NCBI RefSeq assembly: GCF_000769655.1
Contig: NZ_CP008887.1
Span: forward strand, 1,922,001-1,986,000
Source: Thermococcus eurythermalis
GTDB lineage: Archaea > Methanobacteriota_B > Thermococci > Thermococcales > Thermococcaceae
DNA length: 64,000 nucleotides
Direction: 5' to 3'
The notes beneath the pieces are model-generated. The model was not told the DNA's origin. It was given only the letters and a program-made list of their open reading frames with translations, and ran no database searches. Positions 1-64,000 of this stretch are shown here, piece by piece; position 1 is the stretch's first letter, and each line of letters opens with the position of its first letter. Both the position numbers and the translations under genes were made by a program.

Positions 1-968
1 CTTATGACGTAAAGGCTTCCCTGGCCAGTCTTGAAGCCTTCTTCGCCCCTGAAGGGCAGGTCGAGGATTGAGTAATGGCAGTCAACGGAGACCTTTATTC
101 CGGGGAATATGCCAAGCGTCTCCCTCTCGGTGGGGGAGGTTAGGAAGTAATAGCGGAATATGTCAAGGCCGAGCTTCTCGGCACCCCCCTCGGGGTCGAG
201 GGACGCGTAGGCGAGGGCGAGGTTGTCAACCGTGTAGTGGTTGTTTATTAAAACACCCTTCGTTTTCACGAAGGTGAGCACGCGCCAGCGGAACCTTCTT
301 CCAAAGCGCTTCCTGAGCTCCATTTCTATGTCTGCATCGGCCGGAAGGTCGAGACGGGCCTTCTTCAGCCTGTTGTTCTCGAAGTACTCAACCTCAATCC
401 TCATGCCCCTTGTTCTGACGGTTCCCTTTTCCCGGAGCTTGCCCTTGATGGACTTGAAGGCCTCTCTTACCTCAAGGCTTTCCCTCGATAGCAACCTGAG
501 GACGTCGCCGGAGTAAGCTAGATGGGGCAAGATTTCGAGCCTTCCGAGCTTTACGGGCTTTTCAACGGCCTTGATTTTCTCAATGTTCTCCTTCGTTATG
601 GCATCTATCGGAATCTCCTTTCTGCCGAGCTTGAAGGTGTAGTTGGCCGAGAGCAGGGCCAGGGCCATCTTGTGGGCGGTTATTGCCGAGCGAAGTCTCT
701 CAAGGGCCAGGGTTCTGTTGTGCTTCTTCCTGTAAATCCACTGGAGGTGCGGGTCCTTGCTCTTTTTGTCCATAAAGCGGGCGGAGGGTGCAGTCTCACC
801 CACACGCCTCTCAAGCTCGTCCTGGAGGTCGTTTAAAAGTGAAATATTCCGAAGGAGGGTATGGGCTAACCTAACCGGGTCGAAGTCCTCGAAGAGCTCG
901 CCCAGGTCTATCCCTATGTCGTCGAGTATCTTGTTGACCTGGGCGACGAGCTCTTCAGTTGTCGTCAT
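1..968 (-). CDS. DUF530-like conserved protein, 3' end outside window
   Basis: An open frame runs from an ATG at 968 leftward off the window edge, giving at least 322 residues with no stop. Its start overlaps the stop of the topoisomerase VI A subunit by ATGA, so it is the last visible gene of the aIF1A-Top6 operon. The protein starts [20 protein letters not shown] and is charged and soluble, with no membrane segment or recognised catalytic motif. From memory it resembles the Thermococcales/methanogen DUF530 family, which has no assigned role; I could not verify this by search. Coding is well supported by the uninterrupted frame and the operon overlap; the family name is less sure. Confidence 0.75.
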
Positions 969-2125
969 GGCAACAAATCACCGTTGTTTATCTTTTCTGG
1001 TAAATACTCCTTGGCGACGAACTCAAGGCTCTTGTTGGCGAGGGCCTGTTGCTCAATCCTGACTCCCCATTTGAGGGCCATCTTGAGCTGTCTCTGCCAC
1101 TCCTTGTTTTGGAACCAGGGGTACTCCATCTCCTCCAAAATGCGCTTGTAGTCGCCCGTTGGACCACCTTTCTTGTTGGGCGGGATTCCCTTGAGCTTCT
1201 CGGTGACGTTCTTGAGGCCGTAGCGCTCCACGTCGTCCATAGTCATTCCCACGAACCTCGCCTCGGGCGTTGCCAGCTTGTCGCTGAGGTAAGCGAGGTT
1301 GATGGAGCCCTGCTTTATTGTGGAGTAGATGTACCAACCGTAGGGGTCGCCATCGGTGAAGACGATGATTGGCAGACCTTCCTCGTAGTGGAGCCTGTGG
1401 ATTAAACGCCTGACACCACGCGAGGCCTGTCCCTGGGTGGCTATGATTAGGGCATTCTCCCTCTTCGGGAACTTTTCCTCGATGAGACGGTCAGCCATAG
1501 CGGCGGTCTCGACAACGAGGGCGTAATCAACGTTTATCTCCGGGAACTGGATGTGCTCCACCGTTCCAGGAACCGCCCAGCCACCGCTTCCGAGCTTGCT
1601 CGCGTTGAACTCGTCCTCGCCGTCCCTAATCACTATGTCGCCGTAGATGTAGCCGCGCCTGTCGGCAGTTATGTGCATCTCCTCCCTCAAAACGCCGAGC
1701 ATTCTCTCAAGGTCTTCTATGATGGGGTCGCTCTCGCGCTGGTCCTCGAAGGTGTTCTCCCTCGTTCCGGGAATCGTGTGCTTGTTGGCGTAGTAGGCTT
1801 CACGAAGGCTCGCGTGCTTGCCCTCACTCACGAGCCTTTTCACGTAGGCCATTATGAGTAAGGTTTGCATGAACTTTCTGGCATGAGCAACATTGAGGAA
1901 GTAACGCCTTGAGAGCTTGTCGCCCATCTTGATTAGCCTGCTCTTCTCGTCGAAGTAAACGTTGTTCAGACCGCGCATCGGAATGTCGAAATAGGGGTTC
2001 TTACCCGACTTGATGGCCTCAAGGACGCTCCTTCCGTACTCTTCGAGCTTGCTGAGCACCTTTTTTGGGTCGTAGGAGAACTTCTCCTTGGGCTTCTCGC
2101 GGTGTATGACCTTGCGTTTAGGCAT
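965..2125 (-). CDS. top6A: DNA topoisomerase VI subunit A (Spo11-like)
   Basis: Cleaving subunit of the type IIB topoisomerase A2B2, which relaxes and decatenates DNA by a transient double-strand break. The 386-residue length fits the family. The winged-helix catalytic tyrosine lies in [10 protein letters not shown] (about Y111/Y112). The TOPRIM metal site is seen as VVET (E206) and TDGDPYG (D258, D260). Its start overlaps the stop of Top6B by 8 nt, so the two subunits are translationally coupled, and its stop overlaps the next gene by ATGA. Identification is firm. Confidence 0.97.
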
Positions 2126-3818
2126 TCTCGCTCACCTCCACGGCGACCTCTGAAACGGCCTCCTTCGAGGCGAAGTGACTCTCAATGAAGTTTAGGAAGT
2201 ACTCCCTAATCTTCTCCTCGGGCTCGCCCGTCAGTATGCTCAGAGCCCTGGCTATCTCGGGCACGTACTTCTCGAAGGTCTTCTTTCTCTTTACCTGGTA
2301 GAGGCGCCTGTGCTTTCCGCTGAGGTAGGTCTGCAGTCTTCTCGCCGCGTCCATTATGGCCAGGCGAATCTCGTTGTATATCTCGTCAACGCTCGCTATG
2401 CTCTGCTTTCCAGTTCCAGTGTAGGGGACGTGGACTGAAACCACGTTAATCATGAGCACGAGCGGAGTTCTGTCGAGGTCGTCAACTTTATACCTCTTCC
2501 AGTCTATAGAGCGCGCCGCCTGGGTGGTTACGCACGAGCCCGCGTCAAACAACAGTGGGACGCGGTTCGCGTAGCGGAGGAGCTCAAAACCGCTCGGTAT
2601 CTCTCCGCCGTAGGCAAGGCCGACTTCGACCTGGAATGGAATTCCTCCGGAGTAAACCTTCGGCGGTCTCGTTACGGCCGTCACGAATTCAGGCTTGAGG
2701 ATTCCCTTCAAACCCTTCTCAATGTTCTCCTCGCCTATGGGCCTGAGGCCGTGCGTCGGCGGAGCGAGGAACTTCATGTACTTGAAGGCCTCGACTATCT
2801 CTTCAGCCTCGTGCCAGGTGAGCTTCTCGGGCGGCTTCTCCATCATCTTCGCGACCTGCTTGACGACCTTGGTGTAGCCCCTGAAGGAGCGGAGAACGGC
2901 TTTGACTTCACCCTTCATGAGCCTCTCGTAGAGCTGTTCCTGGACTTTCTTGTCCTCAACGGTCTTGATTAGTCTCAGTGCCGCTATGTACTCGATGAGC
3001 TCGTCAACCTTCTTGTCGCTTATCCTTGAGAACTCCCCGATGAGGAAGCGCCTCACACTCTGCCTTTTAGTCTTCTTGGCCATTCTGTAGACGTCGTCCG
3101 TCAGGACACCCTTAGGGTGGGGCTTCATCTCCACAGGTGGCTCGGGAACCTCTTCGCTCGAACGCGGGAAGACTATCAGCCTTCCGTCGGGCTCGATGAG
3201 CTCTATGTGGGCGTGGGGGTTCGCTATGGCGGTGAGCTTGAGGTACCAGTAGACGCCCTGTTTGGAGCGCATGTACTTGACGTTCTTTACCTCAAGCTCT
3301 ATCCTCGTCCCGTGCCAGCCGTCTGGATTAGGGTGCTTCTCCTTCTTTACGATTTTACCCTCGTTCTTGTCAACGTCTATCTTCACCCAGGCCTCGATAA
3401 TCTCGTCGCCCGTTGAAGTAATCACGCGGGTCGCCTTTCCGCTCGTTATCTGGGCGAACATGACAGCGCCGCTTATACCGATACCCTGCTGGCCGCGGCT
3501 CTGTATGTTTCTGTGCGCTTTGGTTCCAGCCAGCATCTTTCCGAAGACGTGGGTTATGTATTTCTCGGGTATTCCAGGACCGTTGTCCTCAACGACGACC
3601 TTGTAGTGCTCCCTTCCGAGCTCCTCAATCTCAACCCTTATGTAGGGCGGAATTCCAGCCTCTTCACAGGCGTCGAGCGAGTTCGTGACCGCCTCGTGGA
3701 CGAGCGTTGTGAGCGAGCGGACTTTTCCAGTGTAGCCAAGCATTGCCGCGTTTCGCCTGAAGAACTCGCTGACGCTCTGGATTTTGAACTCCTTAAAGAG
3801 CTGACTCGCCTCAGCCAT
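2118..3818 (-). CDS. top6B: DNA topoisomerase VI subunit B (GHKL ATPase)
   Basis: ATPase subunit of topoisomerase VI; ATP-driven dimerisation forms the gate for DNA passage. The GHKL motifs are visible in order: [10 protein letters not shown] (N box), VEDNGPGIP (D box) and [10 protein letters not shown] (G box), followed by H2TH and transducer regions. I prefer the ATG at 3818 ([11 protein letters not shown], 566 residues), which matches the usual N-terminus and sits about 7 nt after a GGAGG site. An ATG at 3824 overlaps the upstream stop by ATGA and is the alternative, adding two residues. It is co-transcribed with the KH protein upstream and Top6A downstream. Confidence 0.97.
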
Positions 3819-3820
3819 CG

Positions 3821-4525
3821 TCATTCCTCCTCCCAATCCTCAGACTCGGGCCCGCCCTCAAGGGCCTCGTAGTAGGCGGAGCTTTCGAGCTCCAAATCCT
3901 TCTTGCGCCTTTCGAGGTAGCGGTAAACGACACCGTGGGGCGAGCCCCTTGCGAGCTTCTCTACAGCCGTTCTGGCCACCTCGACCTGAATTGGGTTGCC
4001 GATAATCGCGACGGTCTTTCCGTAAACACTCACATCGGCGCCACTCATCTCCTCAATAATCTCCCTCGTCCTTCCCTTCCGCCCGATGATTCTACCCCTT
4101 ACCCTGGGCAGGGCGTTCTTCTCGTTTCCGACGACGATATCCGTGAGGTTTACAACCTCGAGGATTTCACCCTCGTTGAAGAGCCTGAAGGCCCTCTCGG
4201 GGGAGAAACCTCTGCCTATGGCCAAAACCACGTCCCTCGCCTTCCAGACGGCAAGGGGGTCTTTGGTCTTCTTGGTGGACGTGATGAATACCTCTCCGGT
4301 CTCGCTATCAACCTCTATCTTCGTTCCGGTTCTCCTCTCTATCTCCCTCTTCGTCTTACCCTTCTTACCTATGAGGACGGCAATCCTCTCCTTAGGAATC
4401 CTAACAAACTCTTCCTGCTCACCCTCTGCCATGTAATCAATCTCGCCAAATTCAGGTTCTTTAATGGGTTCCCCGTCCTTATCAACGCGCTCATACTTTT
4501 TCAGCAACTTCTCAAACTCGTCCAT
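3821..4525 (-). CDS. KH-domain RNA-binding protein, archaeal Dim2/Pno1-like
   Basis: A 234-residue protein with two KH domains. Their GxxG loops are visible as LIGKKGKTKREIE (about residues 45-60) and IIGRKGRTREIIEE (about 145-160). The family (archaeal Dim2p, eukaryotic Pno1) binds the 3' end region of 16S rRNA during small-subunit maturation and can contact aIF2alpha. The start is set at the ATG at 4525, after a GGTGAG site; a TTG 15 nt upstream is less likely. It directly follows the Rio kinase gene, another small-subunit assembly factor, which supports the ribosome-biogenesis assignment. Confidence 0.9.
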   Translation of the reverse strand: MDEFEKLLKKYERVDKDGEPIKEPEFGEIDYMAEGEQEEFVRIPKERIAVLIGKKGKTKREIERRTGTKIEVDSETGEVFITSTKKTKDPLAVWKARDVVLAIGRGFSPERAFRLFNEGEILEVVNLTDIVVGNEKNALPRVRGRIIGRKGRTREIIEEMSGADVSVYGKTVAIIGNPIQVEVARTAVEKLARGSPHGVVYRYLERRKKDLELESSAYYEALEGGPESEDWEEE

Positions 4526-4529
4526 GCTC

Positions 4530-5306
4530 TCACCCCTCAAGGAGCTCGCGGAGCTTTACCTCGTAGTCCTCAACATCAACGCCCTTTCTCGCGAAATAGC
4601 CCGTGATGTTCCTCAAATCGCGCTTTAAAAGCTCGACGCTCATCCTGTTTCTCCTTACAGTGGCCTGCGACCAGTCTATCACGACTGGTCTGTCCCAGAG
4701 AAGGACATTGTACTCGCTTAAATCGCCGTGAACCATATCGCCGCGCTTCCAGAGCCTCTCAATGACGCCGATTAAATAGCTGTAGAGCTCCTCGAAATCC
4801 TTCTTCTCAAGCTCCCTCTCAACGTCCTTCAGGCGGGGGGCCGGGGCGTCATCTCCAACGAACTCCATTACGAGGACGTTGTTGCGGAAGATTATTGGCT
4901 CGGGAACGCGGACTGCGTACTTTATCGCCCTCTGGAGGTTCTTAAACTCCCTCCTCGTCCAGACGAAGACGAGCTTCCGCATATCCTTCGGCAGGTAGCC
5001 GATGCGCGGGTCAGCGGCCAGGTACTCCCAGATGCGCCTGAACTCTGTGGTATACGTCCTGTAAATCTTGACGGCTATCCTGTTGCCTTCCGCATCGACG
5101 CCAGCGAAGACGTTGGCCTCTTTGCCGGTACTTATGACGCCGTAGAGCTCCTCTATCTTGCCACGCCTGTGGAGGTATGCTAAAGTCTCCTTGGTAGTCC
5201 TGTCGAAGACTTCGTTGGCTATCTTGTAGAGCTCGCTGTCCTTCTCTCGCCTGTCCCTGAGGCCGAGTATCTCCTCGACTTCCCTCTCAAGGAACTCCTC
5301 GCGCAT
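4530..5306 (-). CDS. rio1: RIO1-type serine/threonine protein kinase
   Basis: Atypical protein kinase of 258 residues involved in small ribosomal subunit maturation. RIO signatures are visible: ISTGKEANVFAG (nucleotide-binding loop, about residues 57-68), VHGDLSEYNVLLW (catalytic loop with the HGD aspartate) and VVIDWSQA (metal-binding DxS/DWSQ). There is no winged helix before the kinase core, as expected for RIO1 rather than RIO2. The ATG at 5306 follows a GTGATGGG site. It lies between aIF1A and the Dim2-like gene in one operon. Confidence 0.95.
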   Translation of the reverse strand: MREEFLEREVEEILGLRDRREKDSELYKIANEVFDRTTKETLAYLHRRGKIEELYGVISTGKEANVFAGVDAEGNRIAVKIYRTYTTEFRRIWEYLAADPRIGYLPKDMRKLVFVWTRREFKNLQRAIKYAVRVPEPIIFRNNVLVMEFVGDDAPAPRLKDVERELEKKDFEELYSYLIGVIERLWKRGDMVHGDLSEYNVLLWDRPVVIDWSQATVRRNRMSVELLKRDLRNITGYFARKGVDVEDYEVKLRELLEG

Positions 5307-5323
5307 TTCCCATCACTTTGAAA

Positions 5324-5674
5324 TCAGAACAACAGCTCCCCACCGGTGAGGAAGTCCTGGCTTATCTTGCCCTTCCTGAGGAGCCAGTCCACCTGAGTCC
5401 TTGTGTAGCGGTAGACGATGTCGCCGCGCTCGTCGGTCTGCACCGGCCAGGGCTGGACTATAACGACATCTCCGACGCGCATCCACATCCTCCTCTTGAG
5501 CTTGCCCGGAATCCTGCATCTCCTTATCTTTCCGTCCTCGCAGCGGACGTCCATCCATCCAGCGCCAAGGGCCTGCTCTATGACACCAAACAGCTGTCCC
5601 TTGCTCCTGTCTGGGAGAGGAACACGAATAACTTCCTCACCCTCAACCTGCCTGTCCTTCTTTTTGTACGCCAT
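5324..5674 (-). CDS. eif1A: Translation initiation factor aIF1A
   Basis: Archaeal homologue of bacterial IF1 and eukaryotic eIF1A; it occupies the A site of the small subunit during initiation. The 116-residue protein has a basic N-terminus (MAYKKKDRQ) and an S1/OB fold with the family strings [20 protein letters not shown] and WVRVGD-like [12 protein letters not shown]. The start is the ATG at 5674, preceded by GGGGTGAT; earlier in-frame codons add only a few residues. It is the promoter-proximal gene of the leftward operon, with a TATA element at about 5704-5717. Confidence 0.96.
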
Positions 5675-5703
5675 GATCATCACCCCCAACCGCTTTGCCT
5701 GAG

Positions 5704-5717
5704 CCCTTATAAGCTTA
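5704..5717 (-). promoter_or_regulatory. TATA promoter of the aIF1A-Top6 operon
   Basis: On the minus strand this reads as a classical archaeal element, AAGCTTATAAGGG. It lies about 30 nt upstream of the aIF1A start region, so the leader is short. It is the only good TATA element in the divergent gap facing left. Confidence 0.6.
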
Positions 5718-5721
5718 CCCC

Positions 5722-5772
5722 TGCAAAAATTCTCCAGGTGGCCTTTGGCCCCAAACTTTTAAAATTTTTGCA
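5722..5772. promoter_or_regulatory. Inverted repeat upstream of the metal-ABC operon
   Basis: TGCAAAAATT at 5722-5731 and its exact reverse complement AATTTTTGCA at 5763-5772 flank a 31-nt spacer in the divergent gap between aIF1A and the ABC transporter. The downstream arm lies about 40 nt before the transporter TATA at 5813-5820 (TTTAAAAA). It could be a metal-regulator operator; nothing in the sequence names the regulator. Confidence 0.4.
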
Positions 5773-5852
5773 ACGAGATTACCCAGACCTGTCCACCACA
5801 GGAACATTAAAGTTTAAAAACGAACTGAAATTAGTGGTGGGTGGGTAGAGAG

Positions 5853-6650
5853 ATGAAAGCCGTGGAAGCCCAGAACCTCACGATATTCTATGAGGGAAGT
5901 CCCGCGTTGAAAGACGTTACGTTCAGCCTAGATGAGGGTAAAACCCTTCTCCTCCTCGGGCCAAACGGGGCAGGAAAGACGACCCTCCTCAAGACGATAG
6001 CGTGCTTTCACAGGGAATACGAGGGCAAACTCCTGGTCTTCGGGAAACCCCCGTGCGACGCGAGGCACCTCATCGGCTACGTCCCCCAGAGCAGTTCCCT
6101 GAACGAGAGAGTGCCCCTTACGGCACTTGAAGTGGTCGCTATGGGCGGGCTTTACAGGAGGGGCTTCGTCCACTTCAAGATTCCTGCGGAAATAATTCAG
6201 AAGGCAGAAGAAGTCCTGGTCTTCGTTGGTCTCGACCACGTTAAGGATAGACTTTTCAGGGAGCTCTCCGGCGGGCAGAAGCAGAGGGTTCTCCTTGCGA
6301 GGGCCCTTATGAGCGACCCTAAACTGCTCCTCCTCGACGAACCGCTGTCTGCCCTTGACCCGAGTGCAAGGGCCGAGGTCACCAACGTGCTCAGCAAGAT
6401 AAAGTCCGAGAAGAACGTCACGATGATAATAACCACCCACGACATAAACCCTCTCCTTGAGATAGGTGACCTCGTAATGCTGATTAACAGGCGCCTCATC
6501 GCCTTCGGCAGTCCAGAGGAAGTCCTCAACGACGGCGTCATTAAGTCCGTCTACGGCCCGCTGGCGAAAGTGATACCGGTAAACGGAAAGCTCTACTGCA
6601 TAACCGGCGACTTCCACATCCACATGGGGAGAAGGGGGGATAGGCAGTGA
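5853..6650 (+). CDS. Metal (Zn/Mn-type) ABC transporter ATP-binding protein
   Basis: ATPase of a ZnuC/MntB-type importer, 265 residues. Walker A GPNGAGKTT, the Q-loop region GYVPQSSSLN, the signature LSGGQKQR, Walker B KLLLLDEP and the switch histidine in TTHD are all visible. The start is the ATG at 5853 after a GGTGGGTGGGT purine-rich site; a GTG 12 nt upstream is possible. Its stop overlaps the permease start by GTGA. No substrate-binding protein gene lies in the pair, so that component must be encoded elsewhere. The exact metal is inferred from family resemblance only. Confidence 0.9.
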   Translation: MKAVEAQNLTIFYEGSPALKDVTFSLDEGKTLLLLGPNGAGKTTLLKTIACFHREYEGKLLVFGKPPCDARHLIGYVPQSSSLNERVPLTALEVVAMGGLYRRGFVHFKIPAEIIQKAEEVLVFVGLDHVKDRLFRELSGGQKQRVLLARALMSDPKLLLLDEPLSALDPSARAEVTNVLSKIKSEKNVTMIITTHDINPLLEIGDLVMLINRRLIAFGSPEEVLNDGVIKSVYGPLAKVIPVNGKLYCITGDFHIHMGRRGDRQ

Positions 6651-7468
6651 TCCCGGAGTTTATAATCAGGGCCCTCCTGGCGAGCATAATGGTCAGCGTC
6701 CTGCTGGGCCTCCTGAGCCCGCTGATAAACGCCAAGGGGCTGGCCTTCCTCACCCACGCCCTCTTCCACGCGCTCCTCCTTGGTGCAGTCCTTGGAATGA
6801 TCCTCGCGCTCATCTTCAACAGCTACGCCCTCGTTACCCTCGTTGCGCTCGCCGTAACGACCGCGATTGTCCTCACAATAGCCCAGCTCGAAAAGCTCGG
6901 CTTTACACCGGACTCTGCCGTCGGAATAGTGGCGAGCTTCGTCGCCGGACTTACCGTTCTCGGCTTTGGAATCCTCTACAAGGTCATGGCGAGCAGGCCA
7001 TATTTCCCGCTGAGCGAGAACATAGTCTCGTACCTCACCGGAGACATTTTCCTGATAACGCTCCAGGACTTGACCGTGCTGGTTCTCGGGGGCGCGCTGA
7101 TTTTCTTCGTCCTTCTCGTCCTCTACCGCGATTTCCTCTACCTCAGCTTTGACCCCGAGGGAATGGAAAGCCACGGTGGGAACGTGAGGGCGTACCTGAT
7201 GATTCTCTACGTCATTGTGGGGGCGATGGGAGCCCTGATAGTCCAAACCGTCGGCCTGATAACCCTCCAGGTCATCGCCGTCCTGCCCGGCGCGATAGCA
7301 CTGATGGTAAGCTCCGACCTCAGAAAGGTTCTCGCCGTAAGTCTTCTGCTTACCCTGGCGGTTCAGCTCTCGTCAGTAGTCTTGGCATACTTCACCGCAA
7401 TCCCGCCGAGCGGCATAGCGACGATAATCCTCGGCGCAATCTACGGGGCAATCCTATTCAGGAGGTGA
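6647..7468 (+). CDS. Metal ABC transporter permease (ZnuB family)
   Basis: Integral membrane permease of 273 residues, partner of the preceding ATPase. The hydropathic pattern supports about 7-8 transmembrane helices (for example LLASIMVSVLLGLLSPL near the N-terminus, then VTLVALAVTTAIVL and VIVGAMGALIVQTVGLIT). The motif NIVSYLTGDIF is typical of ABC-3 family permeases. It starts with GTG at 6647, overlapping the ATPase stop (GTGA), which implies coupled translation. Substrate is probably zinc or manganese by family. Confidence 0.9.
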   Translation: MIPEFIIRALLASIMVSVLLGLLSPLINAKGLAFLTHALFHALLLGAVLGMILALIFNSYALVTLVALAVTTAIVLTIAQLEKLGFTPDSAVGIVASFVAGLTVLGFGILYKVMASRPYFPLSENIVSYLTGDIFLITLQDLTVLVLGGALIFFVLLVLYRDFLYLSFDPEGMESHGGNVRAYLMILYVIVGAMGALIVQTVGLITLQVIAVLPGAIALMVSSDLRKVLAVSLLLTLAVQLSSVVLAYFTAIPPSGIATIILGAIYGAILFRR

Positions 7469-7472
7469 GCCA

Positions 7473-8171
7473 GTGGGGAGAAAGATAGCGGGCATAGACG
7501 AGGCCGGCAGGGGACCAGTGATAGGCCCCATGGTCATAACGGCCGTAGTCATTGACGAGGAGAAGGCTGAAGAGCTGGAAAAGCTCGGCGTCAAGGACTC
7601 CAAAAAGCTGACCCCCAAGAGGCGCGAGAAGCTCTTTAACGAAATACTCGGCATGGCCGACGACCACGTTATCCTAGTGCTCTCGCCCGAGGAGATAAGC
7701 TCCCGCGAGGGGACCCTCAACGAGTTCGAGGTCGAGAACTTTGCGAGGGCGCTGAACTCCCTCAAGGTCAGGCCCGATGTCGTCTACGCGGACGCGGCTG
7801 ACGTTGATGAGGAGCGCTTTGGGAATGAGCTGGAGGCGAGGCTGAACTTTGGGGCTGAGATTGTGGCAAAACACCGCGCCGACGCCCTGTTCCCGGTCGT
7901 CTCAGCGGCTTCAATCGTGGCGAAGGTTACCAGGGACAGGGAAATCGAGAGGCTGAAAGAGGAGTACGGCGAGATAGGGAGCGGCTATCCGAGCGACCCC
8001 CGGACGAGGGCTTTCCTTGAAGGCTACTACCGCGAGCACGGAGAGTTTCCCCCGATTGTGAGAAGGGGCTGGAAGACCCTGAAGAAGATTGAGGAAAAGC
8101 TGAAGGCAGAGATGGAAGCCAAAAAGTCAAAGAGGGGCCAGCTCAGTCTTGAGGACTTTCTGAGGGGTTAG
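7473..8171 (+). CDS. rnhB: Ribonuclease HII
   Basis: Endonuclease that cuts the RNA strand of RNA/DNA hybrids and single ribonucleotides in DNA. The 232-residue protein starts with GTG at 7473 after a strong GGAGGTGA. The active-site signature IDEAGRGP (D7, E8) is at the N-terminus, with later acidic residues in VYADAADVDEE and in KHRADALFPVVSAAS. The C-terminus GQLSLEDFLRG resembles a PCNA-interacting (PIP) box. It follows the ABC permease by 4 nt, and its 3' end overlaps the convergent glycosyltransferase gene by 29 nt. Confidence 0.96.
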   Translation: MGRKIAGIDEAGRGPVIGPMVITAVVIDEEKAEELEKLGVKDSKKLTPKRREKLFNEILGMADDHVILVLSPEEISSREGTLNEFEVENFARALNSLKVRPDVVYADAADVDEERFGNELEARLNFGAEIVAKHRADALFPVVSAASIVAKVTRDREIERLKEEYGEIGSGYPSDPRTRAFLEGYYREHGEFPPIVRRGWKTLKKIEEKLKAEMEAKKSKRGQLSLEDFLRG

Positions 8172-9558
8172 CTTTTCTCCGTACAGCCTTTTCAAGAGCC
8201 CACTCTTTTAGCCCCCTCATCTTCTCCCAGTAGAAAGTGAGGGAGCTTTTGAAGGCTTCCCGCCTGAGGAGCTCGTTTAAGGCTACACCCATGACCACTG
8301 ACGCGGGCGGAACGAGAACCGTCGCGTAGAAGCTGAACTGAGTCTTGCCCCCTAAGACATACTGAAGGGCAAAAAACCCTATTGTGCTCCAGAATACCAT
8401 GAAGGGCGCGAGGATTCCCGGCTTCCTCTTGTAAAGCCAGGGCACTGCGAGGATGAGGACTACCATGCTGATGAGCAGGACTGGGTTCGTCTCCGCGAAG
8501 ACGTTTGGGTCGAAGTGGAACGGGAAGGGGCGGTAGTTGATAAACCACTCCCAAAACGGTGAGGTGTGCGGGTTCGAGCCCTTATAGCTGAGGTGCCACT
8601 GGAAGCTCCCCAGGAACTCCCTCACCCACGGGACGAAGCCTATCGCCATTATTATCGGGAGCTCGGGCAGGAGGAACGCTATTCCCGGCACTATGACAAC
8701 GGTCGAAAAGAACCGGACGAAAGAGTTCTCCTCTTTGAGGGCCTTGATGAGAAGAACAGGCCAGCCAAAGGCACCACTCAGCTTTGTTGCCCCCACAAGA
8801 CCCAGCGCCACAGAGGAGCCGAGGTTGCTTCCGTACGCGAGGGCGAAGACGAATAGCGCGACGAAGAAAGCGACGTGGATGTCGAGCATGGCAGTTACAG
8901 CGGTTGCCTGGAGAGTCGGGTCGGCAGCGACGAAGACAAGCGCTATGAGCGAAGCGAGGTAGCTCTTGCTTATCCTGTATGCGGCGAGAACTACGAGGAG
9001 CTCTATGAGGGCGAACTCGATTATGCCCGGAAGGCGCCAGCTGATTGGCCTGTCCCCGAGGAGAACCATGCCCAGCATTATGATGTCCTTTCCTAGGAAG
9101 GGGTGCTCCGTGTTGAGGTAGTTCTGGATGTCCTCCTTGTCGGGATACCTGAATCCGGGGACGACGTAATAGCTCCCCCCCGGCAACCGTCCGGAGAGCC
9201 TTTCAAGGAAGTCCTCGTATTTGTCCGCAGGAATCTCGTAGTAGACCCCAGGGAAGTTGTGGTACTGAAGCCTGAACTTAACACCGCTGAAAGTGGCCAC
9301 TGCATCGGCCGTGCTGAGGTACTTTATTTTAGAGCTTTCGTTTGCAAATATCACGTTCACCCCGTAAGTGCCGTTGTGCTCGTAGGTGACCTGAACCCCG
9401 AGGCGGTGGAGGACGTTCCTGCTCGCGGGCACGTACCAGACCTCGTCGCCGATGTAGTCGTTTAGGCTCTCCTGAGAAGCGAAGTGATAAGTGAACCAGA
9501 CTGTTCCGGCCATGGTGAGGACGACGATTAGAGCAAAGACGGCCCTCTTCCAGTCCAT
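8143..9558 (-). CDS. Membrane glycosyltransferase, PMT/GT39-like
   Basis: A 471-residue polytopic protein with an N-terminal signal anchor (AVFALIVVLTMAGTVWFTYH), an extracytoplasmic loop containing an acidic DEVWYVPASRN string of the kind seen in GT-C enzymes, and about 10 further membrane helices. The family includes dolichyl-phosphate-mannose:protein mannosyltransferases. ATG 9558 (MDWKRAVFALI) is chosen because the upstream in-frame extension would run through the divergent promoter. It lies next to the N-glycosylation genes glmS and aglB, which suggests glycan or protein glycosylation; acceptor and sugar are unknown. Confidence 0.8.
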   Translation of the reverse strand: MDWKRAVFALIVVLTMAGTVWFTYHFASQESLNDYIGDEVWYVPASRNVLHRLGVQVTYEHNGTYGVNVIFANESSKIKYLSTADAVATFSGVKFRLQYHNFPGVYYEIPADKYEDFLERLSGRLPGGSYYVVPGFRYPDKEDIQNYLNTEHPFLGKDIIMLGMVLLGDRPISWRLPGIIEFALIELLVVLAAYRISKSYLASLIALVFVAADPTLQATAVTAMLDIHVAFFVALFVFALAYGSNLGSSVALGLVGATKLSGAFGWPVLLIKALKEENSFVRFFSTVVIVPGIAFLLPELPIIMAIGFVPWVREFLGSFQWHLSYKGSNPHTSPFWEWFINYRPFPFHFDPNVFAETNPVLLISMVVLILAVPWLYKRKPGILAPFMVFWSTIGFFALQYVLGGKTQFSFYATVLVPPASVVMGVALNELLRREAFKSSLTFYWEKMRGLKEWALEKAVRRKANPSESPQD

Positions 9559-9619
9559 TATTAACACCGTCCAAACTAAGCGGGCAACGTTTTTAAGCGT
9601 CTCCCCCCTAAGCGAAAAC

Positions 9620-10771
9620 ATGCTCGAGGGAATCACTGAAGAGAAAGTCAGAGAGGCAGTGGAGCTCATAAAACGGGGCTTCGACGAGAAAAAACTTAGA
9701 GCGAGGCTCGGTAAGGACTGGGAGCTCATAGCGGAGATAGCGAGGGCCAGGATTAGGGCCAGGGACAAGTTCTCGCGCGACGACCTGTGGATGGACCTCG
9801 AAGGCCTCCGCTACGCCACCCACGAAATAGTTGCCAAATACCGCGCCGAGCGCCTGAAAGAGTTCGGCGTCAAAAGCCTCGCAGACGTCTCCTGTGGAGT
9901 CGGAATCCAGCTCATCTTCTATGCGATGAAAGTCGAGAATGCCTACGGAATAGATGTAGACCCGCTCAAGATAGAGTTCGCCAAAAGGAACGCCGAGCGC
10001 TACGGTGTCGAAAACATCGAGTTCATCAACGCCGACTCGCTCGCGCCCGAGACCGTTGAGAGAGTGGACGCCGAGGTAATCTTCTCGGACCCGGCTAGAC
10101 CCCCCGAGATGCCAGAGAGGAGGCTCGAAGACCTGCTCCCGAGCCCGCTTGAGATATACCGGGCCTACAGCCCGAAGACCGACTCGTTCATCTTCGACTT
10201 ACCCCCACAGATGAGGCGCGAGAGGGTTCCCTGGAAGGGCGAGTTTGAGTACATTGACCTTTACGGCCACCTCAACAGGCTGACGTTCTACACCGAACCG
10301 CTGGCAAGGGCGGGGAGGAGTGCGGTAATCCTGCCCGCAGGCGTCAGGCTTGAAAGCGACCCCGACCTTGAGAACATCGTCGAATGGACAACTGAGCCCG
10401 GACAGTACCTCTACGAAATCCCGCAGGCTGTGGACTACGCCGACCTGCTGAACGAGCTTCTCCACAAGCTCGGCGGGAACGCCAAGATGCTCCTCAGGGA
10501 GAAGAGGCGCGTTTTAGCCACCGGTGATGAGCCAATCAAGAGCCCCTACCTCAAGAGGACGTACGCAGTTGTCACAGTCCTGCCCTTCCACCCGGTTAGG
10601 ATTAACGACCTCCTGAGGAGAGAGGGCTTTGGAAGGGCGACGCTCAAGATAAGCGTCCCGGACGAGGAGTACTGGAGGATCAGGAAGAGAATAGAGGCAA
10701 ACCTGAAGGGCGAAAGAAGGGCATTCGTCTTCAAGGTGGGCGACAAAGCAATTATAGCGGAGGCGCTATAG
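9620..10771 (+). CDS. SAM-dependent methyltransferase with THUMP-like C-terminal domain
   Basis: A 383-residue protein with a helical N-terminal domain, a Rossmann methyltransferase core and a C-terminal THUMP-like region (about residues 300-383, with [10 protein letters not shown]). SAM-binding strings are [16 protein letters not shown] (motif I) and [17 protein letters not shown] (motif II); [14 protein letters not shown] takes the catalytic-loop position. Start at ATG 9620, about 25 nt after a TTTTTAAG element. RNA is the likely substrate by family, but none is proven here. It overlaps the convergent small gene by 6 nt. Confidence 0.8.
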
Positions 10772-10960
10772 CTCCTCTATCTTCGCGTTCCTAATCTTCT
10801 TGGAGCCGATTCTAAGCTGCTTGAAATAATTGACGTGCTCTTCAGGGAGAAACGCTTCAAGACTCGTTGATTTCAGGCGTTTTTTCTTTGTCTTAGGTTT
10901 TTCCTCCCGCTTCGTCTTCGGCTCCACGTTCCCCAGAAACTCGTCGAGCTTCCTGTTCAT
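10766..10960 (-). CDS. Small conserved protein, probable PCNA-binding TIP-type protein
   Basis: A 64-residue, lysine-rich soluble protein starting at ATG 10960 after GGTGGG. A TATA element (CTTTATACAAG on the minus strand) lies at about 10988-10998. Its position, divergent from glmS and next to the methyltransferase, matches my recollection of T. kodakarensis TK0808, described as a Thermococcales inhibitor of PCNA that lacks a canonical PIP box. The sequence has [11 protein letters not shown] but no glutamine of a true PIP motif. The functional name rests on recalled synteny, so treat it as an inference; the gene itself is well supported. Confidence 0.6.
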
Positions 10961-11072
10961 CCGCCCACCCATCAAAGGTTGAGGCCCTTGTATAAAGGCT
11001 TTTCCCTGCCCGCTTCAGGAAAACTTTTAACGTTCGGAGGATTATCGTGGGAGAGAGTAAGAGGTGAGTGTC

Positions 11073-12884
11073 ATGTGCGGAATCATCGGCTACATCGGCG
11101 ACAGGAAGGCCTGTGAAGTAATCGTCAGGGGCCTGAAAAGGCTCGAATACCGCGGTTACGATTCCGTCGGCGTTGTAACCGAAGAGGACGGAAAGCTGTA
11201 TATCAAAAAAGGTGCCGGAAAGATTGATGAAGTCGTTGAGAGGCTCAACCTGCTCGACATGCCCGGAAAGCGCGGTGCCGGACACACCCGCTGGGCCACC
11301 CACGGCGTCCCGAACGATATTAACGCTCATCCCCAGAAGGACTGCACCGGGAAGATAGCCCTCGTCCACAACGGTATAATTGAGAACTTTGCGGAGCTAA
11401 AGAAGGAGCTGCTTGAAAAGGGCCACGCCTTTGAGAGCGACACGGACACCGAGGTCATAGCCCACCTGATAGAGGAGGAGCTTAAATCGAGCGGGAGCTT
11501 TGAGGAAGCCCTTAGGAAGGCCCTTCTCAGGCTCAAAGGCTCATTTGCCCTCGGCGTAATCTACACCGAGGAGCCGGATAGGATTTACTTCGTCAGAAAC
11601 GAGAGCCCCCTCGTTCTCGGAATCGGGGAGGGCGAGAACTTCGGGGCGAGCGACGTCCCGGCTTTCCTTGAGTACACCAACAGGGTCGTTTTCCTCGATG
11701 ACATGGAATATGCCATCGTTACGAAGGACTCCTGGGTGGTTAAGAAGCTTGAGACAGGCGAAGAGGTGGAGAAGGAAGTCCAGACCGTAGAGTGGACGCT
11801 TGAGATGGCGGAGAAGGGCGGCTTCCCGCACTTCATGCTCAAGGAGATATTTGAACAGCCGAGGGTTCTGAGGGACGCAATCCACGGGAACGCCGAGATA
11901 ATCCGGGACGTGGCTAGGGAAATAGCGAACTACGACAAAATATTCATCGTCGCCATGGGGACTTCATACCATGCGGGCCTCGTCGGAAAGTACCTCCTCC
12001 AGAGGCTTGCCAAGAAAGTCCCGTTCGTCGAGGACGCCAGTGAGTTCCGCTACGAGTTCGAAGACCTCGTTGATGAGGACTCCCTCGTCATAGCGATAAC
12101 CCAGAGCGGTGAAACTGCCGACACGCTCGCGGCGATGAAGCTCGCGAAGAAGAAGGGGGCCAAGGTCTTAGCCATCGTCAACGTAGTCGGGAGCATGGCG
12201 ACTAGAATAGCCGATTTAACGCTCTACACCCACGCGGGGCCCGAAATCGGTGTGGCGGCGACCAAGACCTACACGACCCAGCTCGCGGTTCTGACGATGC
12301 TCGCCATCGAGCTGGCGAGGGTTCTCGGAACCGCCGACGAGGAGTACTTGAAGGGGCTCGAAGAGTCCCTAAGGGAGGTTCCAGACCTCGTTGAGGGCAG
12401 CATCTTAAACCTCAGCGAACCGCTCAGGGAGCTTGCAGAGAGCCTTAAGGACAGAGAGGACTTCTTCTACATAGGCAGGGGCATAGGCCTTCCGACGGCG
12501 TTAGAAGGTGCCCTGAAGCTCAAGGAGATAAGCTACATCCACGCGGAAGGGCTGAGCGCAGGGGAGCTCAAGCACGGGCCTTTAGCCTTGATTGAGGACG
12601 GCGTCCCGGTCGTAGCGATAGCACCGAACGGGAAGACCTTCGACAAGATGGTGAGCAACATCGAGGAGGCGAAGGCTAGGGGGGCCTACGTAATATCCAT
12701 CGGCTCCTCTGAAAAGCTGCGTGAGGTATCGGACACGTTCATCAAGATGCCAAATGTTGACGAGGTTTTAAGTCCAATCCCCTACGTCGTCCCGCTCCAG
12801 CTCCTCGCGTACCACCTTGCCGTGCTGAGGGGCAACGACCCCGACAAGCCGAGGAACCTTGCGAAGTCCGTTACAGTTGAATGA
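11073..12884 (+). CDS. glmS: Glutamine-fructose-6-phosphate aminotransferase (isomerizing)
   Basis: Makes glucosamine-6-phosphate from fructose-6-phosphate and glutamine, the entry to UDP-GlcNAc. The 603-residue protein starts [10 protein letters not shown] at ATG 11073; Cys2 must be exposed after Met removal as the amidotransferase nucleophile, which fixes this start over the GTG 9 nt upstream. The glutaminase domain (about 1-220) has RWATHG and NGIIENF; two SIS domains follow ([35 protein letters not shown]). The promoter is near 11024-11036. It is 10 nt upstream of aglB, so sugar precursor supply and N-glycosylation are adjacent. Confidence 0.97.
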
Positions 12885-12894
12885 GGTGATTGGA

Positions 12895-15800
12895 ATGGTG
12901 AAGACTGAGGCTAAAAAGAGGCAGGAGAATGGAAGGGGGAACAGCTCTTCCCTCTCAGCGTACTACCAGAAGTTCAAGGCCTATGGACTCCCCCTGATAG
13001 CCCTCCTGCTCGCGTATCTGGGCTTTAAACTGAGGAACGTGACGTCCAACTACAAGACCTTCCTCGACCCCGACACTTTTTTCCACTATGAGATGTACAA
13101 GATAGCCATCAATGAGTGGATTCCCAAGTATTTCGCATACGCCAATCCGCCCACAGGAATTAAGGCCAGCGGCTACCTCGGCCTCTATACCGTACAGGCG
13201 TTCTTTTACAAAGTCGTCTCGGCGTTCGGATACGACCAGCTCGGGGCCTTCAAGCTCTGGCCGCCCTTCGTCGGTGCGATGACAGTCATAGCTGTCTACC
13301 TCCTCGGGAGGAAGCTCCACTCCAACTGGGCCGGCGTATGGGCAGCCGCCTTCATGATGTTCTCCTACGCCAGCTTCAGCAAGACCTACTCCGGCAACAA
13401 CCGTGGAGAAGGGCCGTTCATGATGTTCTTCCTATACGCGGTGCTATTCCTTATGATATACCTCGACGAGAGGGGGTGGAACTGGAAGAAGGTGCTCTCA
13501 GGAGTGCTCTTCCTCGCGACCAGCGTCCTCTACATGGCAGTCTGGACCGGAAGCCAGTTCGGTGTCGGAATACTCCTGCTCTTCGCGGGCCTTACTGTGG
13601 TCGTCTTCTTCACGTTCGGCATGATTCCACAGCTGAAGAAATTCACCCAGGACTTCTTCCCGCTCTACGGACTTTCGCTTGTTCTCGGTATATGGCTCTC
13701 CGGCACCGGGTTTATCGGGATTAAGAGCTTCCTTATCTTCGCTTTCGAGGGCCTTATGGCGCTAAGTGCGCTCGTTGCAGTGATGCTCTACGGTGAGAGG
13801 CTTGGCCTCAACTACTCCGACAAAAAGCACCGCTTTGGGACGGTAGTGGCCATAGCGGTTCTCGGCTTCCTGGCGTTCTACGCGTACTTTGGCAGGGAGC
13901 TCTTCAACTTCCTCGGCGGCGCCACCCAGTCAAACCCGCTCTACCAGACCGTTGCCGAGCTCGCAAGGACTGATTGGGGGACAATAATCAGCTATTATAG
14001 CATTGGAATTCAAAAGGGAATTGTAGTAGGTGCTATAGCACTTTTTGGTTTGGTAATTTTATTAATACAGCTCATAGAACAATTAAAAGAAAACAACTCC
14101 CCCGTGACACAAGGAATATCAGCAGGGATAACACTTGGAGTCATATTAACTTACGTGTATTATTTCAAGGAGTACCCAAACGTAAAGCCTCAAGACGGGC
14201 TGTTATTCTTGATTTCAGTAAGTGGATTTGGCATTGTACTATTGAGACTTACAATACAACTAGCTAAGGGTAAACCAACAGAGAAAGAAATTTTCCTCGT
14301 CAGCTACTACGCCGGCTCTATATACCTGCTCTTCATGGCGGTCAGGTTCGTGTTCCAGGCCTCTGGAGCCATACTCCTCCTGGCTGGCGTCGCGGTTGGA
14401 GAGGCCTTCCTGTTCGTCGAGAACATGAAGGAGAGCCTCGGCACCAAGGCCCTCTACGCGGCGCTCCTCATCCTCCTATTCCTGCCTGTTCCGGTTATAG
14501 GTGCCCAGCACATGAATGATATAGCCAAAAGCTACGCAAGGAGCCAGGGCTCCGTTCCGGCTGACTGGGTGAACACGCTCAGCTGGCTCAGGGAGAACAG
14601 CCACCCGCTCGACAGCGCAACCAGCTGGTGGGACTACGGGTACTGGATTGAATCCAGCCTGCTCAGCCACAGGCGCTCCGCCACCGACGGCGGCCACGCA
14701 TACGACAGGCGCTACATTGTTGCGGACTTCTTCTCGCACTACGGAAACGAGAGCGAGCAGGACTTTGAGGCGTGGGGCCTCAACTACATGATAACCTGGC
14801 AGCAGGACATAGGAAAGTTCAACGCCATAAGCTACCTCGGCGGCGCCATCAACCACTACGAGCAGACGCACATTCCGATGTTCCAGGCCATATCAACACA
14901 GCAGATTCAGTACGCCAACGAAAGCGGCAGGCTTGCCGTTTACATAGCATCAGGAAACAGCGCGTACCAGCCGCTGGCGACCATTGACCTCACCACGGGG
15001 CAGGTAATAGGCGGCAGGGGGGACATACCTTACGTCCTCTACATCTTCGGCAACTACGGACTGCTGGCGTACCAGAAGATAGCCTTCAGCAACTTCGTTC
15101 AGCTGGCTTTCCACGTTCCGTACTCCCCGGACCCCTGGGAGTCCCAGAAGCTGTTCGCCAACTTCAAGCCGGTGTATAGCAACGGCGGCGTTTCGACCTA
15201 CGAGTTCAGGCCGTTCGCAGTTTACAGGATAGACAGGTACGAGAACGACACCTGGAAGACCGTTTACACCACCCTCGGCGGCGGAAAGCTCCAGCCAGGG
15301 GAGCAGAAGCTGAGGCTCTGGATTTCGGCCTTCGGAAGGGACATAAAGGACGCAAAGCTCGTCTTTGAGGCATACAACGGAACCGAGCTCATAAAGAGAG
15401 AGGTTCTCGCAGAGGGCCTCAGCATGGACTACCTGAACGAGACCCCCGTTGAGGTGACCCTCACGATACCCAACGCCACCGGCTACCGCCTCGTCCTCAT
15501 CCAGGAGGGCCCAGTTGGAGTGCTCAACGGGGCACCGAAGGTCAACGGGAAGGTAGCCAACCCGAGCTACATACTCGGCGAGGGCCAGAGCGGCCAGCTT
15601 GAGCTCAAGGCCGCGTTCAGAAAGGACTACGACAGCGTGAAGCTTACCCTCAGGGCGAGCATAGTCTACTACGTTGCCCCCAACGGCAAGGACATAGAGA
15701 AGGACGACTTCTACCTCGAGCCCCACCAGGACATCATAACCTACGTTCCGGTCAAGGAGCTGAGTGTCAAGGAGGGCAACAACACGATAGTCGCTCAGGC

Positions 15801-15939
15801 CAGCATGCCCGAAAACGTCTTCGGCAAGTACATCCAGGAGCTCCACAAGAAGTACGGCAAAGACAAGGTCATCATCGTCGGAAAGAGGATAGAGCCGATT
15901 TTCATCACACAGAAGGAGTATGTAATTTGGGAGGGTTAA
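12895..15939 (+). CDS. aglB: Oligosaccharyl transferase AglB (STT3)
   Basis: Membrane enzyme that transfers the lipid-linked glycan to Asn in N-x-S/T sequons. The 1014-residue protein has an N-terminal half of about 13 membrane helices and an exposed C-terminal half. The catalytic signature SWWDYGYWI is at about residues 578-586. An acidic DxD-type LDPDTFFHYEMY lies in the first external loop. Start at ATG 12895 behind GAGGTGAT. A ~310-nt segment at 13980-14290, within the membrane domain, has markedly AT-rich codons unlike the rest (see findings). It overlaps the convergent next gene by 4 nt. Confidence 0.97.
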   Translation: MVKTEAKKRQENGRGNSSSLSAYYQKFKAYGLPLIALLLAYLGFKLRNVTSNYKTFLDPDTFFHYEMYKIAINEWIPKYFAYANPPTGIKASGYLGLYTVQAFFYKVVSAFGYDQLGAFKLWPPFVGAMTVIAVYLLGRKLHSNWAGVWAAAFMMFSYASFSKTYSGNNRGEGPFMMFFLYAVLFLMIYLDERGWNWKKVLSGVLFLATSVLYMAVWTGSQFGVGILLLFAGLTVVVFFTFGMIPQLKKFTQDFFPLYGLSLVLGIWLSGTGFIGIKSFLIFAFEGLMALSALVAVMLYGERLGLNYSDKKHRFGTVVAIAVLGFLAFYAYFGRELFNFLGGATQSNPLYQTVAELARTDWGTIISYYSIGIQKGIVVGAIALFGLVILLIQLIEQLKENNSPVTQGISAGITLGVILTYVYYFKEYPNVKPQDGLLFLISVSGFGIVLLRLTIQLAKGKPTEKEIFLVSYYAGSIYLLFMAVRFVFQASGAILLLAGVAVGEAFLFVENMKESLGTKALYAALLILLFLPVPVIGAQHMNDIAKSYARSQGSVPADWVNTLSWLRENSHPLDSATSWWDYGYWIESSLLSHRRSATDGGHAYDRRYIVADFFSHYGNESEQDFEAWGLNYMITWQQDIGKFNAISYLGGAINHYEQTHIPMFQAISTQQIQYANESGRLAVYIASGNSAYQPLATIDLTTGQVIGGRGDIPYVLYIFGNYGLLAYQKIAFSNFVQLAFHVPYSPDPWESQKLFANFKPVYSNGGVSTYEFRPFAVYRIDRYENDTWKTVYTTLGGGKLQPGEQKLRLWISAFGRDIKDAKLVFEAYNGTELIKREVLAEGLSMDYLNETPVEVTLTIPNATGYRLVLIQEGPVGVLNGAPKVNGKVANPSYILGEGQSGQLELKAAFRKDYDSVKLTLRASIVYYVAPNGKDIEKDDFYLEPHQDIITYVPVKELSVKEGNNTIVAQASMPENVFGKYIQELHKKYGKDKVIIVGKRIEPIFITQKEYVIWEG

Positions 15940-16343
15940 TCCCTCACTATTTTCATATCCTCCAGCCTTTTTAGCCCTTCTTTTTCCGCTGTTTTGACGA
16001 TGCCTGGAACGAACTCCGAGCGTGGTTTGAGGATAATCGCCTCAACCCGGTCGAAGCCGAGCTTCTTCAGGGCAAAGGCCCTGTGGTGGCCGTCTATGAT
16101 GTAATACCTCCCACCGTGCGGTATCACGATTATCGGGGCGTCATACCCGTGCTTTATCTCCTGGAGAACCAAGAGGAGCTTTCCCTCGCTGAGCTCCACC
16201 TGGGTGGGGACGAGGTTCTCAAGGGAGACAAAGGCCCGCTCAAGGTCAAACCCAATGCCGTAGATTGCTTCGTATTCCCTCCTTATCCGTTCGGCACGTT
16301 TGAATGCCCCTTCCCGTGTGATGAGGCTTATCCTGCCCATCAT
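15936..16343 (-). CDS. ParB/sulfiredoxin-fold protein
   Basis: A 135-residue protein with a ParB-N/Srx-like core. VIPHGGRYYIIDGHHRAFALKKLG (about residues 75-98, named by its DGHHR core) carries the family DGHHR motif, which binds nucleotide in related enzymes. The Thermococcus ADP-dependent serine kinase SerK shares this fold, but this protein is much shorter and lacks its C-terminal domain. Function is therefore unknown: a nucleotide-binding or small kinase-like role is possible. Its stop overlaps that of aglB by 4 nt. A tiny frame upstream overlaps its start by ATGA. Confidence 0.75.
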   Translation of the reverse strand: MMGRISLITREGAFKRAERIRREYEAIYGIGFDLERAFVSLENLVPTQVELSEGKLLLVLQEIKHGYDAPIIVIPHGGRYYIIDGHHRAFALKKLGFDRVEAIILKPRSEFVPGIVKTAEKEGLKRLEDMKIVRD

Positions 16344-16435
16344 TCGGCACCCCTAACGGCGATAAACGCGGCTATGTTTTTGCATCTTTTGTAGCACTTC
16401 CTGTCAGCCTTCTCCGCAGGGCCGTTGACAACCAC
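16340..16435 (-). CDS. Possible 31-residue ORF upstream of the ParB-like gene
   Basis: An in-frame stretch from a GTG at 16435 ends in TGA overlapping the next ATG (ATGA), the arrangement used throughout this genome. The peptide contains KCYKRCKNIAA, a Cys-x3-Cys string. The frame stays open further upstream, to about 16490, without a better start codon, and the GTG lacks a clear Shine-Dalgarno site. It may be a genuine microprotein or the 3' end of a decayed gene. Confidence 0.3.
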   Translation of the reverse strand: MVVNGPAEKADRKCYKRCKNIAAFIAVRGAE

Positions 16436-16504
16436 TTCGGGGAAAGGCGGACTTGAAACCCCCTCTGCGGTGACATATAGGGAATTAAACAGAAACCCTT
16501 AAAG

Positions 16505-16520
16505 CAATTACCACGTAATT
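16505..16520. promoter_or_regulatory. Imperfect palindrome before the 16.5-kb gene
   Basis: AATTAC-CAC-GTAATT forms an inverted repeat about 20 nt upstream of the GTG start at 16539 and just downstream of a TTAAAG element. Its right half, GTAATTACC, is also the half-site of the vapB palindrome at 61917-61932. Candidate operator; the regulator is unknown. Confidence 0.35.
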
Positions 16521-16538
16521 ACCCAACGATGATGAAAA

Positions 16539-17279
16539 GTGCTGGAAGTTGAACCCCAGGAATACTACCCACTCATACACAAGCTCTTTGTATCGGAGAT
16601 TGTTGAGGCAGTTGATACTTTAGGCGCAAGTGTTAGGAGGATTAGAGCTAAGGTCAGGGAAGGAAAAAGAGTTCTCTTCCTAACCTTTGATGTCGATGTT
16701 GTCAGGTACAGCCTCAGCGGCGTGGTTGACACTGAGACTATTGTCCAGGGAATACTTGAGAAACGTATCCAAGAGGCCAATTCATCGTTTGGAAAGCTCT
16801 ATGGGTTCAGGTTTGTTCTTGAATCTGTAACGATAACCGAAGACGTGCCAAGAAGAGAGAAACGAGAAGATGCCCGGCTGGTAGTGAGCGGGCCCCAGGA
16901 GATGGAAGACGCCCTGCGGCGCCTCGGCAGGGGGCTTATGATAACCCTGAAGGAATGGAACGTGCCCCTGACGTCAATCACTGTGACGACTGATGACCTA
17001 ATTTCCCCGGAGACCGTCTCCATAGTCCTCAAACTTGCGGAGCAGATAGAAAAAGCTGAGAAGGACAGCCTCAAAAGCTCCGTCGAGACCAAGGCCAGGA
17101 GCTACGCAAAGGCACTGCTCCCAGAGAGGCTCAATATACAGGTCAAGGTTCTTGACCCAAGCGACAAGAACATTGCCCAGGTTATGAAACGTGCAAAGAG
17201 CATAGAGAAGGAGATAGAGGAGCTTACTAAGAACGAAGACCTGAAGAAGCTCATGGAGGCCTTAGGTAAGTCTCTCTAG
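16539..17279 (+). CDS. Conserved protein of unknown function
   Basis: A 246-residue soluble protein starting with GTG at 16539; the nearby ATG codons are in another frame. I do not recognise a family. The first ~100 residues look alpha/beta (KRVLFLTFDVDVVRYSL). The second half is rich in charged helices (ISPETVSIVLKLAEQIEK, then a Lys/Glu-rich C-terminus with coiled-coil potential). No catalytic motif, membrane segment or metal cluster is seen. It stands alone with its own promoter and palindrome and overlaps adk by 29 nt at the convergent 3' ends. Confidence 0.75.
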   Translation: MLEVEPQEYYPLIHKLFVSEIVEAVDTLGASVRRIRAKVREGKRVLFLTFDVDVVRYSLSGVVDTETIVQGILEKRIQEANSSFGKLYGFRFVLESVTITEDVPRREKREDARLVVSGPQEMEDALRRLGRGLMITLKEWNVPLTSITVTTDDLISPETVSIVLKLAEQIEKAEKDSLKSSVETKARSYAKALLPERLNIQVKVLDPSDKNIAQVMKRAKSIEKEIEELTKNEDLKKLMEALGKSL

Positions 17280-17922
17280 CCCTTATGTAGTCCAGCAGCG
17301 GCTGAATCCTCTTCCAAACTTCCTCGACGCCCCCGTCACCATCAACCCTGACGTAAATCCCCTTGTTTCTGTAGAACTTTATTATCGGCTCCATGTTTTT
17401 TGTGTAAATCCGGTACCTCTTCTCAACGACTTCGCGCCTGTCGTCCCGCCTCTGAATCAGCTCCGAGCCGCAGACGTCACAGACCCCAGGCTTCTTGGGT
17501 GGGTTGTATTTGACGTGGTAAACTGCGCCACAGTTCGGACAGATTCTCCTTCCGCTTATCCTCTCGACGCTGGTTTCAAGGTCTATGAAAATCTCAAGGG
17601 CCAGGTCAAGCCTTATCCCGTGGTCGTATAGGTAGCTCTCAAGGGCCAAGACCTGCTCCGGAGTCCTTGGATAGCCGTCGAGGATGAAGTTCTCCCTCTG
17701 ACGCCTCAGCCGGGAGATTATAAGGGTGTTGATGATCGTGTCTGGAATGAGCTCACCCCGGCTCAGGTAAGCCTCCATTTCCTTCCCAATCGGAGTTCCC
17801 CGCTCTATCTCCTTTCTAATAAGGTCGCCAGAGGATATGTAGGTCAGGCCGTAGCGCTCCACTATCCTGCGGGAGTGCGTGCTCTTTCCGCTTCCGGGAG
17901 GGCCGAAAATCAGAATGTTCAC
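17251..17922 (-). CDS. adk: Adenylate kinase (zinc-lid type)
   Basis: Interconverts ATP + AMP and 2 ADP. The 223-residue protein has the P-loop GPPGSGKST at residues 7-15, the AMP-binding region SSGDLIRKE, the DGYPRTPEQ motif, and a LID with four cysteines in CPNCGAVYH and CDVCGSEL that would bind zinc. This is the long, bacterial/eukaryotic-type Adk rather than the short archaeal trimeric AdkA. Start at ATG 17922. Its 3' end overlaps the upstream convergent gene by 29 nt. Confidence 0.95.
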   Translation of the reverse strand: MNILIFGPPGSGKSTHSRRIVERYGLTYISSGDLIRKEIERGTPIGKEMEAYLSRGELIPDTIINTLIISRLRRQRENFILDGYPRTPEQVLALESYLYDHGIRLDLALEIFIDLETSVERISGRRICPNCGAVYHVKYNPPKKPGVCDVCGSELIQRRDDRREVVEKRYRIYTKNMEPIIKFYRNKGIYVRVDGDGGVEEVWKRIQPLLDYIRARETYLRPP

Positions 17923-17973
17923 CGCGCACCACCATTAAACATTTATGCACACGAGTTGAATAAACTTTTGGTG

Positions 17974-18426
17974 ATGGCCGTGAAGCTGAGCACCGGTTAC
18001 GTCCGGGCAAGCGGGTACGCGCACAAGGTAAGGCGCGTTCTATTCGCCCTGGCTAGGAAGAAAGTCGAGCCAAAGGAGATTATCCGCGCCTCGGCCGAGC
18101 TCAACCAGAGGATTTTCGAGGAGTTTCAGAGGCTCAACGTCTCGAAGGAGGACGTTGTGAGGATTACCGTCGATTTCCGAATCAAGGACGGCTCCATCGT
18201 CTGGGACTATGACTCTCTCAGGATTGAGGTCTACAGGAAGGGTGAAGAAGAGAGGCTCGCGAAGGCGATGGAGGAAGTGGAGGAGCGCGAGAGGGAACTG
18301 GAGGAGAAGATCAAGGCCATCGAAGAGGTTGCCCTCAACCTCAAGAAGCTCACGGACGAGCTAATCGAGAGGATTGAGGAGCTGAAGCAGGAGCACACTT
18401 CCCTGAAGCTCAGGGCGGAGGAGTGA
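17974..18426 (+). CDS. DUF2258-like protein
   Basis: A 150-residue protein starting at ATG 17974 ([20 protein letters not shown]). The N-terminal ~90 residues form a compact alpha/beta region ([19 protein letters not shown]); the last ~60 residues are a continuous charged coiled coil ([20 protein letters not shown]). I place it in the archaeal DUF2258/COG4345 group from memory. Function unknown. AT-rich sequence upstream (AATAAACTTT) suggests a short-leader transcript. It overlaps trmY by 17 nt at the 3' end. Confidence 0.7.
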
Positions 18427-19018
18427 GCGAGTCAAGGAAGATGTTGACGTAGGCGACGACGTGCGAGGCGAGATAGCTCTTTTTCCCGACGCTCACCTTT
18501 TCCGCTATTCCCGCTAAGAATGTCTCGTCCTCCCGGCTCAGTCCCTCGTGGTCGCCGAGGACGAAGGCGACGTTGCTCCCGAAGGAGGCCTTCTCTATCG
18601 GCTTTCCCTCCTCGTGGAGGTAGTAGAGGGTCGAGTTCTTGAGCGTCAGCCTGATGACGTCTTCAAAAGTTCGGTTGCTCACGTAGAGGCCGGGGTAAAC
18701 CTCAACCTCCTTCCCAGGCTCTTTCAGTCCCTCACCGGCCTTGAGGGCCTTCATTATAAGCTTCGCCGTGCTCCTCTCGTCCGGGTTGAGGCGAACTTTA
18801 AGCTGGGGCCCCTCGAAGCGTATCGCCTTCGGCGGGTTCGGCGGGCCGTACAGGAGGAGCCAGACGCGGACATTTTTCCGGAGGCCGTGGGAGAGCAAAA
18901 AGGCCGAGTTGAGAAACCTGCAGAGGACGTCTATCCTTCCGCTCGTGCCAGGTAAATCGCTCAGCTTGAAGTCGGGGCTCGTTTTAGCCTTGTTGGCCTT
19001 GATTATGAAGGTTCTCAA
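18410..19018 (-). CDS. trmY: tRNA (pseudouridine(54)-N1)-methyltransferase TrmY
   Basis: SPOUT-class methyltransferase that makes m1-pseudouridine at T-loop position 54 of archaeal tRNA. The 202-residue length fits. SPOUT/trefoil-knot strings are visible in the C-terminal half: [14 protein letters not shown] and [22 protein letters not shown]. The N-terminal [20 protein letters not shown] is characteristic of TrmY. It ends just before a 132-residue DUF2095-like gene on the same strand and overlaps the convergent DUF2258-like gene. Confidence 0.92.
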
Positions 19019-19019
19019 C

Positions 19020-19418
19020 TCACCCCCTCCCGTGCCTCTCGTACCAGCCCCACTCCTTCTTCGGCCCGAAGGCCCTCACTCCCTTCTTGGCGAGCGTTAT
19101 CCTCAGTTCTTTCGCAATCTCAGGCGTTATCTCGCCCCTGCTCTCCATCCAGTTGATTATCTCTAGAGCCTCTTCGTCGGTCTCGCACCGCCTGAGGAAG
19201 TCTATCACCGTAGGCTCATAGCCCGAGAAGTCCATCGGCTCGGTGAGCTCCTCTCCCTCTTCCTCGTCGGTCCTGAACGCGTCTATCGGGATTCCCCCCT
19301 CTTCAAGCTCCCTTGCAAGGGCCGGGAACTTCTTCTCAAACTCCTCCCTGTCGTACTCCTGCCAGGCGAAATCATCAACGGCCCTTCTCTTTTCCTTTCT
19401 CTCCTTCTCTTTAACCAT
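19020..19418 (-). CDS. DUF2095-like conserved protein
   Basis: A 132-residue, strongly charged soluble protein starting at ATG 19418. It contains [18 protein letters not shown] and an acidic stretch ([13 protein letters not shown]), then a helical C-terminal part ending [16 protein letters not shown] recall this as the archaeal DUF2095 family, of unknown function. Only 1 nt separates it from trmY on the same strand, so they are probably co-transcribed. No cysteine cluster or nuclease motif is seen. Confidence 0.65.
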
Positions 19419-19479
19419 ACCCCGCACCTAACCCCAGGTCGGACCGTGGGTTTATAAACTCTCAGTGGGAGGGGCGGAT

Positions 19480-19917
19480 ATGAAGGGTTCCTACTTCCTC
19501 ATAATCAGGCTCGATAGGGAGAAGGTGATACGGACAAAGGGAAGAGCCTTCGAGCTCAGGCCCGGTTACTACGTTTACGTTGGTTCGGCCATGAACTCCC
19601 TCGAAAAGCGCGTCGCGAGGCATTTCCGGAAGGAGAAAAAGCTTCACTGGCACATAGACTACCTCCTAAAGGAGGCGGGGCTTCTGAGGGCGTACCTGAT
19701 TCCCAGCGAGGTCAAGCTTGAGGAGAAGCTCTCGCTGGAAGTTTCCCGCTTCGGCGAGCCCGTTCCAGGCTTTGGGGCCGGGGACGTTAAGGTTGGCACG
19801 AACCTCTACCGCTTTGATGACGAGCCGGACGGGACTCTAGAGGGAATCCTTAAGGGAATGGGCCTGGACTGGAAAACCGTTAAAAGCGATGAAGAAATAA
19901 CGGAAATACGGTGGTAG
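19480..19917 (+). CDS. DUF123 / GIY-YIG-like protein
   Basis: A 145-residue protein of the DUF123 family, a GIY-YIG-related domain found alone or fused to endonuclease III in archaea. The GIY-YIG equivalent is PGYYVYVGSAMNSLEKRVARH (YYVYVG core, about residues 28-33), followed by HWHIDYLL. Start at ATG 19480, about 22 nt after a TATA (GTTTATAAAC, 19449-19458); a GTG at 19465 is less likely. The nuclease residues are only partly kept in this family, and activity is unknown. It is followed within 1 nt by a toxin-antitoxin-like pair. Confidence 0.8.
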   Translation: MKGSYFLIIRLDREKVIRTKGRAFELRPGYYVYVGSAMNSLEKRVARHFRKEKKLHWHIDYLLKEAGLLRAYLIPSEVKLEEKLSLEVSRFGEPVPGFGAGDVKVGTNLYRFDDEPDGTLEGILKGMGLDWKTVKSDEEITEIRW

Positions 19918-19918
19918 T

Positions 19919-20122
19919 ATGGGAACTGTCATCGAGGCCGTCTACGACGGCAAGACGTTCAGACCCCTAAAGAAGGTTAACCTCCCCAAGGGGGCAAAAG
20001 TTAGGGTCATCGTGGGCGAGACGATATGGGACCTGCTTGAAGAGATTGAGGGAATCCCCGTCGAGGCAAACGTCGAGGAAGTGCTTGATGATGTCAGGGG
20101 GAGGAAAAGGGTTCGTTATTGA
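19919..20122 (+). CDS. AF2212-type (DUF104) antitoxin-like protein
   Basis: A 67-residue protein beginning with the family string VIEAVYDGKTFRPLKKV, then a short beta region (KGAKVRVIVGE) and a C-terminal helix of the type that wraps around a PIN toxin. It overlaps the downstream PIN gene by 32 nt, the classic antitoxin-first order. It starts 1 nt after the DUF123 stop, with GGTGGT as ribosome site. Toxin-antitoxin function is inferred from family and order. Confidence 0.8.
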   Translation: MGTVIEAVYDGKTFRPLKKVNLPKGAKVRVIVGETIWDLLEEIEGIPVEANVEEVLDDVRGRKRVRY

Positions 20123-20573
20123 CACCAACGTCATAGTGGGGGCCTTCTTTTATGGAAAGGACTATCCTCAAGTTAAAAGCAGAGAAGCCCTTCTCAAGAA
20201 ATGCAGACTAGTGCTCGGCCTGTTAAAGGAAAAAAACGTTGCAGTCCCCAGAGTAGCCGTCGTTGAAGTTATAAGTGTTGTGAAAAGGATAACAGGAGAC
20301 ATAACCCTGGCTGTTAGGCTTGGAAACGCCGTTGAAACGTCGTTTGAAGTGGTCTCAGAGGATAAAATCTATGAAACTGCCAAGGAAACAGCCTCCATCG
20401 TCGCACCTTCTGGATTCGATACATATTTTCTGGCCCTTGCCCTTGCGAGAGGCTACCGCCTGATAACCCGCGACAAAGCACTCTGCACACATTCAAAGAA
20501 TTTGGGTGTCCCCTGCCTCTTAATTGAAGAATCAACTGACGACGACACGATTAAAGAATTTTTGGAGGGATAA
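20091..20573 (+). CDS. PIN-domain ribonuclease toxin (VapC-like)
   Basis: A 160-residue PIN domain. Conserved acidic residues are visible in FVIDTNVIVGAF (first Asp), VPRVAVVEVISV (Glu) and APSGFDTYFLALALARG with LITRDKAL (later Asps), which coordinate Mg2+ for RNA cleavage. ATG 20088 or 20091 are both possible starts. The gene overlaps its presumed antitoxin by 32 nt. It is followed by the GGGP synthase gene 2 nt later, so the pair sits inside a housekeeping transcript. RNA target unknown. Confidence 0.85.
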   Translation: MSGGGKGFVIDTNVIVGAFFYGKDYPQVKSREALLKKCRLVLGLLKEKNVAVPRVAVVEVISVVKRITGDITLAVRLGNAVETSFEVVSEDKIYETAKETASIVAPSGFDTYFLALALARGYRLITRDKALCTHSKNLGVPCLLIEESTDDDTIKEFLEG

Positions 20574-20575
20574 AG

Positions 20576-21334
20576 ATGCTCGAAATAGGTAAGGTTGAGC
20601 GCTACATTCACGAGAAGCTGAAAAATGAGAAGCTCCACTTCGTCCTCCTCGACCCCGACGACGTCCCGCCGGGGACAGCCGGTAAAATAGCCGAGATGAG
20701 CGAAGAAATTGGCGTTGATGCAATAATGGTCGGCGGCTCGACTGGGGCAGAAGGTGAAGTGCTCGACGGAGTTGTTAAAGCAATAAAGGAGTCCTCAGGC
20801 CTGCCGGTTATCCTCTTCCCAGGCTCGCACGGCGGGATAAGCAAGTACGCGGACGCGATATTCTTCATGAGCCTCCTCAACTCAAGAAACCCATTCTTCA
20901 TAACTGGCTCTCAGGCATTGGGGGCCTTTACGGTCAAGCGCTACGGCATAGAGCCTATTCCGATGGCGTACCTCATCATCGAGCCCGGAGAGACCGTCGG
21001 CTGGGTCGGCGATGCGAAGCCGATACCGAGGCACAAGCCGAAGATCGCCGCCGCGTACGCCTTAGCCGGCCAGTACCTTGGCATGCGCCTCGTTTACCTT
21101 GAAGCGGGTAGTGGGGCACCGCAGCCCGTTCCGCCCGAGATGATTGCCCTCGTTAAGCGCGTTATAGACGTCCCACTCATCGTTGGCGGTGGAATAAGGA
21201 CGAAGGAGCAGGCAAGGCAGGCCGTCGAGGCCGGAGCGGACATCATCGTCACCGGAACAGCAATAGAGAAAGCCGGTTCAATTGAGAAAGCGAAGGAGAA
21301 GCTGGAGGAGCTGAACTCAGGGGTTAAGGGATAA
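20576..21334 (+). CDS. Geranylgeranylglyceryl phosphate synthase
   Basis: Forms the first ether bond of archaeal lipids by joining geranylgeranyl-PP to glycerol-1-phosphate. The 252-residue TIM barrel shows LLDPDDVPPG near the N-terminus (metal/phosphate binding), MVGGSTGAEGE, LFPGSHGGISK, YLEAGSGAPQPVPPEM and IVGGGIRTKEQA (phosphate-binding loops) and a C-terminal IIVTGTAIEK. The length and motif order are those of group II GGGPS. It starts with ATG at 20576, immediately after the PIN toxin gene. Confidence 0.95.
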   Translation: MLEIGKVERYIHEKLKNEKLHFVLLDPDDVPPGTAGKIAEMSEEIGVDAIMVGGSTGAEGEVLDGVVKAIKESSGLPVILFPGSHGGISKYADAIFFMSLLNSRNPFFITGSQALGAFTVKRYGIEPIPMAYLIIEPGETVGWVGDAKPIPRHKPKIAAAYALAGQYLGMRLVYLEAGSGAPQPVPPEMIALVKRVIDVPLIVGGGIRTKEQARQAVEAGADIIVTGTAIEKAGSIEKAKEKLEELNSGVKG

Positions 21335-21419
21335 TCGTTTTCTTCCACTTTCATCTCACAGGACACAATAAGAAAAGCCGACTTACTTCCATAAAGGACG
21401 AGGCTTGAAAAGAGAAACG

Positions 21420-21653
21420 TCAGGCCTCGGAGAGCACCTTGAAGGATATCTTTCCTTCTTTTACAAGCTTCTTAAGCTCCTGAGCGAGGTCTATGCCCCC
21501 CACAAGCTCCATCTTGATCTCGGACATACCCCTCGCGTCGGGCGGGTGGAAGTGTATGTCCCTAATCCTGCCCGACACCTTGGATAGAAGACGGCCTAAA
21601 ATGTTCCCCCTTTCACGGTAGGGGATTTTGAGGTCCACTTCAAGGATTTGCAT
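21420..21653 (-). CDS. Small conserved hypothetical protein
   Basis: A 77-residue alpha/beta protein starting MQILEVDLKIPYRERGNI at ATG 21653 behind GGTGAT. The pattern of two beta-alpha-beta halves (ILEVDLKIP; IRDIHFHPP; EIKMELVGG) looks like a ferredoxin-like or ACT-like fold, but I recognise no family. No catalytic residues can be named. It is isolated, with an AT-rich upstream region carrying its own promoter. The 85 nt between it and GGGPS hold nothing I can identify. Confidence 0.7.
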   Translation of the reverse strand: MQILEVDLKIPYRERGNILGRLLSKVSGRIRDIHFHPPDARGMSEIKMELVGGIDLAQELKKLVKEGKISFKVLSEA

Positions 21654-21812
21654 ATTCATCACCGTTTTATTATTAGAAAAAAGTCCTATAAAACCTTTTT
21701 CATGAGCGAGAATTATCGTTCTTCGCCAAAAATATTCCCGACAGTTATCGAAAACGGCAAGCCTTCGGTAAAGTTTTTATCATAACGTTTCCATTATTCT
21801 CTGGTGGTACCT

Positions 21813-22658
21813 ATGAGAGCGTTTATCTCCCTCGACCTTGAGGGGCTCCCACACGTCGTCAGCAGGGAGCACCTCTTCGTGAAGGGCGCCCTCTATGCGG
21901 AGGCCAGGAAGATAGCGACGGAAGTTGTGATGGCCGTCGCGAGCACACTCCACGACGAGCTTGGTGTTGATGAGATCGTCGTAGCAGACAGCCACGGGCC
22001 GATGGTGAACATCATCGTGGAGGAAATGCCCGGATACGTCCGGCTGGTAAGGGGCTTCCCGAGGCCCCTAAGCATGGTCGCCGGAGGAAAGGGCGCGGAC
22101 TTCGCGATGTTCCTCGGGTACCACACCAAAGCCGGAACCGCAGGCGCGACCTTCGACCACACCTACAGCGGGGCCACCGTTGACAGGCTTGAGGTGAACG
22201 GGGTCGAGGTCAGCGAGACAATCCTCAACGCATACCTGCTCGGAGAGTGGGGCGTCCCCGTTGCCATGGTCGCCGGGGACAAAGCGTTGATAGAGACCGA
22301 CGTTAAGAACCACCTCCCGTGGGCCGTTGGCGTCCCGATAAAGGAGAGCTTCGGCAGGTATTCGGCAGTGAGCCCTGGAATGGAGGGAATAAAGAAGCTT
22401 CTCCGCGAGGGAACCATTGAGGCATTCAGGCGCCTCGAGCGCGGAGAGGTTAAGCCGCTGAAGACCAAAACGCCGGTCGAGGTCAAGCTCCGCTTCCTCA
22501 ACAGCGCCCACGCGGAAGTCGCCGGGCTGTTGCCCTTCGTCGAGAGGCTCGACGGAAAGACCGTCCGCTTTGAAGCAAAGAGCGTCGAAGAGGCCTACAA
22601 GACCTTTGAGGTCCTCGTGTTCGCGGCCGCGGGCGTCACCTCGATAGTGAACCGCTAA
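21813..22658 (+). CDS. M55-family D-aminopeptidase (DppA-like)
   Basis: Zinc peptidase of the DppA family, 281 residues, expected to form a decamer and to release N-terminal D-amino acids. The family start SLDLEGLPHVV carries the Asp and Glu zinc ligands; further candidates are in MVAGGKGADFAMFLGYHTK (GYH histidine) and VNGVEVSE. Start at ATG 21813 after CTGGTGG; a GTG 9 nt upstream is possible. A TATA-like AAGTTTTTATC lies near 21772. It is transcribed alone; substrate in this organism is unknown. Confidence 0.88.
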   Translation: MRAFISLDLEGLPHVVSREHLFVKGALYAEARKIATEVVMAVASTLHDELGVDEIVVADSHGPMVNIIVEEMPGYVRLVRGFPRPLSMVAGGKGADFAMFLGYHTKAGTAGATFDHTYSGATVDRLEVNGVEVSETILNAYLLGEWGVPVAMVAGDKALIETDVKNHLPWAVGVPIKESFGRYSAVSPGMEGIKKLLREGTIEAFRRLERGEVKPLKTKTPVEVKLRFLNSAHAEVAGLLPFVERLDGKTVRFEAKSVEEAYKTFEVLVFAAAGVTSIVNR

Positions 22659-22686
22659 CGATTTAAGCCCGCCCTCGAAATTAAGA

Positions 22687-22758
22687 GTGCCCCCGGGAAA
22701 CCGCGGGGGATGAGCGCCTCGGCGAGCCGTGATTCCCCTTCGCTCCCCGGGGGCACAT
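22687..22758 (+). ncRNA. Candidate H/ACA-box guide sRNA (K-turn type)
   Basis: In the 300-nt gap after the M55 gene lies a strongly structured, GC-rich stretch. A 9-bp basal stem (22689-22697 with 22746-22754) is followed directly by ACA at 22755-22757. Above it an internal loop (AAACCGC / TTCGCTC) forms a pseudouridylation-pocket shape. An upper GGGG/CCCC stem then carries a K-turn-like ATGA...GTGA pair and a GC-rich cap. This is the layout of archaeal H/ACA sRNAs. The pocket strands imply a target of form AGCGAA-UN-GCGGUU. A plain terminator would not explain the ACA box or the K-turn. Confidence 0.7.
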
Positions 22759-22919
22759 CCTTCACCCTCTTCTGGAGAGCGCGATGTCATACTTCAGACA
22801 GCCGGCCCAAATTAGACCTCCGCTGACAGAGCTTAATCCCAATGTATGTGAAAGTTCATTCAAGTTAACAAATGGGCTTAACTATCCTTATCTCGTCAAC
22901 TATATCCTTTTTCGAAGAC

Positions 22920-22928
22920 CTTATATCC
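22920..22928 (+). promoter_or_regulatory. TATA box of the AOR-family gene
   Basis: CTTATATCC lies 32 nt upstream of the ATG at 22960, with GAGGTGAT as the ribosome site in between. It gives a short leader and separates this transcript from the upstream sRNA. Confidence 0.6.
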
Positions 22929-22959
22929 TCCGAGCCGAAAATTCTTCGAGGTGATATTG

Positions 22960-24861
22960 ATGGAAGCCAAGGGTGGCTATTGGGGAAAGATTCTGAGGGT
23001 CAACCTGACGACAGGAGAGATTAAGGTCGAGCCTCTCCCGGAGGAGTTCCCGAGGAAGTACCTCGGCGGCGTTGGATTTGGAACGAGACTTCTCTACGAC
23101 GAGGTTCCCGCAAAGGTAGACCCCCTCGGACCTGAGAACAAGATGATTATAACCCCTGGTCTCTTCGTTGCCACGGGAATCGGAACCGGCTCAAAGACAG
23201 CGTTCAACTTCAAGAGCCCGCTCACCGGCGGTTACGGCAGAGCGATGGCAGGAGCGAAGATGGGTGAGGAGCTTAAGAAGGCCGGCTACGACGTCCTCAT
23301 TATCGAGGGCAAGAGCGAGGAGCCCGTTCTTCTCGTGATTGAAGACGATGACGTTAAGCTCGTCCCGGCCAAGGAGTACTGGGGCCTCACCACCGGCGAG
23401 GCAAGGAAGAAGGCTAAGGAGGAGTATCCGGGCTTCGCCACCGCTTTCATTGGCCCCGCTGGAGAGAACCTCAGCCTCATCTCAATCATAGACACCGACG
23501 AGAGGCAGGCCGCTCGCGGTGGCCCTGGTGCAGTTCTCGGAAGCAAGAAGCTCAAGGGAATCCTCGTCAAGGGAACCAAGAAGGTACCGATTGCCGAGCC
23601 TGAGAAGCTCCGCGAGCTCATCAAGAAGTGGGCGCTCGTCTTCAAGGACCACCCCGCGACCAAGGCGGACATGGAGTACGGAAGCGGTGAGTTCCTCGAC
23701 TGGATGAACAGGGAGAGGGGAACCTTCCCGACCAGGAACTGGCAGATGGGCTTCTTCAAGAAGGCCTACGAGAAGGCCAAGGAGGAGGGCAGGGAGCACA
23801 TAGGCCTTGACCCGTACTTCTGGGCACCGAAGTACCGCGCCGGCAGGAGGCCGTGCCCGCTCTGTAACAAGCCGTGCAGCCAGTACGTCAAAGTCGAGAG
23901 CGAGAAGTGGGGCACCTTCATGGTGGACGGTCCCGAGTACGAGACCCTCTACTCCTTCGGCGGAGTCCTTGAGCTCGACGACTTCGAGACCGTCGCGTAT
24001 CTCAACTACCTCGCTGACGAGCTCGGTCTCGACACGATTTCAGCGGGTGTCACCATCGCCTGGGCCATGGAGGCCTACGAGCGTGGACTTCTCACCAAGG
24101 AAGAGGCGGACGGCCTCGAGCTGACCTTTGGAAACGGCGAGGCCGCTGTGGAGGCGCTCAAGAAGATGGCCTACCGCGAGGGTAACCTCGGAAAGCTTCT
24201 CGCCGACGGTGTCAAGAGGGCAAGCGAGAGGCTCGGCAGGGGAAGCGAGAAGTTTGCGCTCCACGTCAAGGGCATGGAGCCCCCAGCGTACGACGTCAGG
24301 GGAATCAAGGGAATGGCTCTCGCCTTCGCGGCCAACGTCCGCGGTGCCGACCACCTCACGAGCGGTGCCTACGGAACCGAGCTCGTTGGCAAGTGGTGGA
24401 AGTTCGAGGGCGTTGACAGGACCAAGGGCGAGAACAAGGGATTCGAGATTGCCTTCCACGAGAACCTCATGGCAATCTACGATGCAACGGGAACGTGCAA
24501 GTTCTCAAGGCACATGTACTTCCTTGAGGGCTTCCCAGATCTCGTCGAGGCTGTCACAGGCATGAACATCGGCGAGGCCGAGCTGATGGTCATCGGCGAG
24601 AGGATAATGAACATCGCTCGCGCCTTCAACGTCCGCGAGGGCTTCACCAGGAAGGACGACACGCTCCCGTACAGGATTATGTGGGAGCCGATTCCTGAGG
24701 GCCCGAGCAAGGGCCTCCACGTCCCGCCATGGGAGCTCGACAGGATGCTTGACGAGTACTACCAGGCTCGCGGATGGAGCAGGGACGGAATCCCGACCAA
24801 GGCCAAGCTTATGGCCCTCGACCTGCCGGACATCGCGGACGACATTGGAGCGGGAATCTGA
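22960..24861 (+). CDS. Tungsten-containing aldehyde:ferredoxin oxidoreductase family enzyme
   Basis: A 633-residue AOR-family enzyme that would oxidise an aldehyde or related substrate with ferredoxin as acceptor, using a tungsto-bispterin and one [4Fe-4S] cluster. N-terminal GGYWGKILRVNLTTGEIKV is typical. Cluster cysteines are visible as CPLCNKPC (about residues 303-310) and a distal GTCKFSRH (about 510). Pterin-binding strings include ERQAARGGPGAVLGSKKLKG and TISAGVTIAWAMEAYERG. It is longer than AOR and FOR and is clearly not GAPOR; it could be one of the WOR-type paralogues. Substrate cannot be read from sequence. Confidence 0.9.
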   Translation: MEAKGGYWGKILRVNLTTGEIKVEPLPEEFPRKYLGGVGFGTRLLYDEVPAKVDPLGPENKMIITPGLFVATGIGTGSKTAFNFKSPLTGGYGRAMAGAKMGEELKKAGYDVLIIEGKSEEPVLLVIEDDDVKLVPAKEYWGLTTGEARKKAKEEYPGFATAFIGPAGENLSLISIIDTDERQAARGGPGAVLGSKKLKGILVKGTKKVPIAEPEKLRELIKKWALVFKDHPATKADMEYGSGEFLDWMNRERGTFPTRNWQMGFFKKAYEKAKEEGREHIGLDPYFWAPKYRAGRRPCPLCNKPCSQYVKVESEKWGTFMVDGPEYETLYSFGGVLELDDFETVAYLNYLADELGLDTISAGVTIAWAMEAYERGLLTKEEADGLELTFGNGEAAVEALKKMAYREGNLGKLLADGVKRASERLGRGSEKFALHVKGMEPPAYDVRGIKGMALAFAANVRGADHLTSGAYGTELVGKWWKFEGVDRTKGENKGFEIAFHENLMAIYDATGTCKFSRHMYFLEGFPDLVEAVTGMNIGEAELMVIGERIMNIARAFNVREGFTRKDDTLPYRIMWEPIPEGPSKGLHVPPWELDRMLDEYYQARGWSRDGIPTKAKLMALDLPDIADDIGAGI

Positions 24862-24903
24862 AGGTTTTTATCCCCTCCCTTCTTATTCTTCCCGGTGAGC
24901 AAA

Positions 24904-25056
24904 ATGGACGAGAGGCTCAAGGCCTGCAAGAACTGCCGCTGGTTCGGGCCGATTGACTCCTACTTTCTGACCTACGGGATGTGCAGGAAGCACATGAAGA
25001 CCGTCCACATGAACTTCGTCTGCGACGACTGGGAGCCGTTATGGGGAGAGCGCTAA
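24904..25056 (+). CDS. 50-residue four-cysteine protein
   Basis: A short complete frame with ATG at 24904 preceded by a TATA element (AGGTTTTTATCC, about 24865) and a plausible GGTGAG site. The peptide has four cysteines in CKNCRWFGP, GMCRKH and FVCDDWEP, a spacing fit for zinc or an iron-sulfur centre. It lies 42 nt after the tungsten enzyme and overlaps the 3' end of the convergent ATPase gene by 18 nt. Function unknown. Confidence 0.7.
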   Translation: MDERLKACKNCRWFGPIDSYFLTYGMCRKHMKTVHMNFVCDDWEPLWGER

Positions 25057-26268
25057 AGCGTCCCTCCAGTCGAAGACCCTTGCGTTCTCGGGCTCTCTTG
25101 GGAGAATGCTCCTGTCCGGGACGACGAAGAGGTTAACCTCAGCCCCAGCGCTCTCAAATTTGTTTTCAGCCTTTCTAATGTCCCGCTCTTTAAGCTTCTC
25201 CTTCCACTTGACCTCGGCGACCAAGTAAAGCTTCCTGTTCTTCACGAGGGCAACGTCGAGCTCAAGCTCAGGCTTCTCAATCCTAACGGGCTGAAGGCCG
25301 TAGTGCTGAGAGAGGAGCCGTTCAAAGAACACCTCCACATAGTTGGGCAGTTTTTCCTCCAGCAATCTGCGGACGGTTTTTTGAGGTAGACCAGTCTCGA
25401 AGAAACCGTACTTTGCGTTCAGATAGTACGCGAAGTCCACAAGGGGTGATACGTGGCGGTAGCGGTAGACCCTTCTCCTCTTTCCGAAGACCGGGATTCT
25501 CTCAAGCAATCCCATTCCAGCGAGGGTTTCGAGGTATGGTGCAACGGCTCCTGGAGAAGCGTTCTCCATCAATCCCCGAGAAGATAGCTCCCCCACTATT
25601 TCCCCCGTGCTTACCTTTCCCCCGGCAACGGCTTCGAGGATTGCCCAGTATCTCTTGGTAAGCTCGCGCTCCTCCTCAGTGAATATTTCACCCACGAGGC
25701 CGGGAACGTAGTCCTTGAGAACGGTACCGAGGACGTCAAAGGTTTCGACGCCGTAGGATTCCACCGTAGGGGTGAGCCACGGTTCCTGAACGAGAACGGC
25801 GAGCTCTACGAGGGGCTTGCCTTCAAAACCAATGGAGTGAACGAACTTCAGGGCGTCAGAAGGCCTGACGAGGCCAACCTCATGGGCGTGGAAGAGGCCC
25901 AGCAACGGACTGCTCTCCCCGAGGAACTTCTTGAAGTAGTGTCTCGTCGAGGTTATGAGGGTCAGTTCACCCTTTCCAGACAGGCCCTGGAGAAGCGAGA
26001 AGAACGGTTCCCCGAGGCGGTGAAACTCGTCAACGACTATCCGGCCTGTTTGGAGGAGGAGCGGAAGAAACTTCATGAATTCGTCAAGGGTCATTCTCTC
26101 CCCGTTCTCGACATCAATGAGCTCCGAGCCCCTCGTAACGATGAAATACCTCGCGTACTTACTCTTCTCGCGGACGTAGAACGTCTTTCCCGTCTTTCTG
26201 CGCCCGTAGAGGAGCAACCACTTTGCTTTGAGGGCAACGTCGAGTTCGGACCTTTCTATAATAACCAT
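25039..26268 (-). CDS. Archaeal-type AAA ATPase (ATP_Arch/DUF234 family)
   Basis: A 409-residue ATPase of the expanded archaeal family, typical of mobile or accessory contexts. The P-loop is YGRRKTGKTF (about residues 20-29); Walker B RIVVDEFHRLG follows at about 80. The middle has a winged-helix region (LSSRGLMENASPGAVAPYLETL). The C-terminus is a DUF234/PD-(D/E)XK-like domain with LDVALVKNRKLYLVAEVKWKEK split as LDVAL and AEVKW. Start at ATG 26268; ATG 26283 would add five residues. A perfect inverted repeat covers the start region. Cellular role unknown. Confidence 0.88.
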   Translation of the reverse strand: MVIIERSELDVALKAKWLLLYGRRKTGKTFYVREKSKYARYFIVTRGSELIDVENGERMTLDEFMKFLPLLLQTGRIVVDEFHRLGEPFFSLLQGLSGKGELTLITSTRHYFKKFLGESSPLLGLFHAHEVGLVRPSDALKFVHSIGFEGKPLVELAVLVQEPWLTPTVESYGVETFDVLGTVLKDYVPGLVGEIFTEEERELTKRYWAILEAVAGGKVSTGEIVGELSSRGLMENASPGAVAPYLETLAGMGLLERIPVFGKRRRVYRYRHVSPLVDFAYYLNAKYGFFETGLPQKTVRRLLEEKLPNYVEVFFERLLSQHYGLQPVRIEKPELELDVALVKNRKLYLVAEVKWKEKLKERDIRKAENKFESAGAEVNLFVVPDRSILPREPENARVFDWRDALALSP

Positions 26269-26292
26269 TAGTATAACCACCATTATACTAAT
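26267..26292. promoter_or_regulatory. Perfect 10-bp inverted repeat over the ATPase start
   Basis: ATTAGTATAA and TTATACTAAT face each other across CCACCA, exactly at the two possible start codons of the archaeal ATPase gene and about 10 nt downstream of its TATA (CTTTTAAGAA on the minus strand). It can be a repressor operator or an mRNA hairpin that hides the start. Confidence 0.55.
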
Positions 26293-26311
26293 TTTGCCTA
26301 TTCTTAAAAGC

Positions 26312-27157
26312 CTAACGCTTAAACACCCTAACGTCAACGACCACGTGCCAGACGCCGGGGGCGTAGCGCTTGATAATCAGCTCGTTAAGCTTCTCGGCCT
26401 CGTAGCCATATTCTCTCGCTATCCCCCTGAAGGTCGCAAAGGGCTCATCGGGCATCAACCTCTCGGGAACGGTGTTGTGGTAATGGATAATCGCCTCGTC
26501 CTTCGCTATGCTTAAGGCCTTCGGTATGAACTCGGCAGTCTTCACGACGTAGCCCATCAAAACCCTGTCGGCTATGTTTTCAGCAGGAAAGTTGCGGTTG
26601 TCGATGTTGTAGGGCGTCATCAGGTCCTGGACGTTGTTCAGCCAGATGCTTTCCACCAAAAAGCGGAATGTGTAGGGGTCCTTTTCAATCGCTATGACCC
26701 TCGCCCCCTTGTGGACGGCCATAGGGAGGCTTAGATGGCCTATTCCCGCGAACATGTCAACGACCAGCTCGCCCGGTCTCGCCACCTCCGCCATTCTGAC
26801 GCGCTCCTTGACGTTGGCCGGTGAGAACATGACCTTCGCCACGTCAAGCTTGTATTTGACGCCGTTCTCAACGTGAACGGTAACGGTGTCCCCGCCGTAG
26901 AGAACCTCGTAGTCCGGCTTCCTGGTTTCGCCGTGTATGTGGCCCTTCCTGAGGACGGTTTTAACGCCTAAAACTTCCGCGTAAACCTCGGCTATCCTGT
27001 GTTTATAGGGCTCAAGCTCCGGCCGGAGGGGCAGAATCAGGACGTCGCCAATCTGGACCCAGTGCTTGGGGAGCAAATTAACCAGCCCGGCCGGAAGCTC
27101 CTTCGAGAGTATCTCCCGTATGCGGGGCTTTATGACCTGGGTTCTCCTTGCGCGCAT
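26312..27157 (-). CDS. taw2: tRNA wybutosine enzyme Taw2 (aminocarboxypropyltransferase)
   Basis: Transfers the 3-amino-3-carboxypropyl group of SAM to 4-demethylwyosine at position 37 of tRNA-Phe. The 281-residue sequence closely follows Pyrococcus PH0793 as I recall it: IKPRIREILSKELP at the N-terminus, VLRKGHIHGETRKPDYE, the class I SAM motif VVDMFAGIGHLSLPMAV and the C-terminal YAPGVWHVVVDVRVF. It resembles Trm5 but has the Taw2-type core. A TTTAAAAACTT element lies upstream near 27190. Its 3' end contains the promoter of the ATPase gene downstream. Confidence 0.93.
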   Translation of the reverse strand: MRARRTQVIKPRIREILSKELPAGLVNLLPKHWVQIGDVLILPLRPELEPYKHRIAEVYAEVLGVKTVLRKGHIHGETRKPDYEVLYGGDTVTVHVENGVKYKLDVAKVMFSPANVKERVRMAEVARPGELVVDMFAGIGHLSLPMAVHKGARVIAIEKDPYTFRFLVESIWLNNVQDLMTPYNIDNRNFPAENIADRVLMGYVVKTAEFIPKALSIAKDEAIIHYHNTVPERLMPDEPFATFRGIAREYGYEAEKLNELIIKRYAPGVWHVVVDVRVFKR

Positions 27158-27240
27158 ATTTCTCCCTTCGTCAAAAAGCGATAAGAAAGCTTTAAAAACT
27201 TAAAGGACGGATTTAAAATGAGAACCATCGGAGGTCGATG

Positions 27241-27579
27241 ATGGATATGGAGGACGAGCCCCCGAGTAGTGGGCTGTTTTCAAGGCTCTTTAAGAGGGAA
27301 GAGGCACTTCTTGAGCAGAGGCTGAGCGAAGAGGCGTACGAGGAATACCGCAGGCTTCTCATGCGGGCCAGGCCCGATGTAAAGGGCTCAAAGCTGGTGC
27401 TCAACCTCGCCGACGGGGTCGTTGAGCTGGACCGGGGGGTATTGAGGGTCAGGGCAAAGAACAAGAAGTCCGCCGAGAAGATTTTGAGGAACCTCCACCA
27501 CTACGAGCAACCCCCGAGCATCTGGCCGGCATACGGGCTTAGCTATTCTATTAAAAGGAAGAGACGTATGGTTCTTTGA
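27241..27579 (+). CDS. Conserved hypothetical protein
   Basis: A 112-residue protein behind a strong GGAGGT site; ATG 27238 or 27241 may be used. The N-terminal half is helical (EEALLEQRLSEEAYEEYRRL), the middle contains a beta segment (KLVLNLADGVVELDRGVLRV), and the basic C-terminus ends SIKRKRRMVL. I recognise no family. It is transcribed divergently from taw2 and is followed 40 nt later by a C/D box sRNA. Confidence 0.65.
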   Translation: MDMEDEPPSSGLFSRLFKREEALLEQRLSEEAYEEYRRLLMRARPDVKGSKLVLNLADGVVELDRGVLRVRAKNKKSAEKILRNLHHYEQPPSIWPAYGLSYSIKRKRRMVL

Positions 27580-27589
27580 GCCAGCGGAA

Positions 27590-27599
27590 GCTTTAAATT
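27590..27599 (+). promoter_or_regulatory. TATA box of the C/D sRNA
   Basis: GCTTTAAATT is centred about 27 nt upstream of the predicted 5' end of the sRNA at 27622, the right distance for transcription to begin there. Confidence 0.55.
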
Positions 27600-27621
27600 C
27601 TTCCCTTCTACCTTCCTTCGC

Positions 27622-27676
27622 GGATGACGACCCTTGCCCAGTCTGAACTGTGATGACGTCGGTATTAGCTGACGCA
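27622..27676 (+). ncRNA. C/D box guide sRNA
   Basis: All four boxes occur in order with archaeal spacing: C-like ATGACGA (27624-27630, one mismatch to RUGAUGA), D' CTGA (27643-27646), C' GTGATGA (27650-27656) and D CTGA (27669-27672). Both guide segments are exactly 12 nt, the archaeal rule, and D'-C' are 3 nt apart. GCG and CGC close the ends. The guides are CCCTTGCCCAGT and CGTCGGTATTAG. The D guide would direct 2'-O-methylation of the U in a target CUAAUACC, a string found in 16S rRNA. Confidence 0.85.
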
Positions 27677-27726
27677 AGGGCGGCGAGGTTCGCGGGCTGA
27701 TGACCCGCCCGCTGGAGGGAAGAGGC

Positions 27727-28365
27727 GTGGAGAACAACGGAAGTGCTGAAAACGACGGGCTGATAGAGTTCTACGCGAGCGAAGCCCTGACCTGTCCGAG
27801 GAGGATATACTTCCGGCTGAAGGGCTACCCCCAGAGATGGCCCGAGAACGTGAGGGTTAGGCTCAATCAGGGGGTTAAAACCCACGAAATTCTCGGGCAG
27901 ATTCTGAGCAGACGCTTTGGCTTCGAACTTGAGAGGCATCTCGTCCTCCGCTCAAGGAAGCTCGGCTTTGAGATTCACGGCAGGATTGACGCCTTCAGGG
28001 AGTTTCCCATCGAGATTAAGGGCAAGACCAGCCTCCCGAAGGTGCCCTACGACTACCACCTGGCCCAGCTCAACGTCTACCTCCGCTGGGCCGAGGCCGA
28101 ATACGGATACCTATACTATATTAAGCTCCACGAAGAGCCCACGAAAATAATCGGCAAGCTCGACATGTCGAACTTTCCGGTCATCAAGGGGCCGAACTTT
28201 AAGGCGTTTGAAATCCCCTACGACGGCAAGCTCTTCAAGGAAACGCTCAGGCACTTCTACTCGGTGAAGAAGGCCTACGAAAAGGGGAAACCCCCAGAAG
28301 GCTGGAGAAGCTACGCCTGTCGCTTTTGCCCCTACCGCTACCTGTGCTATCCTGGAGAAGAGTGA
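27727..28365 (+). CDS. Cas4-like PD-(D/E)XK Fe-S nuclease (stand-alone)
   Basis: A 212-residue RecB-type nuclease. Visible elements: LTCPRRIYFR (first cluster cysteine), EIHGRIDAF (Asp), PIEIKGKTSL (D/E-x-K), QLNVYL (motif IV) and CRFCPYRYLC near the C-terminus, which completes a four-cysteine iron-sulfur site. These are Cas4/Dna2-type features, but the gene is 10 kb from the cas cluster, so a role in general DNA repair is as likely as spacer acquisition. GTG 27727 after GAGGGAAGAG is chosen; ATG 27700 has no ribosome site. Confidence 0.85.
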   Translation: MENNGSAENDGLIEFYASEALTCPRRIYFRLKGYPQRWPENVRVRLNQGVKTHEILGQILSRRFGFELERHLVLRSRKLGFEIHGRIDAFREFPIEIKGKTSLPKVPYDYHLAQLNVYLRWAEAEYGYLYYIKLHEEPTKIIGKLDMSNFPVIKGPNFKAFEIPYDGKLFKETLRHFYSVKKAYEKGKPPEGWRSYACRFCPYRYLCYPGEE

Positions 28366-28366
28366 A

Positions 28367-28390
28367 TTTTGTGTGGTAATCACAAATTTC
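28367..28390 (+). terminator. Hairpin after the Cas4-like gene
   Basis: TTTGTG and CACAAA form a short inverted repeat directly after the stop, followed by TTTC. A weak terminator-like element. Confidence 0.3.
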
Positions 28391-28421
28391 TGGCCAATCT
28401 TTGAGGTTGGTGACCGCAAAG

Positions 28422-28601
28422 CTACACCCCCATCACAACCCACCTGAGCCCGTTATCAACCACCGCCTCAATGAGCCTGCGGTTGTAGAGTTCAGCTATA
28501 AGGGCCCGAAGGAGCACGAGGTTCAGGGCGAGCTTTTGAGGCAAGGATGAACGGAATCTCCGGGTTCCTTCAATGCTATGATACCAGAAACCAAGAACCA
28601 A
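28422..28601 (-). pseudogene. Coding-like remnant without a start codon
   Basis: In the 270-nt gap before the histone-fold gene, one minus-strand frame stays open for 59 codons and ends at TAG 28422. Its content looks protein-like (ALNLVLLRALIAELYNRRL, ending WVVMGV), with third positions G/C rich as in real genes here. There is no ATG, GTG or ribosome site at its beginning, and a TGA lies immediately upstream. It is most likely the C-terminal scar of a lost gene; the parent family is not recognised. Confidence 0.3.
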
Positions 28602-28635
28602 TCAATAAAAGGCTTTGGAAGGAAAGAAAAGGGCA

Positions 28636-28815
28636 TCAAACGTGCCTGGCGTAGAGGGTCTTCCTGCCCTCGGCCTTGGCCCTCTTGACGGCCTTCTCGA
28701 CGAGAACCTTGAGCTCCTCCTCAAGGGCGTCGTAGAACTCCGGGCTGACCCTCATCTCGGGATCGAGGTTCTTAACGAGCTCCTTAACCTTGGACTTAAC
28801 AAGCATCTCAGCCAT
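28636..28815 (-). CDS. Small histone-fold protein (DUF1931-like)
   Basis: A 59-residue protein starting MAEMLVKSKVKELVK at ATG 28815 behind a perfect GGAGGTG. The pattern helix - strand - long helix - RKTLYARHV mirrors the histone fold (compare AGRKTVKVEDI of archaeal histones), but it lacks most DNA-contact residues of HPhA-type histones. I place it with the short DUF1931-like proteins. A TATA element (AGTTATAAAG, about 28868-28880) drives it divergently from the cDPG operon. It may bind DNA or act as a regulator; neither is shown. Confidence 0.75.
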   Translation of the reverse strand: MAEMLVKSKVKELVKNLDPEMRVSPEFYDALEEELKVLVEKAVKRAKAEGRKTLYARHV

Positions 28816-28952
28816 TTTACACACCTCCTTCTACGGCCCGTAAGGCCACCCTTAGTTCACCGTCCCCCTTTATAACTTTTCTCCTCCGAGCGCGCCCGGA
28901 AGAACGGAAAAGGTTAAATCAACCACACGTAACCGGATATGGGGTAGAGAAA

Positions 28953-30254
28953 ATGAGGAGGCTCGCTCTAATCGATGGAGAGCACTATCCTCCCGTAACG
29001 CGCTGGGCACTGGAGAGACTTGGAAATGTGTGCTGTGCCGTGTTTCTCGGCGGTAGCGAGAAGATAGGCTCGCCCGAAAGGCTTGAAGAAGAGCTCGGGG
29101 TTAGGATTTACTTTGGGGGCGATCCCCTGAGAGCCATTGAGCTGGCCCTCTCCGAGAACGATATCGATGAGGTAGTCGACCTGAGCGACGAGCCGGTTGT
29201 GGACTACGAAATGAGGTTTAGGATAGCCTCGATATGCCTGCGCAGGGGAGTTGCATACAGGGGCGCGGACTTCGCGTTCACTCCCGGGGAGCTTATACGG
29301 CCAAAGAAGCCAACCATAAGCATTCTCGGCCTTGGAAAACGCGTTGGAAAGACCGCAGTGGGCGGCTTCGTTGCGAGGGTCTTGAAGGAGAAATACCGGC
29401 CCGTGGTTGTTACGATGGGCAGAGGGGGCCCGGAAGAGCCCGAGCTCATAGACGGCGAGAGGGAAGAGCTGACCCCCGAGAACCTCCTAAAACTCGCGGA
29501 GATGGGCAAGCACGCCGCTTCGGACCACTACGAGGACGCCCTCGTCGCGGGGGTAACGACCGTCGGGTGCCGTCGCTGTGGAGGGGGAATGGCGGGATTC
29601 CCGTTCTTCCACATAGTCCACGAGGGGATAAAGCTCGCCGAGGAGCTTCCCCACGATATCATCGTCGCGGAGGGCAGTGGCGCCACGATTCCTCCCGTGA
29701 GGGCAGACGGGTACATCACAGTCCTCAGCACCCTCCAGCCGAGGGAGACGGTAGAGGGCTTCTTCGGGCCCTTCCGGATTGGGCTGGCGGACATCGCCGT
29801 AATTACGATGGCGGACGTTGAGCCGAAAAAGGCCAGGGAGTTCGCTGACTTCATAGAAAAAGTCAACCCTAAGGCCGACGTCCACTTGGTCCGGTTTGTG
29901 CCGAAGCCCCTTGGGGACGTCTCAGAAAAGAGGGTCGCTCTCTTCATGACGTTAGAGAAAGCCGCTGGCGAGGCAGTTGGGGACATCGAGGGCATGGGTG
30001 CAGAGGTCGTCTTTACAAGCGGAAACCTCTCAAGGAGGCCCGCCCTCAGGAAAGACCTTGAAAGGCTCGAAGGGGAAGGAAGCGTTGATGCAGTCCTCGT
30101 TGAACTAAAGGCAGCGGCGGTTGACGTCGTAACGAAGTGGGCCCTTGGGCGGGACATTGAGGTAATCTACCTCGCCAACGAGCCCGAGAACGTGGACGGC
30201 AAGAACCTGCGTGAAGCCGTCCTGGAGCTTGCCAGGAGGGTGACGGGAAGATGA
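28953..30254 (+). CDS. cpgS: Cyclic 2,3-diphosphoglycerate synthetase
   Basis: Forms the intramolecular phosphoanhydride of 2,3-diphosphoglycerate with ATP, giving the thermoprotectant cDPG. The 433-residue protein has an N-terminal domain beginning [17 protein letters not shown] and a P-loop domain with [16 protein letters not shown] (about residues 126-141). [14 protein letters not shown] and [14 protein letters not shown] are further conserved strings. The downstream 2-phosphoglycerate kinase gene, overlapping by ATGA, makes its substrate, which strongly supports the assignment. Confidence 0.9.
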
Positions 30255-31111
30255 TGGTCGTCATAGACCCAGAAAAGAAAATCCAGCTGCCGTTTTCGAG
30301 GGGAATCCTCACTCGCTCTATAACCCTGGCGGGCGTTGACGTCGGAACAGCCTACGTCATAGCACACGAAGTCCAGATGGAGCTTATCAGGAGGAGAAAG
30401 CGTTTTGTGAGCACGGAAGAGATAAGGGAGCTCACTTACAAGAAGCTCCTTGAGCACGGCCTTAAGAAGGAAGCCGAGCGCTACCTTTTCTGGCGCGAGT
30501 TCAAGCGCAAAAAGATTCCGCTCGTTGTCCTCCTTGGGGGCGTTACCGGCGTTGGAAAGTCCACCATAGCCACGGAGCTGGCGTTCAGGCTGTCGATAAG
30601 GACCATAATCGGGACTGACACAGTAAGGGAAGTCATGAGGAAGATAATCGCGAAGGAGCTGTTGCCCGACCTCCACGCCTCCTCCTTCATGGCGTGGCGC
30701 ACGCTGAAGGGCTCAGGCGGTATAATCGAGGGTTTTGAAAACCAAGTGAGACACGTCTCGGTGGGAGTTAAGGCCGTTCTTGACAGGGCTCAGCGCGAGG
30801 GCATGAACGCCATAATCGAGGGAATCCACCTAGTGCCTGGGTTTATAGAGCCCGGAGAGAACACCTTCATGTACGTCCTGGCCGTGAGCGACAGGAAAGT
30901 CCTTGAAAGCCACTTCTACGAGCGCTCCCGCTACAGCAAGCGGCCGGCGGAGTACTACATTAAACACCTCGAGGAAATACTGTTGCTCCAGGACTACATA
31001 GTGGAGAAAGCCAGAGAGCACGGGGTGAAGGTCATAGAGAACGTTGAGCTAGAAAAGACGGTTGAGGAGATAATGGAAGACCTCATGAACCGCCTGCGCG
31101 AGGCCCTTTGA
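30251..31111 (+). CDS. pgk2: 2-phosphoglycerate kinase
   Basis: Phosphorylates 2-phosphoglycerate to 2,3-diphosphoglycerate, the step before cDPG synthetase. The 286-residue protein begins with an ATP-cone-like domain (about residues 1-90, [20 protein letters not shown]) followed by a kinase domain with P-loop [14 protein letters not shown] and [10 protein letters not shown]. Start ATG 30251 overlaps the cpgS stop; ATG 30254 is equally good. Its 3' end overlaps the convergent phosphoesterase gene by 29 nt. Confidence 0.92.
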
Positions 31112-32597
31112 GCTTCCACACTCCAAGGAGCCTCCTGCTTCCCCAGGTCGCCTGGACTTCGAAGGCTATCACCATGCAGGGGTAGATGTCTATTACGTTG
31201 AAGCTGTTTCCGAAGGGGTTCCTGTGGAGCTCCCAGCTGACGGAACCCGCGTTTATGATTATCGTCCTTTCAACGCGAACCGCGAAGGCGTTGCCCCCGT
31301 GCCCTGTGAGGACAAGCTCCACGCCCTTCTCCGTCAGGAGCTTCAGCACGTCGCCGGCGTCCTCAAGAAAGCCGCGCTCCCTGCTCTTCGGAATCGGGAC
31401 GACGTTGTGGTGCATGAAGACGACCTTGAAGTTCTCCGCGTTCTCAATTTCTTTTTCAAGTTTCTTCTGACCGAACCTGCCGACCACGCCTATCTCCGTC
31501 TCGTACTGGGGTGTTGATACTGGAATGAACGTAAACTCCCCCATGGAGACCGTTTCTGGCTCTCCAAAGTACTCGGGAAAGAGTTCATAGCCAAGATACG
31601 TCATGTCGCTGTGGCCTGGCACAATTAGTTTGGGTGCCTCAATCTTCTCCCAGAACTCGACAGCCTTCTGGAAGTTCCGCTCGATGCCCATGTCAACGAG
31701 GTCGCCGTTGTGGATAACAAGATCCGGCTTCAGATTGTCGTTTATCAAGTTCACGACGTTCTCGAGGACTTTTCTCCTGAAATAGACCCTGTCCGAGACC
31801 TTGGTCTCGCTGAGCTGGACTATCCTGAAGAGCCTCTTCCCCCTCGGAACGAAGAGCTTTGGTCTTACTGGCTTGTGTTCCGCTCTAACTTCCTCACCCG
31901 TCAGGCGCCTTATCGTGACTTCGGCCTTCCCATCGTCGTGGATTGTAACTATGTTGTAGCTGTTGACGTCTCCCCGCCTCGTCTTTCTGCAGGACGCACA
32001 CCCCGCGTTCACCACGACGAGGTCTTCGACCCGGTAGACGTTGGGGACGTGTTTGTGGCCGCAGAGGTAGAGAGTCACGTCGTGCCTGAGGAGCAGGTCA
32101 AGGACGTCTCCAGCGTTGTAGAGGACGTTCCTCTCCCGCCCCGTGTTCGGGAGCGGGACGAGGTGGTGATGAGCGGCAACTATCTTTATTCTCCTGTCGG
32201 AGTACTCCTCTAGCTTTTTCTTCAGCCAGCGGAACTTGTGCTTTCCAATTCTGCCGTCGCTAAGGTCGGGTATCGTCGAGTCGACCCATATAAGAACCCC
32301 GTCCTTGAACTCGTAGACACCGTTAAGGGGCCCTATGAACTTCTCGAAAAGGTCGTAGCCCACGTTCCTGACGTCGTGGTTTCCGGGGACGACAACAAGA
32401 GGTTTTCGAATCTTTTTGAGCTCATACTCGGCCCTCTCGTACTCCTCGCGGAGCCCATTATTGGTGACGTCTCCAGTGTGGACGACGAAGTCGAAGTTCA
32501 GTCGGTTCACTTCGTTGGATATGAGGTCGTAGGCGTAGCCTTTGTAGGCGCTCTCACCGGTTATGTGGGTGTCGCTTATGTGGGCTATCCGTATCAT
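31083..32597 (-). CDS. Tandem metallophosphoesterase, second domain degenerate
   Basis: A 504-residue protein with two calcineurin-like domains. Domain 1 (about 1-240) is complete: [32 protein letters not shown] and CGHKHVP supply the two-metal site. Domain 2 (about 260-480) keeps the framework ([18 protein letters not shown]) but reads LSETKV, VPGHSDM and TGHGGNA where DxH, GNHD and GHxH are expected, so it is probably inactive or regulatory. Start ATG 32597 follows GGAGTGA. It is downstream of a CBS-pair gene by overlap. Substrate unknown. Confidence 0.88.
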
Positions 32598-32602
32598 ATG
32601 CG

Positions 32603-33010
32603 TCACTCCGCCGCTATGGCAGTTTCGAGCTTCCGCCTGCTCGCGGTCAGAAGGTCGCTGAGGCTGAATATTCCCACAATCTTCCCGTTCTCGCTTATGA
32701 GAATGTGCTTTATCCGCTTCTTGGCCATTGTGTCAAGGACTTCCCTGAGAGGAGCGTTTGCGTCGGCGGTAATCAGCTTCTTGGTCATTATCTCCCTGAC
32801 TGGTGTCGTGTTGGGCTTTCCGGGAATGACCACGCGCCGTATTATGTCGGTCTTCGTGAAGAAGCCCACGACTTCGCCGTTCTCCACTACGACGAGAGAG
32901 CCGATGTCGAACTCCATCATGACCTCACAGGCCCTCTTCACGGGGTCGTCCGGTGAAACTCCAATTAGCTTTCTCGTCATGTACACTCTAATCGGGGCGT
33001 TCTCGTCCAT
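32603..33010 (-). CDS. CBS-domain pair protein
   Basis: A 135-residue stand-alone Bateman module: two CBS repeats (about residues 8-65 and 75-130) with GSLVVVENGEVVGFFTKTDI split around VVENGEVVG and HILISENGKIVGIFSLSDLL around ENGKIVG. Such proteins bind adenosyl ligands (AMP, ATP, SAM) and regulate partners. It lies between the amidotransferase and phosphoesterase genes with 4-nt spacing or overlap, so the three are an operon. No effector domain is attached. Confidence 0.9.
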   Translation of the reverse strand: MDENAPIRVYMTRKLIGVSPDDPVKRACEVMMEFDIGSLVVVENGEVVGFFTKTDIIRRVVIPGKPNTTPVREIMTKKLITADANAPLREVLDTMAKKRIKHILISENGKIVGIFSLSDLLTASRRKLETAIAAE

Positions 33011-33014
33011 GGGA

Positions 33015-33803
33015 TCACCTCAGGGAAAAGCGTTCGATTTTACCCGGTGTTATCAGGTATGCGGTTCCGTTCTGAACTCCTTTCCAGCCCGCATCGTGGT
33101 AGAGCTCCAGCGTTGAGCTGGCCACTGCAAAAACACCATCCCCCTCAAGCTCAATGAGCCTCGCGTAGTCTCTGTGTGCCTCGTTCTCCCGGTATTTCTC
33201 CACCATGTATGCCGTCAAGAAGGCCCTCCAGCTCCCGTTGGGAAGCAGGAACAGTGTGGCAGTGTTGAAGGTGCTCTTTGCCAGCGATGCCCCAATCGAG
33301 TAGTGCCTTAACAGTTCGTCCTTTTCCAGTCTCTGGAGGGCCCGGCAGAGGTACGCGGAAAATGCGTAGCTGTCCGAAACTTCCCTCAGGTCGTTTTCGT
33401 CGAAGCCAGCCAGCTCTATGACCTTATCCTTGTGCAGGTCGCCGTTGTGTAGGAACCAGAAGGAAAAGCCGCGTCTCGTCGAGAACGCAAAAGGCTGGAC
33501 GTTAAAGAGGCCGAGCGAGCCCTGAGTAGATGCCCTGGCGTGGGCTAGGAGGACTACTTCCTTGGCCCCTGAAAGGAGCTTGGTGAGTCTCAGAAACCCC
33601 TCCTCATCTTCAAAAATCGGGGCTGACGAGCGGTAGTGGTGCACGGCCCCGCCCACAAGGAGGACGTAGCCCCACCCGTCGCGGTGCTGCTTCCTCCCGC
33701 TCCGCTTCATGCGGTACGGGTCGTTCTCGGCGGAACTTCTGAGCGCCTCGGCGAGAGGCCAGAGTGATTTTCCCCTGCCCGTTGCAAAGAGTATCCTGCA
33801 CAC
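33015..33803 (-). CDS. Class II glutamine amidotransferase (YafJ-like)
   Basis: A 262-residue Ntn-type glutaminase domain. A functional enzyme needs Cys directly after the initiator Met, and the sequence offers exactly this: GTG at 33803 followed by TGC, giving MCRILFATGRG. The ATG three codons upstream would bury the nucleophile, so I reject it. Other glutaminase strings are DGWGYVLL, LLAHARASTQG, PFAFSTRR and FLHNGDLH. There is no synthetase domain; the ammonia acceptor is unknown. It is the first gene of the operon with the CBS and phosphoesterase genes. Confidence 0.85.
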   Translation of the reverse strand: MCRILFATGRGKSLWPLAEALRSSAENDPYRMKRSGRKQHRDGWGYVLLVGGAVHHYRSSAPIFEDEEGFLRLTKLLSGAKEVVLLAHARASTQGSLGLFNVQPFAFSTRRGFSFWFLHNGDLHKDKVIELAGFDENDLREVSDSYAFSAYLCRALQRLEKDELLRHYSIGASLAKSTFNTATLFLLPNGSWRAFLTAYMVEKYRENEAHRDYARLIELEGDGVFAVASSTLELYHDAGWKGVQNGTAYLITPGKIERFSLR

Positions 33804-33883
33804 GGCCTTCACCCTGAATTTTTATATCACTCAACCCCAAAAGCTTTTAGGTCGGGCCCGCTAACCCCAGAACAGGTGAAGAG

Positions 33884-34747
33884 ATGGAGCGTGCAGTCCT
33901 CAACGTCATGTCGCGGATTGGTATGCACCGGACACTCTACGAGAAGAACGAGGAGGCCGTGAAGCAACACCTCATCGGCGAGATAATGAGCGCTCTGGGC
34001 TGGGACTGGAACAACCCGGAGGAAGTTAGACCCGAGGAGAGGACGGAGGACGGAAGGGCGGACTACGCGCTCCTGATTAACGGTGAGATTGTCGCGTTCC
34101 TTGAGGCAAAGAACCTGTCCGTGAACGTCATAAAGAGGGACGAGCCCCTGCGACAGCTCGCCCGCTACTGCTTCAGCAGGGGAGTCAGGTACGGCATCCT
34201 CACGAACGGCGCAAAGTGGGTGGTCGTCAAGGCCTTCGCCGAGGGCACTTCGCTCAGGGACAGGATCCTCTTCACGGTGGATTTGGAGGAGGAACCCCTT
34301 GAGAGGGCTATCATAAAGCTCTCTCTCCTGTCCAAGGAGAATATAAGGAAGCTGGAGCGCCTTGCGACGCTCTTGACGGCCTTTGAGATGACGTACAAAA
34401 GCCTGCTAAACGAGGGCTTTGAAGAAGAAGCCCTTCTGAACTACCTCCGGACAAGGGGTCAGCCTTCTGTAGTGCCCGCTGCCAAGCTTTCGGGCGTTGA
34501 AGTGCCGAAGGCCGTTTACGTCTACGAAGACGGCTGGAAGCCCCTCCCCCTCGGGGACAGGAGCCTAAAGGGGGCGCTCCTGGCGGTGCTCGACTATCTT
34601 GAGGGGAGGTCAAGCGGAGAAAAGCGGGAAGAGGTTAGAAAAGCCAAGAAACTGCTCTCCAAGATGGAGCTTCCGCCAGAAAAGGTCGTCATTCTCCTTA
34701 GGGAGATAGAAAAGGACGAAGGACTGAGGATAGGGGTGGAGGTTTAG
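33884..34747 (+). CDS. HsdR_N-type PD-(D/E)XK protein
   Basis: A 287-residue protein. Its N-terminal domain matches the type I restriction R-subunit N-terminal fold: GRADYALLING supplies Asp, and VAFLEAKNLS supplies E-x-K (about residues 52-75). GVRYGILTNGAKWVVVKA is typical of HsdR_N. The C-terminal ~130 residues are helical with no helicase motifs, so this is not a full restriction subunit. No hsdM or hsdS gene is near. Probably a stand-alone nuclease-like protein; function unknown. It overlaps the convergent HypE-like gene by 4 nt. Confidence 0.8.
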   Translation: MERAVLNVMSRIGMHRTLYEKNEEAVKQHLIGEIMSALGWDWNNPEEVRPEERTEDGRADYALLINGEIVAFLEAKNLSVNVIKRDEPLRQLARYCFSRGVRYGILTNGAKWVVVKAFAEGTSLRDRILFTVDLEEEPLERAIIKLSLLSKENIRKLERLATLLTAFEMTYKSLLNEGFEEEALLNYLRTRGQPSVVPAAKLSGVEVPKAVYVYEDGWKPLPLGDRSLKGALLAVLDYLEGRSSGEKREEVRKAKKLLSKMELPPEKVVILLREIEKDEGLRIGVEV

Positions 34748-35718
34748 ACGACCTTCCACAGCTCATCGCTCTCGGGCCTCCACGCGGGCCTTTCTTCACC
34801 GTCTTCCACTAGAACCCGTTTGTCCTCCGCCAAAAACTCCCCTATGATGCTCGCGGTTATTCCTCTGGCCATCAGCTCCTCGACGACCTTCTTCGCAAGG
34901 TCCCTCGGAACGGCGGCCAGGAGAACGCCCGAGCTTATCAGCCCAAGCGGGTTTAGGTGAAGGTAGTTACAGAGAACCTTGGTCTCCTCGCGGATTGGAA
35001 TCCTCTCCGCGTAGACCCTGAACCCCAGGCCGGAGGCGTCGGCCATCTCGTGGAGCCCGTTCAGTACTCCGCCCTCGGTGGGGTCGTGCATCGCGTTTGC
35101 GAACTTCCTGAGAACCCTCGCCTCCGGGAGGACGCTCAGGTACTCGATAAGGGACGATGCCCGCTCAAGGAACTCCTCTCCGAGTATTGGGGCGAGTCTC
35201 TCCCTCAGCTCTTCCGCAATTATTGAGGCCCCCTCAACGCCGGCCCACTTTGTCATCACTATCGCGTCTCCCGGCTTCGCACCGTTGGGGCTTACGAGCC
35301 TCTCCGCCTCACCGAGCATCGTCCCAACGACTATTGGCCTGTCGAGACCCGGAGTAATCTCCGTATGGCCGCCAACAACAGCAACGCCAAGCCTTTCAGC
35401 CTCATTCGAGATTTCTTCGATTATCTCATCCAGAAGCCCCTCGTCGGCGTTCTCCGGCAGGAGTATCGTCGTAAGGAACCATCTTGGCTCTGCACCCATA
35501 ACGGCGACGTCATTGGCGTTAACGTGGACTGCGTAGAAGCCAATCCTCTTTGTAGCACCCGTTATCGGGTCGCTTGAGGCAACGAGAGTCCCGTCTACCC
35601 TCATCGCCGCGCCGTCTATTCCGGTGCCGGGCCCTACAATAACGCCCTTCCCCTTTGAGGGGAGCCTTGAGAGGACGAGCTTTTCAAGGAGTTCTGGCGG
35701 GAGTTTTCCGGGCTTCAT
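34744..35718 (-). CDS. AIR synthase-related (HypE/PurM-like) protein
   Basis: A 324-residue member of the PurM/HypE/SelD superfamily with the two-domain ATP-binding fold. SSDPITGATKRIG, AVHVNANDVAVMGAEPRWFL (VNANDVA core), VVGGHTEITPGL and MHDPTEGGVLNGLHE are visible. It lacks the C-terminal PRIC-type cysteine on which HypE carries the thiocarbamate, ending instead ...SDELWKVV. So it is not a standard hydrogenase maturation HypE. No hyp genes are near. Reaction unknown. Confidence 0.85.
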   Translation of the reverse strand: MKPGKLPPELLEKLVLSRLPSKGKGVIVGPGTGIDGAAMRVDGTLVASSDPITGATKRIGFYAVHVNANDVAVMGAEPRWFLTTILLPENADEGLLDEIIEEISNEAERLGVAVVGGHTEITPGLDRPIVVGTMLGEAERLVSPNGAKPGDAIVMTKWAGVEGASIIAEELRERLAPILGEEFLERASSLIEYLSVLPEARVLRKFANAMHDPTEGGVLNGLHEMADASGLGFRVYAERIPIREETKVLCNYLHLNPLGLISSGVLLAAVPRDLAKKVVEELMARGITASIIGEFLAEDKRVLVEDGEERPAWRPESDELWKVV

Positions 35719-35758
35719 ACAACCACCAAAGGGAGTTGGAGGAGGAAAAGAAAAGCCT

Positions 35759-37528
35759 TTAGGTGTAGTAGTACTCGCCCCTCTCCTTCTGCTCCCTGTC
35801 CTTGACGGAGCCTTCCTTGTTGGCCCTCGGCCTTCCCGTCTCTGGGTCGCGCCTGAAGGTTACCCCGACCGATGCCAGGAAGCGGTTCATACCCTCACGC
35901 ATGCCCATCGGCCTGCTCGCCTTACCGAACTTGCCGGGCTCGCCCTCGAATACAATCAGCCTGTCGCTCAGGTAATCAACCATCATAACGTCGTGCTCGA
36001 CTATAAGCGCGGTCTTCTCGTTCTTGGCCATCAGCGAGCGGATTGCCTTCGAGACGGCCAGCCTCTGCTCGACGTCGAGATGCGCTGAGGGCTCGTCGAG
36101 GAGGTACAGGTCGGCATCGCGGAGCAGGCAGGCCACTATGGCAACGCGCTGGAGCTCACCACCTGAGAGGTCGTTGACGTTCTTGTCGTAGAGCTCCGGA
36201 ATCCCGAGCGGGTTCAGGAGCTCGCTCTTGTAGAAACTGCTCATGAGCTTGCCCGCGTCAATCTTGCTGAGGAGCTCGTAAACGGTTCCATCGTAGTCGG
36301 TCTTTATGTACTGGGGTTTATAGCTCACCGTCAGCGACCAGTCTATTTCTCCCTCCGTCGGCTTCTCAACCCCCGCTAACATCTTCACAAAGGTAGTCTT
36401 ACCGATTCCGTTCGGGCCGACGATTCCGACGACCTCACCGACGTAGAGCTCTCCGCCCTCTGCCTCAAGCCTGAAAGAGCCGTAGTCCTTAACGAGACTC
36501 GGATACTCGACGAGGATATCTCCCTCCTGGCTCTTGCGCTCGCTCTTCTTGCTGAAGTTTATCTCGTAGGGCCTGAACCTGACGTTCTCGTCCCTCAAAT
36601 AGCCCCTGAGGAACTCGTTTATGCCGTTTCTTGTTGATTTGGGCTGGGAGAATATACCGTAGGCGCCTGGCTTACCGTAGACGACGTGAATAATGTCGCT
36701 CATGTAGTCGAGGATAGCAAGGTCGTGCTCAACGGTTAAGACGTTCTTGCCCGACTCGGCGAGCTTCCTTATGATTTTCGCAATCCTGAGCCTCTGCCTT
36801 ATGTCGAGGTAGCTCGACGGCTCATCGAAGAAGTAGAACTCCACGTTCCTGAGGAGGGCCGCGGCTATGGCCACGCGCTGGAGCTCACCACCTGAGAGGT
36901 GCCTTATATCTCTATCAAGGACGTTTTCGAGCTCAAGCTCCTTAACAACCTCGTCGAACCTTCCGCTCTCGTCGGCCTTCCTGAGCAGGTCGCGGACCTT
37001 TCCCCTGACGGCCTTGGGAATCAGGTCAACGTACTGGGGCTTTACGACGGGGCGGATTTCCCTGTTCTTCAGCCTCTCGAAGTAGTTCTGGAGCTCGTTT
37101 CCGCGGAAGGCCTTGATGACGTTGTCCCAGCTGTCGTTGTCGCCGCAGAGGTTCGGCAGGAGCTGGCCGGAGAGTATCTTAACGGCCGTGGTCTTACCAG
37201 TTCCGTTCGGACCGAGGATACCGACGACCATGCCCTCCTTGACGACGGGGAGGCGGTAGAGGACGAAGCCGTTTATTCCGTAGCGGTGGACGCAACCTTC
37301 CTCAAGCTCCTCCGGGAGGTTCACGATGGTTATCGCGTTGAAGGGGCACTTATGGACACAGATTCCACAGCCGGTACAGCTAGCTTCCTGTATGACCGGC
37401 CGGTAGTTCTCCTCGTCTATGATTATCGCCTCGCCGCCCATTCGGTTGACGGGACAGACGCGCTCGCAGAGGAAGTGACCGCACTTGTCCGGGTTGCACT
37501 TGTCGTAGTCGATGACCGCTATCCTCAT
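35759..37528 (-). CDS. ABCE1/Rli1 ribosome recycling ATPase
   Basis: Splits ribosomes after termination. The 589-residue protein has two N-terminal [4Fe-4S] clusters (CNPDKCGHFLCERVCP and CTGCGICVHKCPF) and two ABC domains with Walker A GPNGTGKTT and GPNGIGKTT, signatures HLSGGELQR and DLSGGELQR, and Walker B FFDEPSSYLD and LLDEPSAHLD. Length and order are canonical. ATG 37528 starts at the first residue of the Fe-S domain. It stands divergent to the CRISPR-island edge and marks the chromosomal boundary on that side. Confidence 0.98.
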   Translation of the reverse strand: MRIAVIDYDKCNPDKCGHFLCERVCPVNRMGGEAIIIDEENYRPVIQEASCTGCGICVHKCPFNAITIVNLPEELEEGCVHRYGINGFVLYRLPVVKEGMVVGILGPNGTGKTTAVKILSGQLLPNLCGDNDSWDNVIKAFRGNELQNYFERLKNREIRPVVKPQYVDLIPKAVRGKVRDLLRKADESGRFDEVVKELELENVLDRDIRHLSGGELQRVAIAAALLRNVEFYFFDEPSSYLDIRQRLRIAKIIRKLAESGKNVLTVEHDLAILDYMSDIIHVVYGKPGAYGIFSQPKSTRNGINEFLRGYLRDENVRFRPYEINFSKKSERKSQEGDILVEYPSLVKDYGSFRLEAEGGELYVGEVVGIVGPNGIGKTTFVKMLAGVEKPTEGEIDWSLTVSYKPQYIKTDYDGTVYELLSKIDAGKLMSSFYKSELLNPLGIPELYDKNVNDLSGGELQRVAIVACLLRDADLYLLDEPSAHLDVEQRLAVSKAIRSLMAKNEKTALIVEHDVMMVDYLSDRLIVFEGEPGKFGKASRPMGMREGMNRFLASVGVTFRRDPETGRPRANKEGSVKDREQKERGEYYYT

Positions 37529-37586
37529 CTCTCACCACCGGGCTAAGCTGAGGGCGAGGATTTTAAAGGGTTGCGGGAAAGGGGAA

Positions 37587-37910
37587 GTGACCACAAGCGG
37601 GGGTGTTCGTTTGGCGGGCTGGCTGAGAACCATCAAAAAGTCTTTCTGGCTCGTGTTCACCCTCCTTCCGCCGGTGGTCATGCTCTTGAGGAATGAAATC
37701 GGAATCTTGAGGTCTTTGGAAAGTACGGCCGAGTACCTGTCGTTCCTCGCGGCATCGGCGATTTCATTGCTGGTGTTCTCCGTCGGGGCGGCATGGAAGG
37801 AAGGTAAAAATCCCAAGAGCACGGTAGGAGGGTTTTTGAGGACCTATGTTCTCAACCTCGTCAAGGGAGAGGTGTACACACTTCCCAGCGTGGCCTTTTT
37901 GTCCTCATGA
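37587..37910 (+). CDS. Membrane part of a CARF-linked protein (5' half of a split gene)
   Basis: 107 residues from a GTG at 37587, about 25 nt after a TTTTAAAGG element (37560-37568). A TTG at 37611 behind GGGGGTG is an alternative. It contains two hydrophobic helices (FWLVFTLLPPVVMLL; YLSFLAASAISLLVFSVGAAW) and ends in ...YTLPSVAFLSS, a half-finished third helix. The TGA overlaps the ATG of the next frame. A -1 slip in the T5 run at 37895-37899 would join the frames and complete the helix. Either a small membrane subunit coupled to the next gene, or one gene broken by a frameshift; I favour the latter. Confidence 0.6.
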   Translation: MTTSGGVRLAGWLRTIKKSFWLVFTLLPPVVMLLRNEIGILRSLESTAEYLSFLAASAISLLVFSVGAAWKEGKNPKSTVGGFLRTYVLNLVKGEVYTLPSVAFLSS

Positions 37911-38815
37911 CCGCCGTCCTGGCGGCGTGGCTTCCCGACAGCTTTGAGAACGGGAACTTTGTCCTGGCCACGGGGGCAATCTTTTACCTGGCCGCCCTGG
38001 TGTTTGGTCTTTACTGGGTACACGAAAGGCCCAGAGAAAGCAGGGAGCTGGTGCCGACCAGGTATCTGGCCACTGCCCTGAGCAGGCTCTCAAGCTGGAG
38101 CGCAAAGGAGCTCTGGAGAAAGGACTGCGAGAGCATAATCGAAAACGACGGGAGCATGAACATTCTACCTCTCGCGGTGGCAATAGCGTTTCACATCGAG
38201 AAGCTGGAGAGGGTTTATATATTCAGCTCAAGGCAGAACGAGGAGAAACCAATCAAAACAATAATCAGGAACGGGAAGCCGACGGTAAACGAGGAGGAGA
38301 AAACTTTCCTCGAAAATCCGCCGGGGGGGCTGAGAGCTTTCCTTAAGGGCCTCAATCCATTCCAGAGGAAGATGGCCGTGTTCTTCGCCAAGCTCTCGCG
38401 GTGCCTTTCAGAACGTGTGAAGTTCAGGATACACTGGAGACGCGAGAAGGACAAATTCTCGGGACAAACTACTGTGGTCGGTAACGGAAAGAGAACCATT
38501 GACGTAGTTTTCGTGCCGAACGTTCCATACGAAAACATAAAGGAGGCCAGGGAGATAATATCGAACACGATGAGAAACATTCGGGGTGATGAGTGGCCGC
38601 TCGTAACGTACGACCTCACCATGGGAACCGCCACGATGAGCGTTGCCCTCGCCCTTGAGGCCGTTAAGGAGAAGGCCCAGGCGGAGTACCTGAGACAGGA
38701 CGAAACGGACGGGACAAACAAGAAATATAAGAACGTCCTGACCAGGGTTGACGTGGACCCGCTCTCTCTTCTGGACATAGACGAGGTCATAAGGAGGAGA
38801 ATGGAGATGAGATGA
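37907..38815 (+). CDS. CARF-domain protein, membrane anchored (3' half of a split gene)
   Basis: 302 residues. It begins with the rest of a hydrophobic helix (MTAVLAAWLP) and another full helix (FVLATGAIFYLAALVFGLYWV), then a cytoplasmic CARF-type domain. VYIFSSRQNEE marks an early strand, and VTYDLTMGTATMSVALALEA is the CARF ligand-loop signature (D-x-T-x-G-T-x-x-M). There is no HEPN, nuclease or other effector domain, so with the preceding frame the product would be a four-helix membrane protein with a C-terminal CARF. By analogy with Cam1-type proteins it could respond to cyclic oligoadenylate made by the adjacent Cmr2. Confidence 0.75.
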   Translation: MTAVLAAWLPDSFENGNFVLATGAIFYLAALVFGLYWVHERPRESRELVPTRYLATALSRLSSWSAKELWRKDCESIIENDGSMNILPLAVAIAFHIEKLERVYIFSSRQNEEKPIKTIIRNGKPTVNEEEKTFLENPPGGLRAFLKGLNPFQRKMAVFFAKLSRCLSERVKFRIHWRREKDKFSGQTTVVGNGKRTIDVVFVPNVPYENIKEAREIISNTMRNIRGDEWPLVTYDLTMGTATMSVALALEAVKEKAQAEYLRQDETDGTNKKYKNVLTRVDVDPLSLLDIDEVIRRRMEMR

Positions 38816-38818
38816 ACC

Positions 38819-38833
38819 CCTCCTTTTTTCTTT
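38819..38833 (+). terminator. T-rich terminator after the membrane-CARF gene
   Basis: CCTCCTTTTTTCTTTC directly follows the stop codon; T runs of this kind end transcription in archaea. Confidence 0.5.
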
Positions 38834-38906
38834 CAGCGGAAACCCGTACCGCAAGAAATGGGCCGCTCTTTTCCGGCCCGAAAAACGTAAGTCCCATCTT
38901 CCATGT

Positions 38907-39322
38907 TCAGCGTGAAAAACTGACGCTGACTGCCAGAGACGGGTACAAAAACCGGAAATCAACACCCGCAACGGAGTGAACATGCGAACACCGCTGAAAT
39001 GGACGGTGGTTTTTCTTTCCAGAGGGAAATTTCAGGAGAAATCCAAATATCGTAAGCCCGTCTCCCGTTGCGCTGGTGAGGATTGTTGCGCCAAGCAGGA
39101 GCGCGCTCATGAACTTCCCGCAGGGGGTTACGTCCACGACGACCTCGTGCCCCTCGGCCTTGAAGGAGCCGACCCTATCCCCGAACTCGACCGGGTTATC
39201 ACTATCGGACTTCATTCCCTCCCCGCGTGGACTTTTTATGCTTGTTCCGTAAGCCTTGGAAAGCTTTCTAATTAGCTTTTTAACGGTTCGAGCTGTTCCC
39301 CAACGTCGTCGTTCCAGAGGAA
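38907..39322 (-). pseudogene. Degraded CARF-domain gene
   Basis: A minus-strand frame preserves a recognisable CARF core, EVVVDVTPCGKFMSALLLGA, where family members have DVTPG-x-K-x-M-S. The region before it (KLIRKLSKAYGTS) is helical, and the sequence after it loses protein-like character, with neighbouring frames looking equally plausible. It lacks a credible start, because its upstream end runs into a transposon right-end sequence at 39323-39357. It is a second, dead CARF gene beside the membrane-CARF gene and the intact csx1. Confidence 0.55.
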
Positions 39323-39357
39323 CTGACCTCTTCCCCGCCCTAAAGGGCGAGGCTCTC
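39323..39357 (-). mobile_element. Solo IS200/IS605-type right end (TnpB/omega-RNA end)
   Basis: On the minus strand the segment reads as the familiar end of archaeal tnpB elements: a GC-rich hairpin CCTCGCCC-TTTA-GGGCGGGG followed by AAGAGGTCAG. In intact elements this is both the cleavage-end hairpin and the 3' part of the TnpB guide RNA. No tnpA or tnpB gene is present on either side. It abuts the CARF pseudogene. Confidence 0.6.
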
Positions 39358-39400
39358 AACAATAAAGGGTAGTCGCTGGGGATTCATTGACACCGATAAA

Positions 39401-39433
39401 GTTTCCAAACAACAATGTTCTGCGTAAACCATA
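39401..39433 (-). CRISPR. Solitary CRISPR-like repeat at the end of an orphan leader
   Basis: A 33-nt unit identical at 32 positions to 50265-50297. Read on the minus strand it begins GGTTTACGCAGAAC and ends TTGTTTGGAAAC, the GTTT...GAAAC form of many CRISPR repeats (30-nt core 39401-39430). It lies about 20 nt downstream of the predicted transcription start of the leader block. No second repeat follows: after a 38-nt possible spacer the sequence runs into the IS200/IS605-type end. A one-repeat, spacer-poor locus. Confidence 0.55.
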
Positions 39434-39950
39434 TCCCCGGAAGCTCTCCGGGGCAAAAGGGAATATGTAGCGGTTCCTTATAAACTTTGCTCTCATCTGA
39501 AGGCTTTTCGTCCCTCTGCCCTTTTAGCTCGCCAAAACGCATCGAAAGAATCTCCCGGGGAGTTTAACCCGAGGAGAGCCTTTCTTCCGCGGAAATTCTC
39601 CTTCGATGGTTTCAAACCCCGCAACGGAGGCCGCTTTGAGGTTTTAATACTTCCAAACATCAAGCGCTTTACCACCAATTAAAGTCCAGATGGTCGTGGC
39701 TTTAAACGGCTAAAGACGGCTCGAATTGGTGGACTCATAATCGGGATTCTGTGAGAGTCCTCAAAATGCCTTTAGGGACAACCACAGGGCCTCAAAATTC
39801 AAAAACCTTGGAACGTTCTTTTTCAACCGGATACGGTTCTTTTAGGGATTTTTGGACGGTTCAAAGGGTTAAAATGCCCCCGTTTTCAGGAGCAAATTTT
39901 TCAGACTTCCAGACATTGAGCGCCTTACTTCCACAAAAAGTTTGCCGTTG
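39434..39950 (-). promoter_or_regulatory. Orphan CRISPR leader-like block, left copy
   Basis: About 520 nt of noncoding AT-rich DNA, colinear with 50298-50815. Shared landmarks at matching offsets from the repeat: TATA (minus-strand AAAGTTTATAAGG, 39476-39488), GTAAAGCGC at 39664-39672, CCCGATT at 39739-39745 and a second GTAAGGCGC at 39920-39928, 256 nt from the first. A perfect hairpin (CCCCGGA/TCCGGGG) lies at 39435-39453 between TATA and repeat. No gene is supported here. Minus-strand transcription would run toward the repeat. Confidence 0.55.
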
Positions 39951-40003
39951 GGGCCCCCGGTTTTTGCAGATAAACGCAAAAAGGGGAGAATGAGACTGGG
40001 GAA

Positions 40004-41062
40004 TCATTCAAAGCGCCCGTATCCCAGGGAGGTCTTGGCACCAACGCCGTGGTGCCTTAGGGCCAGCCTCAGGAGGTTCCAGGCTATTTCCTTCATCTCC
40101 CCCGCGACGGCGAAGTGGAATGGCGTTTCTGCCCTCACCGTCAGGAAAATCACGGGGACTGGACTGTGCCAGTCACCCGGGGCCCTGTCCCCCTGGTAGT
40201 AGGGACCGTAGTGGGGGTTCATTATGTCCCAGTCGAAGATGGGCCAGTCGCCGTTCCCCTCAGGCGGCTCCGGAAAAGCGTCGAGGAATATTGCACCTCC
40301 CCTCTCTTTAATCGTTCCGAAGAGCTCGATGAGCTTTTCTGCTACCTCCCTTGGGTTACCATCCGTTCCGAAAACATCGAGGAACTCTTCAAGCTCCCTT
40401 GATGGGGCCACCTCCAGCGTCTCGGGAAACTTTTTGAAGTTTCCCTCCGCGAGGAGCCTCTGAACCTGACCCGCTCGCCGGTAGAAGTCTCCATCGAATC
40501 CCTCAGTACCCTCAAGCATTTCTGCCATCATCTCCACCGCCCACGTCCTCGTTACGCCCTTCAGCGCCGAGCCCGGGATGTACGGAACCCCGTAGTTCCT
40601 GAGCAGTCTTATGCTAGTCTCGTAAACGCTCTCGTCACCGAGGCCAACGACGAGCCTTGACTTTAATGTGAACCTACCGGTCTTTGCTCCGACGCTCGTC
40701 AATAATTCCTGATAACGGGTGAAGTACCCCCGGTAAAGTCTCACTGCCGTTGACGGCACCCGGATTTCCCCGAGGAGCATCTTGAGTACGTTCCCGCTCA
40801 CCTTTAACCTACCCGGGTTGCAGGTCCCCACGTCCCCCTTCTCGCTCGAAAAGGGCGCGAACTTGTCGAGGAGTAGCGAGATGTTCTGTACTTTCTCAAA
40901 GTTCACAGGCTCCGCTGTTGGATTGGAGACCCCCAGGGCGTCCTGTGTGTCCCTTGGAACGTAGTAACACGCTCTTCTCGTGTTTTTCTTCCACCCTTTG
41001 GGTCCCCTGCTTTCCCTTCTCCCTCCGAAGTTGCGCCCTCCACCGCGGCGGTCCTTTCTCAT
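40004..41062 (-). CDS. cmr6: CRISPR type III-B RAMP protein Cmr6
   Basis: 352 residues; head-proximal RAMP subunit of the Cmr complex, binding the crRNA/target duplex near its 3' end. RAMP features: LVVGLGDESVYETSIRLL, IPGSALKGVTRTWA (the GSSLKG-type motif) and a C-terminal glycine-rich HHGVGAKTSLGYGRFE. The N-terminal ~30 residues are an RGG/Arg-rich tail (RKDRRGGGRNFGGRRESRG), unusual for the family. Start ATG 41062 behind GGTGAT; a TTG two codons up overlaps the Cmr5 stop. It is the last gene of the cmr operon, followed by CCCCTTTTT on the minus strand. Confidence 0.93.
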   Translation of the reverse strand: MRKDRRGGGRNFGGRRESRGPKGWKKNTRRACYYVPRDTQDALGVSNPTAEPVNFEKVQNISLLLDKFAPFSSEKGDVGTCNPGRLKVSGNVLKMLLGEIRVPSTAVRLYRGYFTRYQELLTSVGAKTGRFTLKSRLVVGLGDESVYETSIRLLRNYGVPYIPGSALKGVTRTWAVEMMAEMLEGTEGFDGDFYRRAGQVQRLLAEGNFKKFPETLEVAPSRELEEFLDVFGTDGNPREVAEKLIELFGTIKERGGAIFLDAFPEPPEGNGDWPIFDWDIMNPHYGPYYQGDRAPGDWHSPVPVIFLTVRAETPFHFAVAGEMKEIAWNLLRLALRHHGVGAKTSLGYGRFE

Positions 41063-41064
41063 AC

Positions 41065-41601
41065 TCAATCACCGCTCGTCTCGTCTTCCTTTAGCATCGC
41101 GTCGGCGAAGCGCCTGAGCCAGTTTAGGAGGGCTATCGTCTCCTCCGTCAGGAGGATTGCCTCAAGGGCGTTTTTCTCGGCGTAGGTTTTCAGCGGGTCG
41201 TTTCCATCGGTCAAACCCATCTCGCTGAGCCACTCGGCTATGTGCTTGTAGAGGTAGGAGTAGGCCAGCCTGTCGGCTGAGAATTCTCCACTGGCCTCCA
41301 TCTTTTTCTTAATCTCGTCGGGCAACCTCGTAAACGGCACGCGCCCGTTCGCGGGTTCCTCCTCGCCCGGCCCGGTTATCTCGGCCTCTGCCTTTATCTT
41401 GGACTGGTAAAAAGCGAGCGCCTGCCCCAGGCCGTTGGTGAGGATTAAGACCGGCGCGCTCTTGACGTAGGAGCGGTATTTACTCCCAACCTCGGGGCCT
41501 TTCTCATTACCTTTACTGTCTTTTATTGAGAGCGTTGCGACCTCAAGGACCCTCTCGTAGGCGAACCTCGCGCGCCTCTGCTCCATCGTCACGACGTCCA
41601 T
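41065..41601 (-). CDS. cmr5: CRISPR type III-B small subunit Cmr5
   Basis: 178 residues, all-helical small subunit that forms the inner filament along the target RNA. The N-terminal MEQRRARFAYERV and KSAPVLILTNGLGQALAFYQSK are the conserved Cmr5 segments; the C-terminal half is helical with WLRRFADAML. Slightly longer than the ~160-residue norm, through an acidic insert (GPGEEEPANG). ATG 41601, 4 nt after the Cmr4 stop. Confidence 0.95.
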   Translation of the reverse strand: MDVVTMEQRRARFAYERVLEVATLSIKDSKGNEKGPEVGSKYRSYVKSAPVLILTNGLGQALAFYQSKIKAEAEITGPGEEEPANGRVPFTRLPDEIKKKMEASGEFSADRLAYSYLYKHIAEWLSEMGLTDGNDPLKTYAEKNALEAILLTEETIALLNWLRRFADAMLKEDETSGD

Positions 41602-41605
41602 GCCC

Positions 41606-42481
41606 TCACCTCCTGACGACTACCCTGACGAAGCCCTTCCCAACGGTCTCGTCGCCACCGATTTGGAGGTACTTCACCGAAGTCAGGAAGTTTCCAAGCT
41701 TGTCCTTTACCTCACTGGCCGTCCTCAGGCCCCCGACCCCGGTAACCCTCGGGTTTCCAGCGGCTATCACCGCGTAGAGGAGAGTGTCTCTGGGAAGGAA
41801 CTCCTCATACCAGAGGCCACCCCGGCGAACGGTTCCCGTGGACTGGTCTATCGCAACCCTCGCCACAATCTCGGTGGCGAGCTTCACAAATGCCGTGAAA
41901 ACGTCGTCGTGAACGATGACGAGGCGCTCCTCAAGGTCGATGCCCTCAGGGAGGAGCTTTTTGAGCTCGCTGGCGATTGCAGTGAGGTCTTGTCCCTTGG
42001 CCTCCAGCGCAACCTCCTCGAGAACGACCTTTCCGCTCAGCTCCACGGCCGAGTTTTCGGAAACTATGGCCTCGTTTTCCTTTGGCTCAGGGACGCTGAA
42101 GTTGACCTCCTTGCCAGCCAGCTCCATATCCTCTTTGAAGCGCTTGAGCACGAGCGGGCACGTGACGTAGGCGAAGACGCCCTTCGCGCTCCTCACCGGG
42201 AAGAGGAGAACCTTGGCGTCGCCAACGGCTATCGCTCCCGCGTGCTCGTGGGCCTTCTCCCCAGGCTCGGGGCCGAAGATTGCCTTGATTACTTCCTCCA
42301 GTTCGCCGGTCTCTTTGAAGGCGCTCCTCAATACTCCCTTCAGGCTCTGGCCCCATATCACGGGAAAGCCCGTGTGGCGCTCCCTCTGAATCGGCAGGTC
42401 TATGACGCTGACCTCCGCTCCACTCCCGGCGTGGACGGGGGTAACGGCGTATATCCCGAGAACCAACCTTTCTGAATACAT
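41606..42481 (-). CDS. cmr4: CRISPR type III-B backbone RNase Cmr4
   Basis: 291 residues; the repeated backbone subunit that cuts target RNA at 6-nt intervals. The catalytic aspartate is expected in VIDLPIQRERHTGFP (about residue 26), followed by the RAMP loop GQSLKGVLRSAF and C-terminal IGGDETVGKGFVRVV (G-rich loop). An AGAIAVGDAKVLLFPVRS string is a Cmr4 hallmark. Its start overlaps the csx1 stop by one base (TGATG). Confidence 0.96.
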   Translation of the reverse strand: MYSERLVLGIYAVTPVHAGSGAEVSVIDLPIQRERHTGFPVIWGQSLKGVLRSAFKETGELEEVIKAIFGPEPGEKAHEHAGAIAVGDAKVLLFPVRSAKGVFAYVTCPLVLKRFKEDMELAGKEVNFSVPEPKENEAIVSENSAVELSGKVVLEEVALEAKGQDLTAIASELKKLLPEGIDLEERLVIVHDDVFTAFVKLATEIVARVAIDQSTGTVRRGGLWYEEFLPRDTLLYAVIAAGNPRVTGVGGLRTASEVKDKLGNFLTSVKYLQIGGDETVGKGFVRVVVRR

Positions 42482-43908
42482 CAGCAAACCACCCCCTGGT
42501 TTCTATACGTGAGGGCATCAACGCAGAGTTGAGACGCGAGTCCTTTATCCCTGTACGAGAACACGAAAACCTTCTCGGCCCTTCCACCCTTAACCCTGAT
42601 GGTATCCTCAAGCTTTACGGAGACGGTGTTAAACTCGAAACCGGAGTGAGCTATGAAGTTGCGAACCTTGATGTTTCTGTTTACTGAGTTTCCACCAGAA
42701 GTGAAGTTCTGATTTCTCACCCTGTAAAGCTCGCCGAGTACGATTCCTTTCTTCCCCACCAGACTCTTTGGAATCCTTCCCCTCTTCTTGCCCAGCTCAG
42801 CTATTGCCCATCCCTGAAGGTTTTTCAGCTCGCACAGCTGGTCTTCCACGACAATCCCTATCCTCGGCATCTTCGCGAATAACTTCGAACTTATGTCAAA
42901 CAGCTCGTCAAGGGTGACCTCTTTCTTTGGATACCCATTGAAAACCGTCCCAAAGACCCTCAGCATGTAGTAGAGCTTCACAGCCGTTCTGAAGTCCCTG
43001 CTTAGGGCTTTTCTGCGGAAGATGTGGGCCTTTCTTTCTCCTGCAGGGTCGGGCTTTATGCACACCTCGATGGCGTCAAGGAAGTCCTGATATCCTTTTT
43101 CCACGTACGCCCCAACGTCCTTCGTGGAGGGGTAGAACGTCGCAAAGGCCAGGGGGAAGCCGTTAGTCACGGAGCTTATGAAGGCGCTCCACTCCGGCCT
43201 ATCTGAGACGGTCGAGTACAGCGGTCTGGGCCTCAGCTCCAGTGCCTCCACGAGCTTCATGTTGAGGACGGAGAGCTCTTTAATCTTCTCCTTCCACTCC
43301 CGTTGACCCTGGGGGAACGGCTCCGAGTTCACCACGTACAGCCTCGCGGTGTAGAGGTACGCCAGTACGCCTAGCAGGGCCTTGAGTGCCCTGTATGTCA
43401 GCACGGGCATGAAGTTTACGCCGTGGGTGAGGTCAAGGATTACCTCTGTGTCCCCTACGGGAAGCCTTTCGGCGAGAACCTTCAGGACGACGGAATAAAA
43501 GTCCAGGACGTCCCCCTCAACGCTGACGTTGTCGAACTCCCCGACACCGGGCAGAACCACTACCTCCACGTCATCGAGCAGGGCGCGGTCTTCTTCATCG
43601 AGGTGGGGCTTTATCCTGTTCTCTATGAACCACTTAACCCGCTCCTGAACGTCCTCAACGACCCCTTCGTAGGAGCCAACCTCCTTGGGCTTCACGTCGT
43701 TTCTCAGGGTGAGGTTGGTGAGGGTGTCGAGGACGAGCACGATGGCCCTATGGGGTCGCAGGGCCTTCATCAGGACGGGCAAAGTGCTGACGTTCTTCAG
43801 CTCGACGCTCCGGCAGTCCTTAATCCCGAGTGATTCGCAGTCAAGCCTATACCATATGGGTTCCCACTGGAAGGGGTTCCCCCATGTGGCGATTAAGACC
43901 CTCTTCAT
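42481..43908 (-). CDS. csx1: Csx1-type CARF-HEPN ribonuclease
   Basis: 475 residues; a cyclic-oligoadenylate-activated RNase. The N-terminal CARF domain has LIATWGNP at the start and the family's DxTHG motif as ILDLTHGVNF (about residues 159-163). The C-terminal HEPN domain carries the catalytic R-x4-H as VRNFIAHSG (about 416-421). The start is ATG 43908, overlapping the Cmr3 stop (ATGA). The gene is placed between cmr3 and cmr4 and is fully overlapped on both sides, so it is translated with the complex. It appears intact. Confidence 0.94.
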   Translation of the reverse strand: MKRVLIATWGNPFQWEPIWYRLDCESLGIKDCRSVELKNVSTLPVLMKALRPHRAIVLVLDTLTNLTLRNDVKPKEVGSYEGVVEDVQERVKWFIENRIKPHLDEEDRALLDDVEVVVLPGVGEFDNVSVEGDVLDFYSVVLKVLAERLPVGDTEVILDLTHGVNFMPVLTYRALKALLGVLAYLYTARLYVVNSEPFPQGQREWKEKIKELSVLNMKLVEALELRPRPLYSTVSDRPEWSAFISSVTNGFPLAFATFYPSTKDVGAYVEKGYQDFLDAIEVCIKPDPAGERKAHIFRRKALSRDFRTAVKLYYMLRVFGTVFNGYPKKEVTLDELFDISSKLFAKMPRIGIVVEDQLCELKNLQGWAIAELGKKRGRIPKSLVGKKGIVLGELYRVRNQNFTSGGNSVNRNIKVRNFIAHSGFEFNTVSVKLEDTIRVKGGRAEKVFVFSYRDKGLASQLCVDALTYRNQGVVC

Positions 43909-44954
43909 CCCAGCACCCCCGTGAAGGCCAAGCCGTAACCGGCCCATGTCATCTCCCCAACGGACATCTTCCCGGGGAGTGAGAGGCTCTCCTTGACCCT
44001 GAACCAGAACACAGTTCCAGCGGGAAGGGCGTATTTCAGGGGCTTGGGCTTCCTCTCGACCATGTCCCAGCCCGTAACCTTGAGCCTCCTGCCAGTGAAG
44101 AGCTTGAGGAACTCCACGTTTCCGAGCTTTTTAATAAGGGTCGTCTTGATGTCCTCGAACTTCCCAACGACCGGCGTCGCGAGGTAAACCCTGACGGTTC
44201 CGCCGGCTGGGACTTCAAGCGCTTCTGGGATGGGGAGCTCACCATCTTTGAACTCAAAGCGGGCGAAGCGAGATTCACCGCCAAGCTTTAGGACGCCCTC
44301 CTCCCCAAGAACCGCTTTCAGCTTCTCCTCATCGGACTCGGATAAGTACACAGCTATGCGAACCCCCTTGTCAGATTTTTCATCGAGCCTTAGGAACTCA
44401 GTCCTGTAGAACATTCCCACAACTGTTGTTTTAAGCCCGTTGAGTGCTATACCAACGCGCTCTTCCTTCAGGTAGGGTCTGAGGAGGTCAAGGTCCTCCA
44501 GCGCGGGCTCTCCCCTTAGGTAGCCCATGAGGAATTCCTTCCCGACGAAGCCTTCAAGCGGGGAGAAGCGGAGGGTTCTCTTCCCCTGGACAGAGGCGTG
44601 AACTGCGGGTTCCTCTTTTTTAAGGGGCCAGTAAGGCTTGAGCTCACCTATGCCGAGTTCGGTCTCAACGATGTCCATAGGCATTTTGAAGAGGGGGGAG
44701 GAGCCATCGTGGAAGAAAACTCCCTCTATCGAGAAGCCTGGCCTCCACTCACCGTTGGAGGGCTTTTTCTTGACTCCATTCCCGACCTCCAGGTTGAGAA
44801 GGTCGTATGCTCTCCTCGCGAAGAGGGCACCCATAATCGCCCCGGCCAGGGTGTGGGGGAGCGGCTCAACGCTCCTCCCGACGTGGGCCTGACCGGCCGT
44901 GAAGTCCCTGCTCTCCCTGAAAAAAAGGACGTCGTGCGGGCGGATTTCAATCAT
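43905..44954 (-). CDS. cmr3: CRISPR type III-B RAMP protein Cmr3
   Basis: 349 residues; binds the 5' tag of the crRNA and contacts Cmr2. The N-terminus MIEIRPHDVLFFRESRDFTAG is the Cmr3 signature (FRDxRPF-like RESRDF), followed by PLPHTLAGAIMGAL. The C-terminus ends in YALPAGTVFWFRVKE and GEMTWAGYGLAFTG, the usual glycine-rich close. ATG 44954 overlaps the Cmr2 stop by ATGA. Confidence 0.95.
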   Translation of the reverse strand: MIEIRPHDVLFFRESRDFTAGQAHVGRSVEPLPHTLAGAIMGALFARRAYDLLNLEVGNGVKKKPSNGEWRPGFSIEGVFFHDGSSPLFKMPMDIVETELGIGELKPYWPLKKEEPAVHASVQGKRTLRFSPLEGFVGKEFLMGYLRGEPALEDLDLLRPYLKEERVGIALNGLKTTVVGMFYRTEFLRLDEKSDKGVRIAVYLSESDEEKLKAVLGEEGVLKLGGESRFARFEFKDGELPIPEALEVPAGGTVRVYLATPVVGKFEDIKTTLIKKLGNVEFLKLFTGRRLKVTGWDMVERKPKPLKYALPAGTVFWFRVKESLSLPGKMSVGEMTWAGYGLAFTGVLG

Positions 44955-47830
44955 GCCCCCACCCCCGCTTCGAGGAGTATCTTGAGGAGCGTCGCAGCGC
45001 CGTGAACCTGTTTTTTGAAGACAACCCCTGCCAGTTCACTACTGAGACGTTTTGAGAGCTCATCAAACCACGCCTCCCCATGGGGCTCTTCCCCATCAAT
45101 CAGTTCCTCTGCAAGGGCCTTAATATCCTCCCACCTGAACCTCCCGGGTTTCTCCGGGTCGCTGACGATTACCTCCTTTATCTCCTCATTGAACTCTTCC
45201 AGCCGGGACTCGTCGGGGCCGTTTTCCATCCCCCTCAGGTCTTCCTTCGTTAGGAAGGCCCTCACGTTCCTAACCAACCACAGGAAGTTTGCGAGGGCCT
45301 CAATGAGCCCCTCCCTCTCTTTCTTCTTGTCGTAGTTGGAGTGCCGGAGGAACTCGTACTTCAGAAGGTTCAGCACGGCCCGGGGTTCGTTGGGCCACGT
45401 GACGGTGTCGAGCTCGTAAATCAGCTTCCTGCTGATTTTTTCCCTCTTAAACTCGCGGAGGAGTGAGGAGTAATACCCTCCTTTGAAGAGCTCCCAGTTA
45501 ACGGCCACGCGGTAAAAGGCGCCACTGTGCTTCCTGTAACCAATGGCAAGGCCGTTCCTCCCGCTCTCCTTTGCAAGGTGCTCTAAGCCGTTAACGCCGG
45601 GAACGGCAGTGTATAAAGGCTCTTTGTAGTAGGTTATAAGAATTCCTCCACTCATACTCCTCGTCTCGCCCTGTAACGGTTCGTAACCGACCCAATCCTC
45701 GGTAAACTCGCCCTGAACCTCATAAGCCAGCCCAAAGGCCTCGTCCGTCGAGCTAAGCGCCAGGACATCGTCTCCACCGGCGTAGAGGAGCTCGGCATCG
45801 TGGGTTTCCGAGACGGCGGAGACATGCTTGACGGCAAACTCGCTCAGAGAGCGCGTTATGGTCGTATGGATAACGGGAGTTGCCGGCCTGTTCGCCCCAA
45901 TCGTTGACTCCCGGGCAAAATACTCCCCAACGTCCTTCACGGCCTTCGAACCGCTCAGAACCTTGCCCATGTTGTCACCATCCATCTTGAGGATTGCGTA
46001 GTACTTGGGCGGTTCGCCGATGAAGGTGACGAGTTCCTTCAGGGCCCGGGCGATTGCCGAGACGTCTATATCTTTGAGTTTGTCCACGTTAACGCCGTAA
46101 ACCTTCGCGAGGGCTTCCTTGTCCGTCAGGCTTTCGACGTAGAAGACCTCAGCGTTGGGAGCCAGCCTCTCGAAAAGTAGCCTCAATGCCTCGGAGAGCT
46201 CCCGCAGTTTGTCCGTGAACTCCTTCGCCTTGTCCCCGGTGAACGTTGGCTTTCGGAACTCGTCGCGCCACTCGGGGAAGACATCGAGGGCCAGGTACAG
46301 AAAGACATCGTACCACGTAACGGGCTTTTCATTGGCCTTGAGTTCCCCGTTCTCGAAGCGTTTCAGTGCCTCGGCGGTGGGTCTCCTCAGCGCCACCTCA
46401 CTCACCGAGCGGAAGCGCTTGAGCTCTTTCTTCTTGCCTTCGGCCATCGCTTTTATCTCACTCGCGTCCTTCCCCACCATTGGGTAGTTCTTAACCCAGA
46501 GAACGTAGAACCTCGGGTAGAAGCGCTTCGTCAGGCAGAGGGGACATAGGCGCTCCTTCTCCTTAATGTCGTAGATTTTCCTCGCCCACAGCCTTTCCCT
46601 GAGGTCGTTCCATTTCTCCGTTACATGCTTGTATTTTACATATTCAACCCTGCCATCTTTTTCATATTTATCATTACCCCCAATCGCGAGGTTCTCGCCG
46701 CAGAGAGTGCAGCGGAAGCCGCCAGGCTGTTCGGACCTGTCGTGTCTGACCGATGAGAAGTCGGTATACTGGTCGAGGAGGGTGAAGAGTTCTGGGTAGT
46801 GGTGAACCTCGCTCTCGAAGTTGTCTGGGAGCGTCTCCAGATAGGCCTTTAGGGACTCCTCGATGATGCCGTCCAGCTTCGTCAGCGGAACGGTTTCGAC
46901 CGTTATCGAGAAATACTTCCTCACCGTCAGGTCGTATACGTCCTTCTTTTCGAAGAACTCGCCCATCCCGTAGAATTCCCAGGCCGCGCGGAAGAGCTTC
47001 TCAAGGAAACCCCTGATGGAGTCTTCTATCTTCTCCCCAAGGGATTCGACGTCCTCATCGGCCGGAACGATGGCTAAAACTTTGTTGGGCATGTTGGCAA
47101 TCTGGAGCTCTCTTTCGTCGAGTTCTTTGCCGAGCTCGTGCTCGAAGAAGGGCTGGTCGCGCAGGTGGGGTATGACGAGCGCGTGCGGTCCGAAGGAGCG
47201 CCACAGCTCCGAGATGGCCAGATACGTGAGGAGGCTGAGGATATGACTCCCGGCCCACAGGTCCCTCTCGGTTCTGGCGTTGGCTATGAACCCCTGAACC
47301 GGCGAGAGCTTGAAGCGGAGAAGCCTGGCGTTCCCGTCCCTGAGCCGGGCGTAGACGTCGAGCCTGCTCAACCAGTCGTGGTCCGGAACGTAAGGGTCGG
47401 CCGGGAAGTGAACCAGTTCCCCTGCGATATCCCTGGCGTTTTCAAACCCCTCTCCTTCAAGGGCTTTTTGGTATTCCTCCTCCAGTTTCTCCGGCAGGTC
47501 GTTCCAGAGCCTTGCGAACTTCTCCATGGAATCGGCGCTTTCTATTTTCCTTGCGATGCTCTCTTCAGCTTTTCTCAGGGTTTCAATGAAATGCCTCCTT
47601 TCCTCCTCGGAGGCATTGAACCAGAAATTACTGAGTTTTTCGAGGGGCTTTTCAACGGCGCTTATCGGGTGCTTGAGGACGAACTTTTCAAGCCCCGGCC
47701 TCTCCGTTACGGGGTAGCTTGACAGATGCCTCCACTTTTCAGGGAGCTCGTACTCCCCGAGCAGGGACGCGAGAATCCTTGACGGAGCCACTTCAAGGAG
47801 GGCCTGAGCGTAGGAGTTCCACAGAATCAT
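44951..47830 (-). CDS. cmr2: CRISPR Cas10 subunit Cmr2, HD site lost, GGDD kept
   Basis: 959 residues; large subunit of the Cmr complex, expected to make cyclic oligoadenylates on target RNA binding. The cyclase motif is intact in ELLYAGGDDVLALSS (GGDD near residue 683). A zinc site is visible in CTLCGENL and CPLCLTKR. Where Pyrococcus Cmr2 has the N-terminal HD nuclease string LHDPPDKAL, this protein reads LLEVAPSRIL (residues 11-20), so single-strand DNase activity is probably absent. The downstream conserved FPADPYVPDHDW remains. ATG 47830 overlaps the Cmr1 stop by one base. Confidence 0.95.
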   Translation of the reverse strand: MILWNSYAQALLEVAPSRILASLLGEYELPEKWRHLSSYPVTERPGLEKFVLKHPISAVEKPLEKLSNFWFNASEEERRHFIETLRKAEESIARKIESADSMEKFARLWNDLPEKLEEEYQKALEGEGFENARDIAGELVHFPADPYVPDHDWLSRLDVYARLRDGNARLLRFKLSPVQGFIANARTERDLWAGSHILSLLTYLAISELWRSFGPHALVIPHLRDQPFFEHELGKELDERELQIANMPNKVLAIVPADEDVESLGEKIEDSIRGFLEKLFRAAWEFYGMGEFFEKKDVYDLTVRKYFSITVETVPLTKLDGIIEESLKAYLETLPDNFESEVHHYPELFTLLDQYTDFSSVRHDRSEQPGGFRCTLCGENLAIGGNDKYEKDGRVEYVKYKHVTEKWNDLRERLWARKIYDIKEKERLCPLCLTKRFYPRFYVLWVKNYPMVGKDASEIKAMAEGKKKELKRFRSVSEVALRRPTAEALKRFENGELKANEKPVTWYDVFLYLALDVFPEWRDEFRKPTFTGDKAKEFTDKLRELSEALRLLFERLAPNAEVFYVESLTDKEALAKVYGVNVDKLKDIDVSAIARALKELVTFIGEPPKYYAILKMDGDNMGKVLSGSKAVKDVGEYFARESTIGANRPATPVIHTTITRSLSEFAVKHVSAVSETHDAELLYAGGDDVLALSSTDEAFGLAYEVQGEFTEDWVGYEPLQGETRSMSGGILITYYKEPLYTAVPGVNGLEHLAKESGRNGLAIGYRKHSGAFYRVAVNWELFKGGYYSSLLREFKREKISRKLIYELDTVTWPNEPRAVLNLLKYEFLRHSNYDKKKEREGLIEALANFLWLVRNVRAFLTKEDLRGMENGPDESRLEEFNEEIKEVIVSDPEKPGRFRWEDIKALAEELIDGEEPHGEAWFDELSKRLSSELAGVVFKKQVHGAATLLKILLEAGVGA

Positions 47831-48939
47831 CAGAGCTCCACCTCCCGACCTGGGAATTCGTTAAAGAAGCGCTCAACGTCGCGGTAACCAGGCTGAGGAA
47901 TTCCTCTGGCCCGTATATCCCTTTTGATTCTGACCTTCAGATTCTCTCCCTCTGGTAGGAACCTGTGCTTCAAGTAGACAACCATCGGGCGGTGCTTTCC
48001 GTCAGAACCTCTCACGACCTTGAACCTGATGGGGGACGCTCTCCTTTCGTGAACCTCCCCTTCTATCATAAGCCCCTTCACGCCCAGGGAAAAGAAATTG
48101 TACTGGTGGGGGAGGCCAAAGGCCGAGTAAGGGAGTTCGACATCTGAACTGCCCCGGTAAGCCCTTTTAACGTCGTCATACTGCTCGGTGACCCAATAGG
48201 AGATTAATTTGCCTTTTACAAACCTCTCATGCTTCGGCCCACTGTGTCGGAACTTGTGGAACTTCCTGTCTATGTCTGAGAGGACGCTAAACCTACCGTA
48301 AGGGGTAGTGTATAACATCGAGCCGAGTTTCACCCTAAAGAACTTCGGGTGGAGTGCCGGGAACTCTGGAAGCTCAACGTTAGGTGTTCTGTTAAGGCCA
48401 TATCCGAGGTAACCACCAATGACATCAAGGGCAGACTTGTAAACGTTCTGGAGGTACGATGAAGTTACGTACTCTCCGAGGAGCTGGATGCTCCCCATTC
48501 CACGGGTCGTTCTGGCCCCCAGACCGCCGAAGGCAAAGGCAACCTCCGAAACTTCCCTCGCTATTTCAAGGTATCTACGTTCGTGGGAGAGAAGTTCAAC
48601 TTTGGCTGTTCCGACGAGCCCTTTCCCAGAGAGGCCGAAGCTTAAATACCTTGCTCCAAGTTCCCTAACGTCAACCTTCTTCTCCTCCCTGAAGGAGACC
48701 CTGACCAAAACCTTGGACTTTCTACCGGTGCTCCCGAAGAGTTCAGATTCCCTGTCTTTTATCATGGAGATAGCTTCGTTCTCATCAACGTTGCCCAAGA
48801 GAACAGCGTGTGCGAGGGCCCTGAACCACCATCTCAGGACACCCTTGACGCTTGCGGAGCGGAATTCGGCTTTTCCTTGGTCGGCACCCCTCATGAAGAG
48901 GGGGGTAACGGTCTCCAGCTCAAACACGGCCTCGTACAT
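47830..48939 (-). CDS. cmr1: CRISPR type III-B RAMP protein Cmr1
   Basis: 369 residues; the tip RAMP that contacts the crRNA 3' end and target. Cmr1 hallmarks are VTPLFMRGAD (usually TPL.GA), RSASVKGVLRWWFRALA (KG-x-LRWWWR motif), ESELFGS and AFGGLGARTTRGMGSI. ATG 48939 is preceded by GAGGTG. It lies 9 nt after cas2, which ties the adaptation and effector genes into one operon. Confidence 0.95.
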   Translation of the reverse strand: MYEAVFELETVTPLFMRGADQGKAEFRSASVKGVLRWWFRALAHAVLLGNVDENEAISMIKDRESELFGSTGRKSKVLVRVSFREEKKVDVRELGARYLSFGLSGKGLVGTAKVELLSHERRYLEIAREVSEVAFAFGGLGARTTRGMGSIQLLGEYVTSSYLQNVYKSALDVIGGYLGYGLNRTPNVELPEFPALHPKFFRVKLGSMLYTTPYGRFSVLSDIDRKFHKFRHSGPKHERFVKGKLISYWVTEQYDDVKRAYRGSSDVELPYSAFGLPHQYNFFSLGVKGLMIEGEVHERRASPIRFKVVRGSDGKHRPMVVYLKHRFLPEGENLKVRIKRDIRARGIPQPGYRDVERFFNEFPGREVEL

Positions 48940-48948
48940 CTCAACACC

Positions 48949-49215
48949 TCACAGGACGTTTTCAAACCTGTCGGGAGGAGCACCGATATGGAAGCTGTGT
49001 ACGACCTTATCACTGGGCAGTGAGTAAAAGACGACCGAGTCCTCGGACTCGTCTATTATTGAATCCAACCTCCTCAGAAGCTCCCCAAGCTCCTCGTCGG
49101 CCAGGTAACCCTCGAAGACGCTCCTCTGGCGCCACTGAAGATAACGCCTAAGGAGCCTGTGCACCTTGACGACCCTTTTTTCGTTCACGTCGTAAACAAG
49201 GATATAATACCTCAT
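48949..49215 (-). CDS. cas2: CRISPR adaptation protein Cas2
   Basis: 88 residues; ferredoxin-fold dimer that forms the integrase with Cas1. MRYYILVYDVNEKRVVKVHR gives the strand-1 Asp (YDV), followed by YLQWRQRSVFEGYLADEEL, typical of Cas2. ATG 49215 overlaps the TGA of the frame-restored cas1 (ATGA), evidence that the original cas1 ended there. Cas2 itself looks intact. Confidence 0.95.
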   Translation of the reverse strand: MRYYILVYDVNEKRVVKVHRLLRRYLQWRQRSVFEGYLADEELGELLRRLDSIIDESEDSVVFYSLPSDKVVHSFHIGAPPDRFENVL

Positions 49216-50118
49216 TTCCACCACGGCCTGAAGGCCCGGTATTTCGACCTCCCAAGGAGGTGCCTCTTAAGACGCCTCGCCTCGTAGTCCATCATAAAAC
49301 GGTAGCTCATGCTCCTCTTCCAGGAGCTTCCGCTTTCCCTCCCTCGACAGGTACACGGCTTTCCCCTTTTTCGTGAAGTCGGACTTCTTCATCTTCTTTT
49401 CAGTGACCAGGGCCTTGACAGTCGTGAAGACGTAGAGGGGCTTGAAAACGTCAGCAAGGTCAAGTGGGAGGGAGTGCCTCCTTTCGCTGACCGAGTGGAG
49501 GTAGCCTATGGAAGGGTCCAGGCCGGCCTTTACGGCCGATGAGAAGGCCAGGCCATAGACGACCGCGTTGGCGTAGCTTATCATCGCGTTTACCTCGTCC
49601 TCCGGAGGTCTTCTAGTCCGCTTGAAGTCCTCGACGCCAATCGCCTCCCCGAAGTAGCGGTAGAAGTGCGTCCACAGCTCGGCCTCCCTGCCCATAAGTT
49701 CCTCAACGCTCCCCCCTGAAACCTCGACGGAGTTGAGCTTAACGGGGTTAACGCCCCACCTTGAGAGGACGAATGCCATCGTGTTCTGCATGCCCTTTAC
49801 GATTTCCTCCGCTATGTAGAGCCTCTTCTCACCGTCGAGGTAGTGCTCAGCCTGGGCGAGGTGGAGCTTTCCCCTCGGCGAGGCGTCGTTTACGAATGAC
49901 CCCTTGTAGTCGCTCTTTGTGGTGTAGAAGTGAACAGGAACCCCGGCCTCGCTCAGGATGTCAATGGCACCGCTCGTGAGGGAGACCCTTGCGAGGCAGT
50001 GTATCTCGTTGATCTGCCCCAGCGGAAGAACCCTCTTTACTAGTTCACCGGAGAAGACAAGGGCGTTGTTTTCTCTTCTTAGTTCACCATGCTGGGTTAT
50101 AAAGAGCGGGTACTTCAT
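49212..50118 (-). CDS. cas1: CRISPR integrase Cas1, frameshifted near the C-terminus
   Basis: Spacer-integration nuclease. From ATG 50118 the frame gives 283 residues, ending ...GLRGEAS at 49267. Active-site residues are in GREAELWTHFYRYFG (Glu), GYLHSVSERR (His) and PLDLADVFKPLYV (Asp). The +1 frame, however, encodes a perfect Cas1 tail, SYRFMMDYEARRLKRHLLG and then KYRAFRPWWK, and ends at 49212 overlapping cas2 by ATGA. So a single-base insertion or two-base deletion near 49310-49325 breaks the gene, unless it is a sequencing error or a programmed shift. Promoter at about 50155-50168. Confidence 0.9.
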
Positions 50119-50154
50119 GTGCCGAAGCACCAGAACCATTTTGGTCAGTTTGAA

Positions 50155-50168
50155 TATATAAACTTTTC
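50155..50168 (-). promoter_or_regulatory. TATA promoter of the cas1-cmr6 operon
   Basis: On the minus strand AAAAGTTTATATATTC lies about 40 nt upstream of the cas1 ATG at 50118, fitting a leader of roughly 15-20 nt. All nine leftward genes are spaced or overlapped closely enough to depend on it. Confidence 0.6.
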
Positions 50169-50207
50169 CACGTTTGGAGGCTGTACAGTTTACCCACTAT
50201 TGGGAAC

Positions 50208-50297
50208 TTGGCTGGACAACAATGCTCCGGGCAAACTTGACATTTGGTCTGACTGCAAACCCCGGTTTCCAAACAACAATGTTCTGTGTAAACCATA
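50208..50297 (-). CRISPR. Minimal CRISPR remnant: one repeat, 27-nt spacer, degenerate repeat
   Basis: The unit at 50265-50297 matches the left copy (39401-39433) at 32 of 33 positions. Read on the minus strand, it follows the leader TATA and is followed by a 27-nt segment and then a degenerate copy (50208-50237, 19 of 30 positions alike, core AACAATG...AAAC on the plus strand). Leader, intact repeat, spacer, decayed last repeat is the normal CRISPR order, but 27 nt is shorter than usual Thermococcales spacers. No further repeats are seen. Confidence 0.5.
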
Positions 50298-50815
50298 CCT
50301 TCAATTGCCCTATTTGTCCAGAATAAATACGTAAGGACTCCTTAAAAACTTTGCTCTCACGAGAGGGCTTTTCGGTTCTCCACCTTTGTTTTAGTTTGCT
50401 GTCCACGTTCAAGACTGCTTTCCATGAAAAACAGGTGTTAAGCACTTTTGCGGGTTATAACAGTACCACGCTGTCCCCCAATCGGGTCTTGAAGGTTTCT
50501 TACAGGTTTTAACATCATCTTAGGTTGGGCGCTTTACCACGATTCAAAGTCTGGAAGTAAAAGGCCTTTTGGGGCAAAACAACGCTTTGCTGTGGATATC
50601 CCTAATCGGGATCTCCTAAAACTCGTCCAAAACTCCTGAAGAGCCACGAAAATCTTTAAAAATCTGAAAACCTACAAAACACGTTTATTCGCAAATTGCG
50701 GGCTTTCAATGGAGTAAAATCCAAATTTTGCCCATCAGACATCTTTTTGAATTCCAACAAATTTTTTAAACTGCTCGACGTTGAGCGCTTTACTTTCAGT
50801 AAAAGTCAAGCCAGT
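50298..50815 (-). promoter_or_regulatory. Orphan CRISPR leader-like block, right copy
   Basis: Noncoding AT-rich block, colinear with 39434-39950. TATA (minus-strand AAAGTTTTTAAGG) at 50340-50352, GTAAAGCGC at 50529-50537 and again at 50785-50793 (256 nt apart), CCCGATT at 50604-50610. Offsets from the repeat equal those of the left copy to within one base, although the sequence between landmarks has diverged. It lies between cas1 and cas6 and contains no supported gene. Confidence 0.55.
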
Positions 50816-50911
50816 AAAGACTCTAACGGTTTAAATTGGCGTAATGAGAGCGTATCCCCAATCGGGATCGCCTTAGATTTCTTTTCTCTCATCATCGTAA
50901 TCCACAGCCAA

Positions 50912-50922
50912 AAGGCTTATTA
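50912..50922 (+). promoter_or_regulatory. TATA box of cas6
   Basis: GGCTTATTAAT ends about 20 nt before the ATG at 50941, and no ribosome site precedes that ATG. The cas6 transcript is therefore probably leaderless. Confidence 0.5.
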
Positions 50923-50940
50923 ATTTGACTTCACTCCACT

Positions 50941-51666
50941 ATGTGTATGCGGCTCATGCTGACCTTCCGTCCGACGGGGGACGCTCCGAGGGATTCCGTG
51001 ACGAAGCACACCGTCCAGGGCCTCATATACTCCCACCTCTGGGGCACCGAGTACTGGAAGAGGCACGATGAAGCGCGGTTCAAGTTCTTCACGTTCTCGG
51101 ACATCTTCCCGCCGGGCGACTTCAGGGCGGGTGAGGAAAAGTCGGTTCTCATCAGCTCCCCGGACGGGAACTTCATCGAAGTCCTCCACGATAGGCTCAG
51201 CGGGAAGGAAAGCCTCTACCTCGGCGGGCTCAAGGTCGAGCTTGTGAGAATAAAAAAGTTCTCCCTCAGGCCCAGGGGAAACTTCGTAACGGGTTCTCCC
51301 GTCGTCGTCCGCTCGATGAACCCCGATGTCAGGGGCTTCTTCACGTTCTACCACGAGAAGAGCCCCGACTACTTCATATCCCGCATCACGGAGAACGCCC
51401 TCAAGAAATACCGCGTCTTTACCGGCGAGGAGTTCGAGCTGGACGGGCCTATCTTCGACAGAATGGTTCCAAGGGTTCGAAAGAACGGGAGGGTGGACGT
51501 TTACACCCGTGTTAGGATGCACGGCGCGAGCTTTCTAATCCCCGGAAGCGCGTGGAGACTGCTCCAGAAGAGGATTACTCCAGACAACCGCGACTTCTAC
51601 GCGTTCTTAATGGACGCCGGCCTTGGCGAGCTCAACTCCCTCGGCTTCGGCTTCTTAACCCCCTAA
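50941..51666 (+). CDS. cas6: CRISPR crRNA-processing endoribonuclease Cas6
   Basis: 241 residues; cuts repeat RNA to make crRNAs. Two ferredoxin-like halves are visible: N-terminal MRLMLTFRPTGD with TVQGLIYSHLW (the usual Y/H-rich helix), and the C-terminal glycine-rich loop DAGLGELNSLGFGFL, the Cas6 signature. ATG 50941 fits a leaderless start; ATG 50947 (MRLMLTF) is the alternative and gives the more usual N-terminus. It is divergent from cas1 across the leader block and is followed 13 nt later by a membrane-protein gene. Confidence 0.93.
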   Translation: MCMRLMLTFRPTGDAPRDSVTKHTVQGLIYSHLWGTEYWKRHDEARFKFFTFSDIFPPGDFRAGEEKSVLISSPDGNFIEVLHDRLSGKESLYLGGLKVELVRIKKFSLRPRGNFVTGSPVVVRSMNPDVRGFFTFYHEKSPDYFISRITENALKKYRVFTGEEFELDGPIFDRMVPRVRKNGRVDVYTRVRMHGASFLIPGSAWRLLQKRITPDNRDFYAFLMDAGLGELNSLGFGFLTP

Positions 51667-51679
51667 AGGAGGTGCCGAA

Positions 51680-52945
51680 ATGGTCTCAAAAAGGCTCAAG
51701 AACGCAGTAGGGTTCGTGCTCCTTGGCACGGCGAGCCTGACCTTTCTCGAGTGGGCGGACCAGTTTAACGACTTCACATTTGCACTCGCGATAGCTTACG
51801 TCCTTCTCGCCTTTGCATGGATGGACTTCGCAAAGCTCGTCATCTACGTTTTCCTCGCCTTCGGCGCTATAGCGGGCTTTTTCCTAGGCAACCTAAAAGC
51901 CCTCTTTTACGCCACCCCCGTCGGACTCGCGTACCTCCTCTTTGGGGTTCTCATGGACTCCAACCGCGAGAAGCTCGCCACGGCCGTCTTCGTCCTCTCA
52001 ATACCCCTCCTCATAATCAACTCCAAGTTCTTCCCGCAGGCCAGCATCGTTTCCTGGGGGTTGATAGGTCTCATGGCAGGTGTAATAGAGAATGCGGTCA
52101 TCGAGGAGATGGCCGAGGGGGACGTCTTCATAATCTCGCTCTACTTCATGGCACTTGGCCCCTTCGCCTTCATCCCGCTGGCGTTCCAGTTCATAACGGG
52201 CCTGAGCTTCTATGAGAGGGACAGGGGCTACCCCGTTGGGCCCGCGATGTTCATCATCGCCGTCCCGGTTTTCATGCTCATATACCATCTCCTTTCGAAC
52301 AACGCCCTCCCCGAGTGGCTCTTCTATGGCTACTACCACGGGGTCACCAACGAGAGGCTGGCAATCCTAGGCGCTCTGGGCGGGACTTTTGGGATCCCAT
52401 ACCTCATGGCGGATTACAGCAAGCACTCCTCTCCCAGCGGAGAGCCCGATGATTTCAAGATAACCCTTGCCGGCGGAACGATGGGAGCGGTTGCGGGTTT
52501 AATAGCCGGGCTTCTGGCACTCGTAGCCGTCGCGGCTATCGGGGTGTACCTCGATGACATGGGCTACCACAACATCTCAACCATCGTTGTCCTTTTGGCG
52601 CTGGTTGCCGCGTTCTTTGCAGGGATGGCAGCGTTCGCGTTCACATCTCAGCTCCACTACGAGGGCAAGAGCTCGGTGGACTGGCACCTCTGGTTCTGGG
52701 GAATCTCAATAGTCGCAATAGTACTCTCACTCTACCTGCTCCCCAAGGCATGGAAGGCTTTCCCCGAGGCCCACCATCTGGCCCTTTTCACCGGCTTGCT
52801 CGCCCTTGTTATGTTCTATCTCTCCATAGAGAAGGCGGGCGGGCCTTACTCCCTCGTGGACAGGCTCTGGCAGGCAACTTTGTATTCCTCTGCCTTCTTG
52901 GCTGGAGTGTGGGCGGGCCTTGGGGCGATATGGATACTCCACTAG
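51680..52945 (+). CDS. Polytopic membrane protein of unknown function
   Basis: 421 residues with about 11-12 hydrophobic helices spread evenly (for example FALAIAYVLLAFAWMDF, VIYVFLAFGAIAGFFLG, GAVAGLIAGLLALVAVAAIG and a C-terminal SSAFLAGVWAGLGAIWIL). I see no transporter signature or extracellular domain and recognise no family. Start ATG 51680 behind GGAGGTG, 13 nt after cas6 and on the same strand, so it is likely read from the cas6 promoter. A CRISPR link is only positional. Confidence 0.7.
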   Translation: MVSKRLKNAVGFVLLGTASLTFLEWADQFNDFTFALAIAYVLLAFAWMDFAKLVIYVFLAFGAIAGFFLGNLKALFYATPVGLAYLLFGVLMDSNREKLATAVFVLSIPLLIINSKFFPQASIVSWGLIGLMAGVIENAVIEEMAEGDVFIISLYFMALGPFAFIPLAFQFITGLSFYERDRGYPVGPAMFIIAVPVFMLIYHLLSNNALPEWLFYGYYHGVTNERLAILGALGGTFGIPYLMADYSKHSSPSGEPDDFKITLAGGTMGAVAGLIAGLLALVAVAAIGVYLDDMGYHNISTIVVLLALVAAFFAGMAAFAFTSQLHYEGKSSVDWHLWFWGISIVAIVLSLYLLPKAWKAFPEAHHLALFTGLLALVMFYLSIEKAGGPYSLVDRLWQATLYSSAFLAGVWAGLGAIWILH

Positions 52946-53081
52946 CAATAAATAACGCTCCCCTTGGTTTTGTTTTCAACTTTTAAGACTCTAAACGTGT
53001 TAATCCCGTCATTCAGGCCCGAAAAATTTATAAACTCCAGACCCTTCTGTTCCAAATTGGATTGCTTCACTCTTCTGCGCG

Positions 53082-53330
53082 GTGGTTGTGGTGTATGCAG
53101 TGGATTTTGATTACTACGTCCTTGAGTTAGAAGGCGTGGACGGGCCCATCAGGATTGAAGTCGAGTTCGGCCCCAGAAGCTTCGAGTTCGTCATCGCCGA
53201 AGGCTACGACCGCTACCACTACAAACCCATCGACCTGACCCCCGAGAACGTCTTCCTCTTCACCTACCTCCTCTCCAAGTACATCGAGCGGGCCCTCAGC
53301 GAGGAAGAGATAAGGGCCCTGCTCCGGTAA
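53082..53330 (+). CDS. Small conserved hypothetical protein
   Basis: 82 residues, acidic, with a beta-rich N-terminal half (YYVLELEGVDGPIRIEVEFG) and helices at the C-terminus (VFLFTYLLSKYIERAL, then EEIRALL). Several in-frame GTG codons (53082, 53088, 53091, 53100) could start it; GGTGG overlaps the first ones. A TATA element (AATTTATAAAC) lies near 53026. No family recognised. It forms a pair with the next small gene 45 nt downstream. Confidence 0.55.
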   Translation: MVVVYAVDFDYYVLELEGVDGPIRIEVEFGPRSFEFVIAEGYDRYHYKPIDLTPENVFLFTYLLSKYIERALSEEEIRALLR

Positions 53331-53375
53331 TCTTTCTTTTTTGCCCCATTTGGGGCGCGCATAGGAGGTGATGTT

Positions 53376-53615
53376 GTGAAGGCCTGCAAGCGTTATGAAG
53401 TCCGGTTGAGGAGCACTTACGAGACGATTTCCGGGAGCATCGCGAGGACGACGGTTGAACAGACCCTCACGCTTCTCGAAGACCACGCCCGCTTCAACGG
53501 GCCGCTTGATGTGCTCCTTCCCTACACTGAAAAGAACGGGCGCGAGCTCCTTGAGTTCATCAAAGTTCTCGTTGAGAAGGCGAAGCTCTACGCGGAGGCC
53601 GAGCGCCTCCGCTAA
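53376..53615 (+). CDS. Small conserved hypothetical protein
   Basis: 79 residues starting with GTG at 53376 behind an excellent GGAGGTGAT. Basic, mostly helical (YETISGSIARTTVEQTLTLLE; LLEFIKVLVEKAKLYAEAER). No motif or family recognised. Its position between the preceding small gene and the helicase gene suggests a short operon of unknown role. Confidence 0.6.
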   Translation: MKACKRYEVRLRSTYETISGSIARTTVEQTLTLLEDHARFNGPLDVLLPYTEKNGRELLEFIKVLVEKAKLYAEAERLR

Positions 53616-53721
53616 CCTTTCATTTTTTGCTCCGTGAGTTTGCATTGGGTTCACTACAGGGCCAACATTTGCCAGCATCCTTATCCAAACGCTTTTTAGT
53701 CCCTTCCTCCAAGCCACCAAT

Positions 53722-56421
53722 ATGTCCCTTTTCGAGACGCTGAAGCCATTGAAGTCAGAGATAGCGAGAGTCCACGTTTTCCCGCCGAGAGATGGTGAGT
53801 TCGGCGAGTTCCACTTCAAAAACCCCGAAGTAAACGCCCTCCTTAAAGAGCTCGGCTTCTCCCTCTACCGCCACCAGGCTGAGGCCCTTGAGAAACTCTA
53901 CTCCGGCAAAAACATCGTTGTAACCACCCCAACCGCGAGCGGAAAGAGCGAGATATTCCGGCTGGCTATATTCGACTCCTACCTCTCCGATCCGCGAGCG
54001 ACCTACCTGCTAATCTATCCCACCCGCGCGCTCATCAACAACCAGTTTGAGAAGTTCTCGCTCCAGAACCTCACCTTCTACCGCCTCACGGGAAAGCACG
54101 TGAGCGCGAGAATCCTAACTGGAGATGTCCCCTGGCGCGAGAGGCGTGAGATGCTCCGCGAGAGGCCGAACGTGATATTCACGACTCCCGACATGCTCCA
54201 CTACAACATCCTGAGGAAGTGGAGGGATTACGAGTGGCTCCTGCGGAACCTCCGCTACCTCGTCGTTGATGAGCTCCACGTTTACCGCGGCGTCTTCGGG
54301 AGCAACGCGGCGTGGCTCTTCAGGCGGCTGGGTTTCAGGCTTAAGCGCCTCGGCGCGAGGCCGCAGATTATAGCCCTTTCCGCGACGCTGAGGAACCCAG
54401 AGGAGTTCGCCGAAAAACTCTTCAGGAGGAAGTTCGAGGCAGTAAGAGAGGCCACCAACCCCTTCCCGAGGAGGTACCTCATCCTCTTCGAGCCGAAGAA
54501 CCTGGACGAGAGACAGCTCCTCAGGGCGCTGATTGAGAGGCTGGCCGATAGTGGCATAAAGACCCTCGTCTTCTTCGACAGCAGGAAAGGAACCGAAAAG
54601 CTTCTCCGCTTCCTCCTCAGCTCGCCGGTCTTCCCTAAGACGAGCACCTACAAAGGGACGCTCCCCAAGAACGTCCGCTGGGAAATAGAGCGGGACTTCA
54701 AGGAGGGCAAGCTCCTCGTCCTCCTCACGACCAACGCCCTCGAGCTCGGCATAGACATCGGCGACCTCGACGCCGTTGTGAACTACGGCATCCCGCCTGA
54801 CGGGCTGTTCTCCCTCATCCAGCGCTTCGGCAGGGCGGGAAGGAAGGCGGACAGGGAGGCCCTCAACGCCATAGTCCTTAGAAAGAACGGCCTCGATTAC
54901 TACTACCGCGAGCACTTCGACGAGCTAGTCGGGAGGCTTGAGAAGGGGGTAATCGAGTACATGCCGGTCAACGTGGAGAACGAGCGCATAGCAGAGAAGC
55001 ATCTCCACTACCTCCTAACCGAGCTTGGGATACTTGATTGGGACGAGCTCAATGGGTTCGAGAGAAAAATCGCCGAAAAGCTCGTGATCGAGAGAAAAGC
55101 CGACCTGAAGAAAAACCCGCTCACGGGAAGGCTTGAGCTCCGCGTGAGGAAGCCGGCTTTCAGCTACTCCTCCCTGAGGACAGCGAGCGACGAGACGTTC
55201 TTCCTCGTCAGGGACGAGCCCTGGATAAGGAGCAAGCTGATGGAGAAGTCCTCGCTGGGCGAGCTTCTCAACTTCATCAACTGGCTCAAGCTAAAAGGCT
55301 ACATCATCGAGGAGGTTGACGCCGACGAGTACCACCGCTCGCTCCTCCCCGGAATGGCCTACTTCTCCCGCGGGGAGCTCTACATGGCCAGAGATAGGCT
55401 CACCATCGGGAAGTTCCACTTCGTCTTCGCGAGGCAACTCAACCGCTTCTGGGACGTTGAGACCTTCGCGGCCAAGAGGGAAGAGGTCGAGATACTCGAA
55501 ACCGTCGCGAGCAAGGAGCACGCTGGCGTTGAGATCGGCCTCGGCCGCCTAAGGGTCCGGCACATCTACACGGGGTTCGCCGTTAAGGGCAACGATGTGG
55601 GCAACTACGTTGACGAGCTCATGAAACTCAAGGAAGCCGGAATTCTGAAGGGAGAAATCTACTCCCCCGTCAGCGGTGAGAGGGTCGAGGCTGACGAGGA
55701 CTTTTCAATCTTAAACTGGGAGAAGTTCGCGAAGGTCGAGTTTGAAAAACCCCACGTCAGGGAGTTCGAGACTGAGGGGATTTGGCTCGTCTTCCCGGAC
55801 TGGATACGGGAGGTCACGGGCGAGGAGTTCAGGGAGTTCTTTGCAGTCACAGAAGAGAAGGGCTTTGAGGACGTTGCGTTCACCATCTACAGCAACCTCG
55901 ACAGGAGGAAGCTCTTCCCACTTTACCTCGGCGCCACGAGCCACGTCATAAGGAAGAGCATCGGCAACGCCCTCCAGAAGCTCGGAATAAGCGATGAGGA
56001 GCTGGCCTTCGCGATAAAGAAAATGATAGACAGCAAGGACGGAATAGGCTCGGCGCTCCACGCGATAGAGCACAACCTCATAAAGATAGCCCCCATCTTC
56101 ACTTACATCGACAGCAGGGAGCTGGGCGGCTACAGCTACGCGAGCTTCCCCTGCTCACCCCACGCCGGAAAACCCCTCGTGTTCATCTACGACGGCAACG
56201 AAGGGGGAGCGGGCCTCGCACCGATACTCTACGAGAACATCGAGAAGCTCATGGGGAAGAGCCTTGAGCACCTCCGCTCCTGCCCCTGCAGGGACGGCTG
56301 TCCGGTGTGCACGCTCTCTCCAAAGTGCGGCACCTTCAACGAGTTCCTGGATAAGTGGGCCGCGATAAAGGTTTGGGAGAGGGTTTTGGGAAGCAAAGAG
56401 GAGGGCATCACTGGAGATTGA
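53722..56421 (+). CDS. MrfA/Hrq1-like DEAD-box helicase with C-terminal four-cysteine domain
   Basis: 899 residues; superfamily 2 helicase of the MrfA/Hrq1 type, implicated elsewhere in repair of crosslinked or bulky DNA damage. Motif I is TTPTASGKSE (about residues 72-81), motif II VVDELH, motif III SATLRNP, motif VI LIQRFGRAGRK (about 370). The C-terminal DUF1998/MZB-type domain ends in CPCRDGCPVCTLSPKC, four cysteines for zinc. ATG 53722 lies about 25 nt after a CTTTTTAG element. Its stop region overlaps the adjacent ATPase pseudogene by 14 nt. Confidence 0.9.
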   Translation: MSLFETLKPLKSEIARVHVFPPRDGEFGEFHFKNPEVNALLKELGFSLYRHQAEALEKLYSGKNIVVTTPTASGKSEIFRLAIFDSYLSDPRATYLLIYPTRALINNQFEKFSLQNLTFYRLTGKHVSARILTGDVPWRERREMLRERPNVIFTTPDMLHYNILRKWRDYEWLLRNLRYLVVDELHVYRGVFGSNAAWLFRRLGFRLKRLGARPQIIALSATLRNPEEFAEKLFRRKFEAVREATNPFPRRYLILFEPKNLDERQLLRALIERLADSGIKTLVFFDSRKGTEKLLRFLLSSPVFPKTSTYKGTLPKNVRWEIERDFKEGKLLVLLTTNALELGIDIGDLDAVVNYGIPPDGLFSLIQRFGRAGRKADREALNAIVLRKNGLDYYYREHFDELVGRLEKGVIEYMPVNVENERIAEKHLHYLLTELGILDWDELNGFERKIAEKLVIERKADLKKNPLTGRLELRVRKPAFSYSSLRTASDETFFLVRDEPWIRSKLMEKSSLGELLNFINWLKLKGYIIEEVDADEYHRSLLPGMAYFSRGELYMARDRLTIGKFHFVFARQLNRFWDVETFAAKREEVEILETVASKEHAGVEIGLGRLRVRHIYTGFAVKGNDVGNYVDELMKLKEAGILKGEIYSPVSGERVEADEDFSILNWEKFAKVEFEKPHVREFETEGIWLVFPDWIREVTGEEFREFFAVTEEKGFEDVAFTIYSNLDRRKLFPLYLGATSHVIRKSIGNALQKLGISDEELAFAIKKMIDSKDGIGSALHAIEHNLIKIAPIFTYIDSRELGGYSYASFPCSPHAGKPLVFIYDGNEGGAGLAPILYENIEKLMGKSLEHLRSCPCRDGCPVCTLSPKCGTFNEFLDKWAAIKVWERVLGSKEEGITGD

Positions 56422-57112
56422 AGCTCCTCATCGTCTCCCTGAGGAGCGGGTCTTCAACCCAGTACCTTTTTCCGAGGAACGGACGAACCCGGCCTTTTCC
56501 AGGGTTTCAAGGTATTTGTAGACGTGCTGTACCCTTTTGGGAGCGAGGCCAAGGGGCTTGAGTCTCCGATAGACCTCTGCCCCCCTGAGGGCGCTTGGGT
56601 AGGCCTCCGCCAGCACTCTAAGAATCCTAATGTAAACCCCGCTGCTGTAAACATTATAGAAAGGCCTCCACGTCCCTGCGCCATTCTTCAAGGGCGTATC
56701 TCCGGCTCTCTTCGAGTGCCAGCAGAAGCGCTTCTTCCGGGCTTTTTCCGTCCCGAACAAGGTTGACGACGGTAAGGCCGTAGTGAGAAATAAACCCGGG
56801 AACGCCCCCCAGCTCCTCAACGGCCCTTGAGAGCTCAAGTTCGTTTGTGATGCTTATGCCGTAACTCCTGAACCCTTCTTTGAGGTAGCCCCTTCCTCTT
56901 CTGTAGTCCACCTTGGGAGCGTGAAGACCTCCGCCGAGCGCATGAAGTTGGGTTTTTCGGCGCCGGGGTTCAGGTACTCGACCAGCATGCCCGGCATCGA
57001 GCCCGTGAAAACGAGGGAGATGTTTGGATAGCTGTCCGTTATCTCCTGCAAAAGCCCCCTGAAGTCGAGGTTCTTAAGCCTCGCAAGAACCTGAGCTAAT
57101 TTATACCCCGTG
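56408..57112 (-). pseudogene. Truncated, frameshifted archaeal ATPase gene
   Basis: Read leftward, pieces of one archaeal AAA ATPase appear in successive frames. The first has the sensor region ISLVFTGSMPGMLVEYL and ends near 56900. The next, RRGRGYLKEGFRSYGI to ALEEWRRDVEAFL, reaches 56654. Then comes the winged-helix part IRILRVLAEAYP...VYKYLETLEKAGFV, and finally the typical C-terminus GKRYWVEDPLLRETMRSFNL, ending at TGA 56408. At least three frame breaks are needed, and the N-terminal P-loop is missing beyond 57112. It is a decayed relative, not a copy, of the intact ATPase at 25-26 kb. Confidence 0.8.
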
Positions 57113-57158
57113 TAAAGTACATACCGTGTAAATCTATAATGTTGTCCCGCACTGACAA

Positions 57159-57170
57159 TTAAGTTTTTAA
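57159..57170 (+). promoter_or_regulatory. TATA box of the 57.2-kb gene
   Basis: AAGTTTTTAACC lies about 20-30 nt before the ATG at 57190, suggesting a leaderless or very short-leader transcript. Two copies of CCGTGTAAA occur just upstream (57108-57116 and 57124-57132). Confidence 0.45.
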
Positions 57171-57189
57171 CCCTGCTTAAGAACCGAGG

Positions 57190-58074
57190 ATGGATATTTT
57201 ATCCTCTCCTCGCATTGAGAATGCCTCCATATCTATGCCCTTAACGGTGATAGAAATGAACGTTGAGGAGCTTATAGCAATGGGAGAGCTTGAAGCGGCC
57301 AGAGAAGTCCTACGCAACATTGATAGAAGGAAGCTCAACAATGGAGAGCTGTCCGATTACACTCGCAACGTCATAAACCTTGGTCTCGCCTTTAGGGAGA
57401 ACGGTAAGCTTGACGATGGTGTGAATACAATTGTAGCACTCCTTGATGACCTCGAAAGTATCTCCTGGGGTCTCTGGAGGCTTTTCTATGAGTATTTGGA
57501 GGAGTGTACACCAGAACGCGCCCGCGAGGTTTGGGAGAGAGTTTATCTTATCCCCGGACCAAGGGAGAAAGCTGAAATCCTGCAAAAGGTGGGATGGTGC
57601 TTAGACGATCCCAATGAAAAAAGGAAGGTGCTGGTAGAAGCATTCACGTGGGCCCTTCACGTTAAGGGGCGCTCATGGAGGACATACACGCTTTCGAAAG
57701 TTCTGGGTAGGGTGCATGACGTCAACGACTACGATCTAATGCTGGAGCTCTGCCGCAGGATAAAAAGGCAGGAAAGAAGGCTTGTGTTCGAGGACTTTCT
57801 CTTCGAGGGGGAGAGTGCGGAGACCTGCGAGGAGTTCGTTGAAGTCCTAAAACGAAGATCTGGGAGTGCTGATGCACTTGAATTGCTCATAGGGGCGTAT
57901 CTTGAACATGAGGAAGAGTTCCTGCGATCTAGAGGGTTCAATCCAAAACTCTACAAGCTGGTGCCGAGGAAAACCTCCGGTGGAGTCACCTTTCACGCCG
58001 TCCTTAGACCCCTTTACCCGTTGGTGATCCTGCACTGGAAGCTCCGCGAACTCCTAAAAATAATGAGGGACTAA
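57190..58074 (+). CDS. Helical-repeat protein of unknown function
   Basis: 294 residues, almost entirely helical, in a run of paired helices resembling TPR or related repeats (LIAMGELEAAREVLRNI; NLGLAFRENGKLDDGVN; SKVLGRVHDVNDYDLMLEL). Such proteins are usually protein-interaction scaffolds. No enzyme motif. ATG 57190 fits the promoter distance; ATG 57235 or 57258 would give a shorter protein. It overlaps the convergent IMPACT-family gene by 4 nt. Confidence 0.65.
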   Translation: MDILSSPRIENASISMPLTVIEMNVEELIAMGELEAAREVLRNIDRRKLNNGELSDYTRNVINLGLAFRENGKLDDGVNTIVALLDDLESISWGLWRLFYEYLEECTPERAREVWERVYLIPGPREKAEILQKVGWCLDDPNEKRKVLVEAFTWALHVKGRSWRTYTLSKVLGRVHDVNDYDLMLELCRRIKRQERRLVFEDFLFEGESAETCEEFVEVLKRRSGSADALELLIGAYLEHEEEFLRSRGFNPKLYKLVPRKTSGGVTFHAVLRPLYPLVILHWKLRELLKIMRD

Positions 58075-58700
58075 AGGCTCCCCTCAAACGAGCTCATAAA
58101 GAGCCTCCTCAGCCTTGCTCTCCCCCGTGTCTTTTCTGTCAGGAGCTCCATCAGCCCATCGGCCTCGCCCTTCCTAGTCTCTACGGTGAACGCCACCAGC
58201 GCTCCGTAGTCCTCACCAACGACCCGTCCCCCGTAGTTCTCGATTGTCTCCTTGACCGTGTGGAAGAGGTTGTAGGGGAAGGTGACCTCGAAGCGCTCCG
58301 TCTCGTAAACCTCAACTACCCCCGCGTTCTCGATTGCAAGGCTTGCCGCGTCACTGTAAGCCTTGACGAGCCCACCGTAGCCGAGCTTTATGCCTCCGAA
58401 GTAGCGCGTAACGACAACGACGACGTTGCTCAGCCCCTTGTTCTGTATAACATTGAGTACTGGTTTTCCCGCCGAGCCCTTGGGCTCGCCGTCGTCATCG
58501 TAGCGGACGGCAAAGTTCTTCCCGTCGTTGATGAGGTAAGCGGAGACGTTGTGCGTCGCGTCGCTGTGGTGGGCCTTGATTCTCTCGATGAAGGCTTTGG
58601 CTTCTTCTTCGGTGTTTGCTGGGGAAGCGTAGCCTATGAACACAGACTTTTTAATGACCAGCTCGGCAGTCCCGATGCCCTTCAGCGTCCTGTAGTCCAT
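58071..58700 (-). CDS. IMPACT/YigZ family protein (UPF0029)
   Basis: 209 residues. The N-terminal UPF0029 domain has KSVFIGYASPANTEEEAKAF around KSVFIGYA, DATHNVSAY, DDDGEPKGSAGKP and VVVTRYFGGIKLGYGGLVKAY split as VVTRYFGG and LGYGGL, the defining motifs. The C-terminal ~70 residues form the EF-G-like DUF1949 domain. Bacterial and eukaryotic relatives affect translation or stress signalling; no archaeal role is established. It is 3 nt downstream of the HAD gene on the same strand. Confidence 0.93.
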   Translation of the reverse strand: MDYRTLKGIGTAELVIKKSVFIGYASPANTEEEAKAFIERIKAHHSDATHNVSAYLINDGKNFAVRYDDDGEPKGSAGKPVLNVIQNKGLSNVVVVVTRYFGGIKLGYGGLVKAYSDAASLAIENAGVVEVYETERFEVTFPYNLFHTVKETIENYGGRVVGEDYGALVAFTVETRKGEADGLMELLTEKTRGRARLRRLFMSSFEGSL

Positions 58701-58703
58701 ACC

Positions 58704-59150
58704 TCACCCCCTCAGGGTCGCTATCAGCTTTCTCTCGTCGAGGAGCATCTCTATCGCGTCCCTCACGTCGGTAACGACCACGTCGCTCGCGAGGAGGGCA
58801 TCAACTGCCGCACCTTCCTTTCCAATCACGCAGAACCCTAACTCAGCTCTTTCGAGCATCGCAACGTCGTTGTTCCCGTTGCCTATGGCCACATAGGGGG
58901 CGTAGCCTTCGGCTATCTCGGCCTTTTCTGCCCCAGTTGAGACCCGTTCGATCCTAACGGGGAGCCCTTTAAACTCCTCCTCCAGCGTCCCAAAGGTGTC
59001 GGCACTAAGAATGACGACCGTGCAGCGGTCAGCAAGCTTCACGAGGAGCTTCTTAACGTCCTCCGGAACTCTCCCCTCAACCCCAAGTGTCCCGTTGAGG
59101 TCGAAGAGAACCGCGCCGAACTTAAGTTTTCCGTAGCCAGGTATTTCCAC
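58704..59150 (-). CDS. HAD-family phosphatase, soluble P-type ATPase-like
   Basis: 148 residues. HAD motif I is FDLNGTLG (nucleophile Asp; the usual second Asp is Asn, as in the P-type-ATPase-like COG4087 group), motif II VVILSADT, and motif IV GNGNNDVAML. There is no cap domain and no membrane segment. GTG 59150 after GGGTGGT is my choice of start; GTG 59159 adds three residues. It heads a two-gene operon with the IMPACT-family gene. Substrate unknown. Confidence 0.85.
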   Translation of the reverse strand: MEIPGYGKLKFGAVLFDLNGTLGVEGRVPEDVKKLLVKLADRCTVVILSADTFGTLEEEFKGLPVRIERVSTGAEKAEIAEGYAPYVAIGNGNNDVAMLERAELGFCVIGKEGAAVDALLASDVVVTDVRDAIEMLLDERKLIATLRG

Positions 59151-59256
59151 AACTACCACCCGTTTGGGGTTGAGTGTAAAGTTTTTAAAGGATTGGATTC
59201 TACACTGAGGCGATACACAACCAGCGAGTTAAAAGCATAACTTTGGGGGATAAGAA

Positions 59257-60072
59257 ATGGAACCACTCGTCTCAAGACTTCGGGACAGAGAAGTCATCGT
59301 GAGGCTCAACGCATTCCTCCTCAGCTACCTTGGATGGATGGCGTTCAGCCTTCTGTACATCTACATGGGCAGGAAAAGCGTTGACATTACCCAGGAGTTC
59401 TTAAAGCTCCCTCTCACATCGAAGCCCTTTGTCCTCGCGCTTCTGGAGTACACCCGCTCCATCGTTCCCCTTTATCTGATTCTCAAATGGGTCTACTACT
59501 TCGGGTTCGCAGGGTCAATAGCGTTCATGGTGTTCTACGTCCTGATATACCTGCGCGACCTGGAGGCTGCAGACAAGCTCCTTGCGAGGTACCTGCTGGC
59601 CTACGCTGGGGCCGGAATTGTCTATCTAATCTTCCACATCTACGCACCCCACTACGTTTACCAGATTCAGGGATATCCGGTAAAGGACACCCTCCTGACC
59701 AGGCAGGAGTTCGTACTGCCCTCCCTCCACAACACCTTCGCGGCGATACACATCCTCACAGTCTGGAAGTACCGGAAGCGCCTGGGGGGCAAGGCGGTGA
59801 TAGTGATAAACACCCTGATACCGTTCTCGACGGTCTTCCTAGCCCACCACTGGGTCTACGACGTCCTCACAGGCTTCCTCCTAGCGGGGTTGGTCTCCAG
59901 GATAACCGACGACACGAGGCTCAGGATTCCCGAGAGGATACACCGCCTCGAGACGAAATCCCTCAGGGCAATCACGATGCTGAACTTCACCCTCGCCGCG
60001 CTGGTGCTCATTGTGGCCCTGTACCCCCAGAAGTGGCTCATGGTGGTCAGGAGTCTCCTCGGCCAGCCCTGA
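59257..60072 (+). CDS. PAP2-superfamily membrane phosphatase/transferase
   Basis: 271 residues with about six membrane helices. PAP2-type catalytic motifs are visible in the second half: VLPSLHNTFAAIH (PSxH, about residues 152-164) and LAHHWVYDVLTGFLLAG (H-x3-D). The first motif is not the classical K-x6-RP, so it is closer to inositol-phosphorylceramide-synthase-like members. Lipid phosphatase or lipid-head-group transferase activity is likely; the substrate is unknown. ATG 59257 follows GGGGGAT. The tRNA-Thr gene begins 39 nt downstream with its own promoter. Confidence 0.85.
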   Translation: MEPLVSRLRDREVIVRLNAFLLSYLGWMAFSLLYIYMGRKSVDITQEFLKLPLTSKPFVLALLEYTRSIVPLYLILKWVYYFGFAGSIAFMVFYVLIYLRDLEAADKLLARYLLAYAGAGIVYLIFHIYAPHYVYQIQGYPVKDTLLTRQEFVLPSLHNTFAAIHILTVWKYRKRLGGKAVIVINTLIPFSTVFLAHHWVYDVLTGFLLAGLVSRITDDTRLRIPERIHRLETKSLRAITMLNFTLAALVLIVALYPQKWLMVVRSLLGQP

Positions 60073-60078
60073 GAAAAG

Positions 60079-60088
60079 CTTATAAATA
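60079..60088 (+). promoter_or_regulatory. TATA box of tRNA-Thr
   Basis: CTTATAAATA lies about 28 nt upstream of the mature tRNA 5' end, the normal archaeal distance. Confidence 0.75.
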
Positions 60089-60111
60089 ACGGGCCTGTTC
60101 CTTACAACGGT

Positions 60112-60188
60112 GCCGGGGTAGCCTAGCTCGGCAGGGCGGGGGACTCGTAATCCCCAGGTCCCGGGTTCAAATCCCGGTCCCGGCTCCA
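60112..60188 (+). tRNA. tRNA-Thr (anticodon CGT)
   Basis: Complete cloverleaf. The acceptor GCCGGGG pairs with TCCCGGC (one G-U). The D arm contains AGCTCGGCAGGGC. The anticodon stem GGGGA/TCCCC encloses CTCGTAA, giving anticodon CGT for ACG codons. The T arm is CCGGG-TTCAAAT-CCCGG, followed by discriminator T and an encoded CCA (60186-60188). No intron is seen. The 134 nt between it and the next gene show no further feature. Confidence 0.97.
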
Positions 60189-60322
60189 CAACTCATATTC
60201 CTACAGGTTTCTCAAGACTGACTTGGCAGAAAAGTGAACCGTCACGGGATTCTCTGTGCTCTTAACTCTGCCACATCTCTACGTGCGCTCAAGCAGACAG
60301 AAAGTAAAAGGGCAATGGGGCC

Positions 60323-60991
60323 TCAGAACTTGAAATACACCCTGAGGAAACGAAAAACGTCCCTCGGCCCAAACCGCCCCTCCCGTGAGGGATCGTATAT
60401 CATGCTCACCGAAACCTCTTTTATCCTCGCGCCCATCTTAGCGGCCTTCAGGAGCATCTCCGTCTCAACCTCATACCCCTCGCTCTCTATCTCCGGGAGG
60501 AACTCCCGCCTGTAGGCCCTGAACCCGCTCTGGGTGTCGTAGACGTACTGCCTAAGCTTGAACCTTATGAGCCTCGTCGTTATTATGTTGCTGAGCCTCC
60601 TATGGAAAGGCCTCTTGCCGGCCTCCCCGACCCTTCTGGCACCGATTACCAGGTCGGCCTCGCCGGATATTATTGGCTCAACGAGCTTGATTATCTCCTC
60701 AGGCTTGTGCTGGCCGTCTGCGTCTATAAAGACAACGACGTCCCCGCTGGAGTGTCGGATTCCTTCACGCATTGCACCGCCCTTGCCGCAGTTCTTCCCA
60801 AGCCTGACTGCCTTTATCCGGACGTCTTTCCTGGAAAACTTCTCTGCAACTTCATGAGTCCCGTCGCTTGAGCCATCGTCGACCACCACTACCTCGTCCA
60901 CGAAGTCGGGAATCCTCTCCAGCACTTTGGGGAGCCTCTCCGCTTCATTGTAGGCCGGGATTATGACGCTGATCCTCTTTCCGCCGAGCAT
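60323..60991 (-). CDS. Family 2 glycosyltransferase (dolichyl-phosphate sugar synthase-like)
   Basis: 222 residues. GT-A motifs: VIIPAYNEAERLPKVLE (N-terminal), VVVDDGSSDGT, GKGGAMREG and the metal-binding FIDADGQHKPEE (DxD). RPFHRRLSNIITTRLI and DTQSGFRAYRREFLP are typical of DPM1/DPG synthase-like enzymes that load a polyprenyl phosphate with sugar. It has no C-terminal membrane domain. It may supply the donor for the glycosyltransferase/AglB pathway. Start ATG 60991 abuts the panB stop. Confidence 0.9.
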   Translation of the reverse strand: MLGGKRISVIIPAYNEAERLPKVLERIPDFVDEVVVVDDGSSDGTHEVAEKFSRKDVRIKAVRLGKNCGKGGAMREGIRHSSGDVVVFIDADGQHKPEEIIKLVEPIISGEADLVIGARRVGEAGKRPFHRRLSNIITTRLIRFKLRQYVYDTQSGFRAYRREFLPEIESEGYEVETEMLLKAAKMGARIKEVSVSMIYDPSREGRFGPRDVFRFLRVYFKF

Positions 60992-61849
60992 TCACTCACC
61001 ATCTCCAAGCCTTTCGAGGGCCTTCTGAGCCTTCCTCCTGAAGTCTTCCTTGTCCTGATACTCCCAGTAGTGCTCGGAACTTGGAAATTCTCCAGTCTTG
61101 ACCTCGCGGTTGTACTGGCCGAGGGCGTCGAGGATTATCTTGCCCAGCTCGGCGTAGCGCTTGGCAAAGGGAGGCGAGCTTTCGTAAATTCCAAGGAGGT
61201 CGTGCCAGACCAGAACCTGGCCATCAACGTACGGGCCCGCCCCGATTCCTATCGTCGGTATCGAGACTTCCTCAGTTACGAGCTTTGCGACATCGGCTAG
61301 GACGAACTCCAGAACGACCGCGAAGGCTCCGGCCCTCTCCAATGCTTTAGCGTCGCGCAGGATTTCCTCGATTTCCTCCTCGGTCTCGCCCGTGATTCTG
61401 TAGCCACCGAGCCTTAGATAGCGCTGGGGGGTTAGTCCAGTGTGCCCCATAACAGGAATTCCCATCCTAACGAGCTTCCTGACGAGCTTCTCGTGGTCTG
61501 CTCCACCCTCAATCTTCACCGCGTCCGCTCCTGCTTGAATTAACCTAACGGCGTTCTTAACGCCCTCCTCGACGCTCACCTCGTAGCTCGAAAACGGCAT
61601 ATCCGCTAAAACGAGCGCCCGCCTGACGGCCCTTGCAACGGCCCTCGTGTGGAAGACCATCTGCTCCATCGTCACGTTGAGCGTATTGTTATCGCCGTAA
61701 ACGACCATTCCGAGGGAATCGCCGACGAAAACGATGTCAATTCCCGCTTTATCTGCCAGGAGCGCTGAAGGGTAATCGTAGGCCGTCACCATCGTGATTT
61801 TCTCCTTCCCCTTCATCTCGCGGATTCTCTTCGGCGTTATCTCCCTCAT
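60992..61849 (-). CDS. panB: 3-methyl-2-oxobutanoate hydroxymethyltransferase (ketopantoate hydroxymethyltransferase)
   Basis: First step of pantoate/CoA synthesis: transfers a hydroxymethyl group from methylene-tetrahydropterin to 2-oxoisovalerate. The 285-residue barrel has [19 protein letters not shown] around [48 protein letters not shown] and [20 protein letters not shown] around [11 protein letters not shown]. All metal and substrate motifs are present. ATG 61849 behind GGTGG; transcribed divergently from vapB. Confidence 0.97.
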
Positions 61850-61902
61850 ATTCTTCCACCTGTGGAGGGGTTAGCTGGCGGTCTAATTAACGGTTTCGAT
61901 AG

Positions 61903-61932
61903 GATTATATACCGACGTAGGTAATTACCTAC
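61903..61932 (+). promoter_or_regulatory. vapB promoter with perfect palindromic operator
   Basis: TATA element ATTATATAC (61903-61911) is followed by the perfect 16-nt palindrome GTAGGTAATTACCTAC (61917-61932), then GGTGGTGAC and the vapB ATG at 61943. A palindrome at this place, before a ribbon-helix-helix antitoxin, fits autorepression. Confidence 0.7.
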
Positions 61933-61942
61933 AGGTGGTGAC

Positions 61943-62203
61943 ATGGGGAAAGTCAAAACGAGCGTTTACGTCGACGAGGAGCTGTGGAAGGAATTTAAAG
62001 AGCTGGCCCTTCGTGAGGGAAGCGAGGTCAGCAGACTGCTGGAGGAGGCGCTGATGAACTACCTCATAAACGAGGTCTTGAAGGACGTTGATGACTCAGA
62101 AGTTCCCCTGTGGTTCGAGCCACTCGACGTTGGTGGCGAGAGCAGTCAAAAGCTCCTGAGGGAGATGAGGGATGACCGCGAGAAGCGTTTACTTGGACAG
62201 TAG
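61943..62203 (+). CDS. vapB: VapB-type ribbon-helix-helix antitoxin
   Basis: 86 residues. The N-terminus KTSVYVDEELWKEFKELALR is a ribbon-helix-helix DNA-binding domain (strand TSVYV, two helices); the C-terminal part, with VPLWFEPLDVGG and [12 protein letters not shown], would bind the toxin. It overlaps the PIN toxin gene by 32 nt, the same overlap as in the pair at 20 kb. It probably represses its own operon through the palindrome immediately upstream. Confidence 0.9.
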   Translation: MGKVKTSVYVDEELWKEFKELALREGSEVSRLLEEALMNYLINEVLKDVDDSEVPLWFEPLDVGGESSQKLLREMRDDREKRLLGQ

Positions 62204-62636
62204 TGCAATCTTGAAGAGGTATCTGAACGAAAACGGGAGTGACGTTGTGAAGAAAGCCTTCAGGGACGCCTACAGGGGCGAGGTTAAGCTGGCCTTCAGC
62301 TTCTGGAACATAGGCGAGGTAATCGGGATATTCGACAAAAAGCTGAGGAGAGGCCAGCTCACAGAGGAGGAGTTCAACTTCCTGAAGAGGGGCTTCCTTG
62401 CGGAGGTAAAGAGGTTCACGAGGCTGGGTGTCCTTGAGGTCGTTCCCGTCCATTCCCTGCTCCTCGCCGATGCGTGGGAGCTGATTGAGAGGTATCACAT
62501 TTATCAGGCTGACGCCTTGCAAATAGTTTCGGCGAAGCATGTAAAGGCCGATGCCTTTTACACTGCAGATAAGAGGCTTCACGAGGTGGCCCTTAAAGAG
62601 GGCCTGAACTCAATTCTCTTGGGGGTGAGAGAATGA
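62172..62636 (+). CDS. vapC: VapC-type PIN ribonuclease toxin
   Basis: 154 residues with PIN acidic residues in [14 protein letters not shown] (first Asp), [12 protein letters not shown] (Glu), [13 protein letters not shown] (Asp) and [12 protein letters not shown] (Asp). This matches metal-dependent RNases of the VapC group. It overlaps vapB by 32 nt and the archease gene start by 4 nt. RNA target unknown. Confidence 0.92.
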
Positions 62637-63061
62637 GAAAGTGGGAGCACTACGAGCATACCGCTGACATAGGCGTTCGCGGTTACGGCTCAACGCTTGA
62701 GGAGGCCTTTGAGGCAGTCGCGTTGGGACTCTTTGACGTGATGGTGGACGTGAGGAAGGTCGAGCCGAGGGAATGTCGCGAGGTTGAGGTGGAGGAAGAG
62801 GACTTAGAGGCTCTCCTGTACAGCTTCCTTGAAGAGCTCCTCGTGCTCCACGACATGGAGGGGCTGGTCTTCGGCGACGTTAGAGTCAGGATAGAGAAGA
62901 CAGAGAACGGCTACCGCCTCAAAGCGAAGGCCTGTGGCGAGGTTCTCGACTACGAGAAGCACGAGCCGAAGGAGGAAGTCAAGGCAATAACCTACCACGA
63001 CATGAAAATCGAAAAGCTCCCGGACGGGCGCTGGATGGCGCAGTTCGTCCCCGACCTGTGA
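62633..63061 (+). CDS. Archease
   Basis: 142 residues; a small chaperone/cofactor that modulates tRNA m5C methyltransferase specificity and activates the RtcB ligase in other systems. Typical strings are [21 protein letters not shown] around [20 protein letters not shown], and the C-terminal WMAQFVPDL with the metal-binding Asp. It is followed 9 nt later by the NSUN-type methyltransferase, the same pairing described in Pyrococcus abyssi. Confidence 0.95.
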
Positions 63062-63070
63062 GGTGATTGG

Positions 63071-64000
63071 ATGAGCGCGAGGGACGTTATTAGGGAAGCA
63101 AATTCAGCCTTTTACGAGCGCTACTCAAAGCTCGACGATTCGGACGAGTTCTGGGAGTTCATGGTTAAGCCCCTCAGGCAGAGCATCAGAGTGAACACGC
63201 TCAAGGCCCCGCTGGAGGTAGTAGTTGAGAGACTCAGGGAGGAGTTCGAGCTCGAACCGATTCCCTGGGTTAGGGAGGGGTTCTTCATCAACGTTGATAA
63301 CCTCGCAAAAGTCCCGGAGCACGGCCTCGGCTTAATCTTCGGGCAGGAGGCAAGCTCGATGATTCCGCCGGTGGTTCTCGAGCCGAGGCCGGGAGAGCTC
63401 GTCCTCGACATGGCCGCCGCGCCGGGCTCGAAGACAGGACAAATAGCCCAGTACATGGAGAACGATGGGTGCATAATAGCAAACGACCCCAACAGGGACA
63501 GGGCCAACGTCCTGATAGCGAACCTCAACAGAATGGGGGTTCTGATAGCGAGGGTAACGACGCGGGACGGGACTAAATTCGCGCGCTTCGAGAACACCTT
63601 CGACAGGGTTCTATTGGATGCACCGTGCTCCTCAGTCGGAATGATACGAAAGAGCTGGCGCTTCCTGAGGGAGTGGCGTGAGAAGGCCGTCGTCAAGTAC
63701 ATGAACATTCAGAAGAGGCTCATCTTGGCCGGTTACAAAGCGCTCAAGCCAGGGGGAGTTATGGTTTACTCAACCTGTACCATAGACCCGCTTGAGAACG
63801 AGGAGGTCGTTGACTACCTCCTGAGGAAGACCGATGCGAGGCTGGAGAGGATAGAACTGCCCGTGAAGACGAGCGAGCCCGTCCTTGAGTGGGAGGGGAA
63901 GACCTACTCTGACGAGCTGAAAAAGGCTCTGCGCATACACCCGAACGACAACGACACCGAGGCCTTCTTCATAGCGAAGATAGTCAAGCCGGGTGATGAA
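63071..64000 (+). CDS. RNA (cytosine-5-)-methyltransferase, NOL1/NOP2/Sun family, 3' end outside window
   Basis: 310 residues are visible from ATG 63071 (GGTGATTGG before it) to the right edge, still open. LDMAAAPGSKTGQIAQYM is the SAM motif I, VLLDAPCSSVGM carries motif IV with a catalytic cysteine (PC), and MVYSTCTIDPLENEE carries the TC motif VI cysteine, so both cysteines of the m5C mechanism are present. The archease partner upstream points to a tRNA substrate. Only the extreme C-terminus is missing. Confidence 0.95.
   Translation, partial: MSARDVIREANSAFYERYSKLDDSDEFWEFMVKPLRQSIRVNTLKAPLEVVVERLREEFELEPIPWVREGFFINVDNLAKVPEHGLGLIFGQEASSMIPPVVLEPRPGELVLDMAAAPGSKTGQIAQYMENDGCIIANDPNRDRANVLIANLNRMGVLIARVTTRDGTKFARFENTFDRVLLDAPCSSVGMIRKSWRFLREWREKAVVKYMNIQKRLILAGYKALKPGGVMVYSTCTIDPLENEEVVDYLLRKTDARLERIELPVKTSEPVLEWEGKTYSDELKKALRIHPNDNDTEAFFIAKIVKPGDE

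Follow-up and report, generated by a model that had tools for sequence, protein, structure and literature searches.

A probably foreign, AT-rich tract in the membrane core of Thermococcus AglB and recurrent replacement of the same domain in other Thermococcus species

Introduction

The oligosaccharyltransferase AglB decides which glycan attaches to which surface-protein site. In the AglB of Archaeoglobus fulgidus, a tunnel between transmembrane (TM) helices TM8 and TM9 accommodates the dolichol chain, part of external loop 5 (EL5) becomes ordered upon donor binding, and the TIXE motif located in EL5 contacts the sequon (PMC8342417). In Haloferax, aglB was reported to recombine internally and to be transferred laterally, including one event from outside the lineage (Genes 2018, 9:172; PMC5867893), and a link between this recombination and surface variation, viruses, and mating was proposed (PMC5867893). 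Six to eight TM helices, not four, are predicted between the TIXE motif and the catalytic WWDYG motif in the DPANN AglBs L080-L083, L085, L089, L106, L117, and L118, and the existence of these enzymes, with six or more helices in that half of the membrane domain, indicates that the AglB fold tolerates added helices. In the open-access literature searched, from which most subscription journals are missing, no report of aglB recombination in Thermococcus was found.

Identity of the gene and its product

The window, namely the whole 64-kb stretch of DNA that was analysed, is part of a Thermococcus chromosome of 2,122,535 bp represented by a single contig. On its forward strand, the ORF at 12895..15939 is aglB and encodes the long form of the oligosaccharyltransferase AglB (1014 aa). 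This assignment is based on the ORF itself together with Pfam, solved relatives, and fold: OST_P1, OST_P2, and OST_IS score above the curated Pfam cut-offs in the C-terminal part of the protein (peripheral and insert domains), solved AglB relatives from Pyrococcus and Archaeoglobus were found, and the fold matches that of A. fulgidus AglB (7e9s/3wak). The TIXE motif, as defined in PMC8342417, occurs as TVAE at residues 352–355 in EL5 (13948..13959, forward strand), and the WWDYG catalytic motif is found intact at residues 578–582 (14626..14640, forward strand). Since TVAE and WWDYG are both intact, the sequence suggests that the AglB of the window is a working enzyme.

Composition and edges of the AT-rich tract

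Two-state GC3 segmentation of aglB delimits an AT-rich tract at 13963..14292 of the forward strand (codons 357–466), in which GC3 is 0.31 compared with 0.80 in the rest of the gene and total GC is 36.7% compared with 56.7% outside. At 2-unit support, the start falls at codons 353–367 and the end at codons 465–468, and the log-likelihood gain of the segmentation is 52.8, whereas 12 codon shuffles gave gains of at most 7.6. The original prediction, made from the letters of the window, had placed an AT-rich segment at 13980–14290, within the error of this segmentation, and had described it as encoding membrane helices upstream of WWDYG without a break in frame, as is indeed the case, the ORF being intact and its reading frame uninterrupted across the tract. 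It had described equally sharp switches at both ends; composition and identity do change abruptly at both edges, the right one being sharp, with ATT followed by TTC CTC GTC AGC TAC TAC, and the start at the left being uncertain by about 10 codons. At the right edge, the shift in codon usage coincides with shifts in identity at the amino-acid level and at third codon positions; at the left, all three occur within ~15 codons.

A scan of GC3 and codon use, which had been suggested as a check, bears out this compositional break. In a sample of 73,838 codons, drawn from the 64-kb stretch and from eleven further stretches of 20 kb in this genome, no other run of 104 codons falls so far below the remainder of its own ORF as the tract does. 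Eight TTA or TTG leucine codons are present in the tract and none in the other ~900 codons of aglB, and CAA is likewise confined to the tract, with five occurrences there and none elsewhere in the gene. The GC3 island has a z value of −12.6, whereas none below −5.0 was detected in 33 further ORFs of the same and related genomes for which six or more helices are predicted; the control set of 258 other ORFs concerns compositional islands only, and the rank of aglB is biased by the use of genomes partly picked for islands in aglB. The AT-rich island is real and is no by-product of membrane-helix coding.

Low GC3 is also observed at other sites. Two adjoining long ORFs of the same genome (L144 14493-19425, at about 714–719 kb) have GC3 values of 0.31–0.41 against a genome average of about 0.70, and this pair is a probable foreign island. 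The long ORFs at L143 12177-15926 (1250 aa) and L196 5866-10062 (1399 aa) contain internal low-GC3 stretches (z values of −6.4 and −7.7), which are possibly inteins.

An insertion and a divergent TM10 within the tract

Searches for AglB relatives took in 60 further species genomes of Thermococcus. With the whole protein as query, two matches were obtained per congener, covering residues 1–370 and 430–1014, and their ends abut in the congener. Residues ~370–429 (180 nt) are missing from every aligned Thermococcaceae AglB, and at the residue ~370/430 junction a few relatives (e.g., G002 and G033) carry up to 11 inserted aa. The tract is composed of three parts, namely a few native-like codons at the left, a 60-codon in-frame insertion (14002..14181, forward strand), and 37 codons homologous to TM10 (residues 430–466; 14182..14292, forward strand). 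The insertion had been overlooked in the original prediction. Two TM helices are predicted in it (residues 374–397 and 404–425), for which hydropathy peaks are present and the AF2 model shows low confidence (pLDDT of about 40–50). It is regarded as a putative extra transmembrane hairpin, which would give two helices beyond 13; as this is an even number, the orientation of the catalytic domain would be preserved. On the AF2 model, in its own helix numbering, the tract starts near the end of EL5, just after TIXE, and ends at the start of TM11.

The TM10 region of the tract, although homologous to that of the relatives, is divergent. It is 41–51% identical to the corresponding residues of 23 congeners and 54% identical to those of G052, compared with an expected TM10 identity of 66%, averaged over 160 other pairs of similar C-terminal divergence, and its third-position identity is 0.14–0.30. 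The flanks of AglB are mostly 65–90% identical to those of close relatives. Because the 60-aa insertion is combined with a TM10 that is too divergent, ~105 foreign codons appear to stand in place of ~45 native ones. An AT-rich segment common to orthologues in close relatives, which had been named as the observation that would speak against transfer, is not found: no orthologue shares it.

The 180 nt unique to this aglB could also be explained by the insertion of a small foreign or mobile element into the gene with no homologous sequence replaced. This explanation is improbable because the AT-rich divergent tract extends 37 codons past the insertion through the homologous TM10, and the insertion is in frame, lacks terminal direct or inverted repeats, and matches no element family. 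An internal origin, in which adjacent helices were duplicated in tandem and the copy then diverged rapidly and drifted towards AT, would fit the helix-pair character that the insertion shares with its neighbours. Nevertheless, the insertion scores against the following TM10–TM11 like a shuffled insertion (p = 0.25), the comparison with the rest of the protein gives p = 0.42, and drift cannot yield codons that are missing from the other ~900 codons of aglB, which makes such an origin very improbable. Recombinational replacement in the aglB of the window, in contrast to both, is highly probable.

Search for a donor

No donor of the tract was found by protein searches in 94 Thermococcaceae genomes or 115 genomes of the phylum, by DNA searches in the 94 Thermococcaceae genomes, or in plasmids, phages, and viral contigs, and family searches returned no match of the insertion to any protein family. 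A close donor among the sequenced species representatives is unlikely. The AglB-S paralogue of the same genome was considered as a donor and rejected, as the tract has no match elsewhere in its own genome. Small ORFs in G096, G097, and G103 were likewise set aside as relatives of the tract, their weak matches looking like chance hydrophobic similarity.

Separate searches with the segment and its flanks had been expected to reveal different best relatives; the flanks match congeners, and the segment yields no donor. Replacement by DNA from a lower-GC donor, as originally proposed, is supported by the joint breaks at the edges and by the replacements in other species described below, with the qualification that the incoming DNA is more than a variant of the native segment, adding ~60 residues, and that no donor was found. 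The want of a known donor would also be expected from an assembly artefact in the form of a chimeric join. Such an artefact is very improbable, given that the tract is in frame, the homologous TM10 is correctly placed, the chromosome is one 2.12-Mb contig, and analogous mosaics are present in independent assemblies.

Replacements in the aglB core of other Thermococcus species

Independent replacements recur in the same membrane domain of aglB across several Thermococcus species, and aglB is a candidate recombination hotspot. When the aglB of all relatives was scanned for GC3 islands, strong ones were detected within this membrane core for G005 (z = −15.7), G032 (−11.4), G014 (−8.4), G059/G058 (about −7), G018 (−7.0), and G025 (−6.0). 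G032 and G021 are collinear over ~14 kb with nucleotide identities of 95.8% and 92.9%, and the sole break is a 374-nt non-aligning stretch inside aglB. In 30-codon windows, the nucleotide identity between these two aglB genes falls from 0.99–1.0 to about 0.4 near codon 217, remains at 0.36–0.66 until about codon 470, and then returns to 0.96–0.99. The G032/G005 cassette (codons ~217–470) corresponds to TM6–TM11 and EL5 on the AF2 model, again in its own helix numbering. The core of G032 (216–362) shows 95% amino-acid identity to that of G005, a genome that otherwise has different closest relatives; in both, GC3 is 0.39–0.40 in the core versus 0.74–0.87 in the flanks, and the backbones differ.

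Conflict between trees was demonstrated for the G005/G032 and G025/G035 cores, the tract of the window being too short for a tree. The core tree unites G005 and G032 with support of 100/99 and rejects the grouping of G032 with G021 (AU p = 9e-7); in the N-terminal tree, by contrast, G032 clusters with G002 and G021 (99/95). The core also brings G025 and G035 together, a grouping that is rejected by the N-terminal part (p = 0.023) and by the C-terminal part (p = 0.001). For these two parts, the remaining clade tests give weak results (p = 0.04–0.5, some not significant). The core is conserved in pairs of genomes without exchange, with nucleotide identities of mostly 0.97–1.0 for G026/G028 and G013/G016, and is therefore not simply fast-evolving.

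Two further patches of low identity (0.62–0.79) were observed between the aglB genes of G032 (L194) and G021 (L208), at codons ~53–98 and ~652–710 in the numbering of the window gene. The first is located in external loop 1 and the second close to the C-terminal insert domain of a gene that is otherwise 93–99% identical, and both may be further exchange sites.

Proposed mechanism and function

The best explanation as a whole, which combines a foreign tract, recurrent exchange of the core, and altered glycan handling, is assigned a probability of roughly 0.85. In this explanation, a short tract of a lower-GC aglB-like gene recombined into aglB, ousting about 45 native codons. The incoming tract begins at the end of EL5, just after the TIXE motif, and brings about 60 extra residues that are predicted to form an additional TM hairpin, followed by its own version of TM10 and an in-frame end at the start of TM11. 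This event is one of several independent replacements in TM6–TM11 and EL5, and the domain may thus behave as an exchangeable module. The likeliest benefit could be that the dolichol-linked glycan is handled differently or that acceptor sites are used differently, resulting in altered surface glycosylation, because the exchanged domain holds EL5 along with helices 8 and 9, the elements that serve in A. fulgidus AglB as gate and binding site for the lipid-linked oligosaccharide. By this analogy, a benefit at the gate or for glycosylation is put forward tentatively. It is also conceivable, though somewhat doubtful, that the AglB core of Thermococcus (TM6–TM11 and EL5) is an interspecies cassette and that the allele of this strain encodes a 15-helix enzyme with altered donor or acceptor handling. 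The recurrence at aglB is consistent with selection to vary this surface-glycosylation enzyme.

A serious rival, whose chances are rather short of even, is that the replacement is real but neutral and reflects ordinary Thermococcus recombination in a tolerant AglB core with no selection on glycosylation. AglBs accept diverse glycans, complementation by heterologous aglB works in haloarchaea and in methanogens (cited in PMC5867893), and the extra helices of the DPANN AglBs also speak for such tolerance; however, equally strong islands occur in 0 of 33 other multi-helix ORFs, yet in the aglB of several species. If, according to the preferred explanation of core exchange with altered glycan handling, the gate is repeatedly swapped between species, natural chimeric oligosaccharyltransferases could reveal the determinants of donor specificity. 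Repeated swapping would also point to selection on the surface glycosylation of hyperthermophiles, with viruses or cell–cell recognition as possible drivers.

Comparison with known systems

The AglB of A. fulgidus (7e9s, 3wak; PMC8342417) has its fold and the TIXE and WWDYG motifs in common with the AglB of the window. It possesses 13 TM helices, whereas for the window AglB two additional ones are predicted, located between EL5 and TM10. The DPANN AglBs resemble the window AglB in that one or more helix pairs are added to the corresponding half of the membrane domain. In the alignment, their extra helices are placed after TM10, whereas those of the window AglB lie before it, and nothing in their sequences was seen to resemble the insertion. 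Intragenic recombination of aglB is already known, and the new features here are a tract that probably changes the topology of the enzyme and the recurrent exchange of the donor-gate region. As in Haloferax, recombination has occurred within the gene of the same oligosaccharyltransferase. Unlike the Haloferax case, the Thermococcus tract is compositionally foreign and alters the predicted number of helices, and the exchanges in several species hit the EL5/TM6–TM11 core.
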